From Methylomarinovum tepidoasis (GTDB lineage Bacteria; Pseudomonadota; Gammaproteobacteria; Methylococcales; Methylothermaceae): a DNA stretch of 64,000 nucleotides. A model generated the notes under the pieces. That model saw nothing but the letters and a program-made list of their open reading frames with translations. It did no database searches and was not told the DNA's origin. Where the stretch lies: contig NZ_AP024718.1 of NCBI RefSeq assembly GCF_030294985.1, forward strand, positions 2,247,001 through 2,311,000. Direction: 5' to 3'. The translations under genes were made by a program, and so were the position numbers. Of this stretch, positions 1-64,000 are shown in pieces. The number at the start of each line of letters is the position of its first letter. The first letter of the stretch is position 1.

Positions 1-844
1 CATCGGTGGTTACGATCGGCACACCTGCTGCCATTGCCTCCAGTAACGCATTCGGCGCATTATCCACCCGACTGGGATTCAATAGCACATGGGCACGCCG
101 ATACAGAACAGCGATCTCTTCCGGTGTCAGCCGCCCCGTGAAGGTTACCCGCTCATCAACACCCAGTCTCTGGGCCAATTCCTCCAAAACCGGCCTTTCG
201 GGCCCGCTGCCCGCGATCCAGAGTCTTGCTTTTGGATATTCCTGCAAAAGCGTCGAAAAAGCCTTGAGCGCAATCGGGATACCATAGATAGGCTCAAGAT
301 TACGCGCGACCAGAAAATGGGGCCCCTCTCCATCGTCTAATGGTTCAGCATCACGAAAGCGGTCTGTATCAACGGCATTGGGAATAATCGCCACCTGAAC
401 GCCGAAATGGGAGAAGACAGACTGCAGATAGCCGGACGGGACTACAATACGCTGACATCGTTTCAGCGTCGGCGCCACCCAGCGAAAAGAACGTCGAAAA
501 AAATTCTCCGCCTCCCCTCCCCGGTAATTGAGCACGACCGTACAACCGCGCAGAGAAGCAATCCAGATGGCCGGTGCCGCGAAAAGATGCCAGGACCAAC
601 CGGAATTTCCCATTACGTGGAATAAACGCCGACGCCCAGCAACCTGCCAAAGACTCCAGACATAAGGCACCAACCGAAAGAAAGCACGCAATACGGGTAT
701 TCTCCCCACCCATCTGGGACGATAAGGCACATTGGTTGGCACTAACTCCACATCGATTCCCTTGGCCTGGAGCCGATCCGCCAATTGCTGAGTTTGGTTG
801 GCCATCCCACCATAGGGTGGCGGCAATGGCCCAACCAACGCCAT
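1..844 (-). CDS. GT4-type glycosyltransferase, 3' end beyond window
   Basis: Continuous open frame of 281 codons from ATG at 844, running off the left edge. It reads as a GT-B glycosyltransferase of the GT4 family: N-terminal motif PLPPPYGG (residues 6-13), linker IPNAVDTDRF (154-163), nucleotide-sugar domain with WIAGSGPE (209-216), and the E-x7-E donor-binding region PNALLEAMAAGVPIVTT (264-280). It probably adds a sugar to the exopolysaccharide repeat unit on the cytoplasmic face. The ATG lies 4 bases after the stop of the preceding glycosyltransferase gene, so it is the last visible gene of the XrtA operon. Base composition is visibly AT-richer than its neighbours, suggesting a separately acquired, strain-variable gene. 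Donor and acceptor sugars cannot be read from sequence. Confidence 0.85.
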   Translation of the reverse strand, partial: MALVGPLPPPYGGMANQTQQLADRLQAKGIDVELVPTNVPYRPRWVGRIPVLRAFFRLVPYVWSLWQVAGRRRLFHVMGNSGWSWHLFAAPAIWIASLRGCTVVLNYRGGEAENFFRRSFRWVAPTLKRCQRIVVPSGYLQSVFSHFGVQVAIIPNAVDTDRFRDAEPLDDGEGPHFLVARNLEPIYGIPIALKAFSTLLQEYPKARLWIAGSGPERPVLEELAQRLGVDERVTFTGRLTPEEIAVLYRRAHVLLNPSRVDNAPNALLEAMAAGVPIVTTD

Positions 845-848
845 TTCT

Positions 849-2063
849 TTAATGGGCCGGGTCATACAAGCGTTCGTAGAGGGGACGGTAACGGGCCACG
901 CTGCTCTCCCAGGTGCGCTGCTCGGTGACGAAACGCCGGGCGGCGGCCAGCACTTCCGGCCAGCGGTCCTGGTGTACCAGCACCCGGACGACCGTCTCCA
1001 CCAGGGATTCGGCCCGGCCGGCCCGGAACAGGAACCCGGTCTTTCCGTCCTGGATCAGCTCCCGGTGGCCGCCGACGTCCGAGGCCACCACCAGGCGGCC
1101 CCGCGCCATCGCCTCAAGCGGTTTGAGGGGCGTCACCAGCTCGGTCAGGCGCATCGGCAGGCGGGGATAGACGAAGATATCCACCAGGTTGTAATAGCGC
1201 GGCACCTGGTCGTGGGGCACGCGGCCGGTGAAGACGACCTTGCCGTTCAGGCCACACTGTTCCACCTGTGCCCGCAGCGCCGCCTCCTCCGGCCCGCCGC
1301 CGACCAGCAGCAGACGCACGCGTTCGTCGTACCGCAGCAGATCCGGCAACGCCTGGATCGCCAGGCTCAAACCCTCGTAGGCATAGAAGGAACCGATGAA
1401 GCCCAGCACGCACTTTCCCGTCAGCCCCAGGGAACGCTGCAGCTCGGGATCGGGCTCGGCGCCGAAGGTGAAACGGCCGGGATCGACGGCGTTGGGAATC
1501 ACCGTCACCTTGGCTTCGGGAATCCCGCGGGCGACGATGTCCGATTTCAGCCCCTCGCAGATGGTGGTCACCGCATCCGCATGGCGGAACACATAGGTTT
1601 CCAGCGCCCGGGTCAGGCGGTAACGAAGACTGCCTTCCGTGGTGGTGCCGTGGTCCACGGCAGCGTCCTCCCAGAAGGCACGGCATTCATAGACCAGCGG
1701 CAGACCGTGCCTGCGGGCGGCGCGGAGGGCGGCCAGGCCATTGAGCGCCGGGGAGTGGGCGTGGAGAATGTCCGGCCTCAGCTCGGGAATCAGCGCCTCT
1801 AGACGTCGCTCCAGCGCCCGGACCACAGCCAGCTGGTCGAGCACCGGCATCCTCGCAGTCCAGCCTGTCGGTGGCGGGGTGCGGTGAAACGTAAAGCCGT
1901 CGACCGTCTCGACCAGCCCCTTCGCTCCCTGATGTTTGGGCGACGTCAGGTGGCAGGTCTCCCATCCCAGGGCCCGCTGCTGTTCCAGAATCGCCCGGGT
2001 ACGGAAGGTGTAACCGCTGTGGAGGGGAATGGAATGGTCCAGGATATGGAGAATCCGCATCAT
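849..2063 (-). CDS. XrtA/PEP-CTERM-associated GT4 glycosyltransferase
   Basis: 404 residues, full length for the family. The N-terminus MMRILHILDHSIPLHSGYTF and the region HAHSPALNGLAAL (101-113) fit the PEP-CTERM/exosortase-A-associated glycosyltransferase subfamily. GT-B landmarks: VIPNAVDPGRF (188-198), LLLVGGGPEE (251-260), and the acidic donor-binding stretch ELVTPLKPLEAMARG (308-322). It should transfer a nucleotide-activated sugar during assembly of the locus polysaccharide. Its ATG overlaps the amidotransferase stop by 4 bases (2060-2063), indicating translational coupling. Specificity is unknown. Confidence 0.92.
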   Translation of the reverse strand: MMRILHILDHSIPLHSGYTFRTRAILEQQRALGWETCHLTSPKHQGAKGLVETVDGFTFHRTPPPTGWTARMPVLDQLAVVRALERRLEALIPELRPDILHAHSPALNGLAALRAARRHGLPLVYECRAFWEDAAVDHGTTTEGSLRYRLTRALETYVFRHADAVTTICEGLKSDIVARGIPEAKVTVIPNAVDPGRFTFGAEPDPELQRSLGLTGKCVLGFIGSFYAYEGLSLAIQALPDLLRYDERVRLLLVGGGPEEAALRAQVEQCGLNGKVVFTGRVPHDQVPRYYNLVDIFVYPRLPMRLTELVTPLKPLEAMARGRLVVASDVGGHRELIQDGKTGFLFRAGRAESLVETVVRVLVHQDRWPEVLAAARRFVTEQRTWESSVARYRPLYERLYDPAH

Positions 2064-3940
2064 TGCCGCCGCAGGAAGGATTCGAACATCAACAGCGACC
2101 AGATCGGCGCGCTGTAGTCACGCAGTCCCTGCTGGTGCTGCTCCACCATCGTTTTGAGAAAGCCGGGATCGAACCAGCCCGAGTCGAGCATCGCCGGCCC
2201 CAGCAGGGATTGGCGAACCTTGTCCCGCAGCGGCCCTCTAAACCAGGCCGCCAGGGGTACGGCGAAGCCCATCTTGGGCCGGTAGAGGACGCTTTCGGGC
2301 AGGTATGGCTCCAGTGCCTTCTTGAAGACGTACTTTCCCTCCCGGCCGCGGAGCTTGAACTGCGGCGGCAGGGTGGCGGCCCACTCCACCAGGGGGTGGT
2401 CGAGAATCGGCACCCGCACCTCCAGGGAATGGGCCATGCTGGCCCGGTCCACCTTGGTGAGAATGTCGCCGGGAAGATAGGTCTTGAGATCCAGGTACTG
2501 GACGCAAGAAAGCGGATGATCCGGGGCGTTTTCGCCGTGGCGGTGCAACACCTCGACGGCGTGGTAGCCCTGTAGTTCGGACTTGAAGCGGTCGCTGTAA
2601 AGCTGCCGGCGCAGGCCGTCCCCCATCACCGATACGCTGTGAAAGTACCCCGCCAGGGAATCGCGTCCCAGGGATTCGAAGGTGGTCTTGGCGCGCAGGA
2701 TCTTCGGTGCCCAATCGAGCTTGGGATAGACCCGCCCCAGGAAACCGAACAGGGGTCTGCGGATGGCACCGGGGATCAGCGCCCGCATTCGCTCCTCGTA
2801 CACGTGCCAGCGGTAGCGGCGGTAGCCAGCGAAGGTCTCGTCGCCGCCGTCGCCGGACAGGGCCACGGTGACCTGCTCCCGCGCCAACCCGCAGACCCGG
2901 TAGGTGGGCAGGGCCGAGCTGTCGGCGTAGGGCTCGTCGTAAAGGCCGGCCAGGCGGTCGATTAAGGAGAAATCGTCGGGATCGACTTCGCGGACCCGGT
3001 GGCGGGCGTGGTAACGCGCTGCCACCTCGCAGGCGAATTCCACCTCGTTGAACTTGGGATCGCCGAAGGAGATGGAACAGGCATCCACCGGCTCGTCCAT
3101 GAGCTGCGCCATCATCACCACCACCGCGCTGGAATCCACCCCGCCGGAGAGGAACGCCCCCAGGGGTACGTCGGCAATCAGACGCACGTCCACCGCCTCG
3201 CGCAGCCGTTCTATCAGACCCTCGCAAGCGGCGGCCTCGTCGACGCCGGCGGCGGTGGAAAAGCGAACGTCCCAGTAGCGCTCAGGACGGACCGGCTCCC
3301 CCCGGCGGACGAGCAGCCGTTCCCCCGGGGCCAGCTTGTGCACCCCCTGGTAGATGGTCCTGGGATCGGGCACGTAGCCGTAGGCGAAGTATTCCTCCAG
3401 CGCCCGGGGATCGACCCTGCGCGGCAGCCCCGGATGCAGCTGCAGGGCCTTGAGTTCGGAGGCGAAGGCGAACCAGCCGTCCTCCAGGGTGGCGTAATAG
3501 AGCGGCTTGATGCCGAGGCGGTCGCGGGCCAGAAACAGGCGCTGGTCATCCTCGTCCCAGATGGCGAAGGCGAACATGCCGCGCAGGCGTTCGACGCAGG
3601 CCGGTCCCCAGGCTTTCCAGGCGTAGAGGATGACCTCGGTGTCGCAGCGGGTCCGGAAACGATGACCCAATCCTTCCAATTCCCGACGCAATTGCGGAAA
3701 ATTGTAGACCTCACCGTTGTAGGTGATCACCGTGCGGCCGTCGGCGCTGACCATGGGCTGGGCCCCGCTCTCCAGATCGATGATCGCCAGGCGCCGATGC
3801 CCCAGCCCCAGACCGGGACGCACCTCCAGGCCGCTGCCGTCGGGGCCGCGGTGGATCTGGCTGTCGTTCATCCGTTGCAGCAGGGCGCGGTCCACCTCGC
3901 GCCTGCCCTCCAGATCCATCATGCCGACGATGCCGCACAT
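2060..3940 (-). CDS. XrtA-system amidotransferase (asparagine synthetase-like)
   Basis: 626 residues starting at the ATG giving MCGIVGMMDL. This start is required because Cys2, exposed after Met removal, is the class-II glutamine amidotransferase nucleophile; an upstream in-frame extension was rejected. Glutaminase landmarks: RGPDGSG (31-37), YNGEVYN (74-80), SELKAL (161-166). Synthetase domain: ATP-pyrophosphatase loop SGGVDS at 265-270. The family belongs to exosortase-A exopolysaccharide loci and is thought to amidate a sugar acid or related acceptor rather than make free asparagine; that is family knowledge plus inference. Start and upstream stop share one base (3940). Confidence 0.93.
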   Translation of the reverse strand: MCGIVGMMDLEGRREVDRALLQRMNDSQIHRGPDGSGLEVRPGLGLGHRRLAIIDLESGAQPMVSADGRTVITYNGEVYNFPQLRRELEGLGHRFRTRCDTEVILYAWKAWGPACVERLRGMFAFAIWDEDDQRLFLARDRLGIKPLYYATLEDGWFAFASELKALQLHPGLPRRVDPRALEEYFAYGYVPDPRTIYQGVHKLAPGERLLVRRGEPVRPERYWDVRFSTAAGVDEAAACEGLIERLREAVDVRLIADVPLGAFLSGGVDSSAVVVMMAQLMDEPVDACSISFGDPKFNEVEFACEVAARYHARHRVREVDPDDFSLIDRLAGLYDEPYADSSALPTYRVCGLAREQVTVALSGDGGDETFAGYRRYRWHVYEERMRALIPGAIRRPLFGFLGRVYPKLDWAPKILRAKTTFESLGRDSLAGYFHSVSVMGDGLRRQLYSDRFKSELQGYHAVEVLHRHGENAPDHPLSCVQYLDLKTYLPGDILTKVDRASMAHSLEVRVPILDHPLVEWAATLPPQFKLRGREGKYVFKKALEPYLPESVLYRPKMGFAVPLAAWFRGPLRDKVRQSLLGPAMLDSGWFDPGFLKTMVEQHQQGLRDYSAPIWSLLMFESFLRRQ

Positions 3941-5109
3941 CAAACCGTCTCCTTTCGATACCACCGATTGAACAGATAGGCCATCATCCAGCCACCACTG
4001 ACGGCCAGAAGGACCGCAGAACGAAGATAGGGCCCGTCTCTGGCGATCTTGAAAACCAGCAACAGGGTCATGATCCCAACCACCACCACGAAACCATATG
4101 GCAAGCGAGAACGGTGCCTCCAGCCCATCCACCCACCGACAAGAAGACCCAATCCCCAAATACCGCCATAAAATCCCCCAAGCGCGACAACCTGCATCTG
4201 CCACAAACGTTCGGCATCTTCGGTGTCGTAGTAAATTCCTACTTGCGGACGCAGCGCCGGGAAAGGCAACAACCCCCTTCGTTCCCAGACAGAACTACGC
4301 AAACGGGCGTTGGCATGCAGCCGTTTCCCATCCAATCGTTTCTCCGAAATCGCTTTTGCAAGAGACGCCCAGGTGACCTGTCGCAGCACATCATCAAGCA
4401 TTCGGAAAAAATCCGGCAAGGTCAGGGTATGGGCACCGTGACGCCTGCGAAATTGCGGCAGGCTTTCCCCACTTTCCTGAAAGTCGTAAGGGTGCATGGT
4501 CACGACAATCAGCCCCCTGTCAACGTGGTTTCGCACAGCCTCTTCCACCACTTGCAACAGTTTCTGTGGATAGGTCGTTCCAGGAAGAAACTGCAGCATT
4601 GGCGCTTTCGGACCGCCAAGTCCCGCCGAGATCAAAGAAAACTCCTGGCGCTGCAGTGCCACCAGCGTGGCGGCATCGTAACTGTTATAAGGCGGAATGA
4701 AAAAGCGGATTGGATGCTTGAGCACCGATTGCAGATACTGCTTGCCGGCAGCGATCATGGCCTCCTGGTCCGCCAGGGGAAGATGGGAAAACTCCGAGTT
4801 CCCCGGCCCCGGATAAATATTGTTGGGGCGGTGCCGATACCCGTGCAGTGCGGGCAGGATACGCCCAGTTTCCACCCACTCTGCCACCAGCGACCATTTG
4901 CTTCGTTCGATAATACCCTTTTGATCGGAGAATGGGATGATACCCACCAGTACCTGACCACCCCGTTGGGCGACCCCGGAAAACAGGTGTTTTTCCAATC
5001 TGGTGTCGCTCTGCAGAGACAGATCGTCATACCGCAGAACCAGCCCCAGCTTTGCCTGCAACAGCGATGTCCAGGATAACAGGCCCAGCAGCAAAATTAC
5101 CTGCAACAC
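3940..5109 (-). CDS. DUF2334-type deacetylase-like membrane protein
   Basis: 389 residues if started at GTG 5109, which has the purine-rich AAAGGCAGAGG just upstream and yields a clean signal sequence or anchor (VLQVILLLGLLSWTSLLQA). A longer frame opens at 5205 but has no signal. Deacetylase-fold features: RYDDL (26-30) where the metal-binding Asp pair sits, HGYRHR (88-93), FFIPPYNSYD, and MHPYDF. The C-terminus holds about three hydrophobic helices, so the catalytic part is probably periplasmic and membrane-anchored. It overlaps the upstream glycosyltransferase by 13 bases and touches the amidotransferase start. Base composition is AT-richer than adjacent genes. Carbohydrate deacetylation is inferred; the substrate is unknown. 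Confidence 0.78.
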   Translation of the reverse strand: MLQVILLLGLLSWTSLLQAKLGLVLRYDDLSLQSDTRLEKHLFSGVAQRGGQVLVGIIPFSDQKGIIERSKWSLVAEWVETGRILPALHGYRHRPNNIYPGPGNSEFSHLPLADQEAMIAAGKQYLQSVLKHPIRFFIPPYNSYDAATLVALQRQEFSLISAGLGGPKAPMLQFLPGTTYPQKLLQVVEEAVRNHVDRGLIVVTMHPYDFQESGESLPQFRRRHGAHTLTLPDFFRMLDDVLRQVTWASLAKAISEKRLDGKRLHANARLRSSVWERRGLLPFPALRPQVGIYYDTEDAERLWQMQVVALGGFYGGIWGLGLLVGGWMGWRHRSRLPYGFVVVVGIMTLLLVFKIARDGPYLRSAVLLAVSGGWMMAYLFNRWYRKETV

Positions 5110-6254
5110 GGCCTCTGCCTTTCGTAAAGTCGTTGATAATCGGTCAGCATTCGTTCTAGACTGTAGGCGTGATGAACCCGTTCCGTTCCGGCACGGCCAT
5201 GGCATACACGTAAATCAGGATCGTTCAGGTAGACAACCAGCGTCTGTGCCAAGGTGATAGGATCGGCGGGGGAAATCAAAGCGCCTGTCCCTCCCTCCAC
5301 CACCAGCTCCGGATTCCCCCCCACCCTCGTAGCCACCACCGGCAGCCCGGTTGCCATAGCCTCGAGGATGGTGTTGGAGATGCCCTCAGCCCGCGAGGGC
5401 AGGACGAAGACGTCCAGGCCGCGCAGAATCTGCGGGATGTCGTCGCGTTCCCCAGGAAGCCAGGCCAGATCCCCCACCCCTGCCTGCGCCAGCAGGCTCT
5501 CGCATTCCGCCCGCAAGGGGCCGTCTCCCACCATCACCAGGCGTGCGTTCCGGCGCAGGTCCGGCCTTTTTTCCAGCAGTTCGATGAAAGCCCGCGCCAG
5601 GGTGGTCTGGTCCTTGACGCCGTGCATCCGCCCCACGGTGCCGATGAGGAGCAGTTCCGGGCCGGTAAAGGGGCAGCCGGGAATCGGTTCCCTCCCATCG
5701 GCCGGGGGATGGAAAACGGTCGTGTCGACGCCATTGCAGATGCGGGTGATCTTTTCCCTGGGAACCCCGATTCGGGTGATCAGGTAATCCTCTAGCTGGC
5801 GCGACAGGGGAACGTAGTGGTGGACCAGGGGCCGGAAGGCACGCCGCAGCCACTGGTACTTGCGGCTGTTGCCCTCGGGGTCGAAGACGTCCCAGCCGTG
5901 CTCGCCGTGGATCCGCACCGGCACTCCGGCCAGAAACGCCGGCAGCTGGCATTCCAGCGTCGCCAGATTGCGGGTGTGGACGATGGCGGGACGCAGCCTG
6001 CGGAACAAATGATAGAGGCGCCGGTACAAGCCCAGGTCCTGCCCTTCCCGCTTGTGCATTTCGTAGATCGCCACGTCGTCCCGACGGATGCGGCAGCGGA
6101 AGTCGGTAGCCTCGGTGAGACAGACGATGGCGTGGCGGAATTTCTCTTCCGGCAGATGGTTGATCAGATTGACCAGGCCGTTCTCCAGGCCACCGACCCC
6201 GAGGCGGTGGATGACATGGACGATGAGCGGAGGATCAGCCGCCATGGCGCTCAC
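5097..6254 (-). CDS. XrtA/EpsH1-associated sugar transferase (stp2 type)
   Basis: 385 residues. N-terminus IVHVIHRLGVGGLENGLVNL is the GT4 glycine-rich acceptor loop in the form typical of the PEP-CTERM/EpsH1-associated sugar transferase group. Further landmarks: IHGEHGWDVFDPEGN (about 134-148), ICNGVDTTVF, and donor-binding E-x7-E in ISNTILEAMATGLPVVAT. It acts in the cytoplasm on a lipid-linked polysaccharide intermediate. The stop lies inside the start region of the DUF2334 gene (13-base overlap) and the start overlaps xrtA by 20 bases, so expression is tied to the operon. Confidence 0.93.
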   Translation of the reverse strand: MSAMAADPPLIVHVIHRLGVGGLENGLVNLINHLPEEKFRHAIVCLTEATDFRCRIRRDDVAIYEMHKREGQDLGLYRRLYHLFRRLRPAIVHTRNLATLECQLPAFLAGVPVRIHGEHGWDVFDPEGNSRKYQWLRRAFRPLVHHYVPLSRQLEDYLITRIGVPREKITRICNGVDTTVFHPPADGREPIPGCPFTGPELLLIGTVGRMHGVKDQTTLARAFIELLEKRPDLRRNARLVMVGDGPLRAECESLLAQAGVGDLAWLPGERDDIPQILRGLDVFVLPSRAEGISNTILEAMATGLPVVATRVGGNPELVVEGGTGALISPADPITLAQTLVVYLNDPDLRVCHGRAGTERVHHAYSLERMLTDYQRLYERQRPCCR

Positions 6255-7782
6255 TCTCCTCCAGGCTGCGTTCGATGGCCGGCAGGGCGTCGCGGCTGAA
6301 CGCCCGCAGCACCGCCCTGGCCTCGGCCGGATCGTCCTCGTATTCCACCGCCATCACCACCCCGGCCGCGTCGTGGGGCCTACCCAGGAGCTTGTCCCGG
6401 GCCTCCAGCACCTTGGCCAGGGGATCGTTGACGGTGAAACGGCCGGAAACCCAGTTCCAGCGCCACACCAGCAGCTTCTGACCGAAACGGGACTGCAGCA
6501 CCCCCTCGCGCACCGAGCCGGCGGCCGAATCGGCCGTATCATGCTCCCAGGGCATCTTCCATATCGGATGCTTCTGGGGAATGAGGACGTTCTGGGAGTT
6601 GACCAGCTCCCGCCCCTGGGCCTGGGTGCGGTAGTAGAGCACGTAGACGGCGACCCGGTGACGGCCGTCGCTGTAGACCGCGCTGCGCTTGGCGTCGGGA
6701 TAGAGATAACGGGGCTCCCAGGAGGTCAGCGACTCGGACACCACCGACCAGTCGTCGATCCGCACCGGCAACTGCAGCTGCACCGGGGCGGTGCGCGCCA
6801 GCGTCGCCGCCTGGATCCGGGCGGCCCGCAGCGGCCAGACGGCCGCCACGCCCGCGGCCAGCACGGCGACGCCCAGGGCCGGGCCCCAGCGGAAACGTCC
6901 CGCCGCCTCCGCGCTGGGAACGGCTGCCGGCTTGTCATCTCCTTGCTCCGGTGTTTCCCGCCAGAACGAGCCGATCCAGAACATCAGCAACATCACCAGG
7001 CCGAAGAACACCCAGCCGTAGATGTAATGGTCCACCCCGAGCGCCAGCTTCATGTCGCTGAGATGGGCGATCATGACGATCATGAACGCCCGCAGGCCAT
7101 TGGCGATGACCGGAAACACCGTCGCCAGGGCGATGAAGGCTAGCCGCCGCCACAAGCTGCGGTAGTTGAGATAGGCGTAGAGGCAGCCCAGGGTGATCGA
7201 GGCGATCAGATAGCGGATGCCGCTGCAGCCCTCCACCACCGACCAGTCCCCGGAAGGGATGCTGAAGAAGGTCCCTTCCCGATAGACCGGAATGCCCACC
7301 AGGCGGATCATCGCCACGGTGAAATCGGCGGTGAAGTTCATCAGCGGCGGGATCAGGAACTCCCCCATGGGCACGGCGAAGAACAGGAAACCCAGCGGAA
7401 AAGCCATCTCCCAGGCCAACCGCCAGCCAAGCACTGCCCAGACCGCCACGATCAGCATGGCGACGAAAGCCAGCTGCTGCACTACCAGCACGTCCACCAC
7501 CCGCGCCGTCAGCCAGCCCAGGCCGAGCAGCGCCAACACCGGAAGCGCGCGCCAGTCGGGCCGGGGCTGCAGTTGCCGCAGGCGGTCGCGCTGGCGCCAG
7601 ATCAGCCACAGACTGATGGGAAAGATCAGAAATCCGTGGGTGAAAGTCTCCGAACGCTCCCAGATGGCCACCATCGAGGCGAAGGTTGGCCAGTACAGCG
7701 CGAACAGGGCGGCCAGGACCAGCGCCAGTAGGAAGAGGCCGGATTTCCAGGGATCGGCGGCGAATGGCGGCAAGAGGATCAC
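6235..7782 (-). CDS. xrtA: Exosortase A with fused EpsI domain
   Basis: 515 residues from GTG 7782, chosen because it forms a GTGA overlap with the upstream stop and follows CTGGAGAG; an alternative ATG at 7824 would add 14 residues. The N-terminal half is a multi-pass membrane exosortase. Its cysteine-protease-like triad is visible: Cys186 in VEGCSGIRY, Arg231 in NGLRAF, His252 in DHYIYGW. After a spacer around residue 280-310 comes an EpsI-type periplasmic domain (about 317-490, VQLQLPVRIDDWSVV onward). Exosortase A removes C-terminal PEP-CTERM sorting signals from exported proteins; EpsI is linked to exopolysaccharide production. Both being in one chain is common for XrtA. No PEP-CTERM substrate is encoded in this window. 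Confidence 0.95.
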   Translation of the reverse strand: MILLPPFAADPWKSGLFLLALVLAALFALYWPTFASMVAIWERSETFTHGFLIFPISLWLIWRQRDRLRQLQPRPDWRALPVLALLGLGWLTARVVDVLVVQQLAFVAMLIVAVWAVLGWRLAWEMAFPLGFLFFAVPMGEFLIPPLMNFTADFTVAMIRLVGIPVYREGTFFSIPSGDWSVVEGCSGIRYLIASITLGCLYAYLNYRSLWRRLAFIALATVFPVIANGLRAFMIVMIAHLSDMKLALGVDHYIYGWVFFGLVMLLMFWIGSFWRETPEQGDDKPAAVPSAEAAGRFRWGPALGVAVLAAGVAAVWPLRAARIQAATLARTAPVQLQLPVRIDDWSVVSESLTSWEPRYLYPDAKRSAVYSDGRHRVAVYVLYYRTQAQGRELVNSQNVLIPQKHPIWKMPWEHDTADSAAGSVREGVLQSRFGQKLLVWRWNWVSGRFTVNDPLAKVLEARDKLLGRPHDAAGVVMAVEYEDDPAEARAVLRAFSRDALPAIERSLEESERHGG

Positions 7783-8975
7783 CTCTCCAGCAGCGTGTGC
7801 AGTTTTTCGATGTGCCTGTCCCAACTATAGCGCTTTTCCACGAAGCGGCGGTTGACCTGGGAAAAGCGGGGCAGAAAGTCCGGATTTTCCAGGGACTCGG
7901 CCACCCGTGCGGCCATGGTCCCCGGGTCTTCGGCCACTTCCAGGTCGAGCCCCTCCTCCACCGCCAGACCGTCGAGGGCCTGGGGGGATGCGAGCAGGGA
8001 TTTGGCCATCGCCATGGCCTCGAGCACCTTGTTCTGAATCCCGCGGGCCACCCGCAGGGGCGCGACCGCCAGCCGGGCGTGGGCCAGATAGGGGCGAATA
8101 TCATCCACCTGGCCGGTGACGACGACCCCCTCGCGCCGCCCCAGAAGGCGCACCGCCTCGGTCGGACGGGCGCCGACGACGTAGAAACGGGCATCCACGT
8201 GATGCTGGAGAATACGGGGAAAGACGCGCTCGGCGAACCAGCGCACCGCGTCGATGTTGGGCCAGTAGTCCATCGCTCCGGTGAACACCAGCGCCTGTTC
8301 GCCGGGCCGGTAGGGATTGGGAAACTCCCTACCGCCCCGGAAGTAGGCCAGATCGACGCCGTTCTCGACGAAATCCATCTTCTCCGCCACCTCCGGGGCC
8401 AGGCGGCGGAACAGTTCCGCCTCGGCCTCGGAGACGAACAGGGAAAGGTCGAAGTCACGGGCCACCCGGCGGTCGTAGGCGAGCAGCTTTTCCGCCTCGC
8501 GGCGATAGATCCAGCGGCTCCAAAGCGGCTTGCGCTTGGCGTACTGGCGCCACTTGTCCGAATCCACGTCGACGAAATCGATGAGCTTTCTGACCGGCCA
8601 GCCGGCATCGGCGAACTGGGCCATCGCCGAGGAAAACACGAAGACGGTATCGACCGCACCGCGTGTCACCAATTCCCCGGCCCAGCGCCGCAACCTGGCG
8701 TTGGCGTAGTACGGCAGGGTCAAAGGATCGCCCGTCGCCAGCCCCTTCAGGCTGCGCAGCCTGGCCATACGGGGGGACAGGGGCAGCAGCAGCGCCTCCT
8801 CGCAGTGGTCGCGCACCGCATCAGCGTGGGCCCAGTCGGCCGCGTCGTCCACGAAGGTGCCCAGCCACAGCCGGTGCCGTTGCGACAGGGCCTTGAGCCA
8901 GTGGAACGAGCGGATCTTGTCCCCCTTGTTGGGAGGATAGGGAATCCGGTGGACGAGGAACAGCACCTTGGCCAT
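7779..8975 (-). CDS. XrtA/EpsH1-associated sugar transferase (stp1 type)
   Basis: 398 residues. N-terminus VLFLVHRIPYPPNKGDKIRS and the segment KLIDFVDVDSDKWRQYA match the PEP-CTERM/EpsH1-associated stp1 glycosyltransferase family. Other landmarks: FVENGVDLAYF, ALVFTGAMDYWPNIDAV and GIQNKVLEAMAMAKSLLAS, the last being the donor-binding region. It is a GT-B enzyme expected to build the exopolysaccharide repeat. Its start shares one base with the stop of the FemAB-like gene, and its stop overlaps the xrtA start by 4 bases. Confidence 0.93.
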   Translation of the reverse strand: MAKVLFLVHRIPYPPNKGDKIRSFHWLKALSQRHRLWLGTFVDDAADWAHADAVRDHCEEALLLPLSPRMARLRSLKGLATGDPLTLPYYANARLRRWAGELVTRGAVDTVFVFSSAMAQFADAGWPVRKLIDFVDVDSDKWRQYAKRKPLWSRWIYRREAEKLLAYDRRVARDFDLSLFVSEAEAELFRRLAPEVAEKMDFVENGVDLAYFRGGREFPNPYRPGEQALVFTGAMDYWPNIDAVRWFAERVFPRILQHHVDARFYVVGARPTEAVRLLGRREGVVVTGQVDDIRPYLAHARLAVAPLRVARGIQNKVLEAMAMAKSLLASPQALDGLAVEEGLDLEVAEDPGTMAARVAESLENPDFLPRFSQVNRRFVEKRYSWDRHIEKLHTLLER

Positions 8976-9997
8976 CAGCCCAGATCGCGCGCCAGCCAGG
9001 GACCGATCAGCTTGCTCAGCGGCAGCGGCAGCCTCCGCCAGGCGCGGATGAACAGCCGATACTTGGGATTGAGGGGGTTGATGTCGGGCATTTCCCGGGC
9101 GCGCACCAGATCGAACTCGTAGTACAGCGGCTCGGGCTCGAAACCCCAGTGCTTCTTGAAGCGGTAGGAGCCGGTGCCCTTCTTGCTGCGGCCGTAGTCG
9201 AACATCCGGATCCCCCGCCCCACCGCCCGGCGCATGACCTCCCAGTACATGAAGTCGTTGGCGTATAGGTGGCGCGCATCGGCGGTGCCGCCGCCGTAAT
9301 AGGGCAGCACCTCGTCGCGGAAGTAGAAGCTCATCACCCCGGCCACCGGCCGGCCCTGGTGCTCCACGATCAGGATCTCGCAGCGGTCGCCGAAGGTCTC
9401 CTTCAGGGCCTGGAAATAGCGTTTCGGGAAAACCGGCGTGCCCAGGTTGCGCACGCTTTCGGCATAAACCTCGTACAGACGGTCGATGCCGTCATCGATC
9501 ACCGAGGTCAGCCCCGCCTTGATTCCTTTGCGGATCATCGCCCGCTGCTTGCGCGGCACCGCCTTGAGATTGGCCTCCGGATCGGAATCGAGCGCCTTGC
9601 GGAAGGTGACGTAGAGATCTTTGGTCGGCCTGACCTTGCCCGAGGGCCGGCGCAGACGCCATTCCAGATAGTCGACGCCGAGCGCCTGGGCCTGCTGCAG
9701 CGCCTCCGTTTCCAGCCGCTCCCCGATCGAATCGTCATCGGCCAGGACGCCGCCGTAGACGCAGAAAGGGGTGGAGATCAGGGCGTTGGCGAACAGGCGG
9801 CTGGCGATGTGGCCCAGCGGCAGTACCCCGGCGATCTTCCCCCCGTCTTCGACATAGCGGTAATGGGTATGGTGGCCCAGGGAATCCTCCAGCACCGCCT
9901 GCCAGCCGCTCAGATGGAAGAAGGTCCCTTCGGGGTGGTTTTCCACATAGGCGTCCCACCGCCCGGCTTCCGACGGGGTCAACGGTTCAATGCGCAT
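8975..9997 (-). CDS. FemAB-like XrtA-associated acyltransferase
   Basis: 340 residues with two GNAT-like halves, as in FemAB family proteins. Landmarks: GTFFHLSGWQAVLEDSLGH (24-42), LEWRLRRPSGKVRP, RKQRAMIRKGIKAGL (basic helix), YYGGGTADARHLYANDFMYW, and FDYGRSKKGTGSYRFKKHWG near the C-terminus. FemAB enzymes use aminoacyl-tRNA to add amino acids to peptidoglycan precursors; the PEP-CTERM subgroup probably adds an amino acid or acyl group to a polysaccharide precursor, which is inference. It overlaps the deacetylase gene by 11 bases. Confidence 0.92.
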   Translation of the reverse strand: MRIEPLTPSEAGRWDAYVENHPEGTFFHLSGWQAVLEDSLGHHTHYRYVEDGGKIAGVLPLGHIASRLFANALISTPFCVYGGVLADDDSIGERLETEALQQAQALGVDYLEWRLRRPSGKVRPTKDLYVTFRKALDSDPEANLKAVPRKQRAMIRKGIKAGLTSVIDDGIDRLYEVYAESVRNLGTPVFPKRYFQALKETFGDRCEILIVEHQGRPVAGVMSFYFRDEVLPYYGGGTADARHLYANDFMYWEVMRRAVGRGIRMFDYGRSKKGTGSYRFKKHWGFEPEPLYYEFDLVRAREMPDINPLNPKYRLFIRAWRRLPLPLSKLIGPWLARDLG

Positions 9998-10835
9998 AGG
10001 CGGTCCGATTCAGAAAGACATTGGCGACGGTGTTCCAGGCGAAATCCCGCAGCAGGCGGCGGAGACGGGCTTCCATCCGTCCCAGGTTGAGATAGTGGCG
10101 CACGCGGGTCTTGAGTCCCAGCCCTTTGGGCCTGGGCTGGCCGGGATCGATCTCCCAGGGATGGAAGTAGAAGATCGCCGGCTGGCCCTCGCGGTTCACC
10201 TGGCGCAGCTGCCAGCGGCTGAAGGCGTACGGATACAGGCGGAAGAATCCCCCCCCGCCGCAGGGCCAGCGTCTGCCGAGAAAATCGCGGGTGGTGATGG
10301 GGATTTCCAGCAGCTGCGGGGCCACCTCGGGCCGGAAGGCGAAGCGTGGCGCCTCGGGCATGCCGTAGAGATCGTGTTTGACCGGATAGATGCTGGAACT
10401 GTAGCGGAATCCGACCTGCTGCAGGACTTCCAAGGCCCAGAGGTTGTCGCGGCCGATGGAGTAGCTCGCGGCCCGGTAGCCGATCACCGCAACCCCACCG
10501 GTGTCCTCGAGCAGTTTCTTGGCGCGGGTGACATCCTCGCGGAAGGCTTCCGAGGTCTGCTCGGTGGCGCGGCGGTGATCGTAACCGTGACAGGCCAGTT
10601 CGTGCCCGGCGGCCACGATCTCACGGATCAGCCCCGGGTAACGCTCGGCCACCCAGCCGAGGGTGAAGAAGGTCGCCTTGACTCCGGTTTCGTCGAACAG
10701 GGCCAGCACCCGTTCGGTGTTGGCCTGGACCCGGTGGGGCCAGCGGTCCCAGTCCCGGCGGTCGATGTGCGGCTCGAAGGCGGAGACCTGAAAGTAGTCC
10801 TCCACGTCCACGCTCATGGCGTTGGTCGGCGTCAT
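9987..10835 (-). CDS. XrtA-system polysaccharide deacetylase (NodB fold)
   Basis: 282 residues from the ATG at 10835, giving MTPTNAMSVDVEDYFQV; this start overlaps the epimerase stop in an ATGA arrangement, so a longer in-frame extension is rejected. NodB-type features: metal-binding SVDVEDYF near the N-terminus, KATFFTLGWVAERYPGLI, and ELACHGYDHR with the His pair. The C-terminal part contains FYFHPWEIDPGQPRP, a usual deacetylase His motif. It likely removes acetyl groups from N-acetylated residues of the exopolysaccharide, consistent with the adjacent UDP-GlcNAc epimerase. Confidence 0.93.
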   Translation of the reverse strand: MTPTNAMSVDVEDYFQVSAFEPHIDRRDWDRWPHRVQANTERVLALFDETGVKATFFTLGWVAERYPGLIREIVAAGHELACHGYDHRRATEQTSEAFREDVTRAKKLLEDTGGVAVIGYRAASYSIGRDNLWALEVLQQVGFRYSSSIYPVKHDLYGMPEAPRFAFRPEVAPQLLEIPITTRDFLGRRWPCGGGGFFRLYPYAFSRWQLRQVNREGQPAIFYFHPWEIDPGQPRPKGLGLKTRVRHYLNLGRMEARLRRLLRDFAWNTVANVFLNRTAYAH

Positions 10836-11935
10836 CCCCAGTGCCGCTCCAGAACCGTGACGATGCGTTCGGCGGCGCGCCCGTCCCACAGTTCCGGCAC
10901 CCGGCCCCGCTTGCCGCCGCCGGTGAGCACCTCGTCGGTGCAGCGGCGGATGCGCTCCGGGTCGCGGCCGGCGAGGGTGTTGGTGCCCTCGGTGACGGTG
11001 ATGGGGCGTTCGGTGTTGTCGCGCAGAGTGATACAGGGAACCCCCAGGGCGGTGGTTTCCTCCTGCAGGCCGCCGGAATCAGTCAGCACCAGACGGGCAT
11101 CCTTCACCAGCCCCAGCATCTCCAGATAGCCCAGGGGCGGCAGCAGAGTGACGGTCGGGCCTTCCACCCGATCCTGGAGTCCGAAGGTTTCGATCTTCTG
11201 CAACGTCCGCGGATGACAGGGGAAGACCAGCGGCAGGCGCCGGCCGATTTCCGCCAGCACGTTCAGCAATCGCACCAGCACGTCCGGGTCGTCAACGTTC
11301 GCCGGCCGGTGCAGGGTCACCACCCCGTACTGCGGCGGCAAGGCGCGCCCATGGCGTTGCAGGGTCTGCGCCGCCGGCATCGCCCGTTCGAGCTGGGCCC
11401 GGAGGGCGTCGATCATGACGTTGCCGACGAAATAGATACGGGACGGATCGATGCCTTCGGCGGTCAGATTGTCCTTGGCCGAGCGTTCGGTGGTGAACAG
11501 CAGGTCGGAGATCTGATCGGTCAGTACCCGGTTGATCTCCTCCGGCATGGTGCGGTCCCGGCTGCGCAGGCCCGCCTCGACGTGGATCAGGGGAATCTGC
11601 TTCTTGGCGGCGACCAGACCGCAGGCGATGGTGGAATTGACGTCTCCCACCACCAGCACCGCTTCGGGGGCGGCCTCGTCGAGCACCGGTTCGAAGCGCT
11701 GCATGATCTGGCCGGTCTGCCAGGCATGGCTGCCCGATCCCACTTCCAGATCGACATCCGGTTCGGGAATACCGAGCTGGGTGAAAAAGGCATCCTTCAT
11801 CGCCGCATCGTAATGCTGGCCGGTATGGACCAGGAACGGATGCAACTTGCCACTGTGGCGCAGTTGAGCGTGAATCGGGGCGATCTTCATGAAGTTGGGA
11901 CGCGCTCCGACGACACAGAGAATGGTAGCGGTCAT
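10832..11935 (-). CDS. wecB: UDP-N-acetylglucosamine 2-epimerase (non-hydrolysing)
   Basis: 367 residues, standard size. Converts UDP-GlcNAc to UDP-ManNAc in the cytoplasm. Visible motifs: VVGARPNFMKIAPI (8-21), HTGQHYDAAMKDAFF, VEAGLRSRD, LTDSGGLQEET, and LGVPCITLRDNTERPITV near the C-terminus. Within the XrtA locus it probably supplies ManNAc-derived precursor for the polysaccharide. Its start overlaps the ATPase stop, and its stop overlaps the deacetylase start, each by 4 bases. Confidence 0.95.
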   Translation of the reverse strand: MTATILCVVGARPNFMKIAPIHAQLRHSGKLHPFLVHTGQHYDAAMKDAFFTQLGIPEPDVDLEVGSGSHAWQTGQIMQRFEPVLDEAAPEAVLVVGDVNSTIACGLVAAKKQIPLIHVEAGLRSRDRTMPEEINRVLTDQISDLLFTTERSAKDNLTAEGIDPSRIYFVGNVMIDALRAQLERAMPAAQTLQRHGRALPPQYGVVTLHRPANVDDPDVLVRLLNVLAEIGRRLPLVFPCHPRTLQKIETFGLQDRVEGPTVTLLPPLGYLEMLGLVKDARLVLTDSGGLQEETTALGVPCITLRDNTERPITVTEGTNTLAGRDPERIRRCTDEVLTGGGKRGRVPELWDGRAAERIVTVLERHWG

Positions 11936-13062
11936 GCTTCTCCCTCTACCGTACCTTCCTCGGCCGGGTTCTTTTCGGCCTTTGCCGGTGTTTTCCGCTC
12001 AGGTTCGGCAAGATCGACGGCATAGACCTCGTCCATATCGAGCTGAAGGAGGATCGCTTTGCGCAGCAGGGCCCGTTCCCGCTGCAGCAAGCCCTGTAAT
12101 TCCGCCACCCGGGATTCGAGCTTCGCGATGCGCTGTTCCAGATGCGCCACCAGCCCTCCCTGGCTGGCACTGTTGACGATCTGAGTCAACGCCGGGGTAT
12201 CCGCCGCGCTGGCCTCGTGCGTTGGCGGCAAACTCTCGCCAGTGGGGGATTCTTCACGGATTTCTTCGACCACCGTCTGCACCACTTTGGCATCGATGTC
12301 GTGCCGCTCTTCCAGGTAGGCGAACAGCAACAGCCGGTCACAGAGGGAGTTGACGACTCTGGGAATGCCTTTGGTGAAGGCGTGGATTTCCTTGAAAGCC
12401 GCTTCGTTGAAGCGTGGATCCTGCTGCCAACCGGCCAGCTTCAGACGGTGGAGGATATAGGCACGGGTTTCCTCCAAGGTCAGGGGACGCAGGTGGTAGG
12501 TGGCGATCACTCGCTGGTACACCTGGGTCAGGGCTTCGCTCTGCAGCGTAAGGCGAAATTCGTCCTGCCCCAGCAGAAAGGCCTGGAACAGCGGCCTGCC
12601 GTTGACCTCGAAGTTCGACAGCATGCGCAGCTCCTCCAGGGACTGGAGGGGAAGGTTCTGGGCCTCGTCCACCACCAGCAGAACCCGTTTACCCTCCCGC
12701 GCCTTTTCCTTGAAGAAGCGTTCAAGATTGCGCAGCAGGGTGGCCTTGTCATCACCGTCGTAGGCCAGCCCGAAGGTGGCGGAGATAATCCGCAGAGTGT
12801 CTTCAGCACCCACCTGGGAGGTCACCATCACCCCAGCGACGATGTTTTCCTGGCGCAAGGAGGCGAACAGGGCTTTGACCAGCAGGGTCTTACCCGTCCC
12901 TGGCATCCCGGTGACGACCACGAACCCCTCCCCCTGAGCCAAGCCGTAACGCAGATAGGCCAAGGCCCGTTTGTGGACTGGGCTGTTGAAGAAGAATTCT
13001 GGGTCCGGAGTCAGTTGAAAAGGCTTTTTGTTCAGACGGAAAAATTGGGTGTACATGGTCAA
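11932..13062 (-). CDS. XrtA-associated ExeA-like ATPase
   Basis: 376 residues. AAA-type ATPase: N-terminal FFRLNKKPFQLTPDPEFFF (7-25), Walker A GMPGTGKT (52-59), Walker B LLVVDEAQN (128-136), then a sensor region and the usual helical lid (KGIPRVVNSLCDRLLLFAYL). The last ~75 residues form a charged coiled coil (HLEQRIAKLESRVAELQ) after a low-complexity linker. This matches the PEP-CTERM-locus secretion ATPase subgroup related to ExeA. It likely energises or organises polysaccharide or protein export at the inner membrane; the exact role is not established. The stop of the barrel gene overlaps its start by 4 bases. Confidence 0.93.
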   Translation of the reverse strand: MTMYTQFFRLNKKPFQLTPDPEFFFNSPVHKRALAYLRYGLAQGEGFVVVTGMPGTGKTLLVKALFASLRQENIVAGVMVTSQVGAEDTLRIISATFGLAYDGDDKATLLRNLERFFKEKAREGKRVLLVVDEAQNLPLQSLEELRMLSNFEVNGRPLFQAFLLGQDEFRLTLQSEALTQVYQRVIATYHLRPLTLEETRAYILHRLKLAGWQQDPRFNEAAFKEIHAFTKGIPRVVNSLCDRLLLFAYLEERHDIDAKVVQTVVEEIREESPTGESLPPTHEASAADTPALTQIVNSASQGGLVAHLEQRIAKLESRVAELQGLLQRERALLRKAILLQLDMDEVYAVDLAEPERKTPAKAEKNPAEEGTVEGEA

Positions 13063-14642
13063 AATCTCATGTTGATGGCGGCGATGGCCCGATTTTCCCG
13101 GTAATCGAAATCGCTGTCCCCGTTCTGACGCTGATGACGATATTCAACGTAGGCGTTGAGGTCTTCGGTAATCCGCCGGTTCAGGCGCAGCGAGGCGGTC
13201 CAGTAGATACTACCGTCGTCATCGGCATTGATAGTAGCATCGCCCGTATCCGAACGCTGCCAGGAACCACGAACGTAGAGCGTAGTCCGCCGCCCTCCCT
13301 GCCAGCGCCAGGTACCCGACAGCCCCAACACCTTGGATTCATCTTTGCTAACCTGATAGATCCGGCGGGAACGGTACAGACGCAGGGTGACACTGTGACG
13401 GGCAAAGTTTCGGGTCACGTTGAGTTCGAAACGCTTGCGCAGAAAAACCTCGTCGACCAGGGCGGGCAGGTCGATCGGAACCAACAAGGGCTGGCGCGTC
13501 GCTGGATCGACGATGGGATTGCCGGCGGCATCGACGACCGGAATGACCTGCTGCTGGAGCAGAACCCGCTGGGTGGTAGTGATCTCCTCCAAGTAGCGTC
13601 CCTGCCAAGTAGTATGCCTGCCCCGATGTGAGAACGAACCCTGGAACACATCCCCGGTCAGGCTGCCGACGTCGTTGTGGCGGTATGTTCCCTGCAGACG
13701 GGTGCGCCGGGTCGGCTCCAGGATCACGGTCGCGAACAAATTGTTGCCGTACCCACCTTCGATCGTCAGCATCCGGCTCGGTGACCAGGTGGCGCCGACA
13801 GTATAGAAGAAGCCGTTGTTGTTGTTGTCGGTCGTACTCTGGAAGTCGTTATCGACCCATCCTCCCTGAACGAAGGTGCTGAACTTGCGTCGTAAACGAT
13901 AGCTGATCCGCCCCACGGCGTTGCGGAAATCCACGTTGGCAGCACCCCTGCGCTCGTCATGCTCGTTGCGGAAGCCGAACTGCCATGTCAGGGTACGAAA
14001 ACGGCTGCCACTTTGGAGAATGGCGGATTGGGTATAGGTATGCGTGGTCGAAGCCTCCCCTTCGGAAGCAGTGAAGTAATTGTATCCCAGCCGGAATTCG
14101 CCTTCGGCATACCCTCCCCAATGAGGGCGCCAGTAGGGACTGACGCCAAAAGTATAAAAATCCGCGCGGTTGCCGGTATTGCTCAGATTGTCACTGAATT
14201 GCTGCTGATGAGGATCGATCAGGGTTTGGCCCGTACTGGCCCGAGCCTCGACGAAAACCGAATGCTTGATCACCTCGGCCAACGCATTGGCCTGAAGCTG
14301 GTGACGGAGATCGTAACCACGGCCTTTTTGGGTGGAAAAGATATTCTGCATCCGATAGTTGAGATTGAGGTGCACACGCCCCTTCTGATTCGGTCCGAAA
14401 CTGGCCCGGCCGACACTGCCGGGGCTGATCCCCCCCTGCCCGAAACCGGCGGAACCAATATTTACTCCACCGAAGCCTCCTCCACCGAAGCCTCCTCCAC
14501 CGAAGCCTCCTCCACCGAAGCCTCCTCCACCGAAGCCTCCTCCACCGAAGCCTCCTCCACCGAAGCCTCCTCCACCGAAGCCTCCTCCACCGAAGCCTCC
14601 TCCACCGAAGCCTCCTCCACCAGCATTACCGGTTCCCGGTAG
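13059..14642 (-). pseudogene. XrtA-associated outer-membrane barrel protein, 3' part separated by IS481 insertion
   Basis: C-terminal 527 codons of a gene cut by the IS at 14649-15764. The frame stays open into the element up to 14756 but has no signal peptide there. It begins with NLPGTGNAGG, then ten GGGGF repeats, then a beta-barrel-like body rich in alternating aromatic and polar residues (YYFGV-type strands, SRRIYQVSKDESKVLGLSG) and a terminal AINMRF ending in Phe, the usual outer-membrane barrel signature. Joined to the fragment at 15765-15956 it gives a 591-residue in-frame protein. It belongs to the uncharacterised PEP-CTERM-associated outer-membrane family and probably acts in polysaccharide export. 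As it stands the product should not be exported. Confidence 0.88.
14464..14621. repeat. 15-bp tandem repeat encoding (GGGGF)10
   Basis: Nine perfect copies of the 15-base unit CCTCCTCCACCGAAG occupy 14476-14610, with degenerate partial copies on each side. On the minus strand they encode ten GGGGF pentapeptides in the barrel protein, close to its N-terminal region. Because the unit is 15 bases, gain or loss of copies by slippage keeps the frame. There are no spacers, so it is not a CRISPR array. Confidence 0.95.
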
Positions 14643-14648
14643 ATTAGA
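14643..14648. repeat. Target-site duplication, left copy
   Basis: ATTAGA immediately left of the IS481 element; identical to 15765-15770. A perfect 6-bp duplication supports transposition into this exact site. Confidence 0.93.
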
Positions 14649-15764
14649 TGTTGGGTCCCGTGTGATCATATCCCCAAAAGGAGCTATCCTTTGTTCCGTG
14701 CCTGGGATGTTCTGAACGAGCTGATGGCAGAGGCTCAGGCCGGAAAGAAGGTTCAAGTTTGACGGAGAAGGAGGAAGCCATGGTCATCCGTCTTCACAAG
14801 AAAGCCCGCACCACCCCTGAGATCCGCCGGGAGATCCAGAATTCCGATCTGCCGGCCACGGTCCTGGCCAAGAAATACGGCGTTCATCGTCACACCATCC
14901 GCAAGTGGCGCCAGCGCGATTCGGTCGAGGACGCCTCGCACCGGCCCCATCGCATCCATGCCACCCTGACCCCGCAGCAGGAAGCGATCGTCGTCTGTCT
15001 GCGCGAAACCCTGCTGTTGCCCCTGGATGACCTGCTGGCGGTCGTTCATCGCTTCATCTATCCCGAGATGTCCCGCTCGGCTCTGGACCGGCTGCTGCGC
15101 CGCCATGGGGTCTCCAATCTCAAGGCCCTGATCGCCGCCCGGGAAGGGGAAGATGCCCCCTCCAAGGGCAAAAAGAAGGGTTTCAAGGACTACGAGCCCG
15201 GGTTTGTCCACATCGACATCAAGTACCTGCCCAAGATGCCCGATGAGAGCCGGGGCCGTTACCTCTTCGTCGCCATCGACCGGGCCAGTCGTTGGGTCTA
15301 CCTGGAGATCCATCCCACCAAGGAAGCCAAGGTCGCTGCCGGCTTCCTGAACCGCCTGATCGCCAAGGCTCCCTTCAAAATCACCAAGGTCCTGACCGAC
15401 AACGGCAAAGAGTTCACCGACCGCTTCTGCGCCACCGGGGAGCGCGAACCGACCGGCCGTCACCTTTTCGACCAGGGCTGCCAACGCCATGGCATCGAGC
15501 ACCGCCTCATCCCACCCAAACGCCCGCAGACCAACGGCATGGTCGAACGTTTCAACGGTCGGATCGCCGAGATCCTCAAAACCACCCGCTTCCAAAGCAG
15601 CCAGGATCTGGAACGGACCTTGATGCAGTATGCCAGTGTCTACAACCATCAGATCCCCCAGAAGGCCCTGGGACACATCTCACCAGTACAGGCCCTCAAA
15701 GACTGGCAGAAGAAACGACCGGAACTCTTCAAAAAACGTGTACATAATCTCACGGGGCTTGACA
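14649..15764. mobile_element. Complete IS481-family insertion sequence (1116 bp)
   Basis: The element starts TGTTGGGTCCCGTGTGATC at 14649 and ends, read inward from 15764 on the minus strand, TGTCAAGCCCCGTGAGATT. These imperfect terminal repeats agree at 17 of the first 25 positions and carry the TGT...ACA ends usual for the family. It is flanked by identical ATTAGA hexamers. It contains one transposase gene in the plus orientation, opposite to the interrupted operon. Intact ends, a perfect duplication and an intact transposase suggest a recent, possibly active insertion. Confidence 0.93.
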
Positions 15765-15769
15765 ATTAG
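14780..15769 (+). CDS. IS481-family transposase
   Basis: 329 residues from the ATG at 14780, preceded by GGAGAAGGAGGAAG; a TTG start at 14759 is possible. N-terminal helix-turn-helix region (EIRREIQNSDLPATVLAKKY, then GVHRHTIRKW), followed by a DDE integrase core: FVHIDIKYLPKMP with the first Asp, VLTDNGKEFTD with the second, and the Glu in NGMVERFNGRIAEIL. The protein catalyses cut or copy of its own element. The reading frame runs through the right terminal repeat, and its stop codon TAG (15767-15769) lies in the duplicated target DNA rather than in the element. Confidence 0.95.
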   Translation: MVIRLHKKARTTPEIRREIQNSDLPATVLAKKYGVHRHTIRKWRQRDSVEDASHRPHRIHATLTPQQEAIVVCLRETLLLPLDDLLAVVHRFIYPEMSRSALDRLLRRHGVSNLKALIAAREGEDAPSKGKKKGFKDYEPGFVHIDIKYLPKMPDESRGRYLFVAIDRASRWVYLEIHPTKEAKVAAGFLNRLIAKAPFKITKVLTDNGKEFTDRFCATGEREPTGRHLFDQGCQRHGIEHRLIPPKRPQTNGMVERFNGRIAEILKTTRFQSSQDLERTLMQYASVYNHQIPQKALGHISPVQALKDWQKKRPELFKKRVHNLTGLDN

Positions 15770-15956
15770 AAATGGAAACGGCCGGATTGAACTCCGTCAA
15801 CCAGGCGCTTTCACCACCGTGAGACTCCAGATTGATGTTATCACTGTAGGTTTCGCGCAGGGTCAGGTAAGGCGAGATACGCCAGCGGGCGGCCTCGGCG
15901 GTTTCCAATCCCATCAACAACAACACCGGCAGCCATTTCCAGCGGATGCGTTCCAT
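15750..15956 (-). pseudogene. XrtA-associated outer-membrane barrel protein, 5' part with signal peptide
   Basis: The ATG at 15956 begins MERIRWKWLPVLLLMGLE, a signal peptide ending near TAEAA, followed by RWRISPYLTLRETYSDN, typical of the start of PEP-CTERM-associated outer-membrane proteins. Native coding covers 64 codons to 15765; after that the frame enters the IS right end, adds four residues (CQAP) and stops at TGA. Excising the IS and one duplication copy joins VSISN directly to LPGTGNAGG in the same frame. It lies 6 bases after the tyrosine kinase stop. Confidence 0.88.
15765..15770. repeat. Target-site duplication, right copy
   Basis: ATTAGA immediately right of the IS481 element, identical to 14643-14648. 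It also carries the transposase stop codon TAG. Confidence 0.93.
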
Positions 15957-15962
15957 GCGGGC

Positions 15963-16841
15963 TCATTCGCCGTAGTTATAGTATTTGTAGCCGTAATAAG
16001 CATAATAACCCAGCCCGAAGCCCTGCTGGGTCTTGTTGAGTACGCATCCCACCACCTCGCAGGTACTCAGCATGTCCGCCGCCTCCTTGACGATGTACTG
16101 GGGCGTCGCTTCGGCCTCCACCACCAGGACCACCTGGCCCACGTGGGTGGCGAGCACGCTGGCCTGGGTCGTAGCCAGCAACGGGGGCGAATCGAAGACC
16201 ACCACCCGGTCGGGATAGCGCTGGGAGATTTCCCGCGCCAGGCGCTGCATCTCCTCGCTGGCGAGCAGCTCGGTGGCATGAGTGTGGTGCCGGCCGGCCG
16301 GCAGCAGCGTCAGTTTGGGAATATCGGTGCGCAGCAACACATCCGCCAACGGTCTTTCCCGTTCCAGCACGTCGATCAATCCCGGTCGCTCGTGAGCGTC
16401 GAACAAGCGCGAGGCAGCTGGCTTGACCACATCGGCATCGATCAGCAGCACGGTCTTGTCCCGCTCGGCAGCGATGCTCAGCGCCAGGTTGACCGCGGTG
16501 AAAGTCTTGCCCTCGCCGGGCAGACTGCTGGTGACCAGAATCAGGTTGGCATGGGGGATGACTTCCGCCCCTTCCCCGAAGGCGTTCATCAGCAGGGGAC
16601 GTTTGATCATCCGGTATTCCTCCGCCAATTGTCCTTCGGCGGCATCCGGCGACAGCATGCCCCGTTCCTGCAGCCGTTCCCGGTTGACCACGATTTGGGG
16701 CTTGGAAACAGGCGGCGGAGGTTTGGCCGCTTCGGGCACGAACTCGTCTGGTACTGCTTCAAACGTAGCCGGTTCCGGGGAGATATCACCCTGTTTTTCC
16801 AGGGCCTTTTCGATGATACTCACGCCACTCACCTGCTTCAT
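15963..16841 (-). CDS. XrtA-associated tyrosine autokinase (Wzc/CpsD-like)
   Basis: 292 residues from the ATG at 16841, which forms an ATGA overlap with the chain-length gene. BY-kinase motifs: Walker A SSLPGEGKT (105-113), Walker A' VLLIDAD (131-137), Walker B VVFDSPP (214-220). The C-terminus (279-290) is a tyrosine cluster, YYAYYGYKYYNY, the autophosphorylation tail. It is the cytoplasmic partner of the upstream chain-length protein; cycles of tail phosphorylation control polysaccharide length and export. An upstream in-frame extension overlapping that gene was rejected. Confidence 0.95.
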   Translation of the reverse strand: MKQVSGVSIIEKALEKQGDISPEPATFEAVPDEFVPEAAKPPPPVSKPQIVVNRERLQERGMLSPDAAEGQLAEEYRMIKRPLLMNAFGEGAEVIPHANLILVTSSLPGEGKTFTAVNLALSIAAERDKTVLLIDADVVKPAASRLFDAHERPGLIDVLERERPLADVLLRTDIPKLTLLPAGRHHTHATELLASEEMQRLAREISQRYPDRVVVFDSPPLLATTQASVLATHVGQVVLVVEAEATPQYIVKEAADMLSTCEVVGCVLNKTQQGFGLGYYAYYGYKYYNYGE

Positions 16842-18403
16842 ATATCGAGGGAATAGAGATTGACGCCCTTGATCTCCAAAACCACCAGCACCGCAAACAC
16901 GATCACAAGCCCGACACAAGCGGCACAGAACTGTAGAAACTCCCGCCATTTCCTGCGGCGTATGGCGGGGGTCCAGTTCATGGAAACCGTACCCAACACC
17001 GGCAGACCGACGATTTCACGCAACTGCTGCACAGTGATGAAGGTCGGCCGCAGTAGCGCCAGGAGCATGGTCAAACCGAAACCGGCGATAAAACCCACGA
17101 ACAATACCGCCACCGATAGCAAGATGCGGTTGGGAGCTGAAGGTTTGGAGGGCACCTGAGGCGGATCGACGACACGAAACTTGACCATGTCGGTGTTCTG
17201 TTCCACGCTTTCCGACAACCGCGCCTGCTCCCTCCGTTTCAAGAGGGTCTCATAATTCTGCTTGATGGTGTTGTAATCACGGTTGAGGTTCTTCAGTTCG
17301 GTCTCCACTCGCAGCCGAGCGTCCATCTGATCTTTGATGTTCTGGATCTTCTTCTCATAAGCCTTGACCCGCGCCTGCAGGGAAGCCACGTTGGCATCCG
17401 CCTCGCTGAGGGCGATCTTCATCTGCTGGAACACCGGGTTGGCCTCCCCACCACCACCGAGGAAATCCCCCACTTCTGCATCCCCTTCGTCTCCGGCGAC
17501 CATTTCCTGCTCCTGCTGCTTGCGGAGCCGGGCGATGTGGCGCCTGAGGGTGATGACTTCCGGATGTTTGTCGGTATAGCGCAGCAGCAAGTCATCGAGC
17601 CGGGCCTGTAGTTCCTGGATCCGGGTCTCCAACGGGCTCAGGGATTCCTCCGCCCCGAACTCGGCGAACATGGGTTCCTCTTCTTCGAGCTGGCGGGCGA
17701 TTTCATTGCGGCGGTTGACCGCCTCCTGCAGGGCCAGTTTGGCCTCTTCCAACTGCTCGTGGACGGCCTTGAGCTCCGAATAGAGATCCCCCCCCTGGCC
17801 CGGCAGGAGGCCGTAATTCTTGCGTTTGAAATCCTCGATGGCTTTCTCCGCCGTCCGCAGACGCTGTTCATATTCGTGGATCTGCTGCTCCAGGAAGCGC
17901 TGGGCGCTATCGGAATCGCGCCGAGTTTCCCCCAACGCCTCCTCCACGAACACCGTCAGCATAGACTGCACCAGACGCTTGGCTACGCGGGGGTCGGAAT
18001 CGTCGGCACTCAGGGTGAAGATGTTGGTGCGGCGGGCGCTACCGATGGCGAGACTGCTCTTGAGGCGCTTGATGAGTGCCTCCATCGCCTCCTCGTCCTT
18101 GGCTGCCAGATCCAGATCGCTCATGCGGGCGATCTTCTCCAGATTGGGACGGGTGAACAGCAGCCGGGTCATCAGCCGTACCTGGCCATTGACGTCGGGC
18201 TGGATCGTCAACCCGCGCAGCAGAGGGCGCAACACTGAGCGGGTGTCCACGTAGACCTTGGCCTCGGCCCGATACTGGTCAGGCATCTGCGACACGAAAG
18301 CCCAGCCGGCCAGACAGACCACCCAAGCAGTCGCCACCCCCCACCACTTGTAGCGACTGGCGACCTTGAGATAACCCAGAACCTGTTGCAGAAGTTCGTA
18401 CAT
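16838..18403 (-). CDS. XrtA-system chain-length determinant protein (Wzz/PCP type)
   Basis: 521 residues. N-terminal Wzz domain with a membrane helix around residues 20-38 (WWGVATAWVVCLAGWAFV), periplasmic motif YRAEAKVYVDTRSVLRPLL, a long coiled coil in the middle (about 160-400), and a C-terminal membrane helix around 425-450 (RILLSVAVLFVGFIAGFGL) plus another near 490-510. This is the PEP-CTERM chain-length determinant architecture. It spans the periplasm, sets polymer length and couples the tyrosine kinase to the export lipoprotein. It follows the export gene by 9 bases. Confidence 0.95.
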   Translation of the reverse strand: MYELLQQVLGYLKVASRYKWWGVATAWVVCLAGWAFVSQMPDQYRAEAKVYVDTRSVLRPLLRGLTIQPDVNGQVRLMTRLLFTRPNLEKIARMSDLDLAAKDEEAMEALIKRLKSSLAIGSARRTNIFTLSADDSDPRVAKRLVQSMLTVFVEEALGETRRDSDSAQRFLEQQIHEYEQRLRTAEKAIEDFKRKNYGLLPGQGGDLYSELKAVHEQLEEAKLALQEAVNRRNEIARQLEEEEPMFAEFGAEESLSPLETRIQELQARLDDLLLRYTDKHPEVITLRRHIARLRKQQEQEMVAGDEGDAEVGDFLGGGGEANPVFQQMKIALSEADANVASLQARVKAYEKKIQNIKDQMDARLRVETELKNLNRDYNTIKQNYETLLKRREQARLSESVEQNTDMVKFRVVDPPQVPSKPSAPNRILLSVAVLFVGFIAGFGLTMLLALLRPTFITVQQLREIVGLPVLGTVSMNWTPAIRRRKWREFLQFCAACVGLVIVFAVLVVLEIKGVNLYSLDI

Positions 18404-18412
18404 GGACTGGCC

Positions 18413-19033
18413 TCAGAAGAAGGCTTCGGGAATGATGAGGATGTCGCCGGGCAGCATGTCAACGTTGGCGGAAATGTCCCCGTCTCTCAACAAGTCGTCG
18501 ATACGCACCCGGAATTGGCGCTGCACACCGTTGATTCTGCGAACTACCACCGCCCTGTTACCGGCGGCGAAATCGGTCAGACCGCCGACGGCGATCATCA
18601 GATCAAGCAAGGTCATGTGTTCACGATAGGGGACCGCCTGGGGTTCCTCCGCCTCGCCTACCACCCGGATCTGCTCGCTGTAGGGACCAACGAAACCGGA
18701 GACGATCACCGTCACCAACGGATTACGGATGTAGCGGGACAGCTCCTTCTCAATGTCGCGGGCGAGCTGGTACGGGGTCTTGCCAGTGGCCGGCAGTTCC
18801 TCCACCAGGGGCGCGGAAATCTTGCCGTCAGGACGCACCACCACGGTACGACTGATTTCTGGATTGCCCCAAACGAACATCTCCAGGGAATCGCCGGGAC
18901 CGATGATGTAGGTATAATCGGCAGGCGGCTCAGCGCGAGGGTTCAGTGGCGGGTAACTGGTACAGGCGCTGAGTGAAAGAAACAACGCCAAAATGGCAAA
19001 CACCGATCTCAAGTTGCAAATTTTGGTCTCCAC
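18413..19033 (-). CDS. XrtA-system polysaccharide export lipoprotein (Wza/EpsE type)
   Basis: 206 residues from GTG 19033, chosen because GAGGAG lies 6 bases upstream and it starts directly before a lipoprotein signal, FAILALFLSLSAC, with acylated Cys. ATG starts farther upstream are possible but add non-signal sequence. Domains: polysaccharide export (Poly_export) beginning YTYIIGPGDSLEMFVWGNPE, then a SLBB domain (QIRVVGEAEEPQAVPYREHM). It forms the outer-membrane-linked export channel. It is the first gene of the XrtA operon; the 98-base gap to the aminotransferase probably holds the promoter. Confidence 0.93.
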   Translation of the reverse strand: METKICNLRSVFAILALFLSLSACTSYPPLNPRAEPPADYTYIIGPGDSLEMFVWGNPEISRTVVVRPDGKISAPLVEELPATGKTPYQLARDIEKELSRYIRNPLVTVIVSGFVGPYSEQIRVVGEAEEPQAVPYREHMTLLDLMIAVGGLTDFAAGNRAVVVRRINGVQRQFRVRIDDLLRDGDISANVDMLPGDILIIPEAFF

Positions 19034-19131
19034 AACGGTCTCCTCGGTACCGCGGTTCGGGGTCGTTTTTAGCTTAGCAAAAAGGCCGCGCATTCGGGAT
19101 ACTAGCTGAAAAAATTCATTGCAGGAACCTG

Positions 19132-20301
19132 TCATTTGGATACATCCTCCAAAAATGCGGCTAGACGGCGCACGCCCTCGGCCAGGCGGGACTCGTCGAC
19201 CGTATAGGCGAAGCGCAGATATCGCCCTGCCCGGTGGCGGCCGAAATCGCACCCCGGCGTCACCGCCACGCCCGCTTTTTCCAACAGGGCGGAAGCGAAC
19301 GTCTCGCTGTCGTCGGTGAAGGCACTGCAGTCGGCGTACAGATAGAACGCCCCCTGAGGCGAGGAGGCGATCCGCAAACCGAGTCCGGTCAGCGCTTGGT
19401 AAAGATAGCGGCCCCGGGCGGCGAAAATCTGGCGGCGACGCTCCAGTTCCGCCCGGGTTTCCGGGGTGAACGCCGCCAGGGCGGCCCGCTGGGAGTGGGT
19501 AGGGGCGGCGATGAAGAGATTCTGGGCCAGACGTTCCGCCGCCGCCTCCCAGCCGGGCGGAACGATCAACCACCCCAACCGCCAGCCGGTCATGCCGAAG
19601 TATTTGGAGAAACTGTTGACCACCAGCACCCGGTCGCTTATTTCCAGGGCAGAGGTGCAGCGGCAGCCGTATTCCAGGCCGTGGTAGATCTCGTCGGCCA
19701 GCAGGAAACCACCGCGCGCTTCCACGATCTCCCACAACGCGGCCAGACGCCCGGCGGGGATGACGCTGCCGGTGGGATTGCTAGGAGAGGTGATCCACAC
19801 GCCACGGGTGGTGGGAGACCAGGCGGCTTCCACCTGCGCCGCATCGAGGTGGAAGTCGCTGTCCTCCTCCACCGCCAACGGCCGCGGCCGACCGCCCACC
19901 ATCTGCACGAAATGACGGTTGCAGGGATAGCCCGGATCGCTGACGAGCACCTCGTCACCGACGTCGAGGGCCAGTCCCAGCGCCAGCAGACAGGCACCCG
20001 AAGCGCCTGGGGTCAGAAAGATCCGCCCGGGAGAGACCGCCACTCCGTAGCGCTCATGATAGTAGGCCGCCAACGCCTCCCGCAGCGGCATCAGGCCGGC
20101 GGCGGTGGTATAGCGGACATTCCCTCCGGCGAGGGCCGCCCGCCCGGCGGCGACGATGGGTGCGGGGGTGGGAAAATCCGGTTCGCCGATCTCCAGATGG
20201 ACGATGTCGCGCCCCTGGGCCTCCAGTTCCCTGGCCCGGGCCAGCAGCTCCATCACGTGGAAAGGGGAAATCCGCCCGGCGCGTCGTGCCTGTCGCGGCA
20301 A
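19132..20301 (-). CDS. Class I/II PLP-dependent aminotransferase
   Basis: 389 residues, fold type I. Landmarks: EIGEPDFPTPAPIV (38-51), TPGASGACLLAL (97-108) for phosphate binding, SNPTGSVI (174-181), ADEIYHGLEY (202-211), and the PLP lysine Lys233 in NSFSKYFGMTGWRLGW. C-terminal Arg in YLRFAY binds the substrate carboxylate. It transfers an amino group between an amino acid and a 2-oxoacid; the exact pair (aspartate, alanine or aromatic) is not decided by sequence. It is on the same strand as the XrtA operon but probably a separate unit, divergent from dksA. Confidence 0.93.
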   Translation of the reverse strand: MPRQARRAGRISPFHVMELLARARELEAQGRDIVHLEIGEPDFPTPAPIVAAGRAALAGGNVRYTTAAGLMPLREALAAYYHERYGVAVSPGRIFLTPGASGACLLALGLALDVGDEVLVSDPGYPCNRHFVQMVGGRPRPLAVEEDSDFHLDAAQVEAAWSPTTRGVWITSPSNPTGSVIPAGRLAALWEIVEARGGFLLADEIYHGLEYGCRCTSALEISDRVLVVNSFSKYFGMTGWRLGWLIVPPGWEAAAERLAQNLFIAAPTHSQRAALAAFTPETRAELERRRQIFAARGRYLYQALTGLGLRIASSPQGAFYLYADCSAFTDDSETFASALLEKAGVAVTPGCDFGRHRAGRYLRFAYTVDESRLAEGVRRLAAFLEDVSK

Positions 20302-20356
20302 GGGAACTCTCCTGGGTTACCGCTTTCGAATAAACGCTCATTATAGCCAAAAAAGA

Positions 20357-20385
20357 TTGCACCAACGCAAAGCATCTGCTATCAA
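20357..20385 (+). promoter_or_regulatory. Candidate dksA promoter
   Basis: TTGCAC (20357-20362) and TATCAA (20380-20385) are separated by 17 bases and lie about 30 bases upstream of dksA in the dksA/aminotransferase divergent gap. Both hexamers are imperfect, so this is a weak prediction. Confidence 0.3.
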
Positions 20386-20417
20386 TTGGCGCCTTTCGAA
20401 ATCCGAGGACCGACCCC

Positions 20418-20846
20418 ATGGCGGAAACCAAGATCAGACCCTACAGCTTCGAACCCTACCAGCCCAAGGAAGGGGAGGAATACATGAGCCCGGAACAGCT
20501 CAAGCACTTCCGCAAGATCCTCATCGACTGGAAGACCGAGCTGATGGAAGAAGTGGACAGGACCTTGCATCACATGCAGGACGACGCCGCCAACTTCCCC
20601 GATCCCACCGATCGCGCCACCCAGGAATCGGAATTCAGCCTGGAGCTGCGCACCCGCGACCGTGAGCGCAAGCTCATCAAGAAGATCGACGAAGCCCTGG
20701 AGCGCATCGAGACCGGCGATTACGGCTATTGCGAAACCTGCGGGGTGGAGATCGGCCTGCGCCGCCTCGAGGCCCGGCCCACCGCCACCCAGTGTATCGA
20801 CTGCAAGACCCTGGACGAACTGCGGGAAAAACAACACGGCGGCTGA
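20418..20846 (+). CDS. dksA: RNA polymerase-binding transcription factor DksA
   Basis: 142 residues, slightly shorter than the E. coli protein. Coiled-coil hairpin (about 25-100) with the tip containing [14 protein letters not shown], where the acidic residues act in the polymerase secondary channel. A four-Cys zinc finger follows: CETCG and CIDCK. With ppGpp it represses rRNA transcription and activates amino-acid operons. It sits 6 bases before gluQ, the common dksA-gluQ arrangement. Confidence 0.97.
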
Positions 20847-20852
20847 CCCTTC

Positions 20853-21743
20853 ATGCAGGCGGCTTACCGTGGCCGTTTCGCCCCCGCCCCCACCGGGCCG
20901 CTTCATCTCGGCTCGCTGCTCACTGCGCTGGCAGGTTTCCTCCAGGCCCACGCCCGAGGTGGGGAATGGCACGTCCGTATCGACGATCTCGACACCCCCC
21001 GCTGCCGCCCCGGGGCCGATGGTGAAATCCTGCGCACGCTGGAGCGCTTCGGCCTGCACTGGGACGGCCCGGTGGTCTATCAAAGCCGACGGCGCGAACG
21101 CTACCAAGCCGCCGTGACGCAGCTGGAGCGCCGGGGATACCTCTACCGCTGCGTCTGTACCCGAAAGATCCTCAGGCAGGACGGCCCGGTATATCCCGGC
21201 CGCTGCCGCCGCCAATCGCTCCCGCCCGACCAACCCCACGCGCTGCGGGTCCGGGTTGACGACACCCTGGTGGTTTTCCGCGATTTCCTCCAGGGGGAAT
21301 TCCGCGTGCGCCTGCCGAAAACCTGCGGCGACTTCATCGTCCGCCGCCGCGACGGCCTGCACGCCTATCAGCTGGCGGTGGTCATGGACGACGCGGATCT
21401 GGGCGTCACGGAAGTGCTGCGTGGCGCCGACCTGCTGGATGCCACGCCGAGACAGATTTACCTGCAACGCCTGCTCGGCCTGCCCACCCCTGCCTACTGC
21501 CACATCCCGGTGCTGGTGGATGCCCAGGGACGCAAGCTCAGCAAGCAGAACGGCGCCCCGCCGGTCACAATGGATCGGCCGGAGGCGGTCCTGTTCCAGT
21601 TGCTCACTTGGCTGGGACAGGACCCGCCGGCAGCGCTCGACGGTGCCCCGGTCGGGGAGCTGCTCGCTTGGGCCGTTTCCCACTGGCACCCACAGCGCCT
21701 GCCAAAATGGCGCCAGCTGGCTATAATGCCCGCCACGCCCTGA
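20853..21743 (+). CDS. gluQ: Glutamyl-Q tRNA(Asp) synthetase
   Basis: 296 residues, the truncated GluRS-like form lacking an anticodon-binding domain. HIGH-type motif PTGPLHLGS (13-21); KMSKS-type motif GRKLSKQNG. Four Cys/Tyr residues around YRCVCTRKI and YPGRC correspond to the zinc site of this family. It activates glutamate and attaches it to queuosine-34 of tRNA(Asp). It is co-transcribed with dksA. Confidence 0.96.
21699..21727 (+). promoter_or_regulatory. Candidate acs promoter
   Basis: CTGCCA (21699-21704) and a perfect TATAAT (21722-21727) with 17-base spacing lie in the 3' end of gluQ, about 37 bases before the acs start. It would allow acs transcription independent of dksA-gluQ. 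Confidence 0.45.
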
Positions 21744-21763
21744 AAAAACCGGGAGAACAACTC

Positions 21764-23704
21764 ATGCCCCACGAGAAGGTCTACCCCGTCCCGCCGCAGA
21801 TCGCCGCCCGCGCCCACATCGACGCGGAGCGCTACCGGACGCTGTACGCGCGCTCATTGCAGGATCCTGACGGTTTCTGGAGCGAACAGGCGGAACGCTT
21901 CATTACCTGGGATCGGCGCTGGGAGCAGGTCTGCGACTGGGATTTTCAGCGTGCCCACATCCGCTGGTTCGAGGGCGGCAGACTCAACGCCTGCGTCAAC
22001 TGCCTGGACCGCCATCTGGACACCCGCGGCGACCAGACCGCGCTCATTTGGGAGAGCGACGATCCTGCGGTCAGCCGGCGCTTCACTTACCGGGAACTGC
22101 ACGCGCAGGTGTGCCGCCTTGCCAACGTGCTCAAAAACCACGGCATCGGCAAAGGCGATAGGGTCTGCATCTACCTGCCCATGATCCCTGAAGCGGCGGT
22201 CGCCATGCTTGCCTGCGCCCGCATCGGCGCCATCCATTCGGTGGTGTTCGGCGGCTTTTCCGCCGAAGCCTTGCGCGACCGCATCCTCGATGCCGATTGC
22301 CGACTGCTGATCACCGCCGACGAAGGGCTGCGGGGCGCCAAGCACGTCCCCCTCAAGGCCAACGCCGACCAGGCGCTCAGCGAATGCCCGGGCATCCGCA
22401 CCGTCCTCGTGGTCCGCCGCAGCGGCGGGGAGATCGGCTGGACCGAGGGCCGCGACGTCTGGTACCACGAGGCGGTAGCCGCAGCGTCGGAGGACTGCCC
22501 CCCGGAAAGCATGGAAGCCGAAGACCCGCTGTTCATCCTCTACACCTCCGGCTCCACCGGCAAGCCCAAGGGGGTGCTACACACCACCGGTGGCTACATG
22601 GTCTATGCCGCCATGACCCACAAATACGTCTTCGACTATCACGACGGCGAAATCTACTGGTGCACCGCCGATGTCGGCTGGGTCACCGGGCACACCTACC
22701 TAGTCTACGGCCCCCTGGCCAACGGCGCCGTCACCCTGATGTTCGAAGGGGTCCCCACCTGGCCGGAACCGGACCGCTTTTGGCAGGTGGTGGACAAGCA
22801 CCAGGTCAACATCTTCTATACCGCCCCCACCGCCATCCGCGCCCTGATGCGCTTAGGAGAAGACTACGTCAAACGCACCTCCCGCCGCAGTTTGCGGATT
22901 CTCGGCACCGTCGGCGAACCCATTAATCCGGAAGCCTGGGAATGGTACTACCACGTGGTCGGCGAGGAACGCTGCCCCATCGTCGATACCTGGTGGCAAA
23001 CCGAGACCGGCGGCCACATGATCACACCCCTGCCGGGCGCCACCCCGCTGAAGCCGGGGTCGGCGGCCTGGCCTTTCTTCGGTGTAGAAGCGGTGATCCT
23101 CGACGACAAGGGCAAGGAAATCGAAGGTCCCGGCGAGGGGGTGCTGGCGATCAAACGCGCCTGGCCGGCCCAGGCCCGCACCCTCTACGGCAATCATCAG
23201 CGCTTTCTGGAGACCTACTTCAAGCCCTATCCCGGCTATTACTTCACCGGCGACGGCGCCCGCCGCGACGAAGACGGCTATTTCTGGATCACCGGCCGGG
23301 TGGACGACGTCCTCAACGTCTCCGGCCACCGCTTGGGAACCGCGGAGATCGAAAGCGCTCTGGTGGAGCATCCGGCCGTGGCCGAGGCCGCCGTGGTAGG
23401 TTTTCCCCACGACATCAAAGGTCAGGGAATCTACGTCTATGTCATTCTCAAGGAGGGCTTGCAGCCGAGCGAGGAACTGCAGCGGGAGCTGATCGAGCTG
23501 GTTTCCCGCGACATCGGCCCCATCGCCAAGCCGGACGTGATCCAATTTGCCCGCGACCTGCCCAAGACCCGCTCGGGCAAGATCATGCGGCGCATCCTAC
23601 GCAAAATCGCCGCCGGACAGATCGACGATCTCGGCGACACCTCGACCTTGGCCGATCCCAGCGTGGTCGAGGAACTGATCCACAACCGCATTCAAGCCGG
23701 ATAA
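21764..23704 (+). CDS. acs: Acetyl-CoA synthetase
   Basis: 646 residues from ATG 21764, with GGGAGAA 8 bases upstream; a longer in-frame extension through gluQ was rejected. Adenylate-forming enzyme motifs: [16 protein letters not shown]-loop-like [42 protein letters not shown], and [14 protein letters not shown]. The regulatory lysine sits in [13 protein letters not shown] near the C-terminus, the usual site of acetylation. It makes acetyl-CoA from acetate, ATP and CoA in the cytoplasm. Confidence 0.96.
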
Positions 23705-23717
23705 ACAATATCATCAA

Positions 23718-23745
23718 GGGGGCTGGCAGACCCTTCCCAGCCCCC
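23718..23745. terminator. Hairpin between convergent acs and ferritin-like gene
   Basis: Perfect 9-bp inverted repeat GGGGGCTGG / CCAGCCCCC with a 10-base loop, 14 bases after the acs stop. No strong T-run follows on either strand, so it may be a weak or bidirectional terminator. Confidence 0.55.
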
Positions 23746-23784
23746 AAAGGCAAACAGGACGAGTGCTTTTCCCACCCCGCCCCT

Positions 23785-24258
23785 TCAAATGCCCTCCAAA
23801 CGCGCCAGATTCATGGCAAAACGGCGCTTTTCCGCATCCTCCAGCTGCACCAGGTTCTGCAGCACTTCCTGGACGTGGACGTCGTCGATCTCGCTTAGGG
23901 CCTGTTTGTACAATTCGATGAGGGCGTCCTCGAAGTCGAACACCAGCTTGGCGATCTCCTCCACCGACATATGGGGGTGGATTTTCAGATTCCGCAGTTT
24001 CTTTTCGAGTTCGGGGGTGGGGGGATAGGGCAGCCACAAATTGAGGATATGCGCCTGGGTCTCTTCCTCGAACTTCGCCAGGCTTCGGGCCAATTCGTCC
24101 TCGTGGCGCTTGAGGTAGTCGAGCAACAGCTTGAGCCGTTTGCTCTGCTCCTGATCCTCGATGCGCTCGGCCAGCGCCTTCATTTCCTCGTGGAGGAACT
24201 TTCCGTACTCCAGCACATCCCTGACCTGTTCGAACTTGCGCAGTTTTTCTTCTTTCAT
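23785..24258 (-). CDS. Helical ferritin-like hypothetical protein
   Basis: 157 residues from ATG 24258 with AAGGAG 8 bases upstream. It is almost entirely helical and highly charged, readable as four long helices: LRKFEQVRDVLEYGKFLHEE, RLKLLLDYLKRHEDELARSL, a central IAKLVFDFEDALIELYKQAL and EVLQNLVQLEDAEKRRFAMN. The pattern resembles a ferritin/rubrerythrin four-helix bundle, but a full set of di-iron Glu/His ligands is not convincing. No signal peptide. It is monocistronic between convergent acs and divergent cysD. Function unknown. Confidence 0.75.
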   Translation of the reverse strand: MKEEKLRKFEQVRDVLEYGKFLHEEMKALAERIEDQEQSKRLKLLLDYLKRHEDELARSLAKFEEETQAHILNLWLPYPPTPELEKKLRNLKIHPHMSVEEIAKLVFDFEDALIELYKQALSEIDDVHVQEVLQNLVQLEDAEKRRFAMNLARLEGI

Positions 24259-24333
24259 CCATCCGCTCCTTAAGGCTTGAACCAAAAACCTGAACGTCGC
24301 CTAAGATACACCGAGCCCCTGGCAGAATCTATC

Positions 24334-24362
24334 GCAAAATACCAGGCAGAAGCAGGTATAAT
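24334..24362 (+). promoter_or_regulatory. Candidate cysD promoter
   Basis: A perfect TATAAT at 24357-24362 lies 29 bases before cysD. The -35 position (24334-24339, GCAAAA) is poor, as expected for an activator-dependent promoter; CysB control is only inferred. Confidence 0.4.
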
Positions 24363-24391
24363 TCACCAGTTTAGAAAACGACCGTCCAGCC

Positions 24392-25294
24392 ATGCGCGAT
24401 TACAAGCTCTCCCATCTCAAGGAACTGGAAGCCGAAAGCATCCACATCATCCGGGAAGTGGCCGCCGAATTCGACAACCCGGTGATGCTCTACTCCATCG
24501 GCAAGGATTCCTCGGTCATGCTCCATCTGGCCAAAAAGGCCTTCTACCCCGGCAAGCCGCCGTTTCCCCTGCTGCACGTGGACACCACCTGGAAGTTCCG
24601 GGAGATGTACCAGCTGCGCGACGAGGTAGCCAAGGAGTTCGACCTCATCGTCTATCACAACCCGGAAGCCGAGGCATTGGGGATCAATCCCTTCGACCAC
24701 GGCAGCAAGAAGCACACCGACCTGTGGAAGACCGAAGGGCTCAAGCAGGCCCTGGACAAATACGGCTTCGACGCCGCCTTCGGTGGGGCCCGTCGCGATG
24801 AGGAAAAGTCCCGCGCCAAGGAACGGGTCTATTCCTTCCGCGACCGCCATCACCGCTGGGATCCCAAGAACCAGCGCCCGGAGCTGTGGAACCTCTACAA
24901 CGGCCGTCACAACAAGGGCGAGAGCATCCGCGTCTTCCCCCTCTCCAACTGGACCGAGCTGGACGTGTGGCTCTACATCTATCTGGAGAACATTCCCATC
25001 GTTCCCCTGTATTTCGCCAAGGAACGGCCGGTGGTCGAGCGTGAGGGCACCTGGATCATGGTGGACGACGAGCGCATGCGCCTGGAACCCGGGGAGAAAC
25101 CACAGATGAAGCGGGTGCGTTTCCGCACCTTGGGCTGCTATCCCCTCACCGGCGCCATCGAATCCAGCGCCGCCACCCTGCCGGAGATCATCCAGGAAAT
25201 GCTGCTGGCCAAGACCTCCGAGCGCCAGGGACGGCTGATCGACCACGACCAGGCCGGCTCCATGGAAGACAAGAAACGGGAAGGTTACTTCTGA
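24392..25294 (+). CDS. cysD: Sulfate adenylyltransferase subunit 2
   Basis: 300 residues, full length. PAPS-reductase-like ATP pyrophosphatase fold with the PP-loop SIGKDSSVM (35-43), [31 protein letters not shown], and [15 protein letters not shown]-type motif. With CysN it converts sulfate and ATP to adenosine 5'-phosphosulfate. The downstream cysN is separated by 166 bases holding a structured palindromic repeat rather than the usual close spacing. Confidence 0.97.
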
Positions 25295-25305
25295 GAAGTG
25301 TTCGA

Positions 25306-25411
25306 AGGCGGTCGGGTATTCATCCGGCGGGACGCTGTCAATCCATCCCTGGACGCTCGGTACTCGGCCGTCCAGGCCGAGTACGCCCGCCGGCCGAACA
25401 CCCGACCGCCT
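25306..25411. repeat. Structured palindromic repeat, copy A (cysD-cysN gap)
   Basis: Three nested perfect inverted repeats: outer AGGCGGTCGGGT (25306-25317) with ACCCGACCGCCT (25400-25411); middle CCGGCGGG (25324-25331) with CCCGCCGG (25386-25393); inner GTACTCGGCC (25360-25369) with GGCCGAGTAC (25375-25384). The core around CCATCCCTGGACGCTCG is shared with copy B on the opposite strand. It may form a large RNA hairpin in the cysDN transcript. Confidence 0.85.
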
Positions 25412-25460
25412 GACGCATCTGTAAGATTCGAAGCAAGAAGCGATACGAGACATTATTGAC

Positions 25461-27098
25461 ATGGCCACCGAATCCCTCATCGAAACCGACATCGAAGCCT
25501 ACCTGCGTCAGCACCAGGACAAGGAACTGCTACGCTTCCTCACCTGCGGCAGCGTGGACGACGGCAAAAGCACCCTCATCGGCCGCCTCCTCCACGATAC
25601 CCAGATGATCTACGAGGATCAGCTCAAAAGCCTGAAGAGAGACAGCGAGCGCATGGGCACCACCGGCGAGGAACTGGATCTGGCCCTGCTGGTGGACGGC
25701 CTCCAGGCCGAGCGCGAACAAGGCATCACCATCGACGTGGCTTACCGCTACTTCTCCACCGACAAGCGCAAGTTCATCATCGCCGACACCCCTGGCCACG
25801 AGCAGTACACCCGCAACATGGCCACCGGCGCCTCCACCTGCGAACTGGCGGTGATCCTCATCGACGCCCGCAAGGGGGTGCTGACCCAGACCCGGCGCCA
25901 CAGCTTCATCGTCTCCCTGCTCGGAATCAAGCACATCGTCGTCGCCGTCAACAAGATGGATCTGATGGACTGGGATCAGCAGGTCTTCGACCGTATCCGC
26001 ACCGACTACCTCACGCTGGCCGAGCGCCTCGAGCTTTCCGACGTCCGCTTCATCCCGGTCTCGGCCCTCAAGGGCGACAACGTGGTCAACCCCAGCGCCA
26101 ACATGCCCTGGTACACCGGTCCCACCCTGCTGGAAGTGCTGGAAACGGTCGAGATCGCCAAGGACCGCAACCTCGAGGACTTTCGCTTTCCGGTCCAGTA
26201 CGTCAACCGCCCCCATCTGGATTTCCGCGGTTTCAGCGGCACCCTCGCCGGGGGCATCGTCCGCCCCGGCGACGCGATCACCGTGCTACCCTCGGGGCAG
26301 ACCAGCCGAGTCAAAGAGATCGTCACCTACGACGGCAATCTGACCGAAGCCTTCCCGCCGATGGCCGTCACCCTCACTCTGGAAGACGAAATCGACGTCA
26401 GCCGCGGCGACATGATCGTCCATTCGGACAACCTGCCCCACGTGGCCGACCGCTGCCGTGCCCACATCGTGTGGATGACGGAAAAACCCCTGGTGCCCGG
26501 CCGGCAGTATGTCATCAAGCAGACGACCCGCACCGTCACCGGCTCGGTGTCGCGCATTCTCCACCGCACCGACGTCAACACGCTGGAGGAAACCCCGGCC
26601 GAGCAGCTGGCGATGAACGAGATCGGCCTGTGCGAGCTGGCCTTCAACGCTCCCCTTGCGTTCGACCCGTACGAACGCTGCAAGGGCACCGGCGCCTTCA
26701 TCCTCATTGACCGCCTCACCAACGTCACCGTCGGCGCCGGCATGATCACCGGTCTGTCCGAGGACGAAACCCTACAGCGGCCGGTCACCCCGGAAGAGCG
26801 CGCAATCCGCTTCGGCCAGCAGCCCGCCGTCGTCGCCCTCACCGGCGGCCACGCCCGGGAACTGGCCTATCAGCTGGAGCGGCGCCTGTTCGACACCGGC
26901 CACGCCGCCACCGTCCTCGATGCCGAACAGCTGCCGGAGATCTCCACCACCATCGCCACGGCCCTGACCCACGCCGGTCTCATCGTGCTGTGGCCGCAGC
27001 CGCAGACCGTCCCGGAAGGGGCCCTAACGCTGGATACCGACCGGCTCGACCTGAATCAGGCGCTCAAGGCCATCAAGGAGGCCGGCATCGTCGCTTAG
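25461..27098 (+). CDS. cysN: Sulfate adenylyltransferase subunit 1, with decayed APS-kinase-like tail
   Basis: 545 residues, about 70 longer than E. coli CysN and shorter than CysNC fusions. GTPase domain: P-loop GSVDDGKST (30-38), [20 protein letters not shown]; then EF-Tu-like domains 2 and 3. Residues 455-545 (PAVVALTGG onward) follow the layout of APS kinase (start of sheet, [17 protein letters not shown]), but the GLSGAGKST P-loop is missing. So GTP hydrolysis driving CysD should work, while APS kinase activity should not. Its 3' end overlaps convergent comEC by 75 bases. Confidence 0.95.
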
Positions 27099-29282
27099 AC
27101 CGCCGCCTCGCCAGGTGCGGACCCGAAACGCCCGTCCCACCCGCACCTGGATCGCGCCGCTTTCGGCGGTGTTGAGCACTTTGGCTCCAAGCGCGCGGTA
27201 ACGGGCCACCACTTCGGGATGGGGGAAGCCGAAACGGTTGCGGTGGCCGCTGGAGACGAGGACATAGTCCGGGGAGACGGCGCGGAGGAAGCCCGGACTG
27301 GAAGAGGTTCGGCTGCCGTGATGGGGGGCGACCAGCACCCGCGCTTGCAGCGCTCCGCCTGCCTGTGCCGACAGCGCCGCCTCTCCGGCCCGTTCCAGAT
27401 CCCCCGGCAGCAACACCTCCCCTGCGCCAGTGGCGATCCGCAGCACGCAGGAACGGTCGTTCTCCCCCAGGGCGGCGGCGGTCGGCCACAACATCTCGAA
27501 ATCCACCCCGTCCCACCGCCACGCCTGTCCCTGACGGCAGGGCACGTCCGCCAGCGCTGCCGCGCTGCTCCATACCGGCGCCGGAAAGCCTCCGCGCAGG
27601 CCGGCCAGGCCGCCGCTGTGATCGCGGTCGGCGTGGCTGACGACGATGCGGTCGAGACGGTTCCAGCCGCGGTGGCACAGATAGGCGGCGACGATGTCAC
27701 GGCCGGCGTCGAAACGGGGACTGAAACGCGGACCGGTATCGTACACCAGCACGTGGGAGGCAGTCTCCGCCACCACCGCCAAGCCCTGCCCCACCTCCAA
27801 CACCGTGACCCAGACCTCACCGGCAGGCGGCCGCGGCAGCGGCGGCCACAGCAGAGGCAGCCACAGCAGCGCACCCAGCCAGCGCCCCGGTATCCCCCTC
27901 GGTGCCAGCAACCAGAGCGTCCCCAACAGCGCCGCCGCCACCGCAGCCAGACCGGGCCCAGGACCGTGCCAGACCCCGGCGCCGATCTCGGCCACCTGAT
28001 CCAGCCCCTCGAACAGCACCGCCAGCAAACGGGCCGCACCCTGCCACACCGCTGCCGCCGGGCCCGGCATCAGGAAATGGAGGGCGCAACCGGCCAGCAC
28101 CAGCGGCACCACGACCAGCCCCACCAGGGGCACGGCGATGAGATTGGCCAGCGGAGCCAACCCGCCGACCTGGCCGAACAGCCACAGACCGACGGGGGCC
28201 AGTCCCGGCAGCAAAGCGAGCTGCACCTTGAGTGCGGCCTGCCAGCGCGGCAGCGGCCGGCACCGCCCCTGCAGCACGTAGAGAATCCAGGCCACGGCGC
28301 CGAAGGACAGCCAGAAACCGCCCTGCAACGGCGCCCGGGGATCGAGGAGACAGACCCCCAGCAGCGCCAGGTCCAGCCCCCGCCAGGGCGACACCGCCCG
28401 GCGCCAGCGCCAGGCCAGCAGCGCCACCGCCAGCATCAGCAGCGCCCGCCGGGTGGGAAGGCTGAAACCGGCCAGGGCGGCATAACCGAGGGCACCGCTC
28501 CAGGCCAGCCAAGCGCCCACGGCATCGGCGTCAATCCGCGCCGATCCCCACCACAACCACAGACGCCGCCCCAGTCCTAGCAACAGGCCGGCGACCAGGC
28601 CCACGTGCAGGCCGGAGATCGCCACTAGATGGGTGGTACCGGTGGCCCGCAGCGCCCGCCATTCTTCTTCGCCGATGCCGTCCCGCCGCCCCAGCGCCAG
28701 GGCGGCGACGATGCCGCCCTGGGGGACGCCACCGACCGACCGATCGATCGCCTGCGCCAACCGCATCCGCAGGGCGTCGATGCCAGCGGCTGGCGCCAAC
28801 AGCCGGTTCTGCCGCGATTTGCGCACGTAGCCGGTAGCGCCGATACCCCGCGCGAATAGCCAACGGCCGTAATCGAAGCCGCCGGGATTGGCGAACCCCC
28901 GTGGCGGCTTCAGCCGCACCTTCAGCTGCCAGCGCTGGCCGGGATGGAGCGGCGGGCCGCCGTACCAGCTCAGCCGCAGGCGGTCGGGCAGGTCCTCTGG
29001 GCTTTTCACCTTGAAATCGAAGCGCCGCCCGTGGGGCAGGCGGCGGGGAAAATCCACCACCCTGCCCTGCACCACGAAATCGCGTCCTTCCAAAACCTGG
29101 GGCAGCGGCGCCCACCACCACAAGGCCAGACAATACCAAAGGCAACCGCCCACGAACCAACGGCCCCGGACCCCGCCCCGCAACAGCGCCACCGCCACCA
29201 CAACGGCAAGTCCCGGTCCCGGCCCGAAAACGAGCGCCGCCAGGATCCCCAGCAGAAAGACCAGTCCGGCTTGATCGCACAC
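27024..29282 (-). CDS. comEC: Competence/DNA uptake channel protein ComEC/Rec2
   Basis: 752 residues from GTG 29282. N-terminal hydrophobic segments and an OB-like DUF4131 region, a central competence domain with many membrane helices ([20 protein letters not shown]), and a C-terminal metallo-beta-lactamase domain with [14 protein letters not shown] and [10 protein letters not shown]. It forms the inner-membrane channel for single-stranded DNA uptake. The last ~25 residues (after RVRTWRGG) extend antisense into the cysN 3' end and are probably not functional. The start codon is uncertain because the ribosome-binding site is weak. Confidence 0.94.
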
Positions 29283-29349
29283 CCGTTCAAGCTTAGGCGA
29301 AAATTGCTAGAATGGATGCAACGCTACAATCCGGATCCAGAGCCTGTCC

Positions 29350-29880
29350 ATGCCCAAGAAACTGATACAGCGCTTCATGCCCGAACACCACGTCATCAAG
29401 GAACACAAGCACCTGCAATTCCTTGGAGAACACCTGCACAACCCCAACCTCTGGCACCTCAACCGCAAATCCGCCGCACTGGCCTTCGCCGTCGGTTTTT
29501 TCTGCATGTACCTGCCGATCCCGGGACAAATGATCGTCGCCGCGGTGCTGTCGCTGTTGGTGGGTGCCAACCTGCCGCTGTCGGTGGTGCTGGTATGGAT
29601 CACCAACCCGGTGACGATGCCGCCGATGTTCTATGCCGCCTACAAGCTCGGTTCCTGGGTGCTGGGGGTGAAAAACGAAATCAATCCCGACGTCTTCACC
29701 CTGAGCGGCGCCTTGCACGAGCTGGGCGACATCTGGTGGCCGCTGCTGCTGGGCAGCCTGATTCTGGGAATCGCCCTGGCGGCGATCGGCTATTTCGGCA
29801 TCCTGTGGCTGTGGCGCTTCATGACCATCCGCCGCTGGCGCAAACGCCGGCGCGAGCGTCAGTCCCGCGGCGTCTCCTGA
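29350..29880 (+). CDS. DUF2062 membrane protein
   Basis: 176 residues. Three hydrophobic helices: [39 protein letters not shown] and [20 protein letters not shown]; the ITNPVTMPP motif is diagnostic of DUF2062. The C-terminus is very basic ([10 protein letters not shown]), presumably cytoplasmic. The family is uncharacterised. It is divergent from comEC and its 3' end overlaps lolD by 22 bases. Confidence 0.9.
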
Positions 29881-30545
29881 AGCCGGCCGTCCTCCAGATA
29901 CAGCACCCGGTCCATGCGCTCGGCAAGGCCGGGATCGTGAGTGACGACGACGAAGCTGATCCCGAACTCGGCGTTCAGAGCCAGCATCAGCTGATAGACC
30001 CGCTCGGCGGTGCGGCGGTCCAGGTTGCCGGTAGGCTCGTCGGCGAGCACGCAGCAAGGCCGGGTCACCAGGGCCCGGGCCACGGCGGCGCGCTGGCGCT
30101 CGCCACCGGACAATTCTCCGGGCTTGTGGGCCAGACGGGCTTCGAGACCGACCTTCTCCAGCATCTCCCGAGCCCGGCTGCGGGCCTCCTTCACCGGCAG
30201 GCCGCCGATCAGCAGGGGCATCGCCACGTTCTCGAGCACGGTGAATTCCGGCAGCAGGTGATGGAACTGGTAGACGAACCCCAGGGTGCGGTTGCGCAGG
30301 CGACTCAAGGCGGCCTCGTCGAGTCGGCCGATGTCCCGCCCTTTCCAGCAGACCCTGCCGCCGCTGGGCGCCTCCAGACCTCCGAGCAGATGCAGCAGGG
30401 TGCTTTTTCCGGAACCGGAGGCCCCCATCACCGCGACCCGCTCACCGGCGGCGACGCTGAAATCGATCCCCCGCAGGACCTCGACCGTCAGCTCCCCCTC
30501 CCGAAAGACCTTGGTCAACCCCCGGCAGGCCAGCACCTCACTCAT
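29859..30545 (-). CDS. lolD: Lipoprotein-releasing ABC transporter ATP-binding protein
   Basis: 228 residues. ABC ATPase motifs: Walker [10 protein letters not shown]-loop [17 protein letters not shown] (typical for LolD/MacB), signature [15 protein letters not shown], Walker [13 protein letters not shown], and H-loop VVTHD. It powers extraction of lipoproteins from the inner membrane to LolA. Its start overlaps the permease gene by 8 bases. Confidence 0.95.
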
Positions 30546-31785
30546 AACGCAGCTCCTCGGCCGGTTTCACCTTGGCGGCCTGCCAGGACGGATACAGGGT
30601 CGCCAGCAAGGTCAGGCCGAAGGCCATCGCCGCGATCTGCCAGACGTCGTCCCAGTGCAGCTCCGAAGGCAGTTCGCTGATGTAATAGACGTCGGCCGCC
30701 AGAAAGTGGATGCCGAAAAGACGCTCGATGGCCGGGACGATGGTTTCCACGTTCAGCGCCAGCGCGACCCCGCCGGCGACCCCCGCCAGGGTGCCCACCA
30801 GGCCGATGATCGCCCCCAGCAGCATGAACACCGCCATCACCCCGCCCGGCGTCAGCCCCTGGGTCCGGAGAATGGCGATGTCGGCGCGTTTGTCGGTGAC
30901 CACCATCACCAGGGTGGAGACGATGTTGAAGGCTGCCACCGCCACGATCAGCATAAGGATGATGAACATCACCCGCTTCTCCATCTGCACCGCCCGGAAG
31001 AAATTGCTGTGCAACCGCGTCCAGTCGGTGACGAAATAGCCCGGTCCCAGATCTTGGTTCAGATCGGCGGCGATGTGGGGGGCCAGGAACAGATCGTCGA
31101 GCTTGAGGCGCAGACCGGAAACGGCCCTTCCCAAGCGCAGCAGGCGGGCGGCATCTTCCAGGTGCACCAGGGCCATGTTGCGGTCGTACTCGTACATGCC
31201 CACCTCGAAGACGCCGACCACGGTGAAACGCTTGAGGCGCGGCAGGATACCCGCCGGCGTGGCGGTCATCTGCGGCGTGATGACGGTGACTTTGTCGCCG
31301 ATCCAGACCCCCAGATAGTGGGCCAGCTCCGATCCCAGGACGATGCCGAAACGGCCGGGCGCGAGCGCACCGAGGCGGCCGGCGACGAGCTTGTCCACCA
31401 CCGCCGACACCTGTCCCTCCCGCTGCGGCAGAATCCCGCGCAGCATGCCGCCGGAAGCCCGCCGCCCGGCGCTCACCATCACCTGCGCTTCGACGTAAGG
31501 GGCACTTCCGACGATGTGGGGACGGCCTTCGAGGCGGGGGGCCAAGGACCGCCAATCGGGAAGTTTCCCGTCGTAACCGGTGATGGTGACATGAGACGTC
31601 ATCCCCAGGATGCGCTCGCGCAGCTCCGACTGAAAGCCGTTCATCACCGACAGTACCGTGATCAACGCCGTCACTCCGAGGGCGATCCCCAGAATGGAGG
31701 TCAGGGTGATGAAGGAAATGAAATGGGTGCGTTTCTTCGCCCGGGTGTAACGCAGGGCGAGAAACAGAACCAGGGGTCTGAACAT
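30538..31785 (-). CDS. Lipoprotein-releasing ABC transporter permease (LolC/LolE/LolF type)
   Basis: 415 residues. N-terminal [16 protein letters not shown] followed by a first membrane helix (about 22-45), a periplasmic MacB-like domain, then three C-terminal helices ending RYE. Motif [18 protein letters not shown] is typical of LolC/E. Only one permease gene is present here with lolD, suggesting a homodimeric LolF-type system unless a second permease lies elsewhere. It begins at the last base of the fur stop, so fur, the permease and lolD form one unit. Confidence 0.94.
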
Positions 31786-32204
31786 CAGGCGTCCTTTCGA
31801 CAGGCGGGGCAGATGCCGTAGAGAATCAGGCTATGGTCCTCAAGCGCGTAGCCCAGCCGCTCGGCGATCCGGCGCTGGCGGGCTTCGATTTCCTCGTCGG
31901 TGAATTCGTCGATCCGGCCGCAGCGCAGGCATACCAGATGATCGTGATGCCCACCGCGGTTGAGCTCGAAAACCGAATTGCCGCCTTCGAAGTAATGCCG
32001 GCGCACCAGACCTGCGGCCTCGAACTGGGTCAACACCCGGTAGACGGTGGCCAGTCCGATCTTCTCCCCCTCGTCGAGAAGCATCCGGTAAACATCCTCG
32101 GCGCTCAGGTGACGAGCACCCTGCTGGCGTTCGAGGATTTCGAGGATTTTCATGCGCGGCAGGGTCACCTTCAGGCCGGCATTGCGCAGATCTTGAGATT
32201 CCAC
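31785..32204 (-). CDS. fur: Ferric uptake regulator
   Basis: 139 residues. Winged-helix domain with LKVTLPRMKILEIL and GLATVYRVLTQFEAAGLV; metal-site residues in HHDHLVCLRCGRIDEF and the C-terminal CPAC. It is an iron-responsive repressor of uptake genes. It is divergent from bamE, a common gammaproteobacterial arrangement, and overlaps the permease start by one base. Confidence 0.96.
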   Translation of the reverse strand: MESQDLRNAGLKVTLPRMKILEILERQQGARHLSAEDVYRMLLDEGEKIGLATVYRVLTQFEAAGLVRRHYFEGGNSVFELNRGGHHDHLVCLRCGRIDEFTDEEIEARQRRIAERLGYALEDHSLILYGICPACRKDA

Positions 32205-32286
32205 GGTACTCCTACAGGATCAGGGTTCGCCGCTGGACGGCGGTTCAGGTATCATGGCCGGCCTGTGGATAAGGCTGCCTTGGCAC

Positions 32287-32706
32287 ATGATGAAAAAGCA
32301 TCTCATTATTATCGCCTGTTTGGCAACCCAGGTCACCGGTTGCGTTTACAAAATCGACGTTCAACAGGGAAACATCGTCACCCAGAAGCAGGTCGATCAG
32401 CTGCGGCCGGGCATGACCCCCAACCAGGTCCGCTACGTCCTCGGCAGTCCCCTATTGGATGACGTCTTCTTCCCCCAGCGCTGGGACTACGTCTACAGCT
32501 TTCGCAAAGGCGGCGGGGCGATGGAGCTGCAACGCCTGACGGTCTTTTTCGAGGATCAGCGCCTCACAGGCCTGCAGGGCGATTTCCGTCCCCACCCCAG
32601 CAAGGGACTGGCCGAACCGGAAATCGTCACCGTGGAGGTGCCGCCGCGGCAGCGCCAGCGGGGCATCTTTGAGATCATCGGCGGTTTCTTCCGCCACCTG
32701 TTCTAG
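32287..32706 (+). CDS. bamE: Outer-membrane assembly lipoprotein BamE
   Basis: 139 residues from ATG 32287 (a second ATG follows at 32290). Lipoprotein signal LIIIACLATQVTGC with acylated Cys. BamE/SmpA fold motifs: QLRPGMTPNQVRYVLGSPL and RWDYVYSF. It is part of the BAM complex that inserts beta-barrel proteins into the outer membrane. The 3' end overlaps convergent rnfH by 32 bases. Confidence 0.95.
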   Translation: MMKKHLIIIACLATQVTGCVYKIDVQQGNIVTQKQVDQLRPGMTPNQVRYVLGSPLLDDVFFPQRWDYVYSFRKGGGAMELQRLTVFFEDQRLTGLQGDFRPHPSKGLAEPEIVTVEVPPRQRQRGIFEIIGGFFRHLF

Positions 32707-32977
32707 GCTGCCGCACCCGCAGGCGCCGGGCCTCCTTGGGATCACACCGCAGCGGACGGTAGATCTCCACCCGTTCCCCAGGCCGCAATTCGCGTGTCAA
32801 CGGGCAGATCCGGCCGAAAACGCCAACCGGCTGTCGTTCGAGGTCGATCTCCGGGAAACGCGCCGTCAGGCCGCAGGCTTCGATCGCCTCGGCCACCGTC
32901 ATCCCCTCATGCCAGGGCAGACGACGCACCACCTGGATCTCCGGCAAAGCGTAGACCACTTCCACCCAGTCAGCCAT
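32675..32977 (-). CDS. rnfH: RnfH family ubiquitin-like protein
   Basis: 100 residues from ATG 32977 (MADWVEVVYALPE). Beta-grasp protein with VRRLPWHEGMTVAEAI, IDLERQPVGVFGR, and RVEIYRPLRCDPKEARR, matching RnfH/UPF0125. Biochemical function is unclear; it is normally paired with ratA. It overlaps the ratA stop by 8 bases. Confidence 0.93.
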   Translation of the reverse strand: MADWVEVVYALPEIQVVRRLPWHEGMTVAEAIEACGLTARFPEIDLERQPVGVFGRICPLTRELRPGERVEIYRPLRCDPKEARRLRVRQPRTGGGRNRR

Positions 32978-33401
32978 AGCGCTGCCGGGCCCGCTGAGTG
33001 AAGGCGCCGACCATGGTTTCACAGATCTGATTGAACACCGCCCCGAAAGCCAACGCCCCCAGACGGGAATTCATCTCGAAGCTCAGCTCCAGGCTGATCT
33101 TGCTGGCGTCCTCGCGCAGGGGCTGGAACCGCCACAGCCCCTCCAGATGGCTGAAGGGGCCGTGCAGCAGGGTCATGCGGATCTCCTGCCCGGGTACGTT
33201 GACGTTGCGGGTGGCGAAAGCCTGCTGGAAGGCGCCGCGGGAGATCTCCAGCTCCGCCTCCACCACATCGCCCTCGCGGCGGAGAATGCGGCTGCGGCGG
33301 CACCAGGGCAGAAATTCGGGATAGGCTTCAATGTCGTCCACCAGTTCGAACATCTTCATGGCCGGATAGCGGACCAGGGCACTGCGGTGAATGGTCTTCA
33401 T
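32970..33401 (-). CDS. ratA: RatA/START-domain ubiquinone-binding protein
   Basis: 143 residues from ATG 33401 (MKTIHRSALVRYP); a long upstream extension across smpB was rejected. Coenzyme-Q-binding START family: MFELVDDIEAYPEFLPWC, HLEGLWRFQPL, and FNQICETMVGAFTQRA. It is the homologue of E. coli RatA/YfjG and yeast Coq10, implicated in ubiquinone handling; the toxin role reported for RatA is not evident from sequence. It is divergent from smpB. Confidence 0.93.
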   Translation of the reverse strand: MKTIHRSALVRYPAMKMFELVDDIEAYPEFLPWCRRSRILRREGDVVEAELEISRGAFQQAFATRNVNVPGQEIRMTLLHGPFSHLEGLWRFQPLREDASKISLELSFEMNSRLGALAFGAVFNQICETMVGAFTQRARQRYG

Positions 33402-33461
33402 GATTTCCGGATCGGCAAAATTCAGCGCTTGCAAGCTAAATTCGGATAAAATAGCAAAATT

Positions 33462-33941
33462 ATGGCCAGCAAGAAAAAAAACAAGGATTCCGGCAACGTC
33501 ATCGCCGTCAACCGGCGCGCGCGGCACGACTATTTCATCGAGGAAACCTACGAGGCCGGATTGGCCCTGGAGGGCTGGGAGGTCAAGAGCCTGCGCGCCG
33601 GCCGGGCCAGCCTGGCGGAGAGCTACGTCCTCATCAAGGACGGCGAGGCCTGGCTGTTCGGCGCCCACATCACCCCGCTGCCCTCGGCCTCGACCCACGT
33701 GCAAGCGGATCCCACCCGCACCCGCAAGCTGTTGCTGCACAAGCAGGAGCTGCACAAGCTCATCGGCCAGGTGGAACGGCGCGGCTACACGCTGGTGCCG
33801 CTGAAGCTGTACTGGAAGAAGAATTGGGTCAAGCTGGAAATTGGCCTTGCCAAGGGCAAGAAGCTTTACGACAAGCGCGCCGTCGAGCGTGAACGCGACT
33901 GGCAGCGGGAGAAACAACGTCTCGTCAAGCAGACCCGGTAA
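33462..33941 (+). CDS. smpB: SsrA-binding protein SmpB
   Basis: 159 residues. Landmarks: [37 protein letters not shown], and C-terminal basic tail [18 protein letters not shown]. It binds tmRNA and rescues stalled ribosomes. No ssrA gene was found beside it. It is followed by palindromic repeat copy B. Confidence 0.97.
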
Positions 33942-33965
33942 AGACCAACAATGATCCAAGCCGCA

Positions 33966-34067
33966 GATGGCGGCCAGGTGTCCGCAGGGTGTACCCGGCC
34001 TGGATGGCCGGGTATCGAGCGTCCAGGGATGGCTTCACAGGGTCACGGAGGACGCCTGGCCGCCATC
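33966..34067. repeat. Structured palindromic repeat, copy B (smpB-merP gap)
   Basis: Outer 13-bp perfect inverted repeat GATGGCGGCCAGG (33966-33978) with CCTGGCCGCCATC (34055-34067); inner GTACCCGGCC (33991-34000) with GGCCGGGTAT (34006-34015). Read on the minus strand, the core matches copy A with only four substitutions over about 40 bases. It lies between convergent smpB and merP and may serve as a transcription stop. Confidence 0.85.
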
Positions 34068-34089
34068 CGCACCCAGCTGACAGCGACGC

Positions 34090-34395
34090 CTACCGCTTCA
34101 CCGCTGCCGGATAGCCGGCATCGCTGACCGCCTGGGCCAGCCGCTCCGGCGACACCCGGGCCGGATCGAACACTACCTCCGCGGTTCCCCGCGCCATGTC
34201 CACCTTGGCGGACTGCACCCCCTCCACCTGCTTGAGGGCGTTCTCCACTGTGTATTTGCACATGGCGCAGCTCATGTTCTTCACCGTCAGGGTCACCTGC
34301 TGCAGCGGCCGGGCGGCTTCCGGCGCCACCGCCGCAGGAGAGAGCGGGAGCCATCCCAGCGTCAGAACCGTTATCAGAATCGCACCTCGCAACAT
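34090..34395 (-). CDS. merP: Periplasmic mercury-binding protein MerP
   Basis: 101 residues: signal peptide (MLRGAILITVLTLGWLPLSP region, cleavage near residue 22-24) and one heavy-metal-associated domain with the metal motif MSCAMCKYTV (Cys43, Cys46). MerP binds Hg(II) in the periplasm and passes it to MerT. It follows merT by 13 bases. Confidence 0.92.
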   Translation of the reverse strand: MLRGAILITVLTLGWLPLSPAAVAPEAARPLQQVTLTVKNMSCAMCKYTVENALKQVEGVQSAKVDMARGTAEVVFDPARVSPERLAQAVSDAGYPAAVKR

Positions 34396-34408
34396 CGCTT
34401 CACCTCAA

Positions 34409-34789
34409 TCAGTCGAGAAACCAGGGGGCATACCAGGGGAAGGCGATCAGAGCCAGGATCGCCACGGTCAGAATCCAGAAGACTAAGCGCTGCCGCCGCC
34501 GGACCTGTGGTGCAGCACAGGCGGCCCCTTCCCCACAGGGTTGCAGATAGAGCCTGTAAAAGGCGCCGCCGAGTAACGCCAGGGTCAGGACGATGAACAA
34601 CGGGCGGTAAGGCGACAACGCCACCAACGAACTCATCCAGCTGCCCCCCACGCCCAGCAGCACCAGGACGAACGGCCCCACGCAGCAAAGGGAGGCGCCC
34701 ACAGCCGCCAGCACCGCGCCGACGCCGAACCACTTGGGCGCGGCGGTCTTCTCCACCTTGGTCGTTCCGGTTTGCATCTCGGTCGCCAT
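34409..34789 (-). CDS. merT: Mercuric transport protein MerT
   Basis: 126 residues from ATG 34789, preceded by GGAGGAGACGAG. Three membrane helices; Cys pair in the first (SLCCVGPF, Cys35-Cys36) and a second pair in the cytoplasmic loop (QPCGEGAAC, Cys85 and Cys91), the same six-residue spacing as known MerT. It moves Hg(II) across the inner membrane. A long in-frame extension into merR was rejected. No mercuric reductase gene is nearby. Confidence 0.93.
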   Translation of the reverse strand: MATEMQTGTTKVEKTAAPKWFGVGAVLAAVGASLCCVGPFVLVLLGVGGSWMSSLVALSPYRPLFIVLTLALLGGAFYRLYLQPCGEGAACAAPQVRRRQRLVFWILTVAILALIAFPWYAPWFLD

Positions 34790-34817
34790 CTCGTCTCCTC
34801 CGTTGGGGGAAAGCTTC

Positions 34818-34848
34818 ATCCTACGCCCGGAGCAGGCTACGGAGTCAA
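34818..34848 (-). promoter_or_regulatory. MerR-type merTP promoter/operator
   Basis: On the minus strand TTGACT (34843-34848) and TAGGAT (34818-34823) are separated by 19 bases, the over-long spacing typical of MerR-activated promoters. The start TTGACTCCGTA is like classical mer operators; the dyad is imperfect. The -35 hexamer overlaps the merR stop codon. Confidence 0.7.
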
Positions 34849-35240
34849 GCCTCGTCCGCCAGCAAACGGCGCAACAGCTCGCACCCGGAAGTCGGTTGCT
34901 TTCTACAGCTGCCGACGGCCTCGGCCAGTACCGTCCGCAGACGCTCCAGCTCCGCCAACCTGGCCTCCACCTGGGCCAGTTTTTGTTCCGCCAGTTGTTG
35001 GACCTGACGGCAATCGGCCTGTTCCAAACGGAGCAGTTCGCCGATTTCCCGCAGGCTGAAACCCATACGCTGGGCCCGCTTGATGAAGCGCAGGCGCTGC
35101 AAGTCCGCTTCCCGGTAGCGGCGAAAACCGGACGGGGGCCTTTCCGGAACGGGCAGCAATCCCAAGCGCTGGTAGTAACGGATGGTTTCCACGTGAACGC
35201 CGGCACGACGCGCCAGCGCGCCGATGGTCAGAGCGGCCAT
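34845..35240 (-). CDS. merR: MerR-family regulator, probably Hg(II)-responsive
   Basis: 131 residues. N-terminal winged helix-turn-helix (IGALARRAGVHVETIRYYQR), dimer helix (about 75-110) and Cys77, Cys112, Cys120. The 35-residue spacing between the first two equals that of MerR, and the third is one residue closer than in Tn501 MerR, so Pb/Cd sensing is not excluded. It is transcribed in the same direction as merT, unlike the divergent layout of many Gram-negative mer operons. It overlaps the NUDIX gene by 13 bases. Confidence 0.88.
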   Translation of the reverse strand: MAALTIGALARRAGVHVETIRYYQRLGLLPVPERPPSGFRRYREADLQRLRFIKRAQRMGFSLREIGELLRLEQADCRQVQQLAEQKLAQVEARLAELERLRTVLAEAVGSCRKQPTSGCELLRRLLADEA

Positions 35241-35689
35241 CGCTCCCAGCCGTTGGGACGCAGCGGCGCCGGCCGACCGCTTTCGCGGAAACGGCGGTAG
35301 TCGGCCAGCACGCCGGCATGGTCGAAGGCCAGCGGCCGGGGCGGCCGATCGGGATCGACGACGATTACCGTGCGGGCATCGTCGGCCGCCCGTGGCATGC
35401 CGGCGGCTTCCCCGACGAAGACCACGGTCACGGTATGACCGCGGGGATCGCGGCGGGGATCGGAATACACCCCGAGCAACGCCAAAAGCCGCACCTTCAG
35501 GCCGGTCTCCTCGACCATCTCCCGCAAAGCCGCCCGCTCCACGGTTTCACCGATCTCGACGAAACCACCCGGGATGGCCCACCCTGCCGGCGGATACTTG
35601 CGTTCGATGAGCACGATCGGCCGCCCCGGGCGGTCGCCCAGCTCGATGATCACGTCGGCGGCGAGCAGGGGCGTCTGCGGCCTTGGCAT
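35228..35689 (-). CDS. NUDIX hydrolase
   Basis: 153 residues. Nudix box in GGFVEIGETVERAALREMVEETGL region (Gly, Glu and the REMVEE core all present), preceded by YPPAGWAIPG. Substrate is a nucleoside diphosphate linked to another group; GWAIPGGFVE with an early beta strand resembles ADP-ribose or NADH pyrophosphatase-type members, but this is not certain. It starts at the last base of the methyltransferase stop and overlaps merR. Confidence 0.9.
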   Translation of the reverse strand: MPRPQTPLLAADVIIELGDRPGRPIVLIERKYPPAGWAIPGGFVEIGETVERAALREMVEETGLKVRLLALLGVYSDPRRDPRGHTVTVVFVGEAAGMPRAADDARTVIVVDPDRPPRPLAFDHAGVLADYRRFRESGRPAPLRPNGWERWPL

Positions 35690-36360
35690 CAGGCGGCAGT
35701 GCGGGGTTTGACCTCGATCAGGCGAAAGGTCGCATTACGCATCCGCCCGAGCACCACGTTATCGACCACCTCGGCGTCGGCCGCTTCAGCGACCCTGCGG
35801 AAATCGTCCCAATAGGTGACCTGGCCGAAATGGATGGTCGTCACCTTGTGCAGCATCGGCTTGATCTTTTCCGCCAGCGGCGAACGACGCTCATGGAAGG
35901 TCTGGGTGAAATAGACCCGCCCTTCGGGTTTGAGCAGGGAAAGCACGTGCGCGAGCGCAGTGACCGGGTCCGGCAACAGCATGAAACTGCCGCTGAAGTA
36001 GACCGCATCATAGGGACCGCCCTGGTGATCGTAAACCGACTCCAGCTGCACTTTGACTTGCCCGCTCAGACCGGCGCGCTCGAGGGCCTGGCGGCAGCGG
36101 GTCACGTAGTCCGGGTCGATATCGATACCTAGGATTTTCAACGCCTTGCGTCGGATCAGCGTGGCGTTGGCCGCCACCGCCCCGCCGGTGCCGATACCGA
36201 CGTCTAGCACCACCGCCCCGGCTGGCAGCCGTTCCAGGACCGCCCGGTACCAGTCGATGGTCAGTTTGGCGAAAGTGTGATCGTAAATCAAACCGCGCAG
36301 ATGGCTGACGAGGGAACGGCGCGGCATACGGGCTTCGGCTTGCTCGGTATTGGCGTTCAT
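35689..36360 (-). CDS. Class I SAM-dependent methyltransferase
   Basis: 223 residues. SAM-binding motif I VVLDVGIGTGGAVA, motif II ILGIDIDPDYV, motif IV YDAVYFSGSFML, and VYFTQTFHERRSP. No signal or membrane segment. Substrate unknown; small-molecule or lipid methyltransferases share this pattern. It is first in a chain with NUDIX, merR and merTP, though functional linkage is doubtful. Confidence 0.88.
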   Translation of the reverse strand: MNANTEQAEARMPRRSLVSHLRGLIYDHTFAKLTIDWYRAVLERLPAGAVVLDVGIGTGGAVAANATLIRRKALKILGIDIDPDYVTRCRQALERAGLSGQVKVQLESVYDHQGGPYDAVYFSGSFMLLPDPVTALAHVLSLLKPEGRVYFTQTFHERRSPLAEKIKPMLHKVTTIHFGQVTYWDDFRRVAEAADAEVVDNVVLGRMRNATFRLIEVKPRTAA

Positions 36361-36447
36361 GGCCTTTTCTCATTATCGTTATGGGTATGCGTCCGACCTG
36401 TCGAAGTATACTGGTTCCGGCGTGGCGGCAAAACCTTCAGGGCCGGT

Positions 36448-37326
36448 TCAGCTTCCCAGCAGCAGATTGGAAACCGCGTCGAACTGTTCGTCCGCCTGGG
36501 CTTGCGCCTGTTCCAAAGCCGCATCGGAAACCGCCGCCAGGGCGAGCCATTCTTTGTAATGTGGAGGGAGTTTCTCGATGCCCAGCCCCAATACCTTGTT
36601 CCGGCTCAGGACCAGGGAGGCGGTGACGATGGCGGTCTGCTCCCGGAAGTCCTCCGCTTCCTCGGGGCGCCCGTGCCAAGCCAGGGTGGTGACGATCACC
36701 TGGGGCAATTGCCAGCGCCGCGCCAGTTCCGCGGCCAGTTGATAATGGTCGAAGCCATAGGTGAGGCGCTCCGCTTCGGTTTCGTCGAACGCGCCGCCTT
36801 CGGCCAGCAGCAATGCGGCCCGGGCCAGCTCGGGAATCTTGGCATAGATCACCAGACGGCCGATCTCGTGCAGCAACCCGCAGACGAACAACGGCTCAAG
36901 ATCCGGTTCCATCCTGCTGTGACGCCCCAGTTCTCGCGCCAACAGGGCGCCCCAAACGCTCATGTGCCAGAAGACCCGCATCTCCATCAGCGGATTGGCG
37001 TAGCGGCCGAAACGCTCGATAACGGTGGTCGCCAGCACCAACTGGCGCAACGCCTCCATGCCGATGAGAGAAATGGCGTGGGCGATGGAAACGATCTGCC
37101 TCGGAAACCCATAAAAAGCGCTGTTGACCAAGCGCAACAGCCGGGCGCTCACGCCGGGATCGTGCTCGATCACCTGCTCGGCGTCCCGTACCGTCTTGCG
37201 GGGGTCCTCGATGATCTGGCAGAGTTTGCGATAGATCTCCGGCGACGAGGCCAGTTGCACGTCCCCCCGAAGCAGACTGTCAATGTCGAGCCCCGTTTCC
37301 CAGGAGTTCGGTGGCGTATGGTTCAT
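36448..37326 (-). CDS. HDOD-domain protein
   Basis: 292 residues from ATG 37326, preceded by GGGGGAAAGC. HDOD domain about residues 25-225: LRLVNSAFYGFPRQIVSIAH, ISLIGMEALRQLVLAT, HMSVWGALLARELG, and CGLLHEIGRLVIY in place of a catalytic HD. These domains act in signalling, often next to cyclic-di-GMP proteins. It is divergent from the REC-GGDEF-EAL gene, so the two may share a promoter region and pathway (inference). Confidence 0.9.
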   Translation of the reverse strand: MNHTPPNSWETGLDIDSLLRGDVQLASSPEIYRKLCQIIEDPRKTVRDAEQVIEHDPGVSARLLRLVNSAFYGFPRQIVSIAHAISLIGMEALRQLVLATTVIERFGRYANPLMEMRVFWHMSVWGALLARELGRHSRMEPDLEPLFVCGLLHEIGRLVIYAKIPELARAALLLAEGGAFDETEAERLTYGFDHYQLAAELARRWQLPQVIVTTLAWHGRPEEAEDFREQTAIVTASLVLSRNKVLGLGIEKLPPHYKEWLALAAVSDAALEQAQAQADEQFDAVSNLLLGS

Positions 37327-37432
37327 GCTTTCCCCCGGTCGTTGTATGCAAGCGGTCACAGTTTGTGGCCTGCCTGTTAAAAATAGGCTATAAGTACACT
37401 CACAACAACAAAGGAACTGCTGGATCCGGTTC

Positions 37433-39268
37433 ATGCCATCGCCTGCCGCCCTCGCCTTCAACAAACGGATTCTGATTGCGGAAGCCAACGAACACCACGC
37501 CCGGCAAATCCATCAGATTCTGTCCCAGCACGGCTTTTCCCGCCTGGAAAGCGTGGGCGACGGCAAGGCGTTGAGAAAGCTGCTGCAACAGACCAAACCC
37601 TGCGACATCGGCCTTCTCATCCTCAGCCTCGAACTGGAAGACTGCGACATCGTGGCGCTGTGCCGCTCCCTGGCCGACGAGCAAGGCGAATACCGCATCC
37701 CCGTCGTCGTGCTTTTCGATCCCAAACGCATCGAGGCACCGCACCTCAAAGACCTGATGGCGCTCCAGGGCGCCGGCGTCACTCTGGTGGAGAAACCGAT
37801 CCGGGCTCAGGAATTCCTGCCTCTGGTGCAACTGTCGTTGATTCTCAAGCATGAACGCGATCATACCCTGGCCCAACAGGAACGAATCCTCACCGAGCTG
37901 GCGGAACACAAAATTCTCGAGGCCCGCCTCAAATACCTGATCCTGCACGACGAACTCACCGGGGTGGGCAACCGCCGCCAGCTGGAGCAAACCCTGCAGC
38001 TGGCGCTGCATCGCTGTCAGGCCTACAAGCAGCCGGCCGCCCTCCTATATCTGGACATCGACCGCTTCAACGTCATCAACGATCTGGAGGGCCACGACAG
38101 TGGTGACCGTCTCCTGGTCGAGCTGGTCAACGTCATCCGCCAGCAGCTACAGGGAAAATACGAGCTGGCCCGTATCGGTGCGGACGAATTCTGCCTCTAT
38201 CTGCCCAACTGTGACCGCCACCAGGCCCTGGCCACCGGGGAAAAGATCCGCCAGGCGGTGGAATCCTTCCGTTTCCTGACCTCCAACGACTGCTACCACA
38301 TTTCCATCAGCATCGGCGTCGCCCTGCTCGAGCCCGGCGGCCCGCCCAAGCATCCCAACGAACTGTTGGCCCAGGCCCATCAGGCCTGTTACATCGCCAA
38401 AAACCGGGGCCGCAACCTAGTCAACCTGTACGATCCCAAGGACATGACCGCCACCCACTTCCACGACATCCAGTGGGTGCCCCTGATCCGCGAAGCGCTG
38501 CGTCACGACCGCTTCTTCCTGGTGTTCCAGCCGGTGATCCGCATCAGCGACGGGCTCGTCAGCCATTACGAGGTACTGCTGCGCCTGCGCCGGGAAGACG
38601 GCGAGATCCTGACGCCGGAGCGCTTCATCCCGGTGGCCGAACGCATGGGGCTGATCCACGCCATCGATCTGTGGGTGGTCGAGCACGCCATCGACTTTCT
38701 CGCCAGCCTGCCCCAAAACCAGTCACATCTGGCCCTGACGATCAATCTGTCCGGCCACGCGTTTCAGAACCGCCAGCTGCTGCCGCTGCTGGAGGAAAAG
38801 CTCAAGGCCACCTGGGTTCCCGCCAAAAGGCTGATCTTCGAAATCACCGAAACCGCCACCATCACCAATTTCGAGCGCACCCGGGAGATGATCGCCAAAC
38901 TCGGCGCCCTCGGCTGCCGCTTCGCCCTGGACGATTTCGGCACCGGCTTCAATTCCTTCGAGCACCTGAAGAACATTCCAGTCCATTACATCAAAATCGA
39001 CGGCCAGTTCGTTCTCAACCTCCCCCACGACCCCACCGACCGCATGCTGGTGGAGGCCATGGTGAAAATCGCCCACAACCTGGGCAAACAGGTGATCGCC
39101 GAATTCGTCGAAACGCCAGAGATCTTGCAACTTCTGCACCAGCTGGGGGTCGATTACGCCCAGGGGTTTCTGATGGGGAAGCCGGAACTGCAACTGCTTC
39201 CCGGCAACTCCGTTCCCTTGCAACCCTTTCTCGATTCGGATCCCCGGCAACACCAGCTCAACCACTGA
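37433..39268 (+). CDS. REC-GGDEF-EAL cyclic-di-GMP signalling protein
   Basis: 611 residues. Receiver-like domain (about 11-125) where the phospho-acceptor Asp position is Ser65 (LLILSLELED). GGDEF domain (about 165-330) with the signature altered to GADEF (249-253). EAL domain (about 350-600) with EVL at 380-382, DDFGTGFNSFEHLKN, and YIKIDGQFV. The most likely activity is cyclic-di-GMP hydrolysis; the other two domains look regulatory. No membrane segment. Ends 3 bases before mrcB. Confidence 0.93.
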   Translation: MPSPAALAFNKRILIAEANEHHARQIHQILSQHGFSRLESVGDGKALRKLLQQTKPCDIGLLILSLELEDCDIVALCRSLADEQGEYRIPVVVLFDPKRIEAPHLKDLMALQGAGVTLVEKPIRAQEFLPLVQLSLILKHERDHTLAQQERILTELAEHKILEARLKYLILHDELTGVGNRRQLEQTLQLALHRCQAYKQPAALLYLDIDRFNVINDLEGHDSGDRLLVELVNVIRQQLQGKYELARIGADEFCLYLPNCDRHQALATGEKIRQAVESFRFLTSNDCYHISISIGVALLEPGGPPKHPNELLAQAHQACYIAKNRGRNLVNLYDPKDMTATHFHDIQWVPLIREALRHDRFFLVFQPVIRISDGLVSHYEVLLRLRREDGEILTPERFIPVAERMGLIHAIDLWVVEHAIDFLASLPQNQSHLALTINLSGHAFQNRQLLPLLEEKLKATWVPAKRLIFEITETATITNFERTREMIAKLGALGCRFALDDFGTGFNSFEHLKNIPVHYIKIDGQFVLNLPHDPTDRMLVEAMVKIAHNLGKQVIAEFVETPEILQLLHQLGVDYAQGFLMGKPELQLLPGNSVPLQPFLDSDPRQHQLNH

Positions 39269-39271
39269 TTC

Positions 39272-41605
39272 ATGACCAAAGCCTCCCGGCGTCGGCGCGC
39301 CGTGGAAAAACGCCGCCCGCAGCCTTCCCTTTGGCGACGTTGGCTGCGGCAACTGCTTTGGGGGTCGCTGGCCTGCGCCGCGCTTGTCGGCGCTCTCTAT
39401 CTGGCCTATCTGGACTACCGGGTCCGGCACCAATTCGAAGGCCGGCGCTGGACGCTGCCGGCCAGCGTGTACGCCGTTCCGGTCGAGCTTTACCCGGGAG
39501 CCGCCTTTTCGCTGGCGGAAACCGAACACCTGCTGACCCTGCTGAACTATCGCCGCGACCGCCATCTGGGCAGCCAGGGCAGCTACTACCGTCGGCGCCA
39601 GGCGCTGACCCTCAGGACACGGGCGTTTCGTTTCCCAGACGGCCCCGAAGACAGCCAGCGGCTCCGGGTGCGCTTTCGCAGCCACCGCATCGCCGCCATC
39701 GAGGACCTCGACCACGGCGGTAGGGTGCCGCTGCTGAGGCTGGAACCGGTCCAGATCGGCAGCTTCTATCCCGCCCACAAGGAAGACCGCATTCTGGTCA
39801 AGCTGGATCAGGTGCCGCCGCTGCTGATCCAGACGTTGCTGGCGGTGGAAGACCGGGACTTCTACCGGCACCACGGGCTTTCCCCCCGCGCCATCGCCCG
39901 GGCCCTGTGGGCCGATCTGCGTGCGGGCCGAATCGTCCAGGGGGGTAGCACCCTGACCCAGCAGCTGGTGAAGAATTTCTTCCTGTCCTCGGAGCGGCGC
40001 CTGACCCGCAAGCTCAACGAGGCGCTGATGGCGCTGATTCTGGAGGCCCGCTATGACAAGGACGAGATCCTCGAAGCCTATCTGAACGAAATCTACCTGG
40101 GCCAGGACGGCGCCCGGGCGATCCACGGCTTCGGTCTGGCGAGCGAATACTACTTCAGCCGCAGCCTGGGCGAACTGCAATTGCCTCACATCGCCCTGCT
40201 CGTCGGTCTGGTGCGGGGACCGGCCTACTACGATCCGCGCCGCCACCCCGAAAGGGCATTGAAACGGCGCAACCTGGTCCTCGACATCCTTCACCGTCAG
40301 GGTATCATCGACGACCTAAGCTGGAAACAGGCCAAACGCCAGCCCCTGGACGTCACCCCCTATTTCCACCGCCCCAGCGCCCGCTATCCCGCCTTCCTCG
40401 ACCTGGTGAAACGCCAGCTACGGCTGGAATATCCCGAAGAAGCGTTGACATCGGAGGGGCTCAAAATCTTCACCACCCTCGACATCCGCGTCCAGGACAC
40501 CCTGGAACGGACCGTCGGCGAGGTGCTGCCGCGGCTGGAAAAGGGCTACCACATCAAAGGACTACAGACCGCTGCCGTGGTCACCCGCCGCGGCAGCGGT
40601 GAAATCGTCGCCTTCCTCGGTGGCCGCGATCCGCGCCAGGCCGGCTTCAACCGGGCCATCGACAGCGTACGTCCGGTCGGCTCCCTCATCAAACCGGCCG
40701 TCTATCTGACCGCCCTGATGCAGCCCGAACGCTACACCCTGATCACCTCAATCCCGGACACCCCGGTACGGCTCAGAAACCCCGACGGCACCTTTTGGCG
40801 GCCCCACAACTACGACCGCAAGGTCCACGGCCAGGTCCCCCTGCACACCGCCCTGGCCCATTCCTACAATCTGGCCACGGTGCACCTGGGGATGGAGGTG
40901 GGCCTCTCCCACGTGGCGCGCACGGTACGCCGGCTGGGGGTCAGCCGCCCCCTCAAGCTCTATCCCTCGATGCTGCTGGGGGCGGCGTCGCTGACCCCGC
41001 TGGAAGTGGCCCAGATGTATCAGACCCTGGCCAATCAGGGCTTCGCCATGCCGCTCAGGGCCATTCAGGCGATCCTGGCCAACGACGGCACGCCACTGCA
41101 ACGCTATCCCCTGGCCCTGAAGCAAACCCTCGACAGCGGTCCCGTCTATCTGCTCGACACCGTGCTGGAGGAAGTGATGACCGCAGGCACCGGCAGCAGC
41201 GCCTACCGCATCCTGCCGAAGACGCTGACGGTGGCCGGCAAGACCGGCACCACCAACGGCCTGCGCGACAGCTGGTTCGCGGGTTTCAGCGGCGATTACC
41301 TGGCGGTCACCTGGATCGGCCGCGACGACAACCGCCCCACCCGTCTGACCGGCGCCCGCGGGGCCTTGCAGATCTGGGCCAGGCTGTTCGCCCGTATCGC
41401 CCGCAAGCCGCTGCAGCTGCCGGTTCCCGAGACGGTGGAATGGGTTTGGATCGATCCGCAAACGGGAAGACGGGCCGACGACCAGTGTCCAGGAGCGCAG
41501 CGTTTTCCCTTCATCGCAGGCTCGGCGCCCGAAGCGCCCGCCCCCTGTCTGCAGCGCCGCCCGGAACCTGCACCGCTGCCCGGCTGGCTGCGCCGCTGGT
41601 TCTAA
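39272..41605 (+). CDS. mrcB: Penicillin-binding protein 1B
   Basis: 777 residues. Basic cytoplasmic tail, one membrane helix (about 28-47), a UB2H-like region, GT51 glycosyltransferase with catalytic Glu193 in VEDRDFYRHHG and QGGSTLTQQLVKNFFL, then a transpeptidase with Ser471-x-x-Lys474 (GSLIKP), SYN (531-533) and KTGT (657-660). It polymerises and cross-links peptidoglycan in the periplasm. Confidence 0.96.
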   Translation: MTKASRRRRAVEKRRPQPSLWRRWLRQLLWGSLACAALVGALYLAYLDYRVRHQFEGRRWTLPASVYAVPVELYPGAAFSLAETEHLLTLLNYRRDRHLGSQGSYYRRRQALTLRTRAFRFPDGPEDSQRLRVRFRSHRIAAIEDLDHGGRVPLLRLEPVQIGSFYPAHKEDRILVKLDQVPPLLIQTLLAVEDRDFYRHHGLSPRAIARALWADLRAGRIVQGGSTLTQQLVKNFFLSSERRLTRKLNEALMALILEARYDKDEILEAYLNEIYLGQDGARAIHGFGLASEYYFSRSLGELQLPHIALLVGLVRGPAYYDPRRHPERALKRRNLVLDILHRQGIIDDLSWKQAKRQPLDVTPYFHRPSARYPAFLDLVKRQLRLEYPEEALTSEGLKIFTTLDIRVQDTLERTVGEVLPRLEKGYHIKGLQTAAVVTRRGSGEIVAFLGGRDPRQAGFNRAIDSVRPVGSLIKPAVYLTALMQPERYTLITSIPDTPVRLRNPDGTFWRPHNYDRKVHGQVPLHTALAHSYNLATVHLGMEVGLSHVARTVRRLGVSRPLKLYPSMLLGAASLTPLEVAQMYQTLANQGFAMPLRAIQAILANDGTPLQRYPLALKQTLDSGPVYLLDTVLEEVMTAGTGSSAYRILPKTLTVAGKTGTTNGLRDSWFAGFSGDYLAVTWIGRDDNRPTRLTGARGALQIWARLFARIARKPLQLPVPETVEWVWIDPQTGRRADDQCPGAQRFPFIAGSAPEAPAPCLQRRPEPAPLPGWLRRWF

Positions 41606-41793
41606 CGCCGCCGCCTTTCCCGCAGGTTCATCCCCAAAACCAGCATCACCGCCCCGGCCACCGCCGCCATCAGGGCGTTTTCGCGGCTGGCCCCCAGGTA
41701 CAGCGCGCCGTAACCACCGACGGCCGCCCCCAGGCCACTGAAGGCCAGGGCGCGCATCATCCGGCAGAAGGCGCAATCACGCAAGTCTTTCAT
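41602..41793 (-). CDS. Small two-helix membrane protein
   Basis: 63 residues: an N-terminal CAFC pair, two hydrophobic segments (ALAFSGLGAAVGGYGALYLG and ALMAAVAGAVMLVLGM) and a basic end RERRRR. Its start overlaps the hemH stop by 17 bases and its 3' end overlaps mrcB by 4 bases, so it is likely the last gene of folE-hemH. Function unknown. Confidence 0.65.
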   Translation of the reverse strand: MKDLRDCAFCRMMRALAFSGLGAAVGGYGALYLGASRENALMAAVAGAVMLVLGMNLRERRRR

Positions 41794-42739
41794 GACGCTC
41801 CTCGGCCAAAGTCCGCATCAAGGCAAGATGACGCGGGGAATCGTTGAGGGCGGGGATATAGCGGTACCGCCCTCCCCCCGCCTGGAGGAAGATCTCCCGG
41901 TTGGTGCCGGCGATCTCCTCCAGCGTCTCCAGGCAATCCACCGCAAACCCGGGGCAGACCACGTCCACGGACCGGACCCCCTGCTGCGGCAGGCGTTGCA
42001 GGATCTCGACACAATAGGGTTCCAGCCAGCGGGCCGGACCGAAGCGGGACTGGAACACCAGCATCCAGTCATCGGTGCCGAGCCCCAAAGCCTCGGCGAT
42101 CAGGCGGGCGCTGGTGACGCACTGGTCGTAATAAGGATCCCCCTGGCGACGGCTTTTTTCCGGCAGGCCGTGGAACGACAGCAGCAGCTTCTCCGGCCTG
42201 CCCTGACGCTTCCAGAAGTCGCGGATGCTGCCGGCCACCGCTTCGATGTAGGCGGGATGGTCATGATAGTCGCTGCGGAAACAGAAATCGGGCTGGACCG
42301 GCAGCCGGGCGAGAATCTCCGTCAGGCGGTCGAACACCGAGGCGGTGGTGGTCTGGGAATACTGGGGATAAAGCGGAATGACGGTCAGCTTCCGCACGCC
42401 CTGACGCAGCAGTTCCTTCACCGCCGTTTCCATATCCGACTCCCCGTAACGCATCGCCAGCACCACCGGCAAACCAGCCTCCCGTGCCAGCGACTCGGCC
42501 AACCGGCGGGAATACACCGCCAGCGGGGAGCCTTCGGCCATCCAGATGCCGCGGTAGGCCTTGGCGACCTGCGGCGACCGCAGCGGGGCGATGACGCCAT
42601 ACAGCAGCGGCAGCCAGAGCGCCCGCGGCAGCGGCACCACTCGTCTGTCGCCCAGAAATTCCCGCAGATAGCGGCGCACCGCCCTCGGCGTCGGCGCCGC
42701 CGGCGTTCCCAGGTTGACCAGCAGAACGGCGCGGCTCAC
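41777..42739 (-). CDS. hemH: Ferrochelatase
   Basis: 320 residues from GTG 42739, which forms a GTGA overlap with the folE stop; a long in-frame ORF upstream through folE was rejected. Motifs: [56 protein letters not shown] (metal-chelating His and Glu region), and [14 protein letters not shown]. It inserts ferrous iron into protoporphyrin IX, the last heme step. Confidence 0.95.
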
Positions 42740-43296
42740 TGAACCTGGCGGTTGATGAGGTTGAGAAACTCGGAACGGGTACTGATGCGCTCGCGGAACA
42801 GGCCCAGCATCGCCGAGGTGGTCATCACCGAGTTCTGTTTTTCCACCCCGCGCATCATCATGCACAGATGTTTGGCCTCGATCACCACCGCCACGCCCCG
42901 GGGCGCGATGGCGGTCTGGATGGCGTCGGCGATCTGCTTGGTCAGGCGCTCCTGGATCTGCAGCCGACGCGAGTACATCTCGACGATGCGGGCCACCTTG
43001 GACAGACCGATCACCTTGCCGCTGGGAAGATAACCCACGTGGCACTTGCCGATGAAGGGCAGCAGGTGGTGTTCGCACAGGGAATAGAGCTCGATGTTGC
43101 GGACGATGACCATGTCCTCGGTATCGGCTTCGAAAATGGCGTTGTTGAGGACGTTCTCCAGCGACTGGTGATAACCGCTGTTGAGGTACCGGAACGCCGC
43201 TGCCGCCCGCCTGGGGGTGTCCACCAGGCCCTCGCGGTTGACGTCCTCGCCGATGGCCTGGATGAGCTCGGTAAAGATCTTTTCCATCTCTTTCAT
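42736..43296 (-). CDS. folE: GTP cyclohydrolase I
   Basis: 186 residues (MEKIF at 43287 is an alternative start). Zinc and catalytic motifs: [20 protein letters not shown] and [12 protein letters not shown]. It opens GTP to dihydroneopterin triphosphate, the first step of folate and possibly tetrahydromethanopterin synthesis. The latter link is relevant because the divergent neighbour is a formaldehyde-activating-enzyme homologue. Confidence 0.96.
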
Positions 43297-43348
43297 GGAT
43301 CTGCCTGCAAGCTGAAAAAAGTGGTTTAGTATAACCCGGTTCCGCCAT

Positions 43349-43376
43349 TTGACATTCGCGCTTCAAGCCGTAAGCT
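43349..43376 (+). promoter_or_regulatory. Candidate promoter of the fae homologue
   Basis: TTGACA (43349-43354, perfect -35) followed after 16 bases by TAAGCT (43371-43376). It sits 38 bases before the start codon in the folE/fae divergent gap. The -10 is poor, so confidence is moderate. Confidence 0.45.
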
Positions 43377-43413
43377 AACGGACTTCGCTACTCGAATCTA
43401 TGGAGAAAAACCC

Positions 43414-43974
43414 ATGAGCGAACGTATCGTCCTTCGCAGCGGCGAAGCCCTGGTGGCCGGCGGCCCGCCGGGAACCGCCGCGGAACCGGAAGTCATCATC
43501 GGCGAACTGGACGGCCCCGTCGGCACCGCCCTGGCCACCCTCACCGGCGATCAGGTGCCGGGCCACAGCCGGGTCTTCGCCATTCTCAACACCGACGTCC
43601 AAGTCCGCCCTCTGACCCTGATGGTGAGCAAGGTCACCGTCAAGGGCAAGATGGCCAAGAAATACACCAACATCCTGATGGGTACGGTCCAGGGCGCCAT
43701 CGCCAACGGCGTGCTCGACGCCGTGCGCGCCGGCGACATCCCCAAAGACCGGGTCAACGACCTGGGCATCATCGTCTCGGTATGGCTGAACCCCATGGTC
43801 GGCGATCCCGACTACGAGTGCGACCACAAGGCCCTGTTCGAAATCCACCGCAAGGCCACAGCGCAAGCGATCCACAAGGCCATGCACAACCAGCCGGACA
43901 TCGACTGGCTGCTGGAAAACCAGGACAAGATCGTCCACAAGTACTATCAGATGGGCCTGGAAGGCAAAATCTGA
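43414..43974 (+). CDS. fae: Formaldehyde-activating enzyme homologue (divergent)
   Basis: 186 residues, GGAGAAAAACCC before the ATG. Family landmarks: GEALVAGG (10-17), GPVGTALATL, PLTLMVSKVTVKG, and VNDLGIIVSVWLNP. Fae condenses formaldehyde with tetrahydromethanopterin in methylotrophs. However, the conserved His of AHID in canonical Fae corresponds here to Glu24 (AEPEVIIG), and the C-terminal region differs. It may therefore be a paralogue with altered activity, binding formaldehyde or pterin differently. It is monocistronic, with a terminator directly after the stop. Confidence 0.85.
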   Translation: MSERIVLRSGEALVAGGPPGTAAEPEVIIGELDGPVGTALATLTGDQVPGHSRVFAILNTDVQVRPLTLMVSKVTVKGKMAKKYTNILMGTVQGAIANGVLDAVRAGDIPKDRVNDLGIIVSVWLNPMVGDPDYECDHKALFEIHRKATAQAIHKAMHNQPDIDWLLENQDKIVHKYYQMGLEGKI

Positions 43975-43986
43975 ACTTTCTTCTCC

Positions 43987-44012
43987 GGGGGCAGATTCTT
44001 GCCCCCTTTCTT
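43987..44012 (+). terminator. Rho-independent terminator of the fae homologue
   Basis: Perfect 7-bp stem GGGGGCA (43987-43993) and TGCCCCC (44000-44006), 6-base loop, followed by TTTCTT. It lies 13 bases after the stop. Confidence 0.88.
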
Positions 44013-44244
44013 GCAGACACGCTACCCACGTGCTTTTTGCTTCGCAGGCCGCTTCAGGCGCCTTCTCACAGAAAACGCAATGCCAAAGCACCGTTCGCCA
44101 ATCCGAAACCCGCGAGCAGCCCGATCCAAGATCGGCCTGTATGCTTTCTCCGTACCGCCCTCATTCTCTTAGGTGGGTTGGAATAGCTTGAAAGCACGGA
44201 TTGCACGTGCTTAATCCGCATTTGACACCCCAAGGAACACCTCG
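44013..44244. other. Leader region upstream of mgtE
   Basis: About 230 bases without a gene. It holds small hairpins: CCGATC/GATCGG (44121-44135) and AAGCACG/CGTGCTT (44192-44212, 7-bp stem). No known magnesium riboswitch consensus was recognised by eye, but the length and hairpins leave a regulatory leader possible. Confidence 0.4.
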
Positions 44245-45615
44245 ATGCCCATCAGTGCCGAACACGACGATACCGAACGCCACTTAAAACAACTGACCGA
44301 GGACCTGGAAACCGGCAAACTCGCCCAGCTCAAACAGCTGCTTCAGGCCCTGACCCCCGCGGAAATCGCCGATTTGCTCGAGGCGCTCAAGCCTTCCGAC
44401 CGTCTGGTGGTCTGGCGCCTGCTGCCACCGGAAGTGGCCGGTGAAGTATTGGTGGAACTGCACGAGGAGGTCCGTACCAGCCTTATCAAGGCTCTGGAAA
44501 AGACCGATGCCGAAGACTTGATCGAAGCCGCCGAGGCCCTCGATCCCGATGACCTGGCGGATATCGTCGAGGACCTGCCGGAAACCATCCGCGACAAGGT
44601 GGTCCAGGCCCTCAGCCGCCATGACCGCAGCCGCCTGGAACGGGTGCTGACCTATCCCGAGGACACCGCCGGCAGCCTGATGCGCACCGACACCATCACG
44701 GTGCGCCCGGACGTCACCCTCGACGTGGTGCTGCGCTACCTGCGCCAGCGAGGCGAATTGCCGGATCTGACCGACGCCCTTTACGTGGTGGACAAGGACG
44801 ACAGGCTGATCGGCGTCCTTCCTCTGTCGGTGCTGCTCACCAGCGACCCGCACAAGACCGTGCGCGAACTGATGCTCACGGAAGTGGAGGCCATTCCCGC
44901 CACCCTGCCGGCTTCCGACGTGGCGATGCTGTTCGAGCACCACGACTGGGTTTCGGCCCCGGTAGTGGACGAGGAAGGCCGGCTGGTCGGCCGCATCACC
45001 GTGGACGACGTGGTGGACGTGATCCGCGACGAGGCCGAACACACCATCATGAGCCAGGCCGGCCTGTCGGAAGAAACCGACATGTTCGCCCCCGTTTCCG
45101 AAAGCGCCAAACGGCGGGCGGTGTGGCTCGGAGTCAATCTGGTCACCGCCTTTCTGGCCGCTTGGGTCATCGGCCTGTTCGAGGACACCATCCAGAAGGA
45201 AGTGGCGCTGGCGGTACTGATGCCCATCGTCGCCAGCATGGGGGGCATCGCCGGCACCCAAACCCAGACCCTGGTGATCCGCGCCCTGGCCTTGAAACAA
45301 ATCGGCGAAGCCAACGTCTGGACCCTGCTGGCCCGGGAAATCGCCATCGGCCTGATCAACGGCGTACTATGGGCCATCGTGGTCGGCGTCATCGCCGCCA
45401 TCTGGTTCCAGGCCCTCCACATCGGCTTGCTGATCGCCGCAGCGATGATCATCAACCTGCTGTGCGCCGCGTTCGCCGGAGTGATGATTCCGCTGCTGCT
45501 GGACAAACTGGGCATCGACCCGGCTCTGGCGGGTGGCGTGGTGCTGACCACGGTGACCGACGTGGTTGGCTTTTTGGCGTTTCTGGGACTGGCGTCCTGG
45601 TGGTTATTCTCTTAA
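44245..45615 (+). CDS. mgtE: Magnesium transporter MgtE
   Basis: 456 residues. Acidic N-domain (about 15-135), two CBS domains (about 140-265, including PVVDEEGRLVGRITVDD), a plug helix, then five membrane helices (about 288-455) with VLMPIVASMGGIAGTQTQTL forming the ion pore. It is a Mg(II) channel gated by cytosolic Mg(II) through the CBS domains. Confidence 0.95.
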   Translation: MPISAEHDDTERHLKQLTEDLETGKLAQLKQLLQALTPAEIADLLEALKPSDRLVVWRLLPPEVAGEVLVELHEEVRTSLIKALEKTDAEDLIEAAEALDPDDLADIVEDLPETIRDKVVQALSRHDRSRLERVLTYPEDTAGSLMRTDTITVRPDVTLDVVLRYLRQRGELPDLTDALYVVDKDDRLIGVLPLSVLLTSDPHKTVRELMLTEVEAIPATLPASDVAMLFEHHDWVSAPVVDEEGRLVGRITVDDVVDVIRDEAEHTIMSQAGLSEETDMFAPVSESAKRRAVWLGVNLVTAFLAAWVIGLFEDTIQKEVALAVLMPIVASMGGIAGTQTQTLVIRALALKQIGEANVWTLLAREIAIGLINGVLWAIVVGVIAAIWFQALHIGLLIAAAMIINLLCAAFAGVMIPLLLDKLGIDPALAGGVVLTTVTDVVGFLAFLGLASWWLFS

Positions 45616-45663
45616 CATCGCCGCAACTGGATCGGGGCTTTTTCGGGCAGCCTTCGTGGCAAT

Positions 45664-46293
45664 ATGATCACACAGGACCCAACCCAATTCCTGTCCCTGT
45701 TCATCCCCCTGCTCATCATCATGGACCCGGTGGGCAACCTGCCGCTGTTTCTGGCCCTCACCGCTTCGTTCGGCATCCGCCAGCAACTGCGGACGGCGGC
45801 CGTCGCCTGTGGCTCGGCCGCGCTCATCCTGCTGCTGTTCGGCCTCACCGGCGATGCCATCCTGCGGTTCTTCGGCATCACCCTGCCGGCGTTCCAGATC
45901 GCCGGCGGGCTGATCTTCTTCATCTACGCCCTGCAGATGCTCAACCTGATTCCGGCAGCCCTGAAAAGCTCGGAAGCCGAGGAGCAGGAAAGCCTGCGCA
46001 GTGAGCACATCGCCCTGGTGCCGCTGGCCACCCCTTTGCTGGCCGGTCCCGGAGCGATCACCGCGATCCTGGTCTGGCAACAGGACCCGGCGCGGCGGAT
46101 ACCGTTGCCGGAGCTGACGCTGGTGATTGCGGCCGCCTGTACGGTCGTGTTCCTCGCCTTCTGCAGCGGCCGCTGGCTGCGGCAAGTGCTGGGGCTGGGG
46201 GGCATCGGCGTGGTCACCCGGCTCACCGGGCTGCTGCTGGCGGTGCTGGCGACCCAGTTCGTGGTGGACGGGCTGTTGGCGGTGCTGCGCTAG
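45664..46293 (+). CDS. MarC-family membrane protein
   Basis: 209 residues with six hydrophobic helices. MarC/UPF0056 signatures: IPLLIIMDPVGNLPLFLAL, and PLATPLLAGPGAITAIL. Despite early naming, the family has no proven antibiotic-resistance function and its transport substrate is unknown. Follows mgtE by 48 bases. Confidence 0.92.
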   Translation: MITQDPTQFLSLFIPLLIIMDPVGNLPLFLALTASFGIRQQLRTAAVACGSAALILLLFGLTGDAILRFFGITLPAFQIAGGLIFFIYALQMLNLIPAALKSSEAEEQESLRSEHIALVPLATPLLAGPGAITAILVWQQDPARRIPLPELTLVIAAACTVVFLAFCSGRWLRQVLGLGGIGVVTRLTGLLLAVLATQFVVDGLLAVLR

Positions 46294-46323
46294 AAAAAAA
46301 ACCGGCGATCCGCAGACCGCCGG
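46294..46323 (-). terminator. Rho-independent terminator of hppA
   Basis: On the minus strand a 6-bp stem CCGGCG/CGCCGG (46318-46323 and 46302-46307) is followed by eight T residues (complement of 46294-46301), 21 bases after the hppA stop and directly abutting the convergent marC-family stop. Confidence 0.85.
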
Positions 46324-46343
46324 CATCCGCTGCCCTGGGATTC

Positions 46344-48353
<2,010 letters not shown>

Positions 48354-48476
48354 GAGAAGCTCTCCCCCTGTTGTTTATTGAAATTCTGCGTTTCCTGAAA
48401 TACCGCCTTTGGCGCAAGGCGTCAACCGTTTCTGCAATTCGGTTAAACTAACCACCCTTTCCGGAAAAGCACCGCC

Positions 48477-49883
48477 ATGACCACCAACCCGCTGCTGGAC
48501 ACCCTCACCGACTTCTGGGACCGGGAAATCCTCCCCGCCCTCATCGACTATATCCGCATCCCGGCCCTGTCGCCGGATTTCGACGCCGACTGGGCCAAAA
48601 CCGGCCATCTGGAGCAGGCCCGCCGCCTGGCGCTGGACTGGCTCGAACGTCATCGGGAAACCGACTGGGCCGTCCACGACCTGCAACTGCCGGGGCTGAC
48701 ACCCCTGATTCTGGTGGAAATCCCGGGGCAAAGGGAAGGCAACGTGCTGCTCTACGGCCATCTGGACAAACAGCCGGAAATGGAGGGCTGGCGCGAGGAC
48801 CTGGGCCCCTGGAAACCGGTGATCGAGGACTGCAGACTCTACGGCCGCGGCGGGGCCGATGACGGCTACGCGCTGTTTGCCGCCGTCGCCGCCCTCAAGG
48901 CTCTGCGCCGCCAGGGCCTACCCCACCCCCGCTGCCTGATTCTGATCGAGTTCTCCGAGGAGAGCGGCTCGCCCCACCTGCCCCCTTACCTGGAAAAGTA
49001 CGGCGACCTCGTCGGCACCCCGGACCTGGTCGTCGCCCTGGACTCGGGCACCGGCGACTACGAACGACTGTGGTCCACCACCTCGCTGCGGGGCATGCAG
49101 GGCTGCACCGTCACCGTGCGCACCCTTGAGGAGGCGGCCCACTCCGGCATCGCCTCCGGCATCGTGCCCGAATCCTTCGCCATCCTGCGCCAGATTCTCG
49201 ACCGCCTGGAGGATCCGGCCACCGGCCGGGTGCGGCTGGAGGCGCTGCACGTCGAAATCCCCGCCATCCGCAAACAACAGGCCAAAGACGCGTCGGAAAT
49301 CCTCAGGCTGGCGCCGGTGGCGGGGCTGCACCCTCTGCCCGGCCTCAGACCCCTGAGCGACGATCCTTACGAGCTGATCCTCAACAACACCTGGCGGCCG
49401 AGCCTGTGCGTGACGGGCCAGGACGGCCTGCCGCCCGCCGACCGCGCCGGCAACGTCATGCGCGCCTACACGCGCCTGAAGCTGTCCTTCCGCCTGCCGC
49501 CGCCGCTGCGCTGCGAGGAGGCCAAAAAAGCCATCGAACGGGCGGTGCTGCGTGATCCCCCTTTCAACGCCCAGGTCGAAATCCGCTTCGATCAGGGCGG
49601 CGACGGCTGGGAGGCGCCGCCGCCGGCGAAATGGCTGCAGGAGGCCTGCGACCGCGCCTCCCTGAAGCACTACGGCCACAAGGCCGCCTATCTGGGGCTG
49701 GGGGCCTCGATCCCCTTCATGAAGATGCTGGGCGACGCCTATCCCCAGGCCCAGTTCCTCATCACCGGGGTGCTGGGACCGGGCAGCAACGCCCACGGTC
49801 CCAACGAGTTTCTCCATATTCCCTACGCCAGGAAGCTGACCGCCTGCGTCGCCGACATCCTCGCCGCCCATGAAGCTGGCTGA
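48477..49883 (+). CDS. M20-family metallopeptidase
   Basis: 468 residues. Metal-ligand motifs: VLLYGHLDKQPE (His, Asp), GRGGADDGYALFA (bridging Asp), EFSEESGSPH (Glu-Glu), and a late His in NEFLHIPYARK. A dimerisation domain lies in the middle. It resembles cytosolic dipeptidases of the M20 group; the substrate is likely a dipeptide or acyl amino acid. Its 3' end overlaps rep by 14 bases. Confidence 0.92.
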   Translation: MTTNPLLDTLTDFWDREILPALIDYIRIPALSPDFDADWAKTGHLEQARRLALDWLERHRETDWAVHDLQLPGLTPLILVEIPGQREGNVLLYGHLDKQPEMEGWREDLGPWKPVIEDCRLYGRGGADDGYALFAAVAALKALRRQGLPHPRCLILIEFSEESGSPHLPPYLEKYGDLVGTPDLVVALDSGTGDYERLWSTTSLRGMQGCTVTVRTLEEAAHSGIASGIVPESFAILRQILDRLEDPATGRVRLEALHVEIPAIRKQQAKDASEILRLAPVAGLHPLPGLRPLSDDPYELILNNTWRPSLCVTGQDGLPPADRAGNVMRAYTRLKLSFRLPPPLRCEEAKKAIERAVLRDPPFNAQVEIRFDQGGDGWEAPPPAKWLQEACDRASLKHYGHKAAYLGLGASIPFMKMLGDAYPQAQFLITGVLGPGSNAHGPNEFLHIPYARKLTACVADILAAHEAG

Positions 49884-51870
49884 GCTCAATCCCCAGCAGC
49901 GCGCCGCGGTCAAGGCCGTCGACACCCCGGTGCTGGTGATCGCCGGCGCCGGCAGCGGCAAGACCCGGGTCATCACCCACAAGATCGCTTATCTGATCGA
50001 GCAGGGACTGGCGGCGCGCCACATCGCCGCCCTCACCTTCACCAACAAGGCCGCCCGGGAGATGAAGCAGCGGGTCGGCCAGCTCATCGACGGCAACCGC
50101 GCCAAGGGGCTGACCGTCTCCACCTTCCACGCCCTGGGGCTGGACATCCTGCGCCGCGAGCACAAGGCTCTGGGGCTCAAGCCGGGGCTTTCGATCCTCG
50201 ACAGCCACGACCGCCTCAATCTCCTCAAGGAGATCGCCGCCCACCACGAGCAGCACTTCCACCCCGACGACCTGCCCGCCCACGCCCACAAAATCGGCAG
50301 CTGGAAGAACGATTTCGTCCTCCCGGAGGAGGCCGGCGACGATCCGGCCGCCCTGCTCTACCGCGACTACCAGCGCTGCCTTAAGGCCTACAATGCGGTG
50401 GACTTCGACGACCTGATCCTGCTGCCGGTGCTGCTGTTCCAGAACCGGCCGGAAATCCTGGAGAAATGGCAGGCCCGGCTGCGTTATCTTTTGGTGGACG
50501 AGTACCAGGACACCAACCGCACCCAGTACCGCCTGCTGTGCCTGTTGACCGGCAAGCTGGGACGCTTCACCGTGGTCGGCGACGACGATCAGTCCATCTA
50601 CGCCTGGCGCGGGGCTCAGCCGGAGAATCTGGTGCAGCTGCACCGGGACTTTTCGCGCCTTGAGATCATCAAGCTGGAACAGAACTACCGCTCCACCGGC
50701 CGCATCCTCAAGGCCGCCAACCGCCTGATCGCCAACAACCCCCACGTGTTCGAAAAGAAGCTGTGGAGCCGGTACGGCTTCGGCGATCCGATCCGGGTGC
50801 TGGCCCACGAGGACGAGTTCGCCGAGGCGCGTCAGACCGCCGCCGACCTACTGCATCACAAGTTCCGCAAGGGAGGGCGCTTTTCCGACTACGCCATCCT
50901 CTACCGCAGCAATCACCAGGCCCGTCTGTTCGAGCGCGCCCTCAGGGAACAGCGCATCCCCTATTTTCTCAGCGGCGGCCAGTCGTTCTTCAACCACGCC
51001 GAGGTCAAGGACGTGGTGGCCTACCTGCGCCTGCTGGTCAATCCCGACGACGACATCGCCTTCCTGCGGGTGGCCAACACCCCCAGGCGTGAGATCGGCC
51101 CTGCCACCCTGGAAAAACTCGGCAGCTATGCCCAGAGGCGCCACGTCTCCCTGTTCGCCGCCTGCTACGAAATGGGTCTGACCCAGGTGCTCGACGGCAA
51201 AGCCATCGACCGCCTGCAGCACTTCTGCGATTTTCTGGGCGATGTGGCCGACCGCGCCAAACGCGGCGACACCCTGGCGGTGATCGAGGAAATGCTGGAA
51301 ACCATCGGCTACCGCGATCACCTGCGCGATGCCGCCGCCAACCCCAAACAGTTCGAGCGCCGCTGGGAGAACGTGCGCGATCTGCTCGACTGGCTCGCCC
51401 GCCTGCTGGAGGAGGCCGAGGGCGGCGACGACCCGCTGAATGCGACGGTCACCAAACTGATGCTGCTGGACGTCCTCGACCGCACCCGCGACGAGGAAGC
51501 CGGCGACCGGGTCACCCTCATGACTTTGCACGCCGCCAAGGGGCTGGAATTCCCCCACGTCTACCTGGTGGGGATGGAGGAAGGACTGCTGCCGCACCAG
51601 ACCAGCATCGACCTGGACGACATCGAGGAGGAGCGGCGCTTGTGTTACGTGGGCATCACCCGGGCCCAGAAAACCCTGACCCTGAGCTACTGCCAGAAGC
51701 GCCGCCGCTACGGCGAGATGGTGGACTGCACCCCCAGCCGTTTCCTGGAGGAACTGCCCCAGGAGGATCTGGAATGGGTGGGCAAAAGCGCGCTGCCGGA
51801 GACGGAAAAGAAGGCCCGCGGTCAGGCCGCTCTGCAGCAACTGAAGGCGATTCTGCAGGAAGCCGGGTGA
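49870..51870 (+). CDS. rep: ATP-dependent DNA helicase Rep
   Basis: 666 residues. UvrD/Rep superfamily 1 motifs: Q motif LNPQQRAAV, Walker [22 protein letters not shown] (Ia), DEYQDTN (II), [13 protein letters not shown] (III), EQNYRS (IV), [17 protein letters not shown] (V) and [11 protein letters not shown] (VI). It unwinds DNA 3' to 5' and helps replication forks pass obstacles. The stop overlaps the hydrolase start in a GTGA. Confidence 0.96.
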
Positions 51871-52736
51871 GGCCGCAGATTTACACCGCCGCAGACGGCC
51901 GCCGCATCGCTTTCGCCCGCTACGGCGATCCCGACGGCCTTCCGGTGGCCTATTGCCACGGCACCCCTTCCTCGCGCCTCGAGGCCGCGGTTGCCGAGGC
52001 GGCCGCCAGAAAGCTCGGCCTTTGCTTGTTCGCCCCAGACCGCCCCGGCTACGGCCGTTCCGATCCCCTGCCGCCTACGAACGTCGCCGCCTGGACGGGC
52101 GATCTGGCCGCGGTGGCCGACCACCTGGGAATCCCCCGTTTCCATGTCGTCGGCGTCTCCGGCGGCGGCCCCTACGCCCTGGCCTGCGCCGCCCGCCTGG
52201 AGAAGCGGGTGCGGGGCGTGGCCCTGGTCTGCCCCCTGGGGCCGATCCAGGACCCGGCGCTGCGCCGCACCATGAGCCCGGCGGCGCGGCTGGCTTTCTT
52301 TCTGGCCGAGAAGGCGCCCTGGGCGCTGCCACTCTTCTTCGGTCCGGCCACCGCCGCCCTGCTGCGGCGCTTCCCGCGGCTGACCTTCACCCTGCTGGAG
52401 AGCCAGCTGCCGGAGAGCGACCGCCGCACCCTCGCCGACCGCCGCATCCGCACCTGCTTCGAGGCCAGTATCCGCGAAGGGCTGCGCCAGGGCGGCCGCG
52501 GCGCCCGGCGGGACTTCGTCCACTACGTGCGCCAGTGGGGATTCGAGCCGGCGGCCGTGGGACAGAAGGTCACCTTGTGGCACGGCGAGGCCGACCGGGT
52601 CGTCCCCGTCACCCAGAGCCGGATTCTGGCCGGCCGCCTGCCCCGCTGCGAGACCCGCTTTCTGGCGGGCGAGGGTCATTATTCCCTGCCCTGCCGGCAG
52701 GCGGAGAGCATTCTGTACCATCTGGTGCTGGGCTGA
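51867..52736 (+). CDS. Alpha/beta-hydrolase
   Basis: 289 residues from GTG 51867 (GTGA overlap with rep). Oxyanion-hole motif YCHGTPSSR, nucleophile elbow GVSGGGPYA with Ser, acid in [10 protein letters not shown] and catalytic His in GEGHYSLP. No signal peptide. Substrate unknown. Its last 128 bases overlap the tail of the convergent oxoprolinase gene. Confidence 0.9.
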
Positions 52737-55700
52737 CCTCCTCCGCCGGCCCGAAACCCCCGCCCCCCGGCGTCTCGATCACCAGCCTGTCCCCGGCCGC
52801 CACGCCGATCCGGGCGCAACCAGGCAACGTCTCTTCACGTCCGTCGGCGCGGATCAGCCGGTTGCGCCCCAACGCCCCCGGCCGGCCACCGGCGAGGCCG
52901 AAGGGGGGATAACGGCGATGACTGGAAAGGATGGCGCAGGTCATGGGTTCCAGGAACCGCAGCTCGCGCACCACCCCGTCGCCGCCCCGGTGACGCCCGC
53001 CCCCGCCGCTGCCGCGGCGGATGCGAAACGATTCCACCCGGACCGGATAACGCCGCTCCAGGATCTCGGTGTCGGTGAGGCGGGAGTTGGTCATGTGGGT
53101 GTGCACCGCGTCGGCGCCGTCGAAATCCGGCCCGGCCCCGGCGCCGCCGCAAAGGGTTTCGTAATACTGGTGGCGCTCGTTGCCGAAGGTGAGATTGTTC
53201 ATGGTGCCCTGGGAAGCGGCCAGCACCCCCAGGGCGCCGTAGAGGGCGTCCACCACGTACTGGGAGGTTTCCACGTTGCCGGCCACCACCGCCGCCGGCG
53301 GCCGGGGATTGAGGAAACTGCCCTCGGGGATGACGATTTCCAACGGCTCCAGGCAACCGGCGTTGAGGGGGATGTCATCGGCCACCAGGGTGCGGAACAC
53401 GTACAGCACCGCCGCCTTGCACACCGCCGCCGGGGCGTTGAAGTTGTCACGGGTCTGGGACGAGGTGCCGGAGAAGTCGATCCGCGCCCTGCCCGCCGCC
53501 GCATCGATGCTGACCGCCACGGCGATCTCGGCCTCGTTGTCGAGACGGTAGCGGAACCGGCCGTCACGCAGCCTGGGCAACAGGCGGCGCACCGCCTCGC
53601 GGGCGTTGGCGCGCACGTGCGCCATGTAGGCGGTCACGGTGTCGCGTCCCCAGGCATCGATCAACCGCCCCAGCGCCTGCACCCCCTGGTTGTTGGCGGC
53701 GATCTGGGCCTGCAGATCGGCCAGATTCTGGGCCGGATTGCGGGCCGGAAACGGCGCGTCGCGAAGCCAACGGCGGATCGCCGTTTCCTGCAGGCGGCCG
53801 GCAGCGACGATCCGCAATCCCGGCGTCCACACGCCTTCCTCGTCGATGGTGCGGCTGTCGGCGGGCATGGACCCCGGCGTCGTCCCGCCCACGTCGGCAT
53901 GGTGGCCGCGGGAGGCGAGCAGAAAGGCCAAACGCCCGGCATCGTCGAACACCGGGGTGATCACGGTGATGTCGGGCAGATGGGTGCCGCCGTGATAAGG
54001 GGAGTTGGTCAGCCATACCTCCCCGGGACGCAGGGTTTCCCGCCGCAGCAGGGTCTGGACGCAATCCCCCATGGAGCCCAGATGCACCGGAATATGGGGA
54101 GCGTTGGCCACCAGCCGGCCACAGGAGTCGAACAGCGCACAGGAAAAATCCAGCCGCTCCTTGATGTTGACCGAATGGGCGGTGTTGCGCAGCGCATCAC
54201 CCATCTGTTCGGCCACGGCTTGGAACTGCTTGTTGAAGATGGTCAGCAGCACCGGGTCGGCCCGGCGGGCGTCGACGGCGGGACGGCGGACGGCGGCCTG
54301 ACCCTGCCGCAGGCGCAGATGTCCGTGGCGGTCGAGGCGACCCGCCCAGCCCGGATCGATGACCGTGGTGGCGGTGGCCTCGACGACGATGGCCGGCCCC
54401 CTGAAGGTCTGCCCCGGCACCAGCACCTCCCGGCGGTAGAGGGGAACCGTGCGCCACTCTCCGGCGACGAACAGGGGTACTTGGTCGCAGGGTGGCGCCG
54501 GGGAACCACCGGCCGGCCATTCGGGCAGCTCTGGCGCTTCGGCCTGGACGACGGCCTCCAGGGAAATCCGGGCCACCACCAGTTCCCGTTCCAGCAGGAA
54601 GCCGAAGCGCTGTCGATGACGGGCGGTGAAGGCTTGGGCCAAGGTCTCCGGAGTGTCGCAGGGCACGGCGAACGTGGTGTCGGTGCCCTCATAGCGTAGA
54701 TGGACCCGGCGAACGTATGCGGCCTGCCCGCCGGTAAAACCCTCGGCCCTCATCCGGGCTTCGGCTTCCCGCACCAGGGGCTGGAAGAGCTCCGCCAGCG
54801 CTGCGGCATCCAGTTCCGCCAGGGGACGCTCCACCGCCGCCTCCCCCAAGTGGCGCCAGTCCGCCAGTCCCATGCCGTAGGCCGACAGCACCCCGGCGAA
54901 GGGATGCAGCAGCACCTCGCGCATCCCTAAGTGCGCAGCCACCCGGCACGCCAGCTGACCGCCGGCGCCGCCGAAACAGAACAGCGTGTAACGGCGCAGG
55001 TCATGGCCACGCTGCAGCGAAATCTGCTTGATCGCCGCCGCCATGTTTTCCACCGCCACTTCCAAAAAGCCGTCGGCGACCGCTTCCGGCGTCAACCGCG
55101 TGCCGGTGGCGGCCGCCATTGCCGCCGCCAAGGCGGAAAATCCCCGCTGCACGGCCTCCCGGTCCAAAGGCAGGTCGCCGCCAGGCCCGAAGGTCGCGGG
55201 AAAGTGCCGCGGCTGAATCCGCCCCACCATCAGGTTGGCGTCGGTGACCGTCAGCGGCCCGCCGCGGCGATAGCAGGCCGGCCCCGGGTCGGCGCCCGCC
55301 GACTGCGGTCCCACACGGCAGCGCTGGCCGTCGAAGTGCAGTATGGAACCACCCCCGGCGGCGACGGTGTGGATGTGCAGCTGGGGCGCCTGCACCCGGA
55401 CCCCGGCGACTTCAGTCTCGAATACCCGTTCCAGCTCCCCGGCATAGTGGGCCACGTCGGTGGAGGTTCCGCCCATGTCGAAGGTGATCAGCCGCTCGAT
55501 TCCCAACCGTTCGCCGATGCGGACCGCAGCGATCAGCCCGCCCGCCGGTCCCGACAGCAGACAGTCCCGCCCCCGAAAGTGGGCCGCCCGGGTCAAGCCC
55601 CCGTGGGATTGCATGAACCACAACCGTACCGGCCCGTCGATCCCCGCCTCGATGCGCCGGGTATAGCGTCGCAGCGGCGGAGACAGATAGGCATCGAGGA

Positions 55701-56337
55701 CGGTGGTATCCCCCCGCGCCACCAGCTTGGGCAGCGGACTGACCTGATGGGAGACGGAGATCTGCGCAAATCCCAGCTGCCGGGCCAGGGCGGCGAGGCG
55801 GCGCTCGTGTTCCGGATTGGCGTAGGCGTGGAGCAGGACGATGGCCAGGGAATCGATCCCCTGTTGCCGCAGGGCGGTCAAGGCACAACGGGCCTGGTCC
55901 GTGTCCAGCGGGGTGAGAATGCGCCCTTCGGGATCGACGCGCTCGGTGACCGGCACCACGGTGGTGTAGAGGGTGTCGGGCTTGCGGATGTCGAGGGCGA
56001 AGATGTCGGGCCGGTTCTGATAAGCGATCACCAGAGCGTCCTCGAACCCGCGGGTGATGACCAGGGCGGTGGGTTCCCCCCGGCGCTCCAACAGCGCGTT
56101 GGTGCCCACGGTGGTGCCCATGCGGATGCTGTCGATCCGGGCGGCGGGAATCGGCGCCCCGGCCGGCAATCCCAGCAGGTCGCGAATGCCCTGGAGCACC
56201 GCATCGTCGTAGCGGCGGGGGTTTTCCGACAACAGCTTGTGAGTGAGCAGACGGCCGTCGGGACGACGGGCGACGATGTCGGTGAACGTGCCGCCGCGGT
56301 CGATCCAGAATTGCCAGCGTTTCGTTACCGCGTCCAT
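52609..56337 (-). CDS. 5-oxoprolinase / hydantoinase A-B fusion
   Basis: 1242 residues from ATG 56337 ([16 protein letters not shown]); longer upstream reading was rejected. HyuA half (about 1-690): [34 protein letters not shown], and [10 protein letters not shown]. HyuB half (about 720-1195): [51 protein letters not shown], and [20 protein letters not shown]. It hydrolyses 5-oxoproline to glutamate using ATP. The last ~42 residues run antisense through the hydrolase 3' end and look like read-through tail. Its start overlaps the metallo-hydrolase stop by 13 bases. Confidence 0.93.
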
Positions 56338-57734
56338 TGATAGCGGGTCAGATCGTAGCGCTGATGCAGCTCGGGAATCTCCACCCGCGCCGGCTGCAAC
56401 CGTTGGCACATGGCGCTCAGGGCTTCGGTTTCCCCGTGGACCAGAAAGGTGCAGGCGGGGTTGCCGGTCCGGCGGTGCCATTCGAGCAGCTCGTCGCGGT
56501 CGGCGTGGGCGGAAAAGCCGCCGATGGTGTAGATGCGGGCCCGCACCGGGATTTCCTTGCCCAGCAGATGCACGGTCTTGGCCCCGTCGATGATGGCCCG
56601 GGCCGGGGTGCCGCGGGCGGCGTAGCCGACGAAGACGACGCTGCACTCGGGGCGCCACAGGTTGTGGCGCAGGTGGTGGCGCACCCGGCCGCCGGTGCAC
56701 ATGCCGGAACCAGCCATGACGACCGCCCCGCTTTGGATCTGGTTGAGACGCATTGATTCGGCGGCCTCGCGGACGAAATGCAGATTAGGCAGGCCGAAGG
56801 GATCGCGCCCCTCCTGAAAGATGGCGCAGGTTTCCGGATCGAAGCATTCCGGATGACGGCGGAAAATCTCGGTCGCCGAGATAGCCATGGGGGAATCGAG
56901 AAACACCGGTAGGTAACGGGGCAGGATTTTCCGCTCCACACCCTCGCGCAGAAAGTAGAGAATCTCCTGGGCCCGCTCCAGGGCGAAGGTGGGAATGACG
57001 ACGTTGCCGCCGCGGTCGAGGGTGTCGAGAATCGCCTGGTACAGTTCCTCCACCGACGGTGGCAGCGGCTTGTGGCAGCGGTTGCCGTAGGTGGTTTCCA
57101 TCACCACCACGTCCGCTTTCGGCGGTCTGGCAGGATCGCGCAGGATAGGCCGCCCCTTGTTGCCCAGATCGCCGGAGAACAACACCCTCACCCGCCTTTC
57201 CCCCTCGCGCAGCTGCAGCAGGATGCAGGCGGAACCAAGGATGTGGCCGGCATCGACGAAGGTGGCGCGGATCCCGGGAGCGATGCGGGTCGGTTTGTTG
57301 TAGTCGATGCGGCGGCCGAAGCGGTCGAGGGTATCGAACACGTCGAGGACGTCATAGACCGGCTCGATCCGTTCCTTCTCCCCCCGCAGCCGCGCCTTGT
57401 GGGTCAGACGCCGGCTCTCCTCCTCGGCCAGATGGGCGGCGTCCATCATCACGATCTTGGCCAGATCGCGGCTGGCGCCGGTGGTGATGATCTCGCCCCG
57501 GAAGCCCCGCTTGGTCAGCAGCGGCAGGCGACCACAGTGATCCAGATGGGCGTGGGTCAGGAGAACGTAATCGATACCGGCCGGATCGAAGCCGAAAGGC
57601 TCGGCATTCTGGGCCTCCAGTTCGCGCCCGCCCTGATACATGCCACAGTCGATCAAAAGCCGCTTGCCGGCCGCCTCGATGAGGTGACAGGAACCGGTGA
57701 CGCCGCCGGCGGCGCCGTGGAATTCGATGTGCAC
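56325..57734 (-). CDS. Beta-CASP metallo-beta-lactamase-fold RNase-like hydrolase
   Basis: 469 residues. MBL motifs: [12 protein letters not shown] (HxHxDH), [24 protein letters not shown]; beta-CASP and C-terminal motifs: [27 protein letters not shown], and [16 protein letters not shown]. This is the RNA-processing (CPSF/YSH1-like) group, predicted to cleave RNA. It lies between the LOG gene (adjacent base) and the oxoprolinase. Confidence 0.92.
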
Positions 57735-58733
57735 TCAGTCCTCCGGTTTGAGCGGATAGATTTCCCCGTTGATCAGGGGCTCGCCGCTGCTCTCGTACCA
57801 CCAGGTGATGCCGTCCCAGATTTCCTGGGCGGTTTCGGCATACCAGAACAGCTCCCGATCCTCGGGATCGATGGTCCCTTCTTCCACCAGAAAATCGAAA
57901 TCGATCACTTTCTGCCAGTACTCGCGCCCCACCAGCACCACCGGCACCGGCTTGATCTTGCGGGTCTGGATCAGGGTCAGGGTCTCGAATAGCTCGTCCA
58001 GGGTGCCGAAACCGCCGGGAAACACCACCAGCGCCTTGGCCCGCAGCAGAAAGTGCATTTTGCGCAGGGCGAAGTAGTGAAACTGGAAGCACAATTCCGG
58101 GGTGATGTAGGGGTTGGGGAACTGCTCGTGGGGCAGGGTGATGTTGAGGCCGACGCTCTTGGCCCCCACATCGAAGGCACCGCGGTTGGCCGCTTCCATG
58201 ATCCCGGGCCCTCCACCGGTCATCACCACCAGGCGGCAGTCCAGCGGCCCATGACCGGATTTTCCCACCAGACGCCCGAATTCCCGGGCCACCTCGTAAT
58301 ACCGGGACTTGGCCACGATCCGCTCGGCCACCTTCACCCGCCGCTTGAGCTCGGCATTGTCCGGGCGCCGCGCCAGGGCCTCCTTGAGTACCGCCAGCTT
58401 GCGCCGGGCCGCCAGCGGTTCGGAGATGCGGGTACTGCCGAAAACCACGATGGTGTTGCGCACCCCGGCCTGCTGCAGCCCCAGTTCCGGCTTGAGATAG
58501 TCGAGCTGTAGACGGACCGGGCGGGTTTCGTAACTGTTGAGAAAAGCCAGATCAGCGATGGCTGGCCGGTAGCTGGGGCTGGCGAGGATCTGCTGCACCC
58601 GCGCCGGGGCGTCCGGGTCCTCCTCCGGAGGCTTGGGGACCTGCCAGGGGAGCGGCTCGCGGTGACGGGGGCCGGGTGGGGAGGGTACCAAAGACGATGT
58701 TTGAACAAATTCAGGGTCATCCTGCATTCTCAT
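57735..58733 (-). CDS. LOG-family protein (TIGR00730-like)
   Basis: 332 residues. Rossmann-type fold with VVMTGGGPGIMEAANRG and the family signature FPGGFGTLDELFETL. The ~100-residue N-terminal extension and LNITLPHEQFPNPYITPEL are typical of the longer bacterial LOG subgroup. Members hydrolyse nucleotide 5'-monophosphates (cytokinin-activating LOG); the physiological role here is unknown. Its stop abuts the metallo-hydrolase start. Confidence 0.9.
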   Translation of the reverse strand: MRMQDDPEFVQTSSLVPSPPGPRHREPLPWQVPKPPEEDPDAPARVQQILASPSYRPAIADLAFLNSYETRPVRLQLDYLKPELGLQQAGVRNTIVVFGSTRISEPLAARRKLAVLKEALARRPDNAELKRRVKVAERIVAKSRYYEVAREFGRLVGKSGHGPLDCRLVVMTGGGPGIMEAANRGAFDVGAKSVGLNITLPHEQFPNPYITPELCFQFHYFALRKMHFLLRAKALVVFPGGFGTLDELFETLTLIQTRKIKPVPVVLVGREYWQKVIDFDFLVEEGTIDPEDRELFWYAETAQEIWDGITWWYESSGEPLINGEIYPLKPED

Positions 58734-58774
58734 TCACCCCTGAGTGCCTGACAAAATTCGCGAAGTGAGCGGAG

Positions 58775-58830
58775 GTGTTGTAGGTGCCTCATGGTTCGAG
58801 GCCAATCAAATGGTGAGGCGCCTACAACAC
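58775..58830. repeat. 17-bp inverted repeat in a gene-free stretch
   Basis: GTGTTGTAGGTGCCTCA (58775-58791) pairs with TGAGGCGCCTACAACAC (58814-58830) at 16 of 17 positions around a 22-base loop. The stretch 58734-58899 holds no recognisable gene. It may be a terminator of neighbouring units, or the end of a decayed mobile element. Confidence 0.8.
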
Positions 58831-58899
58831 GCGCGTAAGGATGCACGATACGGTGATTGCACTGTTGAAGCAAGCCGCTGGTACTGGAGTTACCCCACT

Positions 58900-59202
58900 T
58901 CACAGGTGCGTCGCCATCGCCCAACCCGCGATGCGCCGGCTGAACACGTCCAGCACCACCGCTAGGTACAGGAACCCCTCCCAAGTCGGCACATAGGTGA
59001 TGTCTGCCACCCACAACCGATCCAGGGTTTCGGTGGTAAATTGACGCTTCACCAACTCCGGCACCGGCCCATCGCATACTGTCGTGCAGAAACCCTTACG
59101 GCGGCTGACACGCACCGGACCCTTGGCCTTCATCAGCCGGGCCACCCGCTCGCGACCGACCCGTTCGTGGAGACACCGAGCAGCCAGCATAACCAGCCAC
59201 AC
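58900..59202 (-). pseudogene. IS3-family transposase fragment
   Basis: About 95 codons of an IS3-type OrfB. The segment RVARLMKAKG, then LDRLWVADITYVPTWEGFLY and LAVVLDVFSRRIAGWAM, covers the start of the rve integrase core with the first catalytic Asp. The frame stops after GWAMATHL; the second Asp and Glu parts are missing, and the 5' end is also truncated. It is a decayed insertion between the LOG gene and the DNA glycosylase gene. Confidence 0.85.
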
Positions 59203-59227
59203 CGACAGTCAGCGTTTCAACTGCTAT

Positions 59228-59845
59228 TCAGTAAATCACCGGCTCCGGGTCCAGATGGCGCCACAGATACCAGGCGGCGACGGTGCGGAAGGGCGCCCAG
59301 CGGCGGGCGAAGTCTTCCAGTTCCGGGCGCGGCAGCACGGGACGGTCGAAATAGAGCCTTCCGACCGCCTTCTGCAGACCGATGTCGCCGGGGGAGAAGA
59401 CGTCCGGCTCATGGAGATGGAAGATGGCGAACATCTCCAGGGTCCAGGGACCGATGCCGGTGAGCTGCAGCAGTTCCCGGCGGATATCGGCCAGGGATCG
59501 TCCCTGCCAGTGGGTATCGCGGATGCCGCACTCGAGATAGTAGCGAGCCAGATGCCGCAAGTATCGAATCTTGGGACGCGACAGACCCGCCCCGCGCAGA
59601 CAGCTTTCCTCCGCGGCGGCCAGTGCCCCGGGGGTCACTTCCGGCAGGACGCTCTCTAGGCGCGCCCACACCCGGTCGGCGGCGCGGATGGAGATCTGCT
59701 GACCGACGATGGCGCGCACCAGGGTACGGAAGCTGTCGCCCTGGCGCCGCAGGCGCTCGGGATACCGGGCGATCAGATCGGCCAGCACCGGATCGCGCCG
59801 TCCCAGCCAGGCGATCGCCTCGTCCCAATAGACCGGTTCGGACAT
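59228..59845 (-). CDS. AlkA-like DNA-3-methyladenine glycosylase
   Basis: 205 residues. HhH-GPD superfamily: LVRAIVGQQISIRAADRVW, hairpin-helix-hairpin LTGIGPWTLEMFAIFHL and catalytic Asp in FSPGDIGLQKAV. It lacks the extra N-terminal domain of E. coli AlkA, like many short bacterial homologues. It removes alkylated bases in base excision repair. Divergent from valS. Confidence 0.93.
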   Translation of the reverse strand: MSEPVYWDEAIAWLGRRDPVLADLIARYPERLRRQGDSFRTLVRAIVGQQISIRAADRVWARLESVLPEVTPGALAAAEESCLRGAGLSRPKIRYLRHLARYYLECGIRDTHWQGRSLADIRRELLQLTGIGPWTLEMFAIFHLHEPDVFSPGDIGLQKAVGRLYFDRPVLPRPELEDFARRWAPFRTVAAWYLWRHLDPEPVIY

Positions 59846-59908
59846 GGGCTTGGGGCCACAAGATGTTAAAATTCTTCCATTTTACCGGACAGCGGACACA
59901 CAGGCGCG

Positions 59909-62656
59909 ATGGAAAAGACCTACGACCCCCACAAGATCGAACAGCACTGGTACAAAATCTGGGAGGAAAGCGGCTACTTCGCCCCCTCCGGCAAGGGCGA
60001 GCCCTACTGCATCATGATTCCGCCGCCCAACGTCACCGGCAGCCTGCACATGGGCCACGCCTTCCAGGACACCATCATGGACGCCCTGACCCGCTATCAC
60101 CGCATGCGCGGCTTCAACACCCTGTGGCAGCCGGGCACCGACCACGCCGGCATCGCCACCCAGATGGTGGTGGAACGGCTGCTGGAACGGGAGGGCAAGA
60201 CCCGCCACGACCTGGGACGGGAGAAGTTCCTGGAAAAGGTATGGGAATGGAAGGCCCATTCCGGCGGCACCATCACCCGCCAGCTGCGCCGCCTGGGGGC
60301 ATCGGTGGACTGGTCGCGGGAACGCTTCACCATGGACGAGGGGCTGTCGCGGGCGGTGCGCGAGGTGTTCGTGCGCCTCTACGAAGAGGGCCTGATCTAC
60401 CGCGGCAAGCGCCTGGTGAACTGGGATCCGGTGCTCCACACCGCCGTCTCCGACCTGGAGGTGATCGCCGAGGAGGAAAAGGGGCACCTGTGGCACATCC
60501 GCTATCCCCTGGCCGACGGCTCCGGCCATCTGGTGGTGGCCACCACCCGTCCGGAGACGATGCTCGGGGACGTGGCCGTCGCCGTCCACCCCGAAGACGA
60601 ACGCTACCGGCATCTGATCGGCAAGGCCGTCCGGCTGCCCCTGACGGACCGCGAGATCCCCATCATCGCCGACGACTACGTCGATCCCGAATTCGGCACC
60701 GGCTGCGTCAAGATCACCCCGGCCCACGACTTCAACGACTACGAGGTGGGCAGGCGCCACGACCTGCCGCAGATCAACATCTTCACCCCCGACGCCCGCC
60801 TCAACGACAACGCCCCGCCCCGGTACCGGGGCCTGGACCGCTTCGAAGCCCGCCGGAAGATCGTCGCCGATCTGGAGAAGCTGGGCCTGTTGGAAAGAAT
60901 CGAGGACCACGTCCTCAAGGTGCCGCGCGGCGACCGCTCCGGGGCGGTGATCGAGCCTTATCTCACCGACCAGTGGTTCGTCAAGGCCGGCCCCTTGGCG
61001 GAAGAAGCCCTGCGGGTGGTGAAGGAAGGCCGGATCCGCTTCATCCCGGAGAACTGGACCAAGACCTATTACCAGTGGCTGGAGAACATCGAGGACTGGT
61101 GCATCAGCCGCCAGATCTGGTGGGGCCACCGGATTCCGGCCTGGTACGACGCCGACGGCAACATCTACGTGGGCCGCAGCGAGGCGGAAGTGCGGGAGAA
61201 ACACCATCTCGGCGACCGGCCCTTGAAACAGGACGAAGACGTCCTCGACACCTGGTTCTCCTCGGCCCTGTGGCCCTTCTCCACCCTCGGCTGGCCCGAC
61301 AAGACCCCGGAGCTGGAAACCTTCTACCCCACCAGCGTACTGGTGACCGGCTTCGACATCATCTTCTTCTGGGTCGCGCGCATGGTGATGATGGGACAGA
61401 AGTTCATGAATGATGTGCCTTTCCGCGACGTGTACATCCACGGCCTGGTGCGCGACGCCCACGGTCAGAAGATGTCCAAGTCCAAAGGCAACGTCCTCGA
61501 CCCCCTGGACCTGATCGACGGCATCGACCTGGAATCGCTGGTAAAAAAGCGCACCGCCGGGCTGATGCAGCCGCAGATGGCCAGACAGATCGAGCAGCAG
61601 ACCCGCAAGGAGTTTCCGGGCGGCATTCCTTCTTACGGCGCCGACGCCCTGCGCTTCACCTTCGCGGCCCTGGCCACCACCGGCCGCGACATCCGCTTCG
61701 ACCTGGGAAGGATCGAAGGCTACCGCAACTTCTGCAACAAGCTGTGGAACGCGGCCCGCTACGTGTTCATGAACACCGAGAACCAGGATCTCGAAGGCGA
61801 GGCCGAGCCGACGCCGGTGGACCGCTGGATTCGCTCCCGTTTCCAGCAGGCGCTGGAGACCGTCATCGAGTCGATCGAAAGCTACCGCTTCGACCTGGCC
61901 GCTCAGGCGACTTACGAATTCCTGTGGGACGAATACTGCGACTGGTATCTGGAGCTGGCCAAGGTCTCCCTGGCGGAAGGCACCCCGGCCCAGCAGCGCG
62001 CCACCCGCCAGACCCTGATCGAAGTGCTGGAGGCATTTCTGCGCCTGGCCCATCCGATCATCCCCTTCATCACCGAGGAGATCTGGCAGAAGGCCAGGGA
62101 CATCACCGGCATCGACGGCGACACCATCATGCTGCAGCCCTTCCCGCTGCCGGACGAAACCCGGATTGACACCGAAGCCGAAAGCGAAGTGGCCTGGCTG
62201 CAACAGTTCATTTTGGGGCTGCGCCGCATCCGCGGGGAAATGAACATTGCCCCGGGCAAACCGCTGCCGGTCGTCCTCCAGGACGGATCGAGAGACGACC
62301 GCGAGCGGGTGGAACGCTGGCGTCCCTATCTGGAGCGCTTCGCCCGGGTCGAATCGGTCCGCTGGCTCGAGGCCGGCGAAACCCCGCCCGAGGCGGCCAT
62401 CGCCCTGGTGGACGAACTGAAGATCCTCATTCCCCTCGCCGGCCTCATCGACAAGGAAGCCGAACTGCAGCGCCTGGCCAAGGAAATCACCCGCATCGAG
62501 AAGGAACTGCCGCGGGTGGAAGGCAAGCTCAAAAATCCCAAGTTCGTGGAGAAGGCCCCGGCCGAGGTGGTGGAAAAGGAACGCCAGAAGCTAATGGACC
62601 TTAAGAGCAGGTTGATGCAGTTAAGAAAGCAGAAAGCTCGGATCGCATCATTGTAA
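59909..62656 (+). CDS. valS: Valyl-tRNA synthetase
   Basis: 915 residues. Class I motifs: [18 protein letters not shown] (HIGH), the editing domain around [51 protein letters not shown]; anticodon-binding region and the C-terminal coiled coil ([20 protein letters not shown]). It charges tRNA(Val). Confidence 0.97.
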
Positions 62657-62677
62657 CTGCCCCTCATGGCACGAGGT

Positions 62678-62721
62678 TGCGCCACCCTGGATCATGAAAT
62701 GCGCCACCCTGGATCATGAAA
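62678..62721. repeat. Perfect 22-bp tandem duplication after valS
   Basis: TGCGCCACCCTGGATCATGA plus AA occurs twice in direct succession (62678-62699 and 62700-62721) just downstream of valS. There is no coding frame. It resembles multiple terminal repeats of some insertion sequences (for example IS21 type), but no transposase remains. Confidence 0.85.
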
Positions 62722-62762
62722 AATGAATGACTTGGCATTTCCACGTTAACGAGCAGGTAAAA

Positions 62763-62786
62763 ATTCTCGTTTGCACCTGAGAATTG
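62763..62786. repeat. Small hairpin upstream of dodecin gene
   Basis: AATTCTC (62763-62769) and GAGAATT (62780-62786), a perfect 7-bp stem with a 10-base loop, in the valS-dodecin gap. No following T-run, so it is not a clear terminator. Confidence 0.4.
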
Positions 62787-62869
62787 CAGGTCGTCTCCGG
62801 AAGATCTGGCAGATCGCCCCGTAATCCTCTATCATCCGGAGTCGACAATTGCAGCAAGGGGGACCTGCC

Positions 62870-63079
62870 ATGCCCGACCACGTCTACAAAGTCATCGAAA
62901 TCGTCGGTTCCTCCACGGAGAGCACTGATGCCGCCATCCGCAACGCCATCGAGCGCGCCAGCAAAACCCTCAAGCACCTGAACTGGTTTCAGGTGGTGGA
63001 GACCCGGGGCCACATCGAGGACGGCAAAGTAGCCCACTTCCAGGTAGTGCTCAAGGTTGGTTTCCGGCTCGAAAATTGA
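62870..63079 (+). CDS. Dodecin flavin-binding protein
   Basis: 69 residues from ATG 62870, preceded by AAGGGGGACC. Dodecin pattern: [39 protein letters not shown], and the C-terminal strand [15 protein letters not shown]. The Trp of LNWFQV stacks on flavin in this family. Dodecins form hollow dodecamers that store or buffer FMN or riboflavin. It is 5 bases before the lipoprotein gene. Confidence 0.94.
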
Positions 63080-63084
63080 TTCCC

Positions 63085-64000
63085 ATGCGTCTGCTGCTGC
63101 CCATCCTGGTCATACTCCTCGTTTCGAGCGGCTGCGGCCTGCGGGAAATCCACCACCAGGCCCAGACCGTAGCGCAGGCGAGTGTGATCGAAGGCCGGGT
63201 GCAGCCCGCCCCTGGCAGCAGCGGACCACTGATCGTACATCTGTATCGCCGCCAGGGCATGACCTTCGTCAGTGACACCTATACCCGTGCTGACGAGCAA
63301 GGACGCTTCCGCTTCCACGTCCGCCCCGGCACCTACTACATCGGTGCCCATATCGACACCAACGGCGACCAGCGTTATCAGGAAGGCGAGGCAGCCAACT
63401 ATTACCAACGGGCCACCGGGGTACCCCTGCCCATTCGGGTGGCGGCCGGTGAATACAAACACCTGCCACCACTGCCGGTACGAGGCCATCCGCCCGCATT
63501 ACAGGGTGGTTACCGGGGGGTGCAGCAGAATCCGAAACGCTGGCTGACCCAGATCGGCAAGGTCACCGCCCTGGACGATCCGGCCTTTTCCAGGGAGAAC
63601 GCCGCCCTGGGGTTATGGAAACCATTGAGCTTTCTCGAACGCGTCGGTGCCGGTCTGTATTTTCTCCAACCTTATCGGGACGACCGTATCCCGGTACTGT
63701 TCATTCACGGCATGGGTGGCACGCCACTAGACTGGCGTACGGCGATCGAACGGCTAGACCGTGACCGTTTCCAACCATGGGTGCTCCATTATCCCAGCGG
63801 TCTGCCGCTGACGATGATCACCGACTATGCGGTCCAGGCCCTGACCGCGGTGCAGAACCGCTATCATCCCCCCCGCCTGATTCTGGCCGCCCACAGCATG
63901 GGCGGTCTGGTGGCCCACGGTACCCTGCGCAAGTACCGGACCCGCCATCCCGACGCTGCCCGGCGCATCGGCCTGCTCGTCACCATCAATTCCCCCCTGG
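63085..64000 (+). CDS. Lipoprotein alpha/beta-hydrolase (lipase-like), 3' end beyond window
   Basis: 305 codons visible from ATG 63085, running off the right edge. Lipoprotein signal LLLPILVILLVSSGC with acylated Cys17. Residues about 30-125 form a beta-rich region (VIEGRVQPAPG, RADEQGRFRFHVRPGTYYIG) like carboxypeptidase-regulatory-type domains. Then an alpha/beta-hydrolase: oxyanion motif LFIHGMGGTPLDW and nucleophile elbow AAHSMGGLVAHG. It is probably an envelope-anchored esterase or lipase. The catalytic acid and His would lie beyond the window. Confidence 0.85.
   Translation, partial: MRLLLPILVILLVSSGCGLREIHHQAQTVAQASVIEGRVQPAPGSSGPLIVHLYRRQGMTFVSDTYTRADEQGRFRFHVRPGTYYIGAHIDTNGDQRYQEGEAANYYQRATGVPLPIRVAAGEYKHLPPLPVRGHPPALQGGYRGVQQNPKRWLTQIGKVTALDDPAFSRENAALGLWKPLSFLERVGAGLYFLQPYRDDRIPVLFIHGMGGTPLDWRTAIERLDRDRFQPWVLHYPSGLPLTMITDYAVQALTAVQNRYHPPRLILAAHSMGGLVAHGTLRKYRTRHPDAARRIGLLVTINSPL

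Follow-up and report, generated by a model that had tools for sequence, protein, structure and literature searches.

The gap between cysD and cysN in Methylomarinovum tepidoasis holds a long palindrome, a relative of which lies on the opposite strand downstream of smpB, and this locus raises the question of what kind of element the two copies are and what keeps their arms complementary. The window, as the term is used here, is the whole stretch of 64,000 nucleotides that was analyzed. Matches to a covariance model placed copy A at 25305-25412 on the plus strand and copy B at 33963-34070 on the minus strand, where the original prediction had put them, and the elements and their neighboring genes are as follows.

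24392-25294, plus strand: cysD, whose stop codon lies 10 nt ahead of copy A
25305-25412, plus strand: copy A, whole element, in the cysD-cysN gap (covariance model R1, 108 bits), with its core inverted in the sister species
25305-25331, plus strand: copy A, 5' arm (24 nt) and conserved GGG; partner 25386-25412, with 20 of 24 arm positions paired
25329-25388, plus strand: copy A, conserved core of 60 nt; the sister-species core is identical at 60 of 60 positions but inverted
25342-25353, plus strand: copy A, small hairpin TCC-ATCCCT-GGA, with covariation T-A/C-G and C-G/A-T
25361-25383, plus strand: copy A, inner hairpin TACTCGGCC-GTCCA-GGCCGAGTA, from folding and covariation
25386-25412, plus strand: copy A, 3' CCC and arm
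25461-27098, plus strand: cysN
33462-33941, plus strand: smpB, whose stop codon lies 21 nt ahead of copy B
33963-34070, minus strand: copy B, whole element, amid convergent smpB and the MerP-like gene (covariance model R1, 101.7 bits)
33987-34046, minus strand: copy B, conserved core
33992-34014, minus strand: copy B, inner hairpin TACCCGGCC-ATCCA-GGCCGGGTA, from folding and covariation
34022-34033, minus strand: copy B, small hairpin, placed from the structure of a 31-copy alignment
34090-34395, minus strand: gene for a MerP-like heavy-metal-binding protein, convergent with smpB and named from sequence resemblance only

As had been predicted, the two copies share a core with four differences, which fall within a common piece of about 43 nt. 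The window holds exactly two occurrences of the 17-mer CCATCCCTGGACGCTCG, where 0.05 are expected with up to two mismatches, and both strands fold far better than shuffled sequences (z -7.2 and -4.5). The outer stems, which had been taken to be perfectly paired, are nearly but not fully so (20/24 positions in copy A and 21/24 in copy B). Elsewhere in the window, positions 14455-14634 carry about 10 tandem 15-nt units of CCGAAGCCTCCTCCA.

The covariance model returned 47 copies of the family in the chromosome of M. tepidoasis IN45, rather than only the two in the window. With up to two mismatches the 17-mer occupies 25 places in the genome, against 1 for a reversed-pattern control, and all except one of these (L016) lie within long palindromes or their remnants. 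An alignment of 31 copies resolves three helices, namely an outer helix of 24-bp arms plus GGG/CCC, a small hairpin of the form TCC-ATCCCT-GGA, and a 9-bp inner hairpin. In each unit of the family, about 60 nt of conserved core hold the two small hairpins and are flanked by outer arms of about 25 bp, whose pairing stops abruptly about 22-24 bp beyond the GGG/CCC to give a palindrome of about 108 bp. In the same alignment, 26 of the 27 outer pairs covary, with changes on both sides, and 313 double-change cells were counted versus 91 after shuffling. The compensatory T-A/C-G exchange originally noted in the inner stem proved genuine and is found again throughout the family (C-G in 13 copies, T-A in 13, G-C in 4), and the proposal of a dispersed structured family was borne out in this genome and across many genera. 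The copies at 522132 and 681984 lie in frame inside long ORFs, the latter in that of an RND-type efflux pump; at 522132 the sister-species reading frame is likewise open, with the core inverted.

Sequence comparison shows homology between the core and YPAL/RU-2, a palindromic repeat of Yersinia. The model of the Rfam family Ysr224 (RF02770) matches 47 places in the genome at E<=10, with a best E of 9.8e-6, and 42 of these places are family copies, so that 42 of the 47 copies are recognized, all below threshold (best 33.1 bits vs a gathering score of 70). When the core is aligned to the printed RU-2 sequence the score is 50, and no shuffled sequence exceeded 34. We regard the window copies as relatives of YPAL because of the Ysr224 matches and because the RU-2 alignment lies far above the shuffles. 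Both families have a core of the type GACGC-GT-AA-CATCC-TG-GCTCGA and a long outer stem, and both are intergenic, gene-downstream, and multicopy. As described in a review and a genus survey, however, YPAL/RU-2 is about 167-168 bp long, compared with a palindrome of about 108 bp here and about 116-170 bp of sequence missing at empty sites, and is reported from Yersinia and Erwinia rather than from many gamma-proteobacterial genera; copy-specific arms and cores that invert between species distinguish the present family. Ysr224 is listed as one of the bacterial sRNAs of highest prevalence (PMC9029176) and carries a Yersinia sRNA annotation, yet its consensus, which spans the core and one arm of our family, resembles the printed RU-2/YPAL sequence over the initial two thirds of the latter and appears to be a fragment of that repeat.

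Other assignments were less satisfactory. At gathering score, neither the window nor any of 20 related loci gave an Rfam match. TwoAYGGAY (RF01731) resembles the family in having a long outer stem and two inner hairpins with TCC-type loops, but this identity was rejected, as the genome contains two weak RF01731 matches and neither is at a family copy. A second palindromic family (GGGAAGGGTCTGC...), of the same plan and weakly matching TwoAYGGAY, occurs in the chromosome near 106327, 166479, 1132663, 1429252, 1677270, 1907586, and 2000341; it keeps its arm sequence between copies, unlike the family of copies A and B. A MITE was also rejected: the terminal inverted repeats are not common to the copies, the arms having a pairwise identity of 0.38 in M. 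tepidoasis, compared with 0.77 for the core. In a search for a transposase that might serve the family none was found.

The family is widely distributed, being present in at least 70 of 370 sampled gamma-proteobacterial genomes and at least 60 of 273 genera, with up to 10 candidates scored per genome. Within the genus the number of copies per genome ranges from 0 to 62, and outside it the family was also found in Marinobacter. No match to the 55-nt core consensus was obtained in plasmid and phage collections, although so short a query makes this weak evidence.

In M. tepidoasis the two arms of one copy match each other at 20.7 of 24 positions, whereas arms combined across copies match at 12.2 of 24. 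Pairing in the family is almost purely Watson-Crick, G-T accounting for 0-3% of arm pairs. Three other genomes yielded no G-T among 418 arm pairs, and other genomes contain near-identical cores with perfectly paired arms that differ wholly or in part. At one locus compared among orthologues from ten Marinobacter species, the arms are 96.8% Watson-Crick and 0.9% G-T, their identity (0.50) being lower than that of the core (0.82) and of the flanks (0.65-0.74). The arm identities, the count from three genomes, and the Marinobacter figures were taken straight from the sequences.

Comparison with the sister species Methylomarinovum caldicuralii IT-9, in which 23 sites are filled in both genomes, reveals how the copies change in place. 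Because the sister-species stretches were partly chosen around known copies, the relative numbers of filled and empty sites are biased, but orientation among the filled sites is not. The core is inverted in place at 7 of the 23 sites. Five cases are secure, namely copy A (60/60), 1637954 (59/60), and 1001732, 522132, and 1507690 (93-95%), and two, 310621 and 1625866, are less so. Among 460 arm pairs, 53 have both members changed and still pair (29 transversion-type and 24 transition-type), 20 differ to or from G-T, and in 39 a change on one side has broken the pair. The two-sided changes are about as fast as the divergence at fourfold sites of the sister pair, 11.2%, while the arms as a whole diverge by about 17% according to our estimate, which exceeds the fourfold rate. 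The two-sided changes are bunched in a few copies (overdispersed per copy, p 0.00015) and are weakly associated with the flips (p 0.065). In genome G119 the core also appears flipped, inside a larger repeat, whereas the Marinobacter orthologues at the locus compared keep a single orientation; a second close species pair (G002, G005) provided no orthologous flanks in the stretches examined.

These observations are, in our judgment, fairly probably explained if copies A and B represent a mobile palindrome of the YPAL type, with template switching at the DNA level between the arms as the main process that preserves their pairing. The inherited part would be the core of about 60 nt with its two small hairpins, while the outer arms would be free in sequence and their complementarity would be kept by a DNA-level self-repair of the palindrome. 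The arms might fold into a hairpin at the replication fork, where the polymerase, having begun on one arm, would take the other as its template, copying a change in one arm into its partner and sometimes inverting the core. Copies collect shortly downstream of stop codons, at places that would put up with a long hairpin, and a hairpin in this position may shield the end of the upstream mRNA or dampen read-through. Template switching between the arms of inverted repeats is known to homogenize the arms and invert the spacers (PMC8604942; PMC8794818), and it predicts the pattern seen here, namely block-wise arm homogenization, pure Watson-Crick pairing, and spacer inversion; we infer that it is the cause. 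In these two papers, however, quasipalindrome template-switch mutagenesis concerns yeast and RNA genes, whereas here it would be the main process by which a bacterial repeat family evolves. Some observations speak against the switching: the arm divergence of the sister pair exceeds the fourfold rate, the 39 one-sided arm breaks persist, the Marinobacter locus is without flips, and the link between flips and arm changes is weak. Because switching copies existing changes only, the bursts of up to eight two-sided changes per copy need mutations that had accumulated beforehand or were clustered, and the origin of new arm sequence is not accounted for by switching alone.

One alternative, which is unlikely but still carries some weight, is that the family is a transcribed structured RNA, such as an mRNA 3'-end stabilizer or attenuator, whose pairing is kept by selection and compensatory point mutations without any special DNA process. 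The genomic placement agrees with this explanation. With genes called by a simple codon-usage script rather than a curated annotation, the 47 copies, including some that overlap predicted genes, lie in 38 tandem, 8 convergent, and 1 divergent gene pair, the median distance from stop codon to copy is 18 nt, with 41 of 49 distances no greater than 35 nt, and divergent pairs are avoided (1/44 vs 30% expected, p 3.6e-6). The strong folding and the class-wide covariation point the same way, although the alignment across the class was fitted to the covariance model and leans toward it, and YPAL is reported to be cotranscribed and to act on the upstream mRNA (PMC2229807). Compensatory RNA evolution, however, predicts G-U intermediates, double changes mostly of the transition type, slower-than-neutral change, and one fixed strand, and all four predictions fail or are weak: G-T pairs are nearly absent from the arms, transversion-type double changes are at least as frequent as transition-type ones, the paired changes come in bursts at the pace of fourfold sites, and the core lies at random in either orientation with respect to transcription (20 sense, 18 antisense) and is flipped between the sister species. 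Selection on RNA structure is not the best reading of the covariation, from which the original prediction had argued for selection on structure, because the arms are Watson-Crick, the two-sided changes run at a neutral pace, and the core flips between sisters. Nor did a tuning of the CysD:CysN ratio find support, given that the cysD-cysN gap has no element in five other members of the genus and that copies occur in either orientation beside unrelated genes.

Another possibility, distinctly unlikely, is that the arms are not inherited at all and that every insertion of a core makes new perfect arms, either from the target or through hairpin processing by some enzyme. One genome fits this idea, its cores being 98.9% identical (0.989) while each copy has unrelated perfect arms of 24-31 bp, with an arm identity of 0.41 and 0 G-T pairs. 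For the copies that the sister lacks, no source copy resembling them in the arms was found, and the site of copy B in M. caldicuralii, where the copy is missing, retains one arm-like stretch, as expected for a preinsertion target; YPAL targets, too, reportedly lie at or beside dyad symmetry (PMC2229807). On the other hand, the clean empty sites at 97450, 1065998, 2370911, and 1011284 have no arm, which disfavors the simplest version, and the copies in several genomes have an arm consensus in common and an arm length that is nearly fixed. Long palindromes without a core are rare in this genome, and for the same reason, their rarity in 777 kb, the insertion of cores into ready-made palindromes was rejected. 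A related and doubtful variant holds that a hairpin process tied to the spread of the mobile palindrome remakes both arms, which again are not inherited; with the arms remade in each copy and the core alone transmitted, the element would be recognized by its shape, not by its arm sequence. YPAL has a target site duplication of 3-26 bp, and in the present family the direct repeats ATG, CCACT, TCAGT, and CGGTCTGAA flank four polymorphic copies, but slippage deletion would leave the same trace; empty sites do not distinguish insertion from deletion, and no mobility event in the family is polarized. Both window copies are absent from the relatives beyond the sister pair.

That the family is a REP/BIME family mobilized by a RAYT transposase, as the REP-like label of the original prediction implied, is hardly credible: the copies are palindromic and intergenic and follow genes, as do REPs (PMC3733652) and CGTC-tagged REPs, but they are much longer, their anatomy contains no GTAG-tagged unit of 20-40 bp, and no Y1 transposase was found on the chromosome, the sole Y1-type frame in the genome being one of 140 codons on a plasmid (contig C2, 6491-6850).

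The main result is therefore the kinship with YPAL together with an unusual, DNA-level mode of evolution. Covariation as strong as that seen here is normally read as proof of a functional RNA, but in this family it was probably written at the DNA level because there are almost no G-U pairs, the strand is random, and the cores flip. The pattern looks like DNA copying errors in a palindrome rather than a tuned RNA switch. This is a caution for RNA discovery that relies on covariation only, and Ysr224 appears to be part of this repeat. The family offers dozens of natural sites per genome where template switching in palindromes could be measured.
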